DNA of 31,020 nt from a virus. The translations under genes and the position numbers were made by a program. Position 1 is the stretch's first letter; each line of letters starts with the position of its first letter. The stretch spans positions 1-31,020 of the IMG/VR virus record IMGVR_UViG_3300036985_003093; one strand, given 5' to 3'. Shown piece after piece: positions 1-31,020 of the stretch. Under the pieces are notes generated by a model. That model made no database searches, was not told the origin of the DNA, and saw only the letters and a program-made list of their open reading frames with translations.

Positions 1-1
1 G

Positions 2-2248
2 TCATCGAATCGTACTCCACGGCAGAAGGAAGAGCTCTTCATGTTCTCGCCAGCTTTTTACGCCGGAGAACCCGAGTGTTTCCACGACGCATCCCTGAAC
101 GAACAGCATCCACGGCCCCAGCGACGGACCGCCCAGCGTTTCGACTGCCAGAAACTTAGCCGATGTGTAAATCGGCTCGAACACCACTGGGCTGCCAAGG
201 ACTTCCGTCGAGATGGCCAGTGCGGTTACGTCTGGCGGAGGCGGGTCACCAGTGCCCAGTGTTTCAGCCACCGTCGTCAAAGCCGTAACCATGATCGGAG
301 GCAAGCCGAGCGCTTCGACGGCTGCTGCCAGAGCCGTCAGCATAGTCGGAGGCGGACCCTCGCCTGACAGTGTGCCGACCCCGGTGATTGTGCCGAAGCC
401 GCCGAAGTACGGCGGACCAGCGCCTGATAGTGATCCTGAGCCCGTGACGTCACCAAAACCGAAATGCACAGCGAGACCAACGCCAGACAGATCGCCAGTG
501 CCAACAACACCACCAGCTCCGCCATGCTTCCCACCGGACCCGGAGAACGCACCGACGCCGATAACTTCGCCTGTGCCGCCTCGCACACGGCCAGCGCCTG
601 AGAATGTGCCGACACCGACAATCACGCCTGATCCGCCAATTGGCGTGTAATCAAGCTCCAGATACGCGACGTCCATTTTTCCGACGTAGCCTGCGCCGCC
701 TGGCACTGCCGCCATGTAGATTTCAATCGCCGGGTCTGCGCCGCTCGCGGATACTGACAGCCCTGTGATCCCGTAGCCGTACCACGTGTACCCAAGGTTC
801 AGGGTTTCATTCGGGTTTCCGTAGTCGTACCACGTGCCGCCAAGCCGAATTCTGATCCCACTGATCTTTGCAGGATAAACTTCATACTTCGCCCTCAACC
901 ACACCTTCGCGCCATAAATCGTGTGTGTCGGATAAGGAGCCAGCACACCCCACTGTTGAGCGCCTGCAAGCTCTGCCTGCACATTACAAAATAAGCCGTC
1001 CCCCGCAGATCCGGTTGGCTGCGTCAGGTCGTCGTCGATATTATCAAAGCCATATTGCCACCATTGGTAATTCAAATTAGATATAGGCCGAAGAATCGTC
1101 ACGCCTTCCGCTGCTGTTGCCACGGTTGCCGTATACGTCAGGTAGATCCGCCCAGTTCCGCCGACTGTTCCTGCCCCGTAATTTCCGCCGCCGCCGCCGC
1201 CGGGCTGCCCCCCTGCTATGTTAGCGTTCCCGCCATAGCCGCCACCAGTGACCGCCGCCCCACCTGATACGCCAGTAGCGTTGTTTCCACTCGCGGCTGT
1301 CCCCGCTGATCCGCCGCCGCCGCCGCCGACAGCAGTGGCCGTAGAGCCAGCACCACTCGCACCATTACCGCCAGATCGCTTGGTGTCGCCTACGCCCGAT
1401 ACGGACGATCCACCTGTACCACCCGGTCCGGGGCCGTCTCCAGATGATGAGCCGGTTCCGTACCCACCACCTTTGGCGAGGACAGTGCCGCTCGTCGAAA
1501 ACCACGTATCGCCACCAACAGACCCATCAGTCCCATTAGAATTACCGGCACTTCCACCTGCGCCTACAGTTGCCGTGTATCCGACACCGGGAGTTGTCGC
1601 AAAAGATGTTTTTATCGAATAAGCACCGCCACCGCCACCGCCGCCACCGCTATTGTTTGTATCTCCACCACCTCCACCTCCACCGCCACCAATGCATTCA
1701 ACCTGCACTGAAGTAACGCCAGCCGGGCACGTCCATGTCTGCGTTGAGGTGAGTGTTTCTGTCGCTGTTGTACTTGCTGTATAAGTGATATCGACGTTTA
1801 GCTCATAGACTCTAATTCCAGTCCCTGTCCCGCCGTCCTGCAGTACCTTGATGACAGCACCATCCCACGATGTTTTATCCGTGAAACTAATCGTCGATGG
1901 CGTCAGGTTAAACGTCGTTGGCGTTGTTGTATCAGTCGCAGTCACAGAGGACGTGATTGCCGTTGTTCCGTCACTCTTAAAAATTTGTACTGATGACAGA
2001 TTCCCAAAGTCTCCCTTACTCGATCCTTGAGCTTCGCGGATGTTAATTGTGACAGCGGTTACCACGCTCAGGTCACTCGGCATATCCGCCAGCGGCCAGC
2101 TTGCAAAAGAATTTGCTCCTGTAAACTGTGCGTATGAACCACTATTCGCATCGATCAGATTAGTGTAGTTTGCCCCTCCTCCAGTGTAGGCTATCGTGCC
2201 GCTGGAAAATGAGTATGTTCCGCTTGGGGCTTTGTTGGTCGTAGCCAT
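2..2248 (-). CDS. Glycine-rich phage tail-fibre/adhesin-like protein
   Basis: A complete 748-residue protein whose stop codon lies at the very edge of the window. Residues 1-158 look like a beta-sandwich with many Thr/Ser and no signal peptide. Residues 175-370 form a glycine-rich domain (runs of 8-9 Gly after VQVECIG), as in receptor-binding tips of many phage tail fibres. Residues 380-535 are an aromatic-rich beta domain. Residues 540-631 carry four or five copies of a roughly 20-residue GxGxxSGxG repeat. Residues 635-727 carry about five short repeats ending in V(A/V)ETLG or VEALG, separated by Pro-rich spacers; similar repeats occur in phage tail fibres. Inferred role: host attachment on the virion surface. 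It is the last gene of the visible leftward series and its start overlaps the stop of the upstream gene as TAATG. The exact receptor cannot be told. Confidence 0.8.
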   Translation of the reverse strand: MATTNKAPSGTYSFSSGTIAYTGGGANYTNLIDANSGSYAQFTGANSFASWPLADMPSDLSVVTAVTINIREAQGSSKGDFGNLSSVQIFKSDGTTAITSSVTATDTTTPTTFNLTPSTISFTDKTSWDGAVIKVLQDGGTGTGIRVYELNVDITYTASTTATETLTSTQTWTCPAGVTSVQVECIGGGGGGGGGDTNNSGGGGGGGGAYSIKTSFATTPGVGYTATVGAGGSAGNSNGTDGSVGGDTWFSTSGTVLAKGGGYGTGSSSGDGPGPGGTGGSSVSGVGDTKRSGGNGASGAGSTATAVGGGGGGSAGTAASGNNATGVSGGAAVTGGGYGGNANIAGGQPGGGGGGNYGAGTVGGTGRIYLTYTATVATAAEGVTILRPISNLNYQWWQYGFDNIDDDLTQPTGSAGDGLFCNVQAELAGAQQWGVLAPYPTHTIYGAKVWLRAKYEVYPAKISGIRIRLGGTWYDYGNPNETLNLGYTWYGYGITGLSVSASGADPAIEIYMAAVPGGAGYVGKMDVAYLELDYTPIGGSGVIVGVGTFSGAGRVRGGTGEVIGVGAFSGSGGKHGGAGGVVGTGDLSGVGLAVHFGFGDVTGSGSLSGAGPPYFGGFGTITGVGTLSGEGPPPTMLTALAAAVEALGLPPIMVTALTTVAETLGTGDPPPPDVTALAISTEVLGSPVVFEPIYTSAKFLAVETLGGPSLGPWMLFVQGCVVETLGFSGVKSWREHEELFLLPWSTIR

Positions 2249-2760
2249 TACGGGACCTCCTCAAGACCGAGGTATTCTAGGACTCCAGCACCGTCATTAG
2301 ATTTGATCGCGACCAGCTTTGATTTCAGCACGACTGGATCATCTGTCAGCGTATGCAGTACGCCCGACACCCACGCAAATCCAGAGTCGCCGAACCATTG
2401 CACCTGATCACGCGCCTCGTTGGTGTAGACGAGTCGCTCACAAATAACATGACTAACTTCGCCGCCTCCGATCGGCCTCAGGTTAATAGGCAGCATGTTG
2501 GCTGCAAGTTCCTCCACGCCTCGCGAATTCAAAAATGCCGCAGAGATTTCACGGGCTTCAGCAGCGAACGCAATCGGCGAGATTGTCGCGATAGACATGA
2601 GGAAAACTTCCTCACCCTCCGCTGTTGTCGCTTTGGCGTGCGGGTTCGCCTCACAGTGGCACCATATATCTGGTTTTCCGCAATGGTCACATGGATCACG
2701 ATGCACATGTGCGACATCTGACTCGATCCGTCCGTCACAGATTTGGCATTGTCTATGCAT
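2248..2760 (-). CDS. Hypothetical protein with N-terminal zinc-binding cysteines
   Basis: 170 residues. The first 36 contain CQIC, then CDHC, then a WCHC segment with nearby His, a pattern expected of a small treble-clef or zinc-ribbon module. The remaining 130 residues, rich in Ala/Val, show no family I recognise. An AGGGG ribosome-binding site lies 8 nt before the ATG. The stop overlaps the start of the fibre gene as TAATG, implying translational coupling, so a virion-structural or fibre-assembly role is plausible from context only. Confidence 0.7.
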   Translation of the reverse strand: MHRQCQICDGRIESDVAHVHRDPCDHCGKPDIWCHCEANPHAKATTAEGEEVFLMSIATISPIAFAAEAREISAAFLNSRGVEELAANMLPINLRPIGGGEVSHVICERLVYTNEARDQVQWFGDSGFAWVSGVLHTLTDDPVVLKSKLVAIKSNDGAGVLEYLGLEEVP

Positions 2761-2831
2761 TAAAACACCCCTTGCCTCGCAGGGTAATAGACTGCGTGCC
2801 CAGCGGATACCATTAGATCATTGAGGAACAC
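2760..2831 (-). CDS. Possible 23-residue peptide upstream of the zinc-finger gene
   Basis: A short minus-strand frame from a GTG (or from an ATG six codons later) ends in TAATG, where the last A is the first base of the following gene's ATG. The peptide is apolar and aromatic (contains AVYYPARQG). No good ribosome-binding site precedes either start and an in-frame stop lies just upstream. It could be a coupled leader peptide, the tail of a decayed gene, or chance. The rest of the 2761-2924 gap shows nothing else I can support. Confidence 0.22.
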   Translation of the reverse strand: MFLNDLMVSAGHAVYYPARQGVF

Positions 2832-2924
2832 GTAATCGCACGTCGGTCCCGATGATTAGCGATGAGCCACGATGCAATTGGATTTTGCTCGACGGGCTGC
2901 AATTGCACGTTTAAGGGGCACTGC

Positions 2925-3269
2925 TTACGTGACCGAAACCGTTGTTCCGACTTCCAGCGTATAATCACCCGAAGAATTCGCGTTGAGGTCGCCCGTGGCG
3001 ATCGTGCCCGATCCGACAAAGACGGACCCTGCCGCCGTCCAGACGCTGAAGTAGGTCACCGATTGATTCGCGGTAAGACCAGTGACGGCAACCGCCGCAT
3101 TCAGCGCGCGTGAACCGGATGCCGCTGCATCAAACACCGCTGTAGAAAGTCCGGCCCCGAGCTGGTTTGATGTTCCCGCCGCGCCGGGGTCTCCGGAATG
3201 CAGTCGAATTCGATTCATCGTGATCGCGTCGAGCATCGCATTCTTTGTTGCGGTAGAAAATCCTGCCAT
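2925..3269 (-). CDS. Small phage structural protein of the 'LHSGDPG' type
   Basis: 114 residues. The N-terminus (KNAMLDAIT followed by RLHSGDPGAAGT) matches the pattern of a widespread caudovirus protein family in which a short helix is followed by LHTGDPG/LHTADPG and an alpha/beta tail; members usually sit among fibre and tail genes. The C-terminal two thirds are Thr/Ser/Val-rich beta structure. GGAG precedes the ATG. It lies 20 nt after the LamG-like gene. A minor virion or fibre-associated role is inferred; no enzymatic motif is seen. Confidence 0.72.
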   Translation of the reverse strand: MAGFSTATKNAMLDAITMNRIRLHSGDPGAAGTSNQLGAGLSTAVFDAAASGSRALNAAVAVTGLTANQSVTYFSVWTAAGSVFVGSGTIATGDLNANSSGDYTLEVGTTVSVT

Positions 3270-3289
3270 TTCATATTCTCCAAAAAAAT

Positions 3290-4276
3290 TTATTCAGTCT
3301 TTGACTTCAGGCCAGCCACCAGCCCGTTGACGTTCGTCGGTGTCCACGGCAGATCTGTTGAAGGGTTCTCTTCAAGGATTCGTGTCTGAAGCCCCAGTGA
3401 TGTTGTTGGAGTCCATTCCGCGCCGACTTCAGTGCCGCCCTTCACGAAGTTCAGTTTTTTCAGCGTGCCGCCATCTTCGTTTTTTGCGAGTGCTGACAAC
3501 TGGATTCCGGCAACCGTTGTGATGCCCGTTAAATTGGTGAATTGCACTTGAGCAATCTGATTGTCAGCGTTGCTGCCGATGAACTGGCCAGAGTTGTCTG
3601 GCACGTTGTCCAGCACATTGAAGGCATTCGCTGCGCCAGAGACAGACCACTGCTGAGTAGCATCGTCGGCACTCGGAAGAAGCGTTTCGACTCTTGCTTC
3701 CGGGCCTAGCCTCACGTTATTGGCTGTGCCAGTGTTGTCCAGAATGTACCAGTCTGAAATCTGATATCCGGCGACTATATCGTCTCCATCAACAAACCAT
3801 CGGACGGCGGTTCCGAATGCCGTTGATACCTGTGTCGCTATCAGAACCCCATCCACGTAAAGCGAATCTGTTCCGCTTGCATATTGCACCCACTCGACAT
3901 GATGCCACTCGCCGTCGTTCAGGCCGAGATCCCCCTTGGCTGTCGCGTTGACTGATACGCCAGCATCCGACAGCACTAGCGCGGACGTCCCTCCTCCGGT
4001 GATTTGATACTTCGTTTCTTGGCGCGGTGCTGACCCTGTAGCCTTGACACAGAATCCGTGAATAAACTTCGTCACCCCGGAGGCCGATAAGGCTAGGCTG
4101 AAGCCTCCGTTGTCGCCAGTGTCCGCGTACAGCAGAAAGCCGCCGGATGTTGCGTAACGGCCTGCCGCGTAGGTGATATCTCCAGAGAGAATTGACGAAT
4201 AGACCCGAGCCAGCTTCGTGTTCAGCGCGCCCGAAGCGACGTATTTTCTGAATCCGTCCATGTGCCGAATTGACAT
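3290..4276 (-). CDS. LamG/concanavalin-like lectin-fold virion protein
   Basis: 328 residues. The region around residues 120-150 has the LamG signature order: DGEWHHVEW, then an SLYVDG hairpin ending in VLIATQ, as in laminin-G/pentraxin-type beta sandwiches. The N-terminus is basic (MDGFRKY). The C-terminal 120 residues, with RVETLLPSAD and an ALAKNEDGG segment, look like a structural region predicted to be mostly beta. No signal peptide or membrane segment, which fits a cytoplasmically assembled virion protein. Probable role: a carbohydrate-binding fibre, spike or capsid decoration. A second Met at residue 6 could also be the start. It follows a strong hairpin at 4311-4348. Confidence 0.72.
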   Translation of the reverse strand: MSIRHMDGFRKYVASGALNTKLARVYSSILSGDITYAAGRYATSGGFLLYADTGDNGGFSLALSASGVTKFIHGFCVKATGSAPRQETKYQITGGGTSALVLSDAGVSVNATAKGDLGLNDGEWHHVEWVQYASGTDSLYVDGVLIATQVSTAFGTAVRWFVDGDDIVAGYQISDWYILDNTGTANNVRLGPEARVETLLPSADDATQQWSVSGAANAFNVLDNVPDNSGQFIGSNADNQIAQVQFTNLTGITTVAGIQLSALAKNEDGGTLKKLNFVKGGTEVGAEWTPTTSLGLQTRILEENPSTDLPWTPTNVNGLVAGLKSKTE

Positions 4277-4300
4277 TGCCGTCGCCCCATGTGAATGAAA

Positions 4301-4348
4301 AACAGGATTGGAGATTGCCGATTGTTTAAATCAGCAATCGGCAATCTC
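4301..4348 (-). terminator. Long perfect hairpin, probable terminator or attenuator
   Basis: Arms 4311-4324 and 4335-4348 are a perfect 14-bp inverted repeat (GAGATTGCCGATTG and its complement) with a 10-nt loop. Read on the minus strand it lies between the decoration-like gene and the LamG-like gene. A T-run (GTTTTTC) follows about 8 nt after the stem rather than immediately, so an mRNA-processing or stability element is as likely as a true intrinsic terminator. Confidence 0.6.
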
Positions 4349-4362
4349 ATCGATCCTTGCGA

Positions 4363-4956
4363 TTACGCACTAGCCATCAGGTTCGCGTTTTTCAGTGACG
4401 TCAGCACTGATGCCTGTTTCGCTGACAGCTCCTTAACGGCATCCTTCAGGGCTGTGATTGCAGCAGTAATTGCCGTCGCATCAGCGGCACTCGGATACAC
4501 AGATGAACCGTTCCACGCGACCGACGGCGTAAACGTCGTGACGGCACCGATTGTTCCGTCAGCACTCGCACCACCAGAGTTGTCCGTGAGTGCCGCAACC
4601 ACAGCGGCCTGTGTGTTCACCACTTCCAGAGTCGAGTTCAGCGCCACGGTGACAACCGTTTGGCCGTCCACCTTGGCGTACACTGCACGCCCGATATTCA
4701 CACCACCGGAAGCTACAGCTGCCTGCGTCGTGAGATCGAAATTGACTAACCCTCCGATCGACAGCGTAAGTGCAGACGGCGCAGGAATCACAAGCGTTTC
4801 CTGTGTGTGCACAGCGATCGTGTCGCCATCCGCCGCAGAGTTTCCATCCGCGTAGTAGCCGTAGCGGCCACCACCAGCCTCATGCACGTCACCAGAAACG
4901 ACCGCTCGCTCTGCCTCGATCTTGACTTCGTACTTTCCTTCGATTCGCCTGTTCAT
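4363..4956 (-). CDS. Probable capsid decoration protein (DUF2190-like)
   Basis: 197 residues. The N-terminal half has the layout of small phage decoration proteins: a polar lead, AVVSGDV, DGDTIAVHTQET and a GLVNFDLTTQA stretch, giving repeated short beta strands around 'value' and 'parameter' loops. The C-terminal 60 residues are Ala-rich helix and end in a possible coiled coil (ITALKDAVKELSAK). GGGGAG lies 5 nt before the ATG. Position directly downstream of the capsid gene and one small gene supports a head role. The assignment is by pattern and context, not by a catalytic motif; a fibre base or trimerising head protein is possible. Confidence 0.6.
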   Translation of the reverse strand: MNRRIEGKYEVKIEAERAVVSGDVHEAGGGRYGYYADGNSAADGDTIAVHTQETLVIPAPSALTLSIGGLVNFDLTTQAAVASGGVNIGRAVYAKVDGQTVVTVALNSTLEVVNTQAAVVAALTDNSGGASADGTIGAVTTFTPSVAWNGSSVYPSAADATAITAAITALKDAVKELSAKQASVLTSLKNANLMASA

Positions 4957-4993
4957 ATCACTCCCCTGAGAAAAGATTTTTGTTCAAAAAAGA

Positions 4994-5215
4994 CTATTCA
5001 TCGACGACAGCCGGCGGATCACTGGTGACCTGCACGCTCTTTGCCAATTCGTCGGCAGTCGTGAGATAACCCTTCTTCGCCCACTCAGCAACTTCAACCT
5101 CTGAGCAAGCCAGACCCTTGGCGTCGAACTCCGAACCAGCCTCGCACATCCGACCGCGAAACACTCGCGATTCTGTCACAATGTGCCGAGGCTTCCTGTC
5201 TGAATTCTTCGCCAT
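4994..5215 (-). CDS. Small head-module protein, unknown function
   Basis: 73 residues, basic N-terminus (MAKNSDRKPRHIV), then a mixed region with two cysteines and an acidic C-terminus. No membrane segment. It sits between the capsid fusion and the decoration-like gene, where small head-completion or decoration proteins are usual, but no family is recognised. The ribosome-binding site is weak (GAAG next to the ATG). Confidence 0.6.
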   Translation of the reverse strand: MAKNSDRKPRHIVTESRVFRGRMCEAGSEFDAKGLACSEVEVAEWAKKGYLTTADELAKSVQVTSDPPAVVDE

Positions 5216-5230
5216 CTTCGATTACTCACT

Positions 5231-5251
5231 TGCTGACTGCTGACTGCTGAC
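5231..5251. repeat. Three perfect heptad repeats TGCTGAC
   Basis: TGCTGAC occurs three times in exact tandem (5231-5237, 5238-5244, 5245-5251), between the capsid gene and the next gene and touching the capsid stop codon. A second heptad pair (TGAAAAC twice) lies at 7553-7566 beyond the other end of the same gene. Intergenic heptad repeats are known from cyanobacterial genomes; a link to those is speculation. Confidence 0.7.
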
Positions 5252-7536
5252 TACGCTTCATTCTTCTGGATCGACTCACGACGCAGCGGAGCAACTCCAG
5301 CGTCTTTCTTTGCAGCGAACCAGATGCCCCATTGACCCTCAGTCATGCGACCGGAGTCAACTTGCACCTGACGATTCGCGCCCTGCAGATGCCCCATTTC
5401 AACCGCTGGCCATCGACTGTCACCGAGAAACCATGAGGTTGGCTCACCGGCAATCGAGACGGTTCGATCTTCCGGCGAGGTGAATCCGTTGTCGAGGCGA
5501 GCGTCGTAAACCGGTGTCACGATATTTGCCAGAACGTTCTCGCTGGTGTCCGTTGCCGTCGATCCCTGATTCGGAGTCTCGGACAAGATGCGAGCCACAG
5601 CAAACCGCTTCGATTTCGAATGCAGAATATGCGACGCTTCAACGTTCACGGTATGGCCATTTTCCTTGATGATGCCCATCTGTGTTACAGCGGCCTCAAG
5701 GTTCGCAGCCGTAATCGCCGAAGACGTCCGCTTGTTGAATGACGTCTTGAAGAACGGATCGCCGTCGGCCATATCTGGATTGGCCAGCAGCAACGCGAAG
5801 AACAGCTCAGGCTCGATTCTTGCAGCCGCCATACCCAGCGCTTTCGGCTGATCCTGGATCACATCGAACCGCTCATTCGTCAACGTTTCTTCGTTGATGC
5901 GAATCATGGCCGCATAACGTGCGATCCGATAAGACTCGCCAGTCGTTGACATGGTGATGTCGCGGGCTGTCGCAGTCGGTAGTAACCGCTCGAAATCATT
6001 CCCGCCGAGCAACACGCGAGGCCGCTCGTTCAGCAAGAAGTTCGGGACGTCGCGATGCGAAATGAAGGCATCCAGTGCGGGGCTCTGCTGTTCCATGTAG
6101 GTCGCGAGCAGCACGGCTTGCATGGACTGTGTGAACAGATCCGTCACGGCCAGTGACGAAAACGCAGCACGCATCCAGTGGGGGTTATTGCGGAAATGCC
6201 CATGTTGAGACAGATCGACCACGCCTTCGGCTTTGCAGACCGCTTCGACCATTTCAATCATCGACAAGCCACGGAATTTGCCAGCCGCCTCCATCCAGCG
6301 TTGACGTCGATTGTCGTTAACGCCCATTTTGAAAGCGGCGTTCATCGATCGCGTATCACTTGCGACCGGTGAACCGAAGAACTTGTGATCCAGATTTATT
6401 CCGGCTCTTGCGACGAACGCTCCGATGAATGCGGCCTGCATGATCATGCCGTCTTCGCTGCCGTTGTTCGTGGCTGGCTGAGGCGCTGCAGGTCGCAGAG
6501 CCCGCAATGCTGCCAGCTCGAACTGCTGAGCGCTCCAGCGATTTGTGGCCGCATGTGCCAACATAGAGATTCGATTGCCGTTAACCTCAATCGTCGGATT
6601 CCCGAACTGAGCGTTGAGCGTTTCGAGTGCCCGGAATTGCTCGATCTGAGCGGCTTGGCGAGTCAAAAAGTCATCGCCGGGATTGCCAGCAACAGGAGCG
6701 TTGACCGGTGGCACCGTGGCGGGTGGTGCTGTGATTGTCGCAACTGGCGGAATCGGCGTTGGTGCCGGTGTATTGGCTGGAGGCGTCGCGGAAGGAGTCG
6801 TGCTTGCTGGTGGCGTTGCAGGCGGATCACCTGCAGTATCACCCTGAGTCAGCATTGCGGCGTCGTATTTTCCGCGCCATGCTGCCAGATCGTTCGCGCT
6901 GAGTTTGTCGATGTCATGACCCTGTGTCTTTAACCATACTGCAAAATTCATTTTGTTACCCCTTGCCGCCAGGCTGGCGACTAATGTTGCTGTTGCCCCT
7001 TCGTCATCAGCGCCCATGCTGACAAACGACAATTCGCGAAGATGGTATCTTCTAGCTAAGTAGAATGGTCCCTGTAAAGACCTACCGTTGACACTTATAT
7101 TTCGGCCCTCTGGAATTAACTCGATATCTTCCGGCTCACATGTTCCGCCCACAGACAATTGCCATCTGAACTTATTGTCCGAAGCTCTCAGGACCGTGTC
7201 GCGCCATTCGCCCGGAACACTGGTTAGACCGATGCCGGCAATACTCTTGTCTGAGATCTTGATATTGTCGGAATGCCCGACCGGCTGAGAGAACTTGTGA
7301 TCCAGAAGTAACGGCAGTTGCCCGTCATTCTTCCACATCGATCTAAGCTCGAAGACAACTCGTAGATCAAACCCCGGCAAACTTACCTTCCCGCCGGTGT
7401 AGCCGTCTAGCTTGAATTTGCGAACGTCCGGATCGACACCACCAGCCGCTGAAAGCCGAATTGTCCCAATTGACATTCTGAGATTCGTTGCCGCCGCCCC
7501 CTCAGCATTCAGCGTTATTAGGTTTGTTCCGTTCAT
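5251..7536 (-). CDS. Fused prohead protease, linker and major capsid protein
   Basis: 761 residues that combine functions usually coded by two or three genes. Residues 1-190 resemble the HK97-type prohead protease (U35): a His in LPLLLDH (His80) and a Ser in the LRELSFVSMGADD block (Ser170 or 173) are the candidate catalytic residues. Residues 197-230 are a short helical stretch. Residues 231-287 are a Pro/Thr/Ala linker. Residues 288-350 may be a delta/scaffold-like helix (TRQAAQIEQFRALETL). Residues 360-761 look like an HK97-fold capsid, with AAMIRINEETLTNE and a C-terminal WGIWFAAKKDAGVAPLRRE strand. Expected action: capsid assembly, then self-cleavage that removes protease and scaffold. 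It follows the portal gene directly. An internal ribosome-binding site at Met196 could give a protease-free form. Confidence 0.82.
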   Translation of the reverse strand: MNGTNLITLNAEGAAATNLRMSIGTIRLSAAGGVDPDVRKFKLDGYTGGKVSLPGFDLRVVFELRSMWKNDGQLPLLLDHKFSQPVGHSDNIKISDKSIAGIGLTSVPGEWRDTVLRASDNKFRWQLSVGGTCEPEDIELIPEGRNISVNGRSLQGPFYLARRYHLRELSFVSMGADDEGATATLVASLAARGNKMNFAVWLKTQGHDIDKLSANDLAAWRGKYDAAMLTQGDTAGDPPATPPASTTPSATPPANTPAPTPIPPVATITAPPATVPPVNAPVAGNPGDDFLTRQAAQIEQFRALETLNAQFGNPTIEVNGNRISMLAHAATNRWSAQQFELAALRALRPAAPQPATNNGSEDGMIMQAAFIGAFVARAGINLDHKFFGSPVASDTRSMNAAFKMGVNDNRRQRWMEAAGKFRGLSMIEMVEAVCKAEGVVDLSQHGHFRNNPHWMRAAFSSLAVTDLFTQSMQAVLLATYMEQQSPALDAFISHRDVPNFLLNERPRVLLGGNDFERLLPTATARDITMSTTGESYRIARYAAMIRINEETLTNERFDVIQDQPKALGMAAARIEPELFFALLLANPDMADGDPFFKTSFNKRTSSAITAANLEAAVTQMGIIKENGHTVNVEASHILHSKSKRFAVARILSETPNQGSTATDTSENVLANIVTPVYDARLDNGFTSPEDRTVSIAGEPTSWFLGDSRWPAVEMGHLQGANRQVQVDSGRMTEGQWGIWFAAKKDAGVAPLRRESIQKNEA
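6949..6964 (-). promoter_or_regulatory. Internal ribosome-binding site and in-frame ATG in the protease-capsid gene
   Basis: On the minus strand AAGGGG (6964-6959) stands 7 nt before an in-frame ATG (6951-6949) that is codon 196 of the fusion, exactly after the protease domain. Translation from here would yield a linker-scaffold-capsid protein of about 566 residues without protease. This mirrors lambda, where scaffold Nu3 starts in frame inside protease gene C. The sequence is seen directly; its use is inferred. Confidence 0.55.
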
Positions 7537-7575
7537 GTTTTGTTGAGTTTTCTGAAAACTGAAAACAGAATCTAT

Positions 7576-7650
7576 TTCACGCGAAGGCGCGGAGAACGCT
7601 GAGCGAATCGCTGTTTGTTTTTCTCCGCGTTCTCCGTGCCTCCGTGAGAA
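7576..7650. repeat. Long imperfect inverted repeat between portal and capsid genes
   Basis: Left arm 7576-7599 and right arm 7627-7650 are near-complementary; the best part, 14 bp around GGAGAACGC/GCGTTCTCC, has one mismatch. The repeat fills most of the 122-nt gap between portal and capsid genes. The words GAGAACGC and TTCTCCGCGTTCTCC resemble intergenic repeats I associate with planctomycete chromosomes. On the minus strand it could act as a transcript-stabilising or partial terminator hairpin. Two TGAAAAC heptads (7553-7566) adjoin it. Confidence 0.65.
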
Positions 7651-7658
7651 ATATGTCT

Positions 7659-9200
7659 TTATCCCTGCTGCCCCTGCAGTTTTTGGTTCTTCACCAATTC
7701 TAACTGCACTTCAACCATTGTTGGCAAGCCCAGAACAGACCGAGCGGCGTCTCCAAATGTGCTAACGAAGAGCGCTCGCTGATATTGCTCCTCGGTGACT
7801 CCGAAGCCCTGAGCGCTCATCTGATCCTCTTTCGTCGGGTCAAGGCCGTCGTCCATCTGCCATTGTCGGCGACTTTTCGCGCCGATCTTGATCGCTGTTT
7901 CTCGCCCGGAGTATTCCTTCGAAGTGTCCGCGTGACGGCGTTTCGACCAGCGATAGGTGTGTTTGACTTTTCGGACGTCGTTATATTTTTTTTCGATCAA
8001 ACCCAGCGCCGCAGCTTCCTTCAGCCAGAGAATCAGCAGCTTGTCAATGACTTCAGTTTCCCAGTCCTGACGCTGGCAAGCCACTTCAAGCTCCCATTCC
8101 TGCCGTAGACCAGCCATTGAGCTCATGTTCTGGTCGCTTGCGTCACCCAACGCGATGAAGTTCGGCTGATTAACTCCGCGACCGTGTTCGGATGCGAGAG
8201 ATTTCACGAACGCTTCGTGATTGCTGTTCGGGTGTTCGGCTTTCATTTGCTCAATAGTCCAGCCCGCCGGGACTGCTGTCCATGTTCCGTAGCTCGTCGG
8301 CACCTGGACCCACGCCGCCATCGGATCAAGTGCGGCCGCTCCGTCGTCGAATCGATCCACATTGGTCCGCATGATGCCGGTATGTTTCGCCGCTGTTGTA
8401 GCTGCGTCCAGTGTGGCCCTGCGAAACGATCTTGTCAGTGGCCCATTCTTCACGCTTGTGGCGTACTCCGGAGCGCCAACAGATTGCGACGGACGCCCCC
8501 AGTCCCAGACGTCCAGAATGTATTCGGCGGGTACTTTGATCGGCATCGTCATCGGATTCTCTGCCGGATGTTCTGGAGTCATCCAGTACGCGACGACGTC
8601 ACCAAACTTGTCAGTCACCTTGCCGTCGAGACAGGTTTGCTTCGTGTCGATCTTCCAATCGTACGGCGCTCGAATGTGATCGCAATCGAACGGAATAAAG
8701 TCCAGTTGCACAGAATCCTGAGGACGCTTTTCGTTCGTGAAGGCGAGCGCCATGCCTGCGCCGTCGGATTGTTTCGCGTTGGCCATCGCGCGGAACTTTC
8801 GACCAGCCTTGACGTCCACCAGCCAGCCGTTGAATAGATCTTCAATCAAGCCAGACTGCTCATCGTCTCCGGGGATGTTGATCTCAATTTCTGCCCCGCG
8901 ACCAACAACCGAAACAGTCGTCGAACGCGCGGACCCTTTCAGCCACGGGTTCGCCTGAAAGATCTCGTAGCGGCTTCGATCGATCAACGTGCGTCGATCA
9001 GTAGGATTGAGTGCCGTGCGACCGCTCTCATTCATGGCCCGCGCGAACTGCTCATTGATCTCCGGATTCTGATCCGCCAAATCGTAGGCCGCGTTCATCG
9101 GAATCACGTTTGACTGCACCTGACGCTGACTCATGGCGGCCAATCGCTTTCGTTTGTGCGATCGCACCAAGGCTAGTCGTTCTCTATTCGCATTGATCAC
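7659..9200 (-). CDS. Portal protein (lambda-type)
   Basis: About 513 residues from the preferred GTG start. The order of features fits lambda gpB-like portals: a basic N-terminus (SHKRKRLAAMSQRQ), the ARAMNESGRTALN / RSRYEIFQANPWLKGSARS stem entry, a central HIRAPYDW and PAEYILDVWDW wing region, SFRRATLDAATTAAKHTG, and a C-terminal QDWETEVIDKLLILWL clip. It forms the dodecameric DNA channel at the capsid vertex and docks the terminase. The GTG at 9200 has GGGAG nine nt upstream and lies 2 nt after the previous stop; a GTG at 9230 is in frame but lacks a good site. The MINANRERLA start is therefore favoured. Confidence 0.85.
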   Translation of the reverse strand: MINANRERLALVRSHKRKRLAAMSQRQVQSNVIPMNAAYDLADQNPEINEQFARAMNESGRTALNPTDRRTLIDRSRYEIFQANPWLKGSARSTTVSVVGRGAEIEINIPGDDEQSGLIEDLFNGWLVDVKAGRKFRAMANAKQSDGAGMALAFTNEKRPQDSVQLDFIPFDCDHIRAPYDWKIDTKQTCLDGKVTDKFGDVVAYWMTPEHPAENPMTMPIKVPAEYILDVWDWGRPSQSVGAPEYATSVKNGPLTRSFRRATLDAATTAAKHTGIMRTNVDRFDDGAAALDPMAAWVQVPTSYGTWTAVPAGWTIEQMKAEHPNSNHEAFVKSLASEHGRGVNQPNFIALGDASDQNMSSMAGLRQEWELEVACQRQDWETEVIDKLLILWLKEAAALGLIEKKYNDVRKVKHTYRWSKRRHADTSKEYSGRETAIKIGAKSRRQWQMDDGLDPTKEDQMSAQGFGVTEEQYQRALFVSTFGDAARSVLGLPTMVEVQLELVKNQKLQGQQG

Positions 9201-9202
9201 GA

Positions 9203-9664
9203 TTAAGGTCTCCCGTGTGTTTGTCGCCACCGCAGAACCGGAATCGCTCCCGGCGTTGCTGCCTGCGCTTGCTGCTGTTTCTGATATCGATCGAACTCAA
9301 TCTGATCCTTCAAGCTGTGTTCTTCGATTCGCTCCGTTCCGGCCTGCACAACTCGCGGCCGCGCAGCAGCTCCCGCCAGTGAGCCGTCTGCCACGACCAC
9401 AAGCGGAATAGCAAATGGAGTCCACGCGTCTCCGCCGATCGCTCCCGAGACTGCACACTCCAAAGAATTGCCATCTTCAAGGGCAGGGCAGAGCCCAGTG
9501 AACGTTAGTGTGTATTGTCCGGTTCCGGTCTTCAGGATTTCCGGAACAGCGTCCGGATGCGAAGACAGGACGCCGCTCACCGTGTCGCCGTCTGGTTCGA
9601 CCGGTCCACCAGCAACCATCACATTGACGAACACTTTGCAAGTCGATCCCGGAAGCACGTCCAT
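9203..9664 (-). CDS. Small head-module protein, possible Ig-like structural protein
   Basis: 153 residues. Residues 1-95 read as a beta-rich, Ig-like or minor head domain (STCKVFVNVMV, TGQYTLTFTGL, DAWTPFAIPLVV). The last 50 are charged and helical (KDQIEFDRYQKQQQAQA). No signal peptide. GGGGA lies 7 nt before the ATG. It sits between a zinc-ribbon gene and the portal, where gpW-like head-tail joining proteins occur in lambda-like phages, but it is longer and beta-rich, so that name is not justified. Confidence 0.6.
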   Translation of the reverse strand: MDVLPGSTCKVFVNVMVAGGPVEPDGDTVSGVLSSHPDAVPEILKTGTGQYTLTFTGLCPALEDGNSLECAVSGAIGGDAWTPFAIPLVVVADGSLAGAAARPRVVQAGTERIEEHSLKDQIEFDRYQKQQQAQAATPGAIPVLRWRQTHGRP

Positions 9665-9690
9665 TGTCTAATCCCCTACATTACCTGCGA

Positions 9691-9903
9691 TCACTCGCAT
9701 TCAAACTCACGTCGTTTCTTAATGACTGACGCCTTAGTTTTCTTGACGGCCTCACGCCTTATATCAATCGCGGTATTTATGTGCCCGCAATCCTCGCACT
9801 TATACTGGATGACCGTCGCAGGCATTCCTCGCGTTGTAACACGCTCCAGAGAAGGAGATCCGCATTTTCGACAACCGTCGGCAAACTGTGTTTCGTGGCT
9901 CAT
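9691..9903 (-). CDS. Small zinc-ribbon protein
   Basis: 70 residues with two CxxC knuckles (CRKCGS and CEDCGH) 23 residues apart, the plain zinc-ribbon pattern, followed by a basic tail (KKTKASVIKKRRE). The start overlaps the TerL stop as ATGA, so it is translationally coupled to terminase. Zinc ribbons of this type bind nucleic acid or act as protein adaptors; an accessory role in packaging is inferred from position only. Confidence 0.72.
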   Translation of the reverse strand: MSHETQFADGCRKCGSPSLERVTTRGMPATVIQYKCEDCGHINTAIDIRREAVKKTKASVIKKRREFECE

Positions 9904-12197
9904 CTGATTGGAACATCCACCTGAGTGATCATTTTTCGGAAGGCGTCTCGTTTCTTAGGTCGTGCCTTCATTTCGCCGCTTACTCTCATACCTTCGTGTT
10001 CTGCTCCGACTCGTGACATTACTAGAGTGTCCAGCCAGTGGTCTTGGTCCTGACCTGGCTTATTTTTCCAGTGTTCCATGACTCGCCGCGAACCTTCCAT
10101 TATTGTTACAGACTTCGAAGCAAAATGGATAGCCAGAAACTTAGACGGTTTTGTGCCGTTAAATGTAATTCTGCCAGCCAGTTTGGTTTTCGCCGCTCCC
10201 TTAGTAAGTCCGGTCTGAATTCGAGTCCTGAAATGGTCCGCATCGAACTCGACGAAATACACTCCACTGCCTCGGTTGTCTAATTTCCATTCGAGGCTCT
10301 TCTCAATTCGTTGCTGTGTTTTTCCCAACGGGGCTCGCGACATAGGTGGACGATTTGGAGAGATGAATTGCCCGCCAGACGGAATCAGCCTCCCGCGAAA
10401 CTCGTCTTCCGCCGCGATTGCGAGAACCACGTTCTGGATCTTCTCCCAGCGCGCGTCGATCATGACGCAGTCAACCGGCCACGACTTATCGTCCTGCTCA
10501 ATTGGCTCCAGAAGCCAGCGCGTGCATTCTCGGATTGCGATCTCATGTTCGTCCGCCCAGGTCAACGCTTCACCCGGTCTAAGCCGTGCGACTTCGGCCC
10601 CGAGTCGCCTTGATACCTGGTCGTGGCTGAAGATTCCTGCCGGTTGATCGGGCCATGTGCCCCAGTTCAGAATGTAGCCGGTGAACTGATCGGCCCACGC
10701 CACAATCTGCCAGTACAGAACATGCTCCTGAATGTCGATCGACGCCACGATCCGAAGCGTGTCTGGTGGCACATGCCCGCGTGGCAAGCCATTGAATAAC
10801 TGTGACAGATCGTCTTCATTCAGATATGACACACTGGCCGTTGAATCCAGCGGATCTTGTTGAAACTCCGCCATGAACGCCGCGCGGTCTGCAAGGCACT
10901 TCGTCATCAGATATTGCAGAGCGTCAACGGACGGCGCTTCACGCCGCGCAGTCCATCGGACAATTGCACCGATCGACATTGGCTCAATGTTTTCCATATA
11001 GAACAGCGTCGCCCTCGCATGATTCGCGTCGCCCATCGCCAGATCTTCACGCCGGATCTTGTCGTATTCGTCCCAGTAGTTTTTCAGCCCGAGTCGATTA
11101 TCCTCGAAGGTGCATGTGGGAAGCGCATCGAGTGCCGCCTGCCGAATTCCGATGTACTCCGGTTCCTTCGCTCGATCGGTGAAACGATGCGCCAGGTCAT
11201 TCGGCTGAATGCACGTGCAAGGCATGAAGACCGCGAGGCGCTCACCTGGACCACTCAAGCCGTGAATGGCTCCCTTGATGATCCCGGCCAGCTTATCAAT
11301 CGTCGTAGGATTCTTGGCACTCTGTTCGTCCTGCGGATCGTCCACCAGCACCAGCTTCGGGCGGACTGTCGTTTCGTCTGATCGATCGTAGTGGCTCCCT
11401 CGAATCGATCCTGACTCGATACCACAACACTTGATAACCGCTTCACTGCCAGGCGCTCCGTCTACGACCGGAAGAACGAGCATTTCGCCGGACTTCACTT
11501 CGATCGGCTTTCCGTGGTAACTGAATTTCCGTGATGGTGACTTTGAGACCAGATTCATCACCCAGCAGATTTCCGGATACAGTTCTCGAAGCCGCTTGTT
11601 CGTTTCGAGTCGTCGCTTTATACCGCTCTGAATCTGACTTGCTTCGGTTTCGTTCTTCGAGATCAGCATCACCATCGACAGGCGACCGGTCAGAATTCCC
11701 CAGACGATAGCCGCGATACAGAACTGCGTTTTGCCGAATCCGCGCTGATACGCGACCGCTCGTTTGCCGCCTTCGACGACTGCCGTCTGAAGACTCTGAC
11801 AGAGCGCGTAATGATCGGCACACCATTCCAGATGGAAGATTTTCGGAAAGACTGTCGTGATGAACGTCTCCAGATCCGCGTCACAAGCTGATCGCTGCTC
11901 CGGTTCACTGACTGCCGGAATCTCTCCGATGTCCCTGAGTCGTTCACGCCTCTCAATCTGCTTTTCGCGGTCGTACAAATCCTGATCGAATGGCGTCGCC
12001 TTGGCTTCGATTGCGTCCTGATATCGTCTCCACTGAATCGGAGCAATCGCCAGAGCATTCAGCCTACCATTCGCGCCTTTAACTCGGCTGCCATGCTGCT
12101 CTTTCAGCCGCTTGATCCTACGCGCTGTCGTCGCTTCCGGAATCTCACCGTTGATCGCGTCCAAATATTGCTGTTCGGTGAGTTCCGTCCAGTTCAT
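9900..12197 (-). CDS. terL: Terminase large subunit
   Basis: 765 residues from the ATG (MNWTELTEQQ) that overlaps the TerS-like gene. An N-terminal extension of about 120 residues is rich in charged helix. ATPase: Walker A-like QRGFGKT (151-157), a motor region with ISKNETEAS, and Walker B LVLVDDPQD (D286). Nuclease (RNase H fold): D488 in ASIDIQ, D581 in VMIDARWE, and D719/D723 in DHWLD. It cuts concatemers and drives DNA into the prohead through the portal. It is longer than most terminases (about 450-650 residues), mainly because of the N-terminal extension. An upstream in-frame start at 12236 would add 13 residues but lies well inside the previous gene. Confidence 0.93.
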   Translation of the reverse strand: MNWTELTEQQYLDAINGEIPEATTARRIKRLKEQHGSRVKGANGRLNALAIAPIQWRRYQDAIEAKATPFDQDLYDREKQIERRERLRDIGEIPAVSEPEQRSACDADLETFITTVFPKIFHLEWCADHYALCQSLQTAVVEGGKRAVAYQRGFGKTQFCIAAIVWGILTGRLSMVMLISKNETEASQIQSGIKRRLETNKRLRELYPEICWVMNLVSKSPSRKFSYHGKPIEVKSGEMLVLPVVDGAPGSEAVIKCCGIESGSIRGSHYDRSDETTVRPKLVLVDDPQDEQSAKNPTTIDKLAGIIKGAIHGLSGPGERLAVFMPCTCIQPNDLAHRFTDRAKEPEYIGIRQAALDALPTCTFEDNRLGLKNYWDEYDKIRREDLAMGDANHARATLFYMENIEPMSIGAIVRWTARREAPSVDALQYLMTKCLADRAAFMAEFQQDPLDSTASVSYLNEDDLSQLFNGLPRGHVPPDTLRIVASIDIQEHVLYWQIVAWADQFTGYILNWGTWPDQPAGIFSHDQVSRRLGAEVARLRPGEALTWADEHEIAIRECTRWLLEPIEQDDKSWPVDCVMIDARWEKIQNVVLAIAAEDEFRGRLIPSGGQFISPNRPPMSRAPLGKTQQRIEKSLEWKLDNRGSGVYFVEFDADHFRTRIQTGLTKGAAKTKLAGRITFNGTKPSKFLAIHFASKSVTIMEGSRRVMEHWKNKPGQDQDHWLDTLVMSRVGAEHEGMRVSGEMKARPKKRDAFRKMITQVDVPIR

Positions 12198-12415
12198 CGT
12201 TTCATCTTTGCGCTGTGAAGTGTACCGAGTCGGCACTCAATCCAGGCCAGTACAGCGACGAAGCGAAATGTTCCGTCCGGATTCTCCGGCAGACCATCGT
12301 TCATCGCCGCCGTGAGTTCGTGATCGGTCGCGCCGAACACTCTGAGAACTTCAGCCCGCGTCAGATTCTCCGGCCCTTCGATCGAAGTCGAAACAGTCTC
12401 TTCATGTGGTGGCAT
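12194..12415 (-). CDS. Probable terminase small subunit-like HTH protein
   Basis: 73 residues with a single helix-turn-helix-like core (LTRAEVLRVFGATDHELTAA), like the DNA-binding domain of Nu1-type small terminases, but without the C-terminal oligomerisation part. GGAG lies 7 nt before the ATG. It directly precedes and overlaps terL, the usual place for the small subunit that recognises the packaging site. Assigned by position and HTH pattern; a generic regulator is the alternative. Confidence 0.58.
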   Translation of the reverse strand: MPPHEETVSTSIEGPENLTRAEVLRVFGATDHELTAAMNDGLPENPDGTFRFVAVLAWIECRLGTLHSAKMKR

Positions 12416-12429
12416 CGCATCAGCTCCAC

Positions 12430-12771
12430 CTATCGCTTCATTGCGAGCGCTCGCGAAGCCACTGAGATATGTTCGTCGATCAGCAGCACTGGCAACTCTC
12501 CAGGAGGAGTCTTCAGCAGCGCGATCCTGACGGCCAACTGCTGAATGAGTTCTCTTCGCTTTGCGTCCTCAGCGGCCTTGGCACGCTCAGCCAGAAATCC
12601 GCCGAACGATCGCTGACCAACTCGACCTGCGATCAGGCGAATTGCAAGGCGCTGGTCGTTGGTCCATTGCGGTTCAGCGGCGATTGACTCAATCAGAATC
12701 ACCATGCTGGAAAGATGTGCGTTGACCTTTTCGGCGATCGTCAACTCTTCGCGTCGGATTCGGTTCGACAT
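12430..12771 (-). CDS. Helical protein upstream of terminase, unknown
   Basis: 113 residues starting MSNRIRREEL just after the TAA of the preceding gene (TAAAATG). Charged and helical throughout, with a central RLIAGRVGQRSF segment and a C-terminal VLLIDEHISVA strand; no membrane segment. Some phages place a packaging accessory protein here. No family is recognised, so function is unknown. Confidence 0.6.
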   Translation of the reverse strand: MSNRIRREELTIAEKVNAHLSSMVILIESIAAEPQWTNDQRLAIRLIAGRVGQRSFGGFLAERAKAAEDAKRRELIQQLAVRIALLKTPPGELPVLLIDEHISVASRALAMKR

Positions 12772-12772
12772 T

Positions 12773-13123
12773 TTACTCTCTGTCACGGCGGGGCTGAACA
12801 TGAGACGTTAGCGTGCGAAGCGCTTCTGTGTTCTCCATGAGTTTTCCGCCCTGTTGAGTGATTGAGTCGGCAAGATATTTCGCCGCGTCGTGCCCTTCTC
12901 TGGCAGACAGTTCACGCCTTGTATCGATCTTCTCGATGATCGACTCGAAGTGTGTTCGAGTCTCCAGTTGGACCTTGTCGTGTCGATCCAGTAGCGCTGG
13001 CATCCCCTTAGTGACGAGCCACACGAACAGCATTATGATTGCCGCCGTGCCCGTGAGCTGCGCCCACGGTGCCATTGTATCGACCGCTGCTGCAGGTGCT
13101 GCTTGAGCAAGTGTGTATATCAT
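12773..13123 (-). CDS. Holin-like small membrane protein
   Basis: 116 residues: a short N-terminus, one transmembrane segment (TGTAAIIMLFVWLVTKG, residues about 24-40), then a charged cytoplasmic coiled-coil-like tail (VQLETRTHFESIIEKIDTR). Topology and size fit one-TM holins such as the BhlA/UviB type. It lies in the block between lysis-like genes and terminase. Holin function is inferred, not shown by a diagnostic motif. Confidence 0.55.
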   Translation of the reverse strand: MIYTLAQAAPAAAVDTMAPWAQLTGTAAIIMLFVWLVTKGMPALLDRHDKVQLETRTHFESIIEKIDTRRELSAREGHDAAKYLADSITQQGGKLMENTEALRTLTSHVQPRRDRE

Positions 13124-13126
13124 GGA

Positions 13127-13441
13127 TTACAGACCACCATTCAGATAATCCCACAGCCACCCCGCAACCGCGATCGCCAGGGCGAACTGCGGAAAGATCA
13201 GCGAGAGAACTGTTGCCATGAGCCCGACTGATGCCGCAATCGCATCATCCCGTGTCGCCGGTGGCTTCGAGCTGTTCATCGAATCCAGAAACTTGCGAGT
13301 TGTGGCTGCCACTCGTGCGCGACGCCTGGCCCTTGCCTTATCCTCACGCTTAGAGCCAAATGGCAAGACAGAGCAATTGAATTCACGCAATGCTGCGGCT
13401 TCAATTTCAGCCTGATCGCGCGTCGAGAATGTTGGCTTCAT
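13127..13441 (-). CDS. Small protein with C-terminal membrane segment
   Basis: 104 residues. A very basic N-terminal half (SKREDKARARRRARVAA) is followed by one hydrophobic stretch of about 28 residues (ASVGLMATVLSLIFPQFALA onward), then WLWDYLNGGL. It may be a second holin/antiholin-type or a membrane-anchoring protein. GAGG lies 5 nt upstream of the ATG. Position 3 nt before the holin-like gene suggests the two work together. Confidence 0.55.
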   Translation of the reverse strand: MKPTFSTRDQAEIEAAALREFNCSVLPFGSKREDKARARRRARVAATTRKFLDSMNSSKPPATRDDAIAASVGLMATVLSLIFPQFALAIAVAGWLWDYLNGGL

Positions 13442-13448
13442 TCGAACC

Positions 13449-14456
13449 TCACTTAAATCGGACCGTTAAATCTGGCGCGTTCGTCAGTTCCAGCTTGACC
13501 CAACTCAATGATGGATCGAAAGAGCAGGCTGTGAGTGTCGTCGATACTGATACGCCGAACTTCTTGACCGCAACAGTCACTCCGGGAGCAATGCGCACGG
13601 CTCCGGGAGTGACTGAGATTGTGCGATCACTTCCCTTCCAGCTTGCAGATACACCAGCGGACGGAAACTCAACACTCTGTTTTGACAGCAAGTCCGCAGC
13701 CCAACTCCGCGCGCTGTCTGGAGTGTCTATCGTGATATCGAATAGCCCGCCATACGCTTCTGGTGTCTGGCCTGGAATCAGATAAGCTGACAATGCTGCT
13801 GCGATTGTTTCCGGAGACAGCGTTGCGTTCGTGATCGTCGCTTCAACCGCTTTCTCAGCCTCATCAAATACTGGCACGCGGCCATTGTGGTCATCGCTGT
13901 GTAGTGCTGCCAATTGCTCGACCTGCCACGACTCAAGATACCACGCCTGCCATTGCTTTCCCTGATGCTGAGTTCCGTCGCGAAGATGCCGTATCAGTTT
14001 TGACTTTGATGGAGATTTGTCGCCGTCAATATCGTACGCAGGCGGCCATTCTTTTCTGTAATTCGGCGGCTGAATGTAGGTCACCGCCTCATCGATTTCG
14101 ATCGTGTATTCGGACGGCACACTGCTGATTGTTTTGCCGTGTCGTTGCTTCGCATCGGCAATCGTGATCACACGCGATTCTGGGTTTCCGGCCTTCTCAA
14201 ATCGCAACTTCGCCGCCGGGCAATTCGAACACCATGCCTCTGACACCAGCCAGCGTTCTTTGACCTTTCGCGTGCCGGTCGTCGTCACCAACTGTGACGG
14301 TCCGAATGCAATCGCAGAAAATGTGATTGATGGAGCATCGAAGCTGGCAACCTCGACTGCCCCGGATTTCTTGAAATCGTCAGGTAGATCTGGACCGGCC
14401 AGACCAACCATGATGTGAGCATGAATCACCAAGACTAAAGCTATCGCAGAATTCAT
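13449..14456 (-). CDS. Exported thioredoxin-like protein
   Basis: 335 residues from the ATG that overlaps the previous stop as ATGA. The start is a signal peptide (MNSAIALVLVIHAHIMVGLA). Around residue 70 comes WLVSEAWCSNCP, a CxxC followed by Pro, as in thioredoxin-fold proteins; SSVPSEYTIE about 35 residues later is a plausible cis-Pro strand. Residues 210-335 are a separate beta-rich region with SVTPGAVRIAPGVTVAVKK. It should act outside the cytoplasm as a disulfide enzyme or electron donor. Its place between a papain-like peptidase (with several Cys) and small membrane proteins suggests a lysis or envelope role. Substrate unknown. Confidence 0.66.
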   Translation of the reverse strand: MNSAIALVLVIHAHIMVGLAGPDLPDDFKKSGAVEVASFDAPSITFSAIAFGPSQLVTTTGTRKVKERWLVSEAWCSNCPAAKLRFEKAGNPESRVITIADAKQRHGKTISSVPSEYTIEIDEAVTYIQPPNYRKEWPPAYDIDGDKSPSKSKLIRHLRDGTQHQGKQWQAWYLESWQVEQLAALHSDDHNGRVPVFDEAEKAVEATITNATLSPETIAAALSAYLIPGQTPEAYGGLFDITIDTPDSARSWAADLLSKQSVEFPSAGVSASWKGSDRTISVTPGAVRIAPGVTVAVKKFGVSVSTTLTACSFDPSLSWVKLELTNAPDLTVRFK

Positions 14457-15412
14457 CGCCATTCACTCCCTTCCTGCGGTTCAAAGTGCCACGACTCGCC
14501 ACCGCGTAAAGCCTTTTCCTGATCGCTCGCCGTAACGCCGTAACAGCCCTGAGGCAGCGCGTATTCTTTTCCGTTCGCCATCACTAATGTAGCTGGTCCT
14601 GTCGGCTGATCTTTCCATGAATTCTGCCGCAGAACTCCGTCTTCACCGTTTTGTGCGACGAACACACCTACGACAGCCTCGCAATGTCCTGCCGGCTGGC
14701 TCAGCCGAGACATGCCGTACTGATTGCGAGGCCCGCCTGTCACGTTGCCGCTCATTGCGCCTGCGAATCCACAGGCGAGAACGTCGAGCATGTCGTCGAT
14801 AGTGCGTGCCAGGTGGGCGTCAAACTTGTGCGTACTGGCATCCATAATCTGCTGTGGGATGCCTCGCTGGCCCCAATCGCGAGCCAAGTCCGTCCTGCCA
14901 ATCGGATCATCCACGCTCAGATCGATCGTGCCGTAACGGTTTCGCTCGCAGCAGCCGTAACGGCTCACCCACTCGGCGGCCCAACCGCCGTACATGCCGC
15001 CTCCAGATCCGAGGCGGCCCTTGCCAATCGTCATACGACCGCCACCATAGATCGGCTCGTACGCGATGACTGCAGGCCGGCCTTGGATCTTTTTCTCGTC
15101 GATCGCTTTCAAATAGCTCAGCATGCACGCCCGATACGTGCCGCGTGAAACACAAGTCCCCGTGTCGGGAGCTGGTGAAGCGTTTCGATTGCCGTTCTGA
15201 AAATCAGCATGACGTCGCGGATAGTATTTGCTCATCAGATGAGGCATCATCACGCACGCAACGCCGCGTGCCTTCAGTCGATCCCATGTACCTTTGATGG
15301 CTGGATTGTCTCCGCAGATCGGCTGAGCGCCGTAGGCTAACATCCGCACGACTGTGGCGTCAGTGACGCCGGGATCGATCAGCGCGCCCATCGCGTAGAT
15401 TTCACTGGCCAT
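14453..15412 (-). CDS. Papain-like cysteine peptidase, candidate endolysin
   Basis: 319 residues. Three blocks are in papain-family order: Cys87 in DTGTCVSRGTYRA (nucleophile), His243 in AGHCEAVVGVF, and Asn264 in RQNSWKDQ, like the NSWG motif. The segment around residues 123-143 is Gly-rich. There is no signal peptide, as for holin-dependent lysins. The start overlaps the previous stop as TGATG. It is flanked by a lipoprotein, TM proteins and a thioredoxin-like protein in a lysis-like block. Inferred role: cleavage of peptide cross-links or envelope proteins during release. It could instead be a virion-maturation protease. Confidence 0.62.
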   Translation of the reverse strand: MASEIYAMGALIDPGVTDATVVRMLAYGAQPICGDNPAIKGTWDRLKARGVACVMMPHLMSKYYPRRHADFQNGNRNASPAPDTGTCVSRGTYRACMLSYLKAIDEKKIQGRPAVIAYEPIYGGGRMTIGKGRLGSGGGMYGGWAAEWVSRYGCCERNRYGTIDLSVDDPIGRTDLARDWGQRGIPQQIMDASTHKFDAHLARTIDDMLDVLACGFAGAMSGNVTGGPRNQYGMSRLSQPAGHCEAVVGVFVAQNGEDGVLRQNSWKDQPTGPATLVMANGKEYALPQGCYGVTASDQEKALRGGESWHFEPQEGSEWR

Positions 15413-15795
15413 CAGATTCCCCTCAGTTTTTTTGCGACCTCTGCACGGTTCGCGTCCGTTATCTCAATCCGCTTCGCTCGCCACTCGGACACACGGCCAT
15501 CGTCCTTGATGCTGCCAGTGGATTTCAGGATATCGACGATAGCCAACAGGTGATCGGTATGCTGCTGAAGCACGCCGAAGGAGGATCGATCGACACACAG
15601 CGCCAGAGCGTTCCAGTGTGCAGCCTCAGTTGGTTCTGTGGTCGGAACCGGAACCGGCTCAACCTGATTCTTATCATCATCTGGTGGCTTCGGGATTGCT
15701 GAATTTTTATCTGTGTTTGCCCACCAGAAAAATCCAGCAGTAATGATCAGAATCAATATCCACGGACTAGACTGCGGCTCATTTTGCTGCGGCAT
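15412..15795 (-). CDS. Membrane-anchored protein with periplasmic domain
   Basis: 127 residues. N-terminal transmembrane anchor (SSPWILILIITAGFFWWA, residues about 9-26), then a Pro-rich linker with EPVPVPTTEPTE, then a soluble domain of about 70 residues with CVDRSSF and a helical end. The start overlaps the lipoprotein gene by 17 nt. A pair of lipoprotein plus TM-anchored protein recalls o-spanin/i-spanin, but there is no long coiled coil, so this is an analogy only. Confidence 0.58.
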   Translation of the reverse strand: MPQQNEPQSSPWILILIITAGFFWWANTDKNSAIPKPPDDDKNQVEPVPVPTTEPTEAAHWNALALCVDRSSFGVLQQHTDHLLAIVDILKSTGSIKDDGRVSEWRAKRIEITDANRAEVAKKLRGI

Positions 15796-16144
15796 TGGCC
15801 ACCGCCTTCGTGCTGGAGGCTTGCATCAGATCCAGCACCTTGGCCTGCAGATCCGGCTGACCCTGCAATTGAGTGAACAGATCCGCCAGAAGCAACGCCA
15901 GCTTATCTGCCGTCAGTGATTCCGGAGACGTGCTGCCCGGCAGGATCTTGAGCGCCTGCAGCAGCCCCTTGACCATGTTCGCGAGGCTCGCAAAGTGGCC
16001 CTTAGAATTTGCCAGGTATGCCAGTGCAATCAATGCCCCGGTCTGCCAGTTGAGTTGGCTGAGATCCAGCTTGATGCCCATCGTGTCGCTCGTTGTGCAG
16101 CCTGTCATGCAGAGGCAAAGTATAGCGACTAACAGATGTTTCAT
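15779..16144 (-). CDS. Lipoprotein of the lysis-like block
   Basis: 121 residues. A classic lipoprotein signal, MKHLLVAILCLCMTGC with lipobox MTGC (Cys16), then a helical region with hydrophobic NWQTGALIALAYLA and a second helix ADKLALLLADLFTQLQ. Likely anchored to a membrane from the outside. GGAG before the ATG. It is the first gene after the candidate promoter at 16210-16236, so it heads the late block. Spanin-like or envelope-modifying role is inferred from context. Confidence 0.62.
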   Translation of the reverse strand: MKHLLVAILCLCMTGCTTSDTMGIKLDLSQLNWQTGALIALAYLANSKGHFASLANMVKGLLQALKILPGSTSPESLTADKLALLLADLFTQLQGQPDLQAKVLDLMQASSTKAVANAAAK

Positions 16145-16209
16145 GCGTTGACTCCAGTTCGGAAAGTGGCTTCGATACGCCTAGTTTTAGGCAACATCAA
16201 AGCCTCAAC

Positions 16210-16236
16210 GCTATAGTGATCTGCGCGATCCGTCAA
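16210..16236 (-). promoter_or_regulatory. Candidate late promoter
   Basis: On the minus strand TTGACG (16236-16231) and TATAGC (16215-16210) are separated by 15 nt, in the 106-nt gap upstream of the lipoprotein gene. A small hairpin, GCCTA/TAGGC, follows in the leader. The 15-nt spacer is short, so the call is moderate. Confidence 0.4.
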
Positions 16237-16250
16237 TAGTGCAACATCGA

Positions 16251-16466
16251 TCAACGCGAGCGCTCAGCAGTCTGCTCGAACCAAGATGGTGGTTTGTCGT
16301 TATGCCCCCAGTCGCCACGCCTGAAGTGTGCAACCTGTCTGCCGTCATCATGCACGTATTCGAAAAACCGTCTACCATGTGACGCAATCGACTCGATAAA
16401 CTCATTGGCAGCATCGAGCCGCATAACAATGCAATCAACCGGAGTTGCCGACGATGCGTTTTCCAT
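16251..16466 (-). CDS. Small protein, unknown
   Basis: 71 residues starting MENASSATPV, acidic and aromatic, with FFEYVHDDGRQVAHFRRGDW in the middle. AAAGG lies 8 nt before the ATG, which is inside the end of the upstream gene (about 30 nt overlap). A longer in-frame start at 16595 would overlap that gene by 160 nt and is less likely. No family recognised. Confidence 0.52.
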   Translation of the reverse strand: MENASSATPVDCIVMRLDAANEFIESIASHGRRFFEYVHDDGRQVAHFRRGDWGHNDKPPSWFEQTAERSR

Positions 16467-17082
16467 GATCAAACCTTTCACCGGCAACCCGGTTATTGCT
16501 GTCGTTTGTTCGTCGTGATGTGTCTGGCTCCACCCGTGCCAGGGCTTCGGCCTCGGTGACTTCACGGTAAAATCCGTGTTTGTATTGGTACTCATCGTGT
16601 TCCTGCCATGGTCGTCCGGGCTTCTCAACACTGCCGTCCATGTTGACGATCACCAGCGGGCCGGATGATTTTCGTAAAATGTACGCAGCCAGTACCCATG
16701 TGTCGCAAATGTAATACTTCGGCCACGTTTCAACCGGCTTGATCTTGCGGCGGTATGTCCAGCCGGGCAACTTTTTTCGTCCGGCATTGTTAGTGTTCCT
16801 CCACTTGCCGATTGTTTCAAACTGATCCCCTTCCTGTAACACCTCCCCATCCGGCAGAACCTCATACCCCTCACCCGGATCTGGCGGCTGTGGCTCTACC
16901 CATTCGAAGCTGGTACACCGTGGCTCGTAATGCCAGTTCGTCATGGAATTAAATTGGAAACTAAACCCTGCTTGGTTCTCGTAGATCACACCACCATTTA
17001 GTTTCACGCCGACAATTCGGATGATACTCCCGTCGTCGCTGACCCAGTACTCGCCCGGTTGTGGTATTTTGGTTTCTGTCAT
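16435..17082 (-). CDS. Hypothetical protein with repeated polar beta segments
   Basis: 215 residues. Two halves share a loose pattern of 'PG/GEGYEVL' turns (PQPGEYWVSDDG; DPGEGYEVLPDGEVL) followed by aromatic beta strands (NWHYEPR; GWTYRRK; KYYICDTWVLAAYI). This looks like a small SH3- or carbohydrate-module type fold, but no family is recognised. AGAGGGGG precedes the ATG. Position between the replication genes and the late promoter gives no functional clue. Confidence 0.65.
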   Translation of the reverse strand: MTETKIPQPGEYWVSDDGSIIRIVGVKLNGGVIYENQAGFSFQFNSMTNWHYEPRCTSFEWVEPQPPDPGEGYEVLPDGEVLQEGDQFETIGKWRNTNNAGRKKLPGWTYRRKIKPVETWPKYYICDTWVLAAYILRKSSGPLVIVNMDGSVEKPGRPWQEHDEYQYKHGFYREVTEAEALARVEPDTSRRTNDSNNRVAGERFDHGKRIVGNSG

Positions 17083-17094
17083 CTCAGCCCCCTC

Positions 17095-17322
17095 TCAGTA
17101 AAAATTGTCGCCATCCCACTCACGCATCGACTCACCAAAACCAAATCCGTCTTTGCATTCCTCGACAGGTTCAGGCGCAGGAACGAAAACCGTCTGCCCG
17201 TCCTCAGTCAATTCGACCGCAGTCAGCACGCGGCCAATCGGAAGTCTGGCGATTGCTTCAGGCATTGACTCGCCTGTTTTCGCGTGCCAGCGGAGTTGTA
17301 GTTTTTCTAGAGGTGTTTTCAT
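17095..17322 (-). CDS. Small protein, unknown
   Basis: 75 residues. N-terminal helix (PLEKLQLRWHAKTGE), then an ALPIGRVL-type segment, then an acidic Pro-rich end (EPVEECKDGFGFGESM). No motif recognised. It follows a good terminator at 17332-17362, so it should need its own promoter or read-through; its ribosome-binding site is weak. Confidence 0.52.
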   Translation of the reverse strand: MKTPLEKLQLRWHAKTGESMPEAIARLPIGRVLTAVELTEDGQTVFVPAPEPVEECKDGFGFGESMREWDGDNFY

Positions 17323-17331
17323 GTGTGATCC

Positions 17332-17362
17332 AAAAAGAAAAACACGCCGCCTTTCGACGGCG
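17332..17362 (-). terminator. Intrinsic terminator
   Basis: Minus-strand stem CGCCGTC/GGCGGCG (17362-17356 and 17351-17345) with a GAAA tetraloop, followed at once by TGTTTTTCTTTTT. It ends the transcript that carries the resolvase and the 17.4-kb gene. Confidence 0.75.
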
Positions 17363-17381
17363 ATGAACCATCACTCAAGTA

Positions 17382-17693
17382 TCACTGCGCCCGCGCCATC
17401 TGCCGGGTATCATCCTTCTCAATCCTCACCTTGCGAGTCTTCAGTCGATTCGTGTCCTCGCATTCCAGCCACTGTTTGCCGTCGTCGATCCGCAGTTTTT
17501 TGATGCCGTGTTCCTTCATGACTTCGATGCAAGTTTCACGAGCAAGCCGCTCTTTCTCTGCGAGCTTGTTTTTCGCTCGCATGTTTTTCAGATACTCGTC
17601 AACCGCTTCAGCCACGGCCTCTGGAATTTCGTCGTTCCACTCTGGATCGAGCTGCGGTTGAGATCCGCCTGGTTGAACTCGTTTCTTCGCCAT
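17382..17693 (-). CDS. Small charged protein, unknown
   Basis: 103 residues starting MAKKRVQPGG. Long charged helix (AVDEYLKNMRAKNKLAEKER) with a C-terminal KKLRIDDGKQWLECED beta part. It lies 11 nt after the RuvC-like resolvase stop. The helical, Lys/Glu-rich make-up suggests a nucleic-acid or protein adaptor, but no family is recognised. A terminator follows. Confidence 0.6.
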   Translation of the reverse strand: MAKKRVQPGGSQPQLDPEWNDEIPEAVAEAVDEYLKNMRAKNKLAEKERLARETCIEVMKEHGIKKLRIDDGKQWLECEDTNRLKTRKVRIEKDDTRQMARAQ

Positions 17694-17704
17694 CACTAAA
17701 TCTT

Positions 17705-18289
17705 TCAAAAAGGTTTCTCGCCACTCTGGCAGAACAACGCGATCTGCTGGCCGGTGGCGGGATACTTACTCAACACTGCTGCAACAGCCTCACGTTGAGG
17801 CTGCGTCTCTGGCTCGTTTCGTCCGGAGATACACAGAGCCATGTGGAAAAGACAGAACGCATCTGCCTCGTCATTGCTTTCAAAAATCTGCCCCCATCGC
17901 TTCTGCACATGGGCCTGAACCAGTGCCTTGTCGCCGTTGCCTTTGCCAGTCGCGAATTTCTTCAGCGTCGAAGGAGCAACCTCCAGAATGTGCGGCGTGT
18001 AATCGAGCGCGTGCCAGCGAATCAGAGCCCCGAGTTCTCCGGCCATTTCGCGCCCGTTCTTAGAGCCCATCGAATAGCCTTCGATCAGGATCAGCTTCGG
18101 TTTCACGACTGACAACACGCGGTCAACCTGCTCAACGATGCCCTCGTAGCGCTTCACGCGATTCGCTACGTCGTTGCCGCGCGGCTTGCTTTTGACAGCG
18201 AGTGTCTGCCAGTCGTCGGCATTGGTGCCGTAGCAAAGTCCGGTCGATGTCATGCTCACGTCAAGAGCTGCGATCACTTCCAGAATCAT
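17705..18289 (-). CDS. RuvC-like Holliday-junction resolvase
   Basis: 194 residues with the RNase-H-fold RuvC order: D10 in VIAALDVSMTSTG, E70 in KLILIEGYS, a basic KKFATGKGNGDK segment (110-121), and D140/D143 in ESNDEADAF. These acids would bind the two Mg ions that cut branched DNA. Expected role: resolving junctions before packaging. Length is close to bacterial RuvC (about 170). The start overlaps the upstream peptide stop as TAATG. Confidence 0.85.
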   Translation of the reverse strand: MILEVIAALDVSMTSTGLCYGTNADDWQTLAVKSKPRGNDVANRVKRYEGIVEQVDRVLSVVKPKLILIEGYSMGSKNGREMAGELGALIRWHALDYTPHILEVAPSTLKKFATGKGNGDKALVQAHVQKRWGQIFESNDEADAFCLFHMALCISGRNEPETQPQREAVAAVLSKYPATGQQIALFCQSGEKPF

Positions 18290-18429
18290 TATTCACCGTC
18301 CTTGTCCTTGTTCTTGTTCTTGTCGATCCAATCAATCAAGTCGTTCTCGTACACCGCTGAAATCAGGATCTGAGTCAGCAGGAAAAGAATGATCAGAAAC
18401 ACAACGCCGGTTTGCAGGATCGAATTCAT
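18289..18429 (-). CDS. One-TM small peptide in the replication operon
   Basis: 46 residues. Residues 8-26 are strongly hydrophobic (GVVFLIILFLLTQILISAV) and the tail is highly charged (DKNKNKDKDGE). The stop shares TAATG with the resolvase start, and the start follows the helicase by 8 nt, so it is cotranslated with both. Small membrane peptides of this type occur in phages as holin-like or replication-anchoring proteins; neither is proven. Confidence 0.6.
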   Translation of the reverse strand: MNSILQTGVVFLIILFLLTQILISAVYENDLIDWIDKNKNKDKDGE

Positions 18430-18437
18430 TGTGAGTT

Positions 18438-19622
18438 CTAAACCCTGTCGTACTGTTCGTAGTTCGATTCAAATCGAAACTTTGCCCCGTTCATCCGCAT
18501 CGTGATCTCGCCAGTTGATCCGCCGCGCTGCTTCGCAACGTCGATGATGCTTTCAGGCCCGTCGTCACTTTTACTCAGCAGTAACACGATGTCGCTGTCC
18601 TGCTCGATGGCCCCCGACTCACGCAAATCTGCCAGTGATGGCTTGCCGCGTTTCGCTGATTCTCGATTAAGCTGTGAGCCAACGAGGATCGGAATTTGGA
18701 GATCCATCGCGAGTCTCTTCAGTCGCCTGCTGATCGTCGCGATCTGTCGCTCTCGGTTATCGTTTCGCGTGTTTGGAACTTCGGCAAGCTGGAGGTAATC
18801 AATCGCCACAACTCCGATTTTGAATCGGCGACAGGCAACGCGAATCAGAGCTACGATGGTTCCGAGATCACTTGTTGTGTCGATGAAATACAGCGGAAGG
18901 CTTGCGATGTTTTCGGATGTTCGCGTTCGGCTCAGCCTGTCTGCGATTTCTTCTTTGAGCATTTCCAGACTGACAATCAGAGCCCCTTCGCCGCGTTCCG
19001 CAATCCCGACCGCGATCTGAGTCAGCAGAATAGACTTGCCTGTCCCCGGCCTGCCGCCGATCGTGATGATCTGTCCATCGCGCAGCCCGCCGATTCTTGA
19101 ATCGATTTCCTGAATTCCTGTCGCGTGCGTCGTGCGAGGATTAGCCTTTCGTTCAGCCAATCCGATTACAGCGTCCTGAGCCGTGCTGATTTCGTCTTTG
19201 TGGCCGCGTTTAATCTGATCCAACTTCGTGATGTACTGATCGATTGTGTCAGCACTGATGCTTTGCTCAGACGCCAGCTGCTGGCCGATCGTGTGAGCCT
19301 GATCGCGTGCGGCGTACTGCCGAAGAATCTTGCAGTAGTGATCGACGTGCGAGGCTTCCCACGGTGACGACGACAGATCTGTGAGAACGTGAATACCAAC
19401 CGAAGTCTGAACGGCGTAGGTTCTCGTCATTTCCTCCAGCACGATTACCGGATCGAATTCCTGACCGGCTTCGGATAGTTTCTTCAGCACGCCGAAGATG
19501 CGCCGAAGATCGATGTTTTCAAAATCGGTGTCTTCGATCTGACACGCAATTCTGTCCAGTTCGTCATGCCCGGAGAAGGCTCCGCAAACAATAGCTTTTT
19601 CAGTTTCGTTACGGCTTTCCAT
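18438..19622 (-). CDS. DnaB-like replicative helicase
   Basis: 394 residues. An N-terminal DnaB-N-like helical region (ETEKAIVCGAFSG, then FENIDLRRIFGVL) is followed by a RecA-type core: Walker A GGRPGTGKS (189-197), catalytic E220 in VSLEM, Walker B VVAIDYLQL (D275), and the KQRGGSTGE arginine-finger block (365-372). It unwinds DNA at the phage fork as a hexamer. It is a little shorter than host DnaB (about 450-470). Its start overlaps the upstream replication gene by 14 nt, so loader and helicase are coded together. Confidence 0.92.
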   Translation of the reverse strand: MESRNETEKAIVCGAFSGHDELDRIACQIEDTDFENIDLRRIFGVLKKLSEAGQEFDPVIVLEEMTRTYAVQTSVGIHVLTDLSSSPWEASHVDHYCKILRQYAARDQAHTIGQQLASEQSISADTIDQYITKLDQIKRGHKDEISTAQDAVIGLAERKANPRTTHATGIQEIDSRIGGLRDGQIITIGGRPGTGKSILLTQIAVGIAERGEGALIVSLEMLKEEIADRLSRTRTSENIASLPLYFIDTTSDLGTIVALIRVACRRFKIGVVAIDYLQLAEVPNTRNDNRERQIATISRRLKRLAMDLQIPILVGSQLNRESAKRGKPSLADLRESGAIEQDSDIVLLLSKSDDGPESIIDVAKQRGGSTGEITMRMNGAKFRFESNYEQYDRV

Positions 19623-20556
19623 TTTCGCTCCTGACGTCCTTCAGGTGACTCTCGAATAGTTCTTGCAGGTTCTTCAGCTCGAAGTCGTTGGCGTCTGCAA
19701 CCTTCGATGATCCGGTTCGCTTTAGTGCTTCGAATCGTTCCGGTCCGAGTAGCTCCTTTCGCTTCTGCCAATCCGTTGGATGAAGCCGACTGGCCTTCTG
19801 TGCTTCGATCCAATCTTCAGATGATTTCTGTTTGGACTTCGATGTGATTGACGCCTTGGGCTTCGTCAGTGTCCGCCAGCCGTTGGCCATCGTGTGATCA
19901 ACTGAATCGCAAAACACTTCCGACGAACCGAACTGCCTGGCAGCGTCCCGCCAGAAAGATTCTTCCTGGGGAGATCCGCTTTGAGGAACTTTGTCATAGA
20001 ATCCCTTCGACAGGCAGTAATCAAACCACCTTCTGGCTGCAGCTTGTGCTTGTTCTGTATCCAGCTTTTTCGGAATGACGACGTCACTATCATTCTTACT
20101 TTCCTTTACCTTACTTTCCTTTACTTGTACGGCGACGACTGGCAGATCAGTGGCAGACGACTGGCATGCGACTGGCAGATCAGTGGCAGATTCATTAAAA
20201 ACACTGGTGTTTTCGATGTCTATTTTTTCGATCCACCCGACATCATCGCGCGAAAGCAACTCAAGCGCCTTCTTGACTACCTCTTCAGGCATTCGAAGCG
20301 TGAGCGCCAACTGCCTGGTGGAAAGTGGCTTTCCGTCACTCCTGGCGAGCAACCCTCGGATGACTGGGCGACAAGTGGCGGACCACTGGCAGATTCCCTG
20401 GAATACACCAATCGCAAGGACGCCATCAGCGCCGTGAGCCATCAGTGAAAGGTATCCAGCGGAGTCGATCCCCGAAGGACAGCTGAACCACTGAAGGCCG
20501 CAAAGTTTCCGCGTCTTGGCGGTCTCAAATGTCTCTGACCATTTGCGAATCCGCAT
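19609..20556 (-). CDS. Phage replication organiser/helicase-loader candidate
   Basis: About 315 residues from MRIRKWSETF; starts at 20571 or 20592 would add a few residues. The region at residues 70-100 has a winged-helix look (KPLSTRQLALTLRMPEEVVKKALELL), as in DnaD/replication-organiser N-domains. A Ser/Thr/Lys-rich linker follows and then a C-terminal helical segment with AAARRWFDYCLSKGF, as in DnaD-tail proteins. Directly upstream of a DnaB-like helicase, this layout fits an origin-binding or helicase-loading protein. No ATPase motif is seen, so it is not a DnaC/DnaI-type AAA+ loader. Confidence 0.7.
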   Translation of the reverse strand: MRIRKWSETFETAKTRKLCGLQWFSCPSGIDSAGYLSLMAHGADGVLAIGVFQGICQWSATCRPVIRGLLARSDGKPLSTRQLALTLRMPEEVVKKALELLSRDDVGWIEKIDIENTSVFNESATDLPVACQSSATDLPVVAVQVKESKVKESKNDSDVVIPKKLDTEQAQAAARRWFDYCLSKGFYDKVPQSGSPQEESFWRDAARQFGSSEVFCDSVDHTMANGWRTLTKPKASITSKSKQKSSEDWIEAQKASRLHPTDWQKRKELLGPERFEALKRTGSSKVADANDFELKNLQELFESHLKDVRSENGKP

Positions 20557-20560
20557 TATC

Positions 20561-20644
20561 TCACCGGCCATTACGCTTCGACTCCCATTCACGCAACGCA
20601 GAAAGCTGGCGAGCCTTTTCGGCGTCGAATTCAGCTTGTGTCAT
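20561..20644 (-). CDS. Possible 27-residue leader peptide of the replication gene
   Basis: A charged helical peptide (MTQAEFDAEKARQLSA onward) with a GAGG site before its ATG. It stops 4 nt before the replication gene's ATG, and the longer start of that gene would lie inside it. It may be a translational coupler. Its small size leaves real doubt. Confidence 0.38.
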   Translation of the reverse strand: MTQAEFDAEKARQLSALREWESKRNGR

Positions 20645-20660
20645 AACTACCTCAGTGCTT

Positions 20661-21350
20661 TCAGTTTGGCGGATCAAGCCTGTCGGCCAGCTTCCTCAGA
20701 TGCCTTGCCGCTGGCTTCGGGTCGTCTGGATGCTCGAACCAAGCAAGCACGACATCCTCCAGCGTCCGTGATGCCAGCCACTCGTCGATCGGGTCCGGCT
20801 CGTCGTCGTCTTCCTCGACCAGCTCAGCCGCCACGGGCTTTGAGGGGCTTTCCGGATTCCCCTTGCCGCCGACGGTGGCTCGTGCTGCTTTTACGGTTGC
20901 AGCGCTCGTTGCCGTTCGTGTAGTGCCCTCAACCGGGCTGGGTGTATATGCTTCCGGCTTCTCGCCAGTAACAGCAGCTTCTGGCGGAATCTTGTGAGCC
21001 GTGACTGTCGCAGCTCGTTCCCGCTTTGGTGACTCGGGGTTTTCTGCGATTTGCCTCAGCGCGTCTCGCACGCTTGTGGCCCCGTCTAAATTAGCAGCGT
21101 GATTCCAATTTGAAATGTGCATATAAACCGTTGCGGTTCTCTGGCTGTATTTCCAGTTTTCTTCCAGCCATGACGCCCACTCCCCATGTTCAAGTTGATC
21201 TTTCGCCGCAATAAGATAGCGGCCAGCATCAATAGCTTTCTGAACTGTTATCCTTCCGGTTTTCTCAACCTGCTCAGCGGCTTCATTCGCCATTTCAGCG
21301 AGTGCAACTGTGGATAGTGAGCTCAAATCGATCATTCCGTTTTTCGTCAT
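20661..21350 (-). CDS. DUF3102-like protein
   Basis: 229 residues. The N-terminal 100 residues resemble DUF3102: a helix, then AGRYLIAAKDQLEHGEWASW and KYSQRTATVYMHIS, the pattern of HTH-type DNA-binding proteins near phage and plasmid replication genes. A Pro/Ala/Thr-rich middle is followed by an acidic stretch (EEDDDEPDPIDEW) and a C-terminal helix. The start overlaps the zinc-ribbon stop as ATGA. Likely a DNA-binding regulator or replication accessory. Confidence 0.72.
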   Translation of the reverse strand: MTKNGMIDLSSLSTVALAEMANEAAEQVEKTGRITVQKAIDAGRYLIAAKDQLEHGEWASWLEENWKYSQRTATVYMHISNWNHAANLDGATSVRDALRQIAENPESPKRERAATVTAHKIPPEAAVTGEKPEAYTPSPVEGTTRTATSAATVKAARATVGGKGNPESPSKPVAAELVEEDDDEPDPIDEWLASRTLEDVVLAWFEHPDDPKPAARHLRKLADRLDPPN

Positions 21351-21652
21351 CGTTGCAGCCTCTTTCGTCTCTCTGACTCCGCTCGTTCTTTTTTCGCCGC
21401 ATTCACTTCCGGCCTGTCATCCATAAATCCAAAGTCCGGCCCCTCGAATATCGCCGTACATTTCTGACAGCGATAGCGACCGGTCTCCATAAGCTCATGC
21501 GGCCCCGTGTGAGTACAACCGGGACACTCGTTTCGATTCCGCTTGATCGTCGGTGGTTTGCATCGGATAACCGGAGTTCCGCAGCCAGTGCAGAGGCCGG
21601 CGTGGATTGGTCGGATGCCGTTGCAGAAGTTGCAGCGATGCGTTTGTGTCAC
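21347..21652 (-). CDS. Zinc-ribbon protein
   Basis: 101 residues from a GTG that overlaps the previous stop as GTGA, with GGGAG upstream. Four CxxC pairs are seen (CNFC, CTGC, CPGC, CQKC), giving two treble-clef or ribbon modules; the tail is basic (KKERAESERRKRLQR). Likely a nucleic-acid-binding adaptor linked with the Nmad1-like and DUF3102-like neighbours. Its precise role is unknown. Confidence 0.7.
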   Translation of the reverse strand: MTQTHRCNFCNGIRPIHAGLCTGCGTPVIRCKPPTIKRNRNECPGCTHTGPHELMETGRYRCQKCTAIFEGPDFGFMDDRPEVNAAKKERAESERRKRLQR

Positions 21653-21966
21653 TGTTGCGCTCCCAGCCAAAGAATTGAATACCCAGCCAGATCCCTCATC
21701 GTGTCTTCAATTGATTCCGCCACTTGAGCCTGCTCGCCCGACAGCAATTTGCTCAGCCGCTGGATCTTGTCACTCATCCTGCACTGGATCGCCTCACGCG
21801 GCGTAAGCGTCGGAGCCAACACGGGGACCTGCCACGCTGAACCGCCATAGTCGTGATTCTTCCGCAGCAGTGTGTCGATAATCTCCAACCCGACACTACA
21901 GATGCGTTTCGGATCATCGCCAAGCTGGCCTGCTGATGCCTGTCTGATTCTGTCGTGGTTGATCAT
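21649..21966 (-). CDS. Nmad1/DUF1599-like protein
   Basis: 105 residues. The core reads KNHDYGGSAWQVPV, then MSDKIQRLSKLL, then VAESIEDTMRDLAGYSILW. This matches the small family once called DUF1599 and later 'nucleotide modification associated domain 1'. Members sit in phages beside nucleotide or DNA-modification genes. It may bind or modify a nucleotide; no modification enzyme (methyltransferase, TET/JBP, glycosyltransferase) is seen in this window. It follows a terminator, so its block may have a separate promoter. Confidence 0.72.
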   Translation of the reverse strand: MINHDRIRQASAGQLGDDPKRICSVGLEIIDTLLRKNHDYGGSAWQVPVLAPTLTPREAIQCRMSDKIQRLSKLLSGEQAQVAESIEDTMRDLAGYSILWLGAQQ

Positions 21967-21985
21967 GTTGGCTCACTTGTGTTGA

Positions 21986-22022
21986 TTCAAAAGACTGCCC
22001 GGCGTCTTATTCCACCGGGCAG
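21986..22022 (-). terminator. Intrinsic terminator
   Basis: Minus-strand perfect 8-bp stem CTGCCCGG/CCGGGCAG (22022-22015 and 22002-21995), loop of 12 nt, then TCTTTTG. It separates the recombination genes from the Nmad1-like/replication block. Confidence 0.68.
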
Positions 22023-22064
22023 CCCGGCTGCCTCAGAGCTTGCCAGCCCTGATGCGTCCAGTGA

Positions 22065-22487
22065 TTACTCGGACACCATCACCGCGCCGACTTCACCCGG
22101 TTGAGGTGGTGCAATCGTGTCGCCCAACACCAGCTCGAACACACGCGGCTCTGATCGATTGGCCGGAGTCGCGTCGTCGATATCAACCAGTGTTCCCGTC
22201 ACGATATCACTTTCGATTGCGTCGAATTCGTCCGACTTCTCAGCAGAGCCTGCCAGCGATTGCGTCGCAGGTTCACCGCCATTGATCGCAAACACCAATT
22301 CGCGACTCACCACATCATTTGCCCCAGGTGCAGGAAGCACCAAAGCGAATTTACTCATACCGTTTCGTCCTTCTGAAACCATCCTCACAAACACCAAACC
22401 GGGCTTACGCAACCCGATCACTTTTCGGAGCCGAATCACCTCTTTTGTCAGAGCCTGAATTGCGGATATCAATCGTCCGAGAAACAT
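22065..22487 (-). CDS. Hypothetical recombination-cluster protein
   Basis: 140 residues from the ATG with GGAGG 7 nt upstream. An N-terminal helix (MFLGRLISAIQALTKEVIRL) is followed by a beta-rich acidic domain (KFALVLPAPGANDVV, ELVFAINGGEP). A second ATG at 22358, also with a ribosome-binding site, would remove the helical lead and give the beta domain alone. The domain resembles small virion or accessory domains but is not assigned. It lies directly after the SbcC-like ATPase. Confidence 0.6.
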   Translation of the reverse strand: MFLGRLISAIQALTKEVIRLRKVIGLRKPGLVFVRMVSEGRNGMSKFALVLPAPGANDVVSRELVFAINGGEPATQSLAGSAEKSDEFDAIESDIVTGTLVDIDDATPANRSEPRVFELVLGDTIAPPQPGEVGAVMVSE

Positions 22488-22505
22488 TGTCACGCCTCCA
22501 AAAAT

Positions 22506-24008
22506 TCACGCTGCCGTCATATCCGCAAACGAAGTCGGAACAATCTCGCGACCAGCCTCAGGATCAGCAGCCGCCTCAGCCGTCAGGATGTACACGCCGC
22601 GCTCAACGGCCCGCTGGTGAATGATCTGTCGATTCCGTCCGTCGATGCCTTCCCAGCCAACCTGAGAGATCACCAGCAGACCGCCAGCGCCAACCTGATC
22701 GGCACCGATGTCGATTGCCAGAGTCCATTTCTCCCCGTCGCTCAGATCATGGTAAGCAATGGAAGCGCCGCGGATGCTGTGATCTGTGACCAGTCGTGCA
22801 GACTTCCCGTCGGACTCCACACGCAACTGCGGGCATTTGATGCACGAGGACAACACTTCGTCGGTCGCCTTTCCGGCGTCTCGATACTTATCCGCCTTCT
22901 CCCGGTTCTCCTTCGCAGTTCTGCGATGTGCGATTGCTCGGGCTTCGTTGGCCTTGGCCTCGCGAATTGTGACGCCCTGCTCCACGGCGTTCTGTGCGAG
23001 TGCCATGTCAGCCTGAGCGTCCTCAATCGCTGACTCATCGGGCATCGTCGCGGCTGTGCTGGAGACGACCAGCTTCGCCGCTTCTACCAGAGAAATCTGC
23101 CGGGCGATCGTCGCGAGTTTCGCCTCGCCGGTTGTGAGCGTGTTGCGACACGCAGAGATTTCCGTTTCCAGTTGCGTGATAGTCAGTCGAAGATCATTGA
23201 TTTGCTTCGTCTTGACCACGATAGAATTGCCGGCATCTTTCATTTCTTCCTGCAGTGCTTGGCGATCCTGCAACAGTTCTTCGTCTCCGAGCTGCTTCAG
23301 TAGTGCCTGCGATTCCTCGATCCTCGCGCGTGATACGGTCGCGTTTCTCGCTTGTTCTGCGAGCTTAGTTACTTCGTCTCTCGCTTCGTTGTAGGCGAGT
23401 CGCAGCGTCTCTGCGTCAGCCTCCGCGTCAAGATCCAGATCCTGCGGAGGTAGAAGCGCAGTAGCCTGCCCTGCTTCGCGATCGGCCTGGCGTTCCTTCA
23501 GCAGCGCGGCGCGGTCGTATTCGTCTTTGATCTTTGAAGCCATTTCGACCGGGTCATCAGTTTCCAGTGAAGCGGAAGTGACGACTGTGTCAAAGTCCTC
23601 GAACGCTTGATGGTTCCGGAACATGGTCGGACTGGCAGTTACACCAGTCAGTGAAACCAGAGCCTTTATTCGTGACCGGTCTGCGGCCGATGGGGTTTTG
23701 ATTCGCGGATCGACCAACCCTGCCAGATCGAAACGGCCTTCCAGATTGGTGACCTCGAATTCGCCGGTATGGCGGCATGTTCCGCCGATCGTGATCGTGG
23801 CTCCGAATGCCTCGACCTTGCCGCGTTTGGTTCTGTCTCGCAGTGGCAACTTGCCATCACCACGTGCAGCGGCCTGCACAGCTTCCAGGAGGATTGTTTT
23901 GCCCGAACCATTTGGGGCGACCAGAACAGTGACGCCTGGCGATTCAAGGGCAAACCCGAGTTTCGTGATTGGTCCGAGGTTTTCGGCGGAGATTGTTCGG
24001 GAGGTCAT
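22506..24008 (-). CDS. SbcC/RecF-like coiled-coil ATPase
   Basis: 500 residues. Walker A APNGSGKT (31-38) near the start and the ABC signature LSDGEKWTLAI (422 onward) near the end flank a long coiled coil (about 195-385), the plan of SMC/Rad50/SbcC proteins. A CIKC pair (389-392) sits at the C-terminal end of the coil, resembling a zinc hook but not at its usual tip. The expected Walker B acids are not clear: the strand reads GGLLVISQVGWEGID. No nuclease subunit (SbcD) is adjacent; a YqaJ-type exonuclease and a possible annealing protein are. Likely a DNA-end or recombination ATPase. Confidence 0.75.
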   Translation of the reverse strand: MTSRTISAENLGPITKLGFALESPGVTVLVAPNGSGKTILLEAVQAAARGDGKLPLRDRTKRGKVEAFGATITIGGTCRHTGEFEVTNLEGRFDLAGLVDPRIKTPSAADRSRIKALVSLTGVTASPTMFRNHQAFEDFDTVVTSASLETDDPVEMASKIKDEYDRAALLKERQADREAGQATALLPPQDLDLDAEADAETLRLAYNEARDEVTKLAEQARNATVSRARIEESQALLKQLGDEELLQDRQALQEEMKDAGNSIVVKTKQINDLRLTITQLETEISACRNTLTTGEAKLATIARQISLVEAAKLVVSSTAATMPDESAIEDAQADMALAQNAVEQGVTIREAKANEARAIAHRRTAKENREKADKYRDAGKATDEVLSSCIKCPQLRVESDGKSARLVTDHSIRGASIAYHDLSDGEKWTLAIDIGADQVGAGGLLVISQVGWEGIDGRNRQIIHQRAVERGVYILTAEAAADPEAGREIVPTSFADMTAA

Positions 24009-24045
24009 GTTGGACTTTCAAAAATGGGTGAATGAAAAAGGGCAA

Positions 24046-25068
24046 CTACTTCTTTTCCGCAAGACGCTCACGAGCTGCCGAAATCATGGACTTCAGGAAA
24101 CTCGTTTCATCGATCGTCAGATTCGCCGCGACAATTGCCCGCTCAGTTGCATCAAGAGCCCGTGCGGTCGTGGCCTGTTCAATCTGCTGATCGAATGGAA
24201 TCGGATCTGACTTTGGCTCAGGCTTCGATTCTTCAGGAGCTTCGTTTTTCTTCATCTTCGACGCCGCCGCTTCCGTGCGGGACTTCGGCTTTTCTTCGGC
24301 CTCAGGCTTCGCAGCTCCAGCGTTCGCATCAAACCAGTCTTCCCGCTTCGAAACACCGTCGCGAATCGCCAGATAAATCTTCTGCATGGAGACAATCATC
24401 TGAGAAGTGCAAGCCGTGACTGGATGCTGAAGCCGCGCCTCAAGCATGGCTTGGCTCACACTCAACTCAGCAAACTTCAGCACCATGTCGCGAATTCGCT
24501 CATCCAGAGACTTACCGGACCCGACGGCCAACGTCGCCTCACACTGCGCGACAGCAACGTCCTGCACATCGCCGGGGATCACACCGAGAATGCACGCCCT
24601 GACTCTGCGGGCTCCCTGATTCGCGACCAGCTCATAGATGTCTCGCGGATCTGTCAGCAGCCGATTTCCTTCGCGAGTCGATCGAATGTGCGGCACTTGA
24701 AAAACCATCGACCGACGGGTGTTGCTTTCCAGATCCCAGGCGTAGGCCATCACGGACGATTCGCCAGACTTCTGCTCGAGCTCGATCAGGCCGTAATCGA
24801 TGTTTCCCCAAGCTTGAGCCATCGCTTCAGCAAGTCGAATCGATGCACCGGTAACGACAGTTTTTCCTTTCGGATAGGAATACATCGCACACTCAGCCAG
24901 CCCCTGCCGCTTGCATGATTTCACCAGCCGAACGATTGCCGCCGTTTCATCACGCGGGAAGTTCTTGGCAATAATCATCGCGCTTTGAACTTCGCTCGAT
25001 TGCCGTGTTGTGGCCAGCGACATTGTGCCAGAAAGTGGAGCGTGTGAATGGATCATTTCTGAACTCAT
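24046..25068 (-). CDS. Conserved phage protein, candidate strand-annealing recombinase
   Basis: 340 residues. The N-terminal 200 contain IIAKNFPRDETAAI, a CKRQGLAECAMY patch, VTGASIRLAEAMAQAWGN and RDIYELVANQGARRVRACIL, a strongly conserved caudovirus pattern. A Lys/Glu/Pro/Ala-rich low-complexity linker follows (about 265-315) and then a small helical end. AAGG precedes the ATG at 25068. It lies between a YqaJ exonuclease and an SbcC-like ATPase, the place where RecT/Erf/Sak-type annealing proteins occur. That role is inferred, since no RecT or Erf motif is certain. Confidence 0.65.
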   Translation of the reverse strand: MSSEMIHSHAPLSGTMSLATTRQSSEVQSAMIIAKNFPRDETAAIVRLVKSCKRQGLAECAMYSYPKGKTVVTGASIRLAEAMAQAWGNIDYGLIELEQKSGESSVMAYAWDLESNTRRSMVFQVPHIRSTREGNRLLTDPRDIYELVANQGARRVRACILGVIPGDVQDVAVAQCEATLAVGSGKSLDERIRDMVLKFAELSVSQAMLEARLQHPVTACTSQMIVSMQKIYLAIRDGVSKREDWFDANAGAAKPEAEEKPKSRTEAAASKMKKNEAPEESKPEPKSDPIPFDQQIEQATTARALDATERAIVAANLTIDETSFLKSMISAARERLAEKK

Positions 25069-25080
25069 TGAACCGACCTT

Positions 25081-25123
25081 AAAAAGAAAAACAAAATCCG
25101 GTGTCCACGTGGACTCACCGGAT
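25081..25123 (-). terminator. Intrinsic terminator after the tRNA-like element
   Basis: Minus-strand hairpin from ATCCGGTG to CACCGGAT (25123-25096) enclosing CCACGTGG, then TTTTGTTTTTCTTTTT. It lies between the tRNA-like sequence and the gene at 25068, so that gene is either read through or has its own promoter. Confidence 0.75.
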
Positions 25124-25193
25124 AACCGATCGCGCGGGATTCGAACCCGCAAATCCCATCCGAAGGAACGATCAGCCTCACACTCGAATCGGC
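25124..25193 (-). tRNA. tRNA-like element, incomplete cloverleaf
   Basis: On the minus strand a perfect T-arm (GCGGG-TTCGAAT-CCCGC) is present. A hairpin with loop TTCGGAT (stem GTTCC/GGGAT with wobbles) could be an anticodon arm reading CGG (Pro). Possible acceptor strands are GCCGATT and GATCGGT with two wobbles. No normal D-arm is visible and the spacing around the T-arm is irregular. A terminator follows at once, as for a real small RNA gene. It may be a degenerate phage tRNA, a tRNA mimic, or an atypical tRNA whose ends I misplace. Confidence 0.35.
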
Positions 25194-25267
25194 CCCAGTG
25201 AGCGGGTTCCCTGTATCGTCAGGGGCCAACGGGGCTTTTTAATCCGCCCACGGATGACACATTGGAC

Positions 25268-26302
25268 TCAACCAATCTTCCGAGCGCTCAATCGACAGTG
25301 CCCCTTTCGACTCACACCACCGACGCGCGCAGCCAATGCCGCCACGTCTTTTTCCGTGACGTAGCTATCCTTAATCAGCGTCCGCTTCAGTTCGATCGTC
25401 GCATCTTGGAAGCGGCCAATCTCAGCCTCGCCAAGAGCCCACAGCAGCCGAGCTTTGATCTCGTCAAGCTCTTCCGAGATCATCTTCTCCTGCGAAGAAA
25501 GCTGCTCTTTCCGAATCCACAGATCGTGTTCTTCCTCAGACAGATCAGCGACCTTGCCGACTTCGTGACCGAACATTTGCTGAAGCACTTTCAGCGTCCC
25601 GGTATGCTCGAAGTTCGGCTCCGGCGGATCTCCACTGATGATTCGCTCAGACAGCTCAGCTTCGGCCAGTGCAATCTGTTTGATGAGATCGTCGTTGCGG
25701 GCGACCGTGTAGATGCGCAGCTCGCGGCCATCCACGAGAACAGGGAACTCACAGAGATCCATTCCCATGACGGCCATCTGCTGTTGAGCCTGGAAGAGAT
25801 TCCCGAGTGGAATCTGATCCGTGCCCTCTTCGCCATACTTCGCTGAGTCGTCTCCGGACCGGTCCAGCATTCGCCAGTTAGTAGACTTCGCATCAACACA
25901 CCACTCCGCGACGTCCTCTTCTTCGCCGCCGATTTGCTTCGTCGCAATCGCGTCTGGAGTCGCTGCCATGAACCGCCATTCCGGATGGAAATAGACAGGA
26001 AGCCCGCGTGTCAATCGACACTCCTGACGCTCCTGATAGACGTCAAGAATGATCGGCTCAAGCCGCGTTCCCATGTCCATTATGTGTTGCTGGCCCGGCG
26101 TGAACTCCTTCACGAATTCGCCGCGCTTCTCCAAGTACATCTCCAATGCGGACGAGTATGGAGATTGATTGCACGCCGCCGCCGCTTCTGACGCTCCGAA
26201 GATCACTGGCCTGTCGGTTCGATGTGCATCAAACTTCCGCAGTGCGTACCATTCCGGAGACTTGTATTGCGGCCCTGCGATTGGCTTATGTAGCGTTATC
26301 AT
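25268..26302 (-). CDS. YqaJ-type viral recombination exonuclease
   Basis: 344 residues from MITLHKPIAG; the start shares TGATG with the end of csrA. Motifs of the lambda-exonuclease/YqaJ fold: IFGASEAAAACNQSPY, E82 in GTRLEPIILD, D117 in AATPDAI, and D137-x-K139 in WCVDAKS with downstream Gln residues (QAQQQMAVMG). These bind the metals that cut 5' strands. The C-terminal 80 residues are a charged helix (QEKMISEELDEIKARLL). It should degrade one strand at DNA ends to feed the annealing protein downstream. No clear partner-binding motif is visible. Confidence 0.85.
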   Translation of the reverse strand: MITLHKPIAGPQYKSPEWYALRKFDAHRTDRPVIFGASEAAAACNQSPYSSALEMYLEKRGEFVKEFTPGQQHIMDMGTRLEPIILDVYQERQECRLTRGLPVYFHPEWRFMAATPDAIATKQIGGEEEDVAEWCVDAKSTNWRMLDRSGDDSAKYGEEGTDQIPLGNLFQAQQQMAVMGMDLCEFPVLVDGRELRIYTVARNDDLIKQIALAEAELSERIISGDPPEPNFEHTGTLKVLQQMFGHEVGKVADLSEEEHDLWIRKEQLSSQEKMISEELDEIKARLLWALGEAEIGRFQDATIELKRTLIKDSYVTEKDVAALAARVGGVSRKGHCRLSARKIG

Positions 26303-26499
26303 CACGTTCCCCCTTCTCTTGCGATCGCTTCCGCGACCTCTTTCCTGTGGATAATCACTTCCGGATTCGCCGTGAATCCGATCCTGACTTTGTTCGCGTG
26401 AACAACCTGAGAAACCATCACTTCGATCGTTTGCGGCCAGTGCGAAGCTGGCACGGTAATCAAGATGGCTTCTCCGCTTTGACGTGATAACACAAGCAT
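26302..26499 (-). CDS. csrA: Phage-encoded CsrA-like RNA-binding regulator
   Basis: 65 residues. It starts MLVLSRQSGEAILIT and has IEVMVSQV, NKVRIGFTA and PEVIIHRKEV, the CsrA strand order. Arg6 and the Arg in IHRKE, which contact GGA in RNA, are kept; a second basic residue after Arg6 is Gln. A short insert (ASHWPQ) lies between strands 1 and 2. AAAGGAG stands 8 nt before the ATG. The stop overlaps the exonuclease start as TGATG, so CsrA translation may control exonuclease synthesis. Expected action: dimer binding GGA at ribosome-binding sites of phage or host mRNAs. Confidence 0.87.
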   Translation of the reverse strand: MLVLSRQSGEAILITVPASHWPQTIEVMVSQVVHANKVRIGFTANPEVIIHRKEVAEAIAREGGT

Positions 26500-26515
26500 T
26501 CAAAACACTCCTTTG

Positions 26516-26692
26516 TTAGTTGATAGCAGCCTTCGCCGCCTTGAATTCCTCTGACACCCGGACGTTCGCAACTGCGTCCGTTGGGCTGAACGATTCGATC
26601 TTTCGTACGAGATAGATCAACGCGAGTTTGAAATCCGGATTGGCCATGTAGCCGCTTTCCGTTTCGCCTGTTTCGTCTGCCTTACCACTCAC
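26516..26692 (-). CDS. Small protein upstream of csrA
   Basis: 58 residues from a GTG with AAAGGAG 6 nt upstream; the nearby ATG stops after two codons and is rejected. It reads GKADETGETESGYMANPD, then FKLALIYLVRKIESF and a helical end (SEEFKAAKAAIN). No family recognised. It precedes csrA by 16 nt and should be cotranslated with it. Confidence 0.6.
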   Translation of the reverse strand: MSGKADETGETESGYMANPDFKLALIYLVRKIESFSPTDAVANVRVSEEFKAAKAAIN

Positions 26693-26737
26693 AACATTCT
26701 CCTTTCAAAAAAATCCACGGCCCGCGATCCCTGCGAA

Positions 26738-26956
26738 TTAAGAGGCTTTCACGCACTCGCCGGAATCAAGCATGTCTCGTGGCGGGTTGCAGTCCGCTTC
26801 GGAAACATGATTTGCTTCCTGAACACCCAGCATGCCCCGGAACGAATTCGCGACGACCAGCAGTTGAATCACTGCGTCTGTATCCCACTGGAAGCTCTTC
26901 AGCAGAGCAGTAGCTGACTTGATGTCTTCCATCGTGAACTTGCGGCAGGCTGGCAT
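26738..26956 (-). CDS. Small protein, unknown
   Basis: 72 residues from the ATG that follows the HTH gene stop by 5 nt, with GGAAG overlapping that stop. It has a helical core (EDIKSATALLKSFQWDTDA, then VIQLLVVANSFRGML) and a Cys-containing polar tail. No known domain recognised. An earlier in-frame start at 27025 would overlap the HTH gene and is less likely. Confidence 0.58.
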   Translation of the reverse strand: MPACRKFTMEDIKSATALLKSFQWDTDAVIQLLVVANSFRGMLGVQEANHVSEADCNPPRDMLDSGECVKAS

Positions 26957-26961
26957 GGTCG

Positions 26962-27222
26962 TTACTTCCGCTTTCGTGATGACTTCGTGACATTCTGCTG
27001 AGTCGGATCGAACCGCTTCAGCCATCGCTTTACCGATGCTTTTGAGATCAGGGTCCGCTGGCCGTCCTTCATCTTGTCGAGGATCTTTTCGCGAATCATC
27101 TTGGCGACTGTGAATCGGCTGCGAGCCAGGATGGCGCACGCTTCTTCCATGCTGTACCAGTGTTCCGAAGCAGCTTCAGGTATGACGTTTCGCTGTGGTT
27201 TCTTTGTCATCGTCTCACTCAT
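26962..27222 (-). CDS. HTH_17/MerR-like DNA-binding protein, first early gene
   Basis: 86 residues from the ATG with GGAG upstream; sequence further upstream in this frame overlaps the operator and the divergent gene, so longer starts are rejected. The core (HWYSMEEACAILARSRFTVA, then KMIREKILDKMKDGQRTLIS and KASVKRWLKR) is the winged-helix HTH of excisionase/MerR-type proteins, with the wing at ISKASV. The tail is very basic. It is the first gene of the leftward operon, just below the TTGAWCAA array, and is a good candidate to bind it or act as excisionase. Confidence 0.75.
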   Translation of the reverse strand: MSETMTKKPQRNVIPEAASEHWYSMEEACAILARSRFTVAKMIREKILDKMKDGQRTLISKASVKRWLKRFDPTQQNVTKSSRKRK

Positions 27223-27330
27223 TTTGGTTTCTCCGTTGGGTCGTGTTGACTGGCGAAGAATAGCCGCGAACGGAGAGGCCGCAAGATGGCTGTGAGTCGA
27301 TGAAAACAACAAAATTTGCGCCGAACTCGT

Positions 27331-27378
27331 TTGAACAAGATTGATCAAGTTTGAACAAAAGAAATCCAATTTGATCAA
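27331..27378. promoter_or_regulatory. Helically phased TTGAWCAA operator-like array
   Basis: TTGAACAA at 27331, TTGATCAA at 27341, TTGAACAA at 27351 and TTGATCAA at 27371 start exactly 10, 10 and 20 bp apart, so all lie on one face of the helix. TTGATCAA is itself a palindrome. The array sits in the 264-nt gap between the early operon and the divergent Mrr-like gene. Promoter-like AT-rich DNA flanks it. Probable operator for a phage regulator; an origin-type iteron array is the alternative. Confidence 0.72.
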
Positions 27379-27486
27379 GATAAAACTTTCAGATTTATTT
27401 TGCCGACGTGCTGCAATGTGCAGTGATGTTGCGCAAAATGCCCGACGAGTCGCAATGACGCGATTCCATACCGGGACTTGCGAGCA

Positions 27487-28485
27487 ATGAATGAGCAGGA
27501 TGCAAACGAGATTGCGAACCGCGTACGAACTCTGCAGGATCGCCGCGTGAATCTCGTGAGTCATCAGCGAGTGATCCAATCGCAATTGAATGCCGCGAGC
27601 AGAGAACTGCGATGGAATAAACTCACGGCCTCATTCCTGCTAACGTCGATTCACTTGCGACCACTGGCCGACAAGCTGCAGACTGGCCGATGGTTCGTTG
27701 TGCTGGTCGGAACAGCCGTTCTGGCCGCAACGTGCTTCGTGTTCGCGGATATCCTGATCGGCTTTCGCGGATTCAGCATCATCTCTGGAGTCAGCATTGC
27801 GATTGCGACCGCCGCCGCTTTGATTTTGATGCTTTACAGTGGCGACGATGATGACGTTCTTCGATCGCATGAAAACTCAGTTCACACTCTGCGTCAGATT
27901 CAGAGTCGCGTCAGTGCCATCACTGAAGACCACAGGCTTGCAACTGCGGCGCTTCGGTCGTGCGATGCTGAGCTATCAACTGCGGAGCGATCACGAATAG
28001 ATGCCGCACGAGCGTTGAGCCAGAGGCAGGCCGCGCGACAGGTTGAAGATACGAGAATGATTCCGCTTCGAAGGCTGTATCAGCAGAACTGGCGAGCGCT
28101 CCGAGATATTGAATTCGAACGGTATCTGGAAACCGTCTTTCGCGCCCTGGGATACACAGTCGAGACAACCGCACTCACAGGTGATCAAGGCGTTGATCTT
28201 GTGGTGTCGAAGAATGGCGTTCGAATTGCAATACAGGTCAAGGGCTATCTCCACTCAGTGAGCAACACGGCGATTCAGCAGGCGTTCGCCGGTATGGTTC
28301 ACTATCAGTGCGACCGCTGCGCCGTCATCACAAACAGCCGATTCACAAGCGGGGCCGTTCAGCTCGCCGAAAGCGTGCGGTGCATACTGATCGATGAAGA
28401 CTGCTTTGAGTCCTTTGTGATGGGGCAAATCGATATCACCACACTACATGTTGGGGGTGTCGTCGGAAAGAAATCAATCTTGTGA
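27487..28485 (+). CDS. Membrane-anchored Mrr-like restriction endonuclease
   Basis: 332 residues from the ATG at 27487 (a TTG three codons earlier is possible). An N-terminal coiled coil (about 1-60) is followed by two transmembrane segments (about 69-90 and 96-117), then a second coiled coil to about 190. The C-terminal domain (205-310) is the Mrr/restriction-endonuclease fold: FERYLETVFRALGYTVE, D237 in GDQGVDLVVS, Q250-V-K252 in IAIQVKGY, and CAVITNSRFTSGA. Nuclease anchored at the membrane would meet incoming DNA, so an anti-phage or superinfection role is inferred. It is the only long plus-strand gene of the early region besides the integrase. Confidence 0.8.
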   Translation: MNEQDANEIANRVRTLQDRRVNLVSHQRVIQSQLNAASRELRWNKLTASFLLTSIHLRPLADKLQTGRWFVVLVGTAVLAATCFVFADILIGFRGFSIISGVSIAIATAAALILMLYSGDDDDVLRSHENSVHTLRQIQSRVSAITEDHRLATAALRSCDAELSTAERSRIDAARALSQRQAARQVEDTRMIPLRRLYQQNWRALRDIEFERYLETVFRALGYTVETTALTGDQGVDLVVSKNGVRIAIQVKGYLHSVSNTAIQQAFAGMVHYQCDRCAVITNSRFTSGAVQLAESVRCILIDEDCFESFVMGQIDITTLHVGGVVGKKSIL

Positions 28486-28491
28486 AAACTG

Positions 28492-28519
28492 TTGACACGG
28501 GTTGCAGGACCGGTATCTT
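28492..28519 (+). promoter_or_regulatory. Strong plus-strand promoter candidate
   Basis: TTGACA (28492-28497), 16-nt spacer, TATCTT (28514-28519). It starts 6 nt after the stop of the Mrr-like gene. The 10-mer TGTTGACACG is shared with the promoter at 28946, suggesting a common operator. Downstream is a 30-codon frame at 28585. Confidence 0.5.
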
Positions 28520-28584
28520 CCACCCATCAAATACATAAAGCATCGCAGCCGCTCGGAGAGTGGTGACACAACAGGACAAAGCAC

Positions 28585-28677
28585 ATGCTGGCAACTTCAA
28601 TTCACTGGACTGCAATTTCCATTGCTCGTGAATTCGGCTCCCATAGTTGGTCGAGCCCTCCACCCAGCAGCATCTGA
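28585..28677 (+). CDS. Possible 30-residue peptide
   Basis: ATG at 28585 with AGGAC 8 nt upstream, about 65 nt below a good promoter. The peptide (WTAISIAREFGSHSW in its middle) looks like one helix of an HTH but ends in a Pro/Ser tail. It overlaps nothing. It may be a real small regulator, a leader, or a chance frame in a small RNA. Confidence 0.3.
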   Translation: MLATSIHWTAISIAREFGSHSWSSPPPSSI

Positions 28678-28706
28678 CGGACAGCGATTCGCCGTGGAGC
28701 AGCTGT

Positions 28707-28883
28707 TTATTTCTCGAACTGTTTCTTCAGTCGGGCAATCTCAGCCTTCAGCGTCAATCGAATCCAGTTACTCATTGACTGGCCTGTTTCCGCCGCCGCC
28801 GCCTCATATTCAGATTTTTCTGCCTCGGTTGCTTTGAACCGGACTGAATCATCACGCTTCTGTTTTGCGGACTCTTGTGTCAT
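28707..28883 (-). CDS. Ribbon-helix-helix small DNA-binding protein
   Basis: 58 residues. The order is a beta strand RDDSVRFKAT, helix EAEKSEYEAAAAETG, turn and helix SMSNWIRLTLKAEI, then a basic end (RLKKQFEK). This is the Arc/MetJ/CopG ribbon-helix-helix pattern, also seen in the N-domain of MobC. AAAGGAG stands 5-6 nt before the ATG. It lies opposite the two plus-strand promoters and shares its leader with the 28946 promoter, so it may be an autoregulating repressor of the lysogeny region. Confidence 0.75.
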   Translation of the reverse strand: MTQESAKQKRDDSVRFKATEAEKSEYEAAAAETGQSMSNWIRLTLKAEIARLKKQFEK

Positions 28884-28945
28884 CCACTCCTTTTATGGTT
28901 TGTGTACCAATGTTGCAAGATGTTGAGAAATATGTAGCACCACTG

Positions 28946-28974
28946 TTGACACGTTGTTGCCACCTTTCTACAAA
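28946..28974 (+). promoter_or_regulatory. Plus-strand promoter candidate for the small gene at 28989
   Basis: TTGACA (28946-28951), 17-nt spacer, TACAAA (28969-28974). Transcription would start about 8-10 nt before the ATG at 28989, so that message would be nearly leaderless. Confidence 0.5.
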
Positions 28975-28988
28975 TATCTCCTACACGG

Positions 28989-29273
28989 ATGCCTTCCACG
29001 CGACGGATCGCATTCATAACATTCAGTCCGCAAGAGGCTTCGGCTTCTTGCTTTGCCCGAGAGTGGTTCCGTCGCGTGGAATCACCTCGGGTTTTTCTTT
29101 GGGCCAATCGAATGCGAAACCCAACCGCACGCGAGATTTTGACCGCGATGAACGAGTTCTTTCGTCATCACAATTCAGTCAATCCGCACGCCATGATGAC
29201 TGATCGGCTGACCTTCAAACAGGCTGTCGAACAATGCCTGAAGCCAACAAAAAAGCCCGCCAGACGAATCTGA
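28989..29273 (+). CDS. Small basic protein, unknown
   Basis: 94 residues. Basic and aromatic, with a central REWFRRVESPRVFLWANRM and a helical end (ILTAMNEFFRHHN, then LTFKQAVEQCL) followed by KPTKKPARRI. It has no ribosome-binding site but lies right behind a promoter, or it may start at the internal Met of MRNPTAREIL (residue 42). No family recognised. The end overlaps an antisense hairpin. Confidence 0.48.
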   Translation: MPSTRRIAFITFSPQEASASCFAREWFRRVESPRVFLWANRMRNPTAREILTAMNEFFRHHNSVNPHAMMTDRLTFKQAVEQCLKPTKKPARRI

Positions 29274-29279
29274 CGGGCT
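29248..29279 (-). terminator. Minus-strand terminator-like hairpin overlapping a gene end
   Basis: Stem AGCCCG-CAGA/TCTG-CGGGCT (29254-29264 and 29269-29279, one mismatch) with a CGAA loop. On the minus strand it is followed by TTTTTT. No minus-strand gene is seen immediately upstream, so it may stop antisense transcripts from the integrase side. Confidence 0.5.
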
Positions 29280-29376
29280 CACGAATCAGGGGCTTCCCTG
29301 CTCAATTTGTGCCTGACCTCAGACGCCAATCCGAGGCCAAGCGTGTCCAAAAACCACCGCAAAGCGATTTGAAAGA

Positions 29377-29412
29377 CGCCACACATTGTGTGGCGGTTAC
29401 TGACACATGTCA
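29377..29412. promoter_or_regulatory. Tandem palindromes upstream of the excisionase-like gene
   Basis: A perfect 19-bp palindrome (29377-29395, arms CGCCACACA/TGTGTGGCG around one base) is followed 5 nt later by TGACA-CA-TGTCA (29401-29412), which covers the ATG of the next gene. Such paired palindromes are typical operators. Confidence 0.6.
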
Positions 29413-29664
29413 ACACATTCGGCAAATTTACTGCCGCCCCTGCCTCAAACTGGCTGGACAACCGATGCTCCCTGGTGTGCCGCTTTGGGAGTTCAGCAGA
29501 CGCATTTCAGAAAACTGCTGACAAAATACAATATTCCTTGCTTCTACTTTGGGGCAAACGTCCTGCTTGAAGCCGAGTCCGCCTACAAGCACATTTCGAA
29601 ACTGATGGCGATTCCACCCGATGACCAGCCAAAACAAAAGAAAGTCACCAAACGGAACCGGTAG
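29407..29664 (+). CDS. HTH excisionase-like protein overlapping the integrase
   Basis: 85 residues. An HTH-like core (PWCAALGVQQTHFRKLLTKY, then IPCFYFGANVLLE) resembles excisionase/MerR-type winged HTH proteins; the tail is Lys-rich (PKQKKVTKRNR). The start is fixed because an in-frame TGA lies 6 nt upstream of the ATG. No ribosome-binding site is seen. The last 44 nt overlap the integrase start, so the two are coupled. Probable directionality factor or integrase regulator. Confidence 0.62.
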   Translation: MSTHSANLLPPLPQTGWTTDAPWCAALGVQQTHFRKLLTKYNIPCFYFGANVLLEAESAYKHISKLMAIPPDDQPKQKKVTKRNR

Positions 29665-30733
29665 CGTCTACAAGACCAAGTCCGGCCAATGGAAGGCCGC
29701 TCTCACAATCCCTGCGCTGAACGGCACCAGCAAACGAATCACACGCAACGCCACCAGTCAGCGACACGGCGTTCTGCTCCTCGACGAGCTGCGGGCAGAA
29801 ACACGAAGTCTGTCCGACAACCCTGAATCCGTGAGTGTGACCGAGCTGGCAGATAAGTGGCTGATTAGTTTCGAAGGGGAGGCCAGCACGCTCGACGGCT
29901 ATCAGGGGCTTCTGAATCATCACATCAGCCCGCACATCGGAGAGAGATTGATCTCGTCTCTGAAACCGCTGGACGTTCAGGAATGGGTGCAGGCTCTGCG
30001 AGCTGTTCCGACCGGAGCCACGACAGTTCAGAAAGCCTACACGCTGCTGAACCGCATTTGCACCTGGGCTGTGACTATCCGGATACTCACGCACAACCCA
30101 TGCGACGGGATCAAGCGTCCGACCGCGAAGAGAAAAGCCATCCACCCATTCACCCGCGAAGAGGTTCAGCGGCTCTTGGAAGCAACGAAGAACGACCGGC
30201 TGTATGCTCTGTTCGTTCTGGCCGTCACGACCGGCATGCGTCAAGGAGAACTCTTTGGTCTGCAATGGGGTGATCTGGATCTTGAAGGCCGTCGGATTCG
30301 AATCGTCCGACAAGTGAAGGATTACCGTGGAACTGTGGTTCTCAAAGAGCCCAAGACCGCCGCCGGAATTCGCACGATTTCCATCACAGAATCGGCTTGT
30401 GTGGCTCTTTCCGCGCGCCGAGTTATTGCAGCGGCTGAATCCCACACCAGTCTGCAGGTCTTCACGAGCCCGCGCGGAATGCTGATTCGGCGAACCCTTT
30501 TTGCCAAGCGAGCCTGGAAGCCGCTGCTTATCAAACTGGGCCTGACGCATCGCGGAGGCCATCATCTGCGACACACAGCAGCAACGATGATGCTTGCAGC
30601 CGGAGTCCCGCCGCACATCGTCGCCGGAGTTCTCGGCCACGAAACCGCCGAAAGCGTGATGAAAACCTACGCGCACTTCATCACGACGGACAGCCGAATT
30701 GCCTCGGAAGCCATGGCTAGAATCCTCGGCTGA
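29621..30733 (+). CDS. int: Tyrosine-recombinase integrase
   Basis: 370 residues. The N-terminus (GTGSVYKTKSGQWKA) fits the arm-binding AP2-like domain; residues 72-165 are the core-binding SAM-like domain. Catalytic residues: Arg207 (TTGMRQGELFGL), Lys245 (LKEPKTAAGIR), His314 and Arg317 (HHLRHTAATMM), His340 (GVLGHETAES) and Tyr350 (MKTYAHF). It catalyses site-specific integration and excision. It is followed by a bidirectional terminator and a tRNA-Ala 3' fragment, the expected attachment site. The start overlaps the excisionase-like gene. Confidence 0.95.
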   Translation: MTSQNKRKSPNGTGSVYKTKSGQWKAALTIPALNGTSKRITRNATSQRHGVLLLDELRAETRSLSDNPESVSVTELADKWLISFEGEASTLDGYQGLLNHHISPHIGERLISSLKPLDVQEWVQALRAVPTGATTVQKAYTLLNRICTWAVTIRILTHNPCDGIKRPTAKRKAIHPFTREEVQRLLEATKNDRLYALFVLAVTTGMRQGELFGLQWGDLDLEGRRIRIVRQVKDYRGTVVLKEPKTAAGIRTISITESACVALSARRVIAAAESHTSLQVFTSPRGMLIRRTLFAKRAWKPLLIKLGLTHRGGHHLRHTAATMMLAAGVPPHIVAGVLGHETAESVMKTYAHFITTDSRIASEAMARILG

Positions 30734-30753
30734 CTGCTACCAGGTAGCTACCT
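30734..30753. promoter_or_regulatory. Palindrome and CTGCTACC repeat near the integrase end
   Basis: CTGCTACC (30734-30741) runs into a perfect 12-bp palindrome AGGTAGCTACCT (30742-30753). CTGCTACC recurs in direct orientation at 30961-30968, on the other side of the tRNA fragment. These are candidate arm-type integrase sites of attP. Confidence 0.45.
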
Positions 30754-30765
30754 CGCGGCGCAAGA

Positions 30766-30798
30766 AAAAAGACTGAGTTTCAAAAACCCAGTCTTTTT
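30766..30798. terminator. Bidirectional terminator
   Basis: A-rich/T-rich stem of 15 bp with one mismatch (30766-30780 and 30784-30798, 3-nt loop), ending in T-runs on both strands. It closes the integrase transcript from the left and any tRNA-side transcript from the right. Confidence 0.8.
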
Positions 30799-30801
30799 CA
30801 G

Positions 30802-30844
30802 TGGAGGATGACGGAGTTGAACCGACGACCTCTTGCATGCCATG
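30802..30844 (-). other. 3' fragment of tRNA-Ala(GGC): integrase core site
   Basis: Minus-strand 43 nt from the anticodon loop to the discriminator base: loop ATGGCAT (anticodon GGC), stem GCAAG, variable AGGTC, T-arm GTCGG-TTCAACT-CCGTC (one T-T mismatch), acceptor ATCCTCC and A. It is close to bacterial tRNA-Ala(GGC), whose anticodon arm is CTTGC-ATGGCAT-GCAAG. The 5' half is absent: beyond position 30844 the sequence departs. It is therefore an att core, not a tRNA gene. Confidence 0.8.
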
Positions 30845-31020
30845 ATGCCCTTCGGTTTTCGCAATCTGCCGAAAAGGCGGTAAAACATTGGCAGACGCGA
30901 CACTGAACCTCTGCCGTAATGTTGCACCGAGTAGCACATTGAGGCACTCTGTCGCATCCGCTGCTACCTTGGTTGCTGCCTCCCCTTCCCCATAACAGGT
31001 TCAGGATGCGCGTTTTCTGC
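30845..31020. other. Region right of the att core, no gene seen
   Basis: 176 nt without a convincing frame. It contains the second CTGCTACC copy (30961-30968), further TGCT/GTTGC words, and a TTCGG/CCGAA inverted pair (30851-30855 and 30869-30873). It may be the other att arm. No tRNA 5' half is present. Confidence 0.4.

What the first reader, a model, noticed from the sequence alone, without database searches (positions are those of the whole stretch)
27331..27378. Four TTGAWCAA boxes phased at exactly one helical turn
Copies start at 27331, 27341, 27351 and 27371, all in 10-bp register, in the gap between the early operon and the divergent Mrr-like gene. Equal phasing puts every site on one DNA face, which suggests cooperative binding of a protein filament or multimer. 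This is unlike the staggered operators of lambda-type repressors. No CI-type repressor was found in this window, so the regulator may be the small HTH or RHH protein.
Basis: partly seen in the sequence, partly recalled or inferred. Interest (0 to 1): 0.72.

Follow-up and report, generated by a model that had tools for sequence, protein, structure and literature searches.

The report
Phage switch operator phased per turn
A phage control region carries evenly spaced DNA boxes, one per helix turn, that most likely hold a row of small switch proteins; a distant relative keeps the same layout and position with different boxes, so the array is a real operator, of an already known kind.

Summary
The array is real. 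TTGAWCAA lies at 27331, 27341, 27351 and 27371 in exact 10-bp register, with one degenerate slot (27361) and a partial sixth box (GAAC, slot 27321). No shuffle of the window reaches it. It sits midway in a 264-bp gap between the first early gene (26962-27222, winged-helix HTH_17/excisionase type) and a divergent Mrr-like gene.

TTGAWCAA itself is not conserved. But the only detectable orthologue of the HTH gene (IMG/VR contig L007, 30-33% identity) has, at identical distances from its start codon, the same promoter-like block (TTGCGG -62, TATTCT -40) and the same CTGAAAGTTTT (-170). Between them lies a 10-bp phased array over the same six slots, built of a different box (CGG in 6 of 6). Layout is conserved; box sequence was replaced. 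The two proteins differ most in the recognition helix (1/14 identical).

Best explanation: an operator for cooperative head-to-tail binding of the HTH_17 protein, as in phage 186 Apl, Xis proteins and BldC; the model's best PDB matches are Pukovnik Xis and BldC. Binding is inferred, not shown. New member of a known kind.

The parts
27331..27338 (+). box 1, TTGAACAA
   Evidence: exact match
27341..27348 (+). box 2, TTGATCAA
   Evidence: exact match
27351..27358 (+). box 3, TTGAACAA
   Evidence: exact match
27361..27368 (+). degenerate slot (GAAATCCA) in register
   Evidence: sequence
27371..27378 (+). box 4, TTGATCAA
   Evidence: exact match
27321..27328 (+). partial sixth box (CCGAACTC; GAAC in register)
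   Evidence: sequence
27382..27414 (-). conserved block A holding CTGAAAGTTTT (-170 from HTH start codon in window and in L007); function unknown
   Evidence: alignment with L007, 0 of 2000 shuffles
27257..27285 (-). conserved promoter-like block for the HTH operon: TTGCGG (-62), 16 bp, TATTCT (-40)
   Evidence: same positions in L007; one match in the window, none in the other fetched phages
26962..27222 (-). HTH_17 / excisionase-type winged-helix protein, 86 aa, first early gene; proposed binder
   Evidence: Pfam HTH_17 1e-9, TIGR01764 above cut-off, fold match to Pukovnik Xis and BldC
27478..28485 (+). divergent ORF with Mrr-type nuclease domain
   Evidence: Pfam Mrr_cat 1e-22

Best explanation
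The array is the operator of the phage's early control region. Monomers of the HTH_17 winged-helix protein encoded by the first early gene bind the boxes side by side, one per helical turn, all on one face, making head-to-tail contacts and probably bending the DNA. The bound row regulates the leftward early promoter (autoregulation) and probably rightward transcription towards the divergent gene, as Apl does in phage 186. Shown: the array, its significance, the conserved position and register beside an orthologous gene, the conserved flanking promoter-like block, the protein fold class. Inferred: that this protein binds, cooperativity, bending, the sign of regulation.
For: Array far beyond chance. 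In L007, the only contig with an HTH orthologue, promoter elements and CTGAAAGTTTT are at identical distances from the start codon and a different box (CGG, 6 of 6 slots, 0 of 3000 shuffles) fills the same slots at 10 bp. Protein passes the excisionase-domain cut-off; model best matched by Pukovnik Xis Z 8.3 and BldC Z 7.1, also lambda Xis, Tn916 Xis, P2 Cox, RdfS. Recognition helix 1/14 identical versus wing and last helix 13/26, as expected if specificity changed along with the boxes. Apl: direct repeats 10-11 bp apart, product of the first early gene, regulates early promoters (PMC7498355).
Against: No binding data. The conservation rests on two phages. The HTH upstream regions of more distant phages have no such array. 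In L007 an XRE repressor gene also flanks the array and could be its binder there. No matching boxes seen near the presumed attachment site.
Confidence: 0.72

Rival explanations
1. Operator for a different protein: the phage RHH protein (28707-28883), a lysogeny repressor not recognised here, or a host regulator, binding the near-palindromic 8-bp boxes as dimers (MetJ- or ParR-like).
For: TTGATCAA is a perfect palindrome; RHH proteins are known to bind tandem boxes (general knowledge); in contig L170 a phased TTGAACAA set lies beside a small gene that looks RHH-like by eye (no Pfam hit).
Against: The same slots in L007 hold non-palindromic boxes; no RHH relative found in the L007 record (no positive control); no HTH_3 repressor in the window.
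Confidence: 0.2
2. A neutral 10-bp tandem repeat that arose by slippage and has no regulatory role.
For: Unrelated contigs carry similar tandem repeats of this box (L003, L004, L005, L170, L177, L184).
Against: The same six slots are phased in L007 between two conserved blocks; the units are diverged and interrupted rather than identical.
Confidence: 0.05
3. Phased A/T tracts that bend the DNA by themselves, or a replication/partition iteron set, rather than a regulator site.
For: Local A+T richness (41% GC) and 10-bp phasing.
Against: The L007 array in the same slots is G+C-rich; a better origin candidate, 11-bp iterons at 20138-20191, lies elsewhere; no strand structure (z -0.2).
Confidence: 0.03

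Closest known systems
Phage 186 Apl operators between pR and pL (and P2-type Cox)
   Same: Direct repeats one helix turn apart in the early control region, regulator encoded by the first early gene, small HTH protein of the excisionase kind (PMC7498355).
   Different: Here the boxes lie upstream of a divergent early promoter, not between face-to-face promoters; no boxes seen at the attachment site; no CI-type gene; box sequence differs.
Xis excisionases (lambda, Pukovnik, Tn916)
   Same: Same winged-helix fold; Pukovnik Xis is the best structural match; head-to-tail binding one turn apart reported for lambda and Pukovnik Xis (cited in PMC7498355).
   Different: Their studied sites are at att; this array is about 2.2 kb upstream of the integrase gene and more than 3 kb from the presumed attachment site.
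BldC of Streptomyces
   Same: MerR-like winged-helix protein, multimers on direct repeats one helical turn apart (PMC5859096); second-best structural match.
   Different: Host developmental regulator; box consensus AATTXXXX(C), which these boxes do not fit.
RdfS of ICEMlSym
   Same: Winged-helix excisionase that oligomerises and binds its own promoter as well as attP (PMC11963761).
   Different: RdfS sites show no clear consensus; here the boxes are sharply defined.

Membership tests
Apl/Cox/Xis-type phage regulator and operator array | small winged-helix protein of the excisionase class | tested here: met
   HTH_17, TIGR01764 above cut-offs; fold matches
Apl/Cox/Xis-type phage regulator and operator array | direct repeats about one helix turn apart in the early control region | tested here: met
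   also L007
[quoted passage not shown]
   gene order from ORF map; conserved promoter-like block directly upstream
Apl/Cox/Xis-type phage regulator and operator array | second set of similar boxes at the attachment site | tested here: inconclusive
   none seen downstream of int, but attP limits are not known
Apl/Cox/Xis-type phage regulator and operator array | cooperative binding, bending, excision activity | not testable with these tools
   needs purified protein
BldC regulators | boxes fitting AATTXXXX(C) | tested here: not met
   boxes are WTTGAWCAAR against consensus in PMC5859096
lambda CI/Cro-type repressor operators | cognate HTH_3 repressor | tested here: not met
   no HTH_3 in window; found in three related records searched the same way
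RHH (MetJ/ParR-like) tandem operators | palindromic boxes conserved with a cognate RHH gene | tested here: inconclusive
   window boxes near-palindromic, L007 boxes not; no RHH relative in the L007 record, no positive control

The most novel reading that the evidence does not exclude
In this phage group the row-forming operator evolves by wholesale box replacement: length, register, slot number and promoter distance stay fixed while every box and the recognition helix of the cognate protein change together, giving a switch of interchangeable specificity that needs no CI-type repressor.
Probability: 0.4. Interest if true: 0.6.

Novelty: new member of a known kind. Interest (0 to 1): 0.45.

Why it matters
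Xis/Apl/BldC-type proteins are thought to read DNA loosely. Two phages with the same promoter, spacing and slots but different boxes and different recognition helices form a natural specificity-swap pair, which would let the recognition code of these row-forming proteins be tested directly. It also suggests looking for such operators by conserved register rather than conserved sequence.

Tried and rejected
Conservation of TTGAWCAA in relatives: none of the 80 loci around the recombination gene nor the 13 around the exonuclease carries the array. HTH homologues were not found in phages, plasmids or genome contigs, nor in IMG/VR beyond L007. The first AlphaFold model, from two sequences, was poor and was replaced. 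Upstream regions of other HTH_17 genes show no convincing phased array: L227/L228 give a period-9 signal, possibly codon-related, and L230 a weak 11-bp one. L008 has an HTH_17 gene with palindromic TTTACGAGAACGTAAA repeats instead; the L006 control region has no significant lag-10 signal. Host not identified; the tool does not draw relatives for virus records.

Full report
Observation. The four boxes are exactly where stated. Written as 10-bp lines the region reads GCCGAACTCG TTTGAACAAG ATTGATCAAG TTTGAACAAA AGAAATCCAA TTTGATCAAG. Three boxes are adjacent, one slot is degenerate, one further box follows, and the slot before the first still has GAAC in register. TTGAWCAA occurs once elsewhere in the window (4980). 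A motif-free test (any 8-mer, at least 4 of 5 slots, periods 8-15) singles out this array; 0 of 200 whole-window and 0 of 1000 intergenic Markov shuffles match it.

Setting. The window is a 31,020-bp virus record, not shown to be complete. Genes from 26962 leftward look like the early operon: an HTH_17 protein, a YqaJ exonuclease, a phrog_3657 protein and a DnaB-like helicase. Rightward lie an Mrr-type nuclease ORF, an RHH gene and a tyrosine integrase. The array lies 109-156 bp upstream of the HTH start codon and about the same distance from the Mrr-like start.

Relatives. TTGAWCAA is not conserved among contigs that share the recombination genes. One contig, L007 (IMGVR_UViG_3300035703_000251), carries an orthologue of the HTH gene (BLASTP 1e-14, 30% identity). 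There the gene is divergent from an XRE repressor gene. I placed the XRE start at about 3257, where GAAAGGG precedes the ATG; a longer reading frame starting at 3383 would overlap the array.

Key comparison. Anchored on the HTH start codon, both phages have TTGCGG at -62, TATTCT at -40 and CTGAAAGTTTT at -170. Both flanking blocks align far beyond chance (0 of 2000 shuffles each). The 60 bp between them do not align (22% ungapped identity; 1997 of 2000 shuffles score as well). Yet both are 10-bp phased over the same slots. In L007, CGG recurs in six of six slots starting at -155 (0 of 3000 shuffles), with lag-10 self-identity 28/50 (1 of 5000 shuffles). In the window GWTC recurs in five of the same six slots. 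The promoter-like pattern occurs in no other fetched phage. So the layout was kept while the box was replaced. This argues against a chance repeat and, because the L007 array is G+C-rich, against simple A-tract curvature.

Which protein. The HTH_17 gene is the regulator found beside both arrays. It passes the Pfam and NCBIfam excisionase-domain cut-offs. An AlphaFold model from nine phage HTH_17 sequences has a confident core (pLDDT about 90 for residues 21-70). Its best matches by VIA-align are Pukovnik Xis (Z 8.3) and BldC (7.1); RdfS (6.1), Tn916 Xis (5.4), lambda Xis (4.9) and P2 Cox (4.9) are also listed. Foldseek too ranks Pukovnik Xis first, with modest E-values, and an HTH_17 profile finds it by sequence (6.9e-6). 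A Z below 8 can reflect a common fold, so this shows fold class, not function. Between window and L007 the turn and recognition helix keep 1 of 14 residues while the wing and last helix keep 13 of 26, as expected if specificity changed along with the boxes.

Mechanism. In phage 186, Apl binds direct repeats 10-11 bp apart, seven between its early promoters and five at attP, as cooperating monomers that bend and spread along DNA; it is encoded by the first early gene (PMC7498355). BldC protects tracts one helical turn apart (PMC5859096). RdfS binds its own promoter (PMC11963761). The most likely mechanism here is the same. Binding, cooperativity and the sign of regulation are inferred. A second role in excision is not supported: no matching boxes were seen downstream of the integrase, where a sequence like a tRNA 3' end (about 30801-30835) suggests the attachment site.

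Limits. The conservation argument rests on two phages. The host is not known. That no classical repressor is present rests only on a missing HTH_3 match.

Noticed in passing
20138-20191 (and 20095-20124): Five 11-bp direct repeats (ACTGGCAGATC type) plus a 15-bp tandem repeat inside the gene 19609-20592 next to the DnaB-like gene; a possible replication origin.
   Followed up: partly
30801-30835: Sequence like the 3' half of a tRNA gene just after the integrase stop codon, no full tRNA called; likely attachment site.
   Followed up: partly
29407-29664: Small ORF overlapping the integrase start, no family match, weakly like an int-adjacent ORF in L098 (E 0.79); could be the dedicated excisionase.
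   Followed up: partly
27382-27414: Conserved block with CTGAAAGTTTT at -170 in both phages; not an obvious promoter; function unexplained.
   Followed up: partly
L008:258-520: Palindromic TTTACGAGAACGTAAA-like repeats on both sides of an HTH_17 gene: a different operator style in a related phage.
   Followed up: no
L006:3929-4174, L007:4607-4840: CsrA-like proteins encoded in the early operons of two related phages, just before the exonuclease gene (by eye).
   Followed up: no
L166:896-943, L170:2201-2250: 10-bp phased TGATCAA/TGAACAA sets in unrelated phage contigs, intergenic in both.
   Followed up: partly
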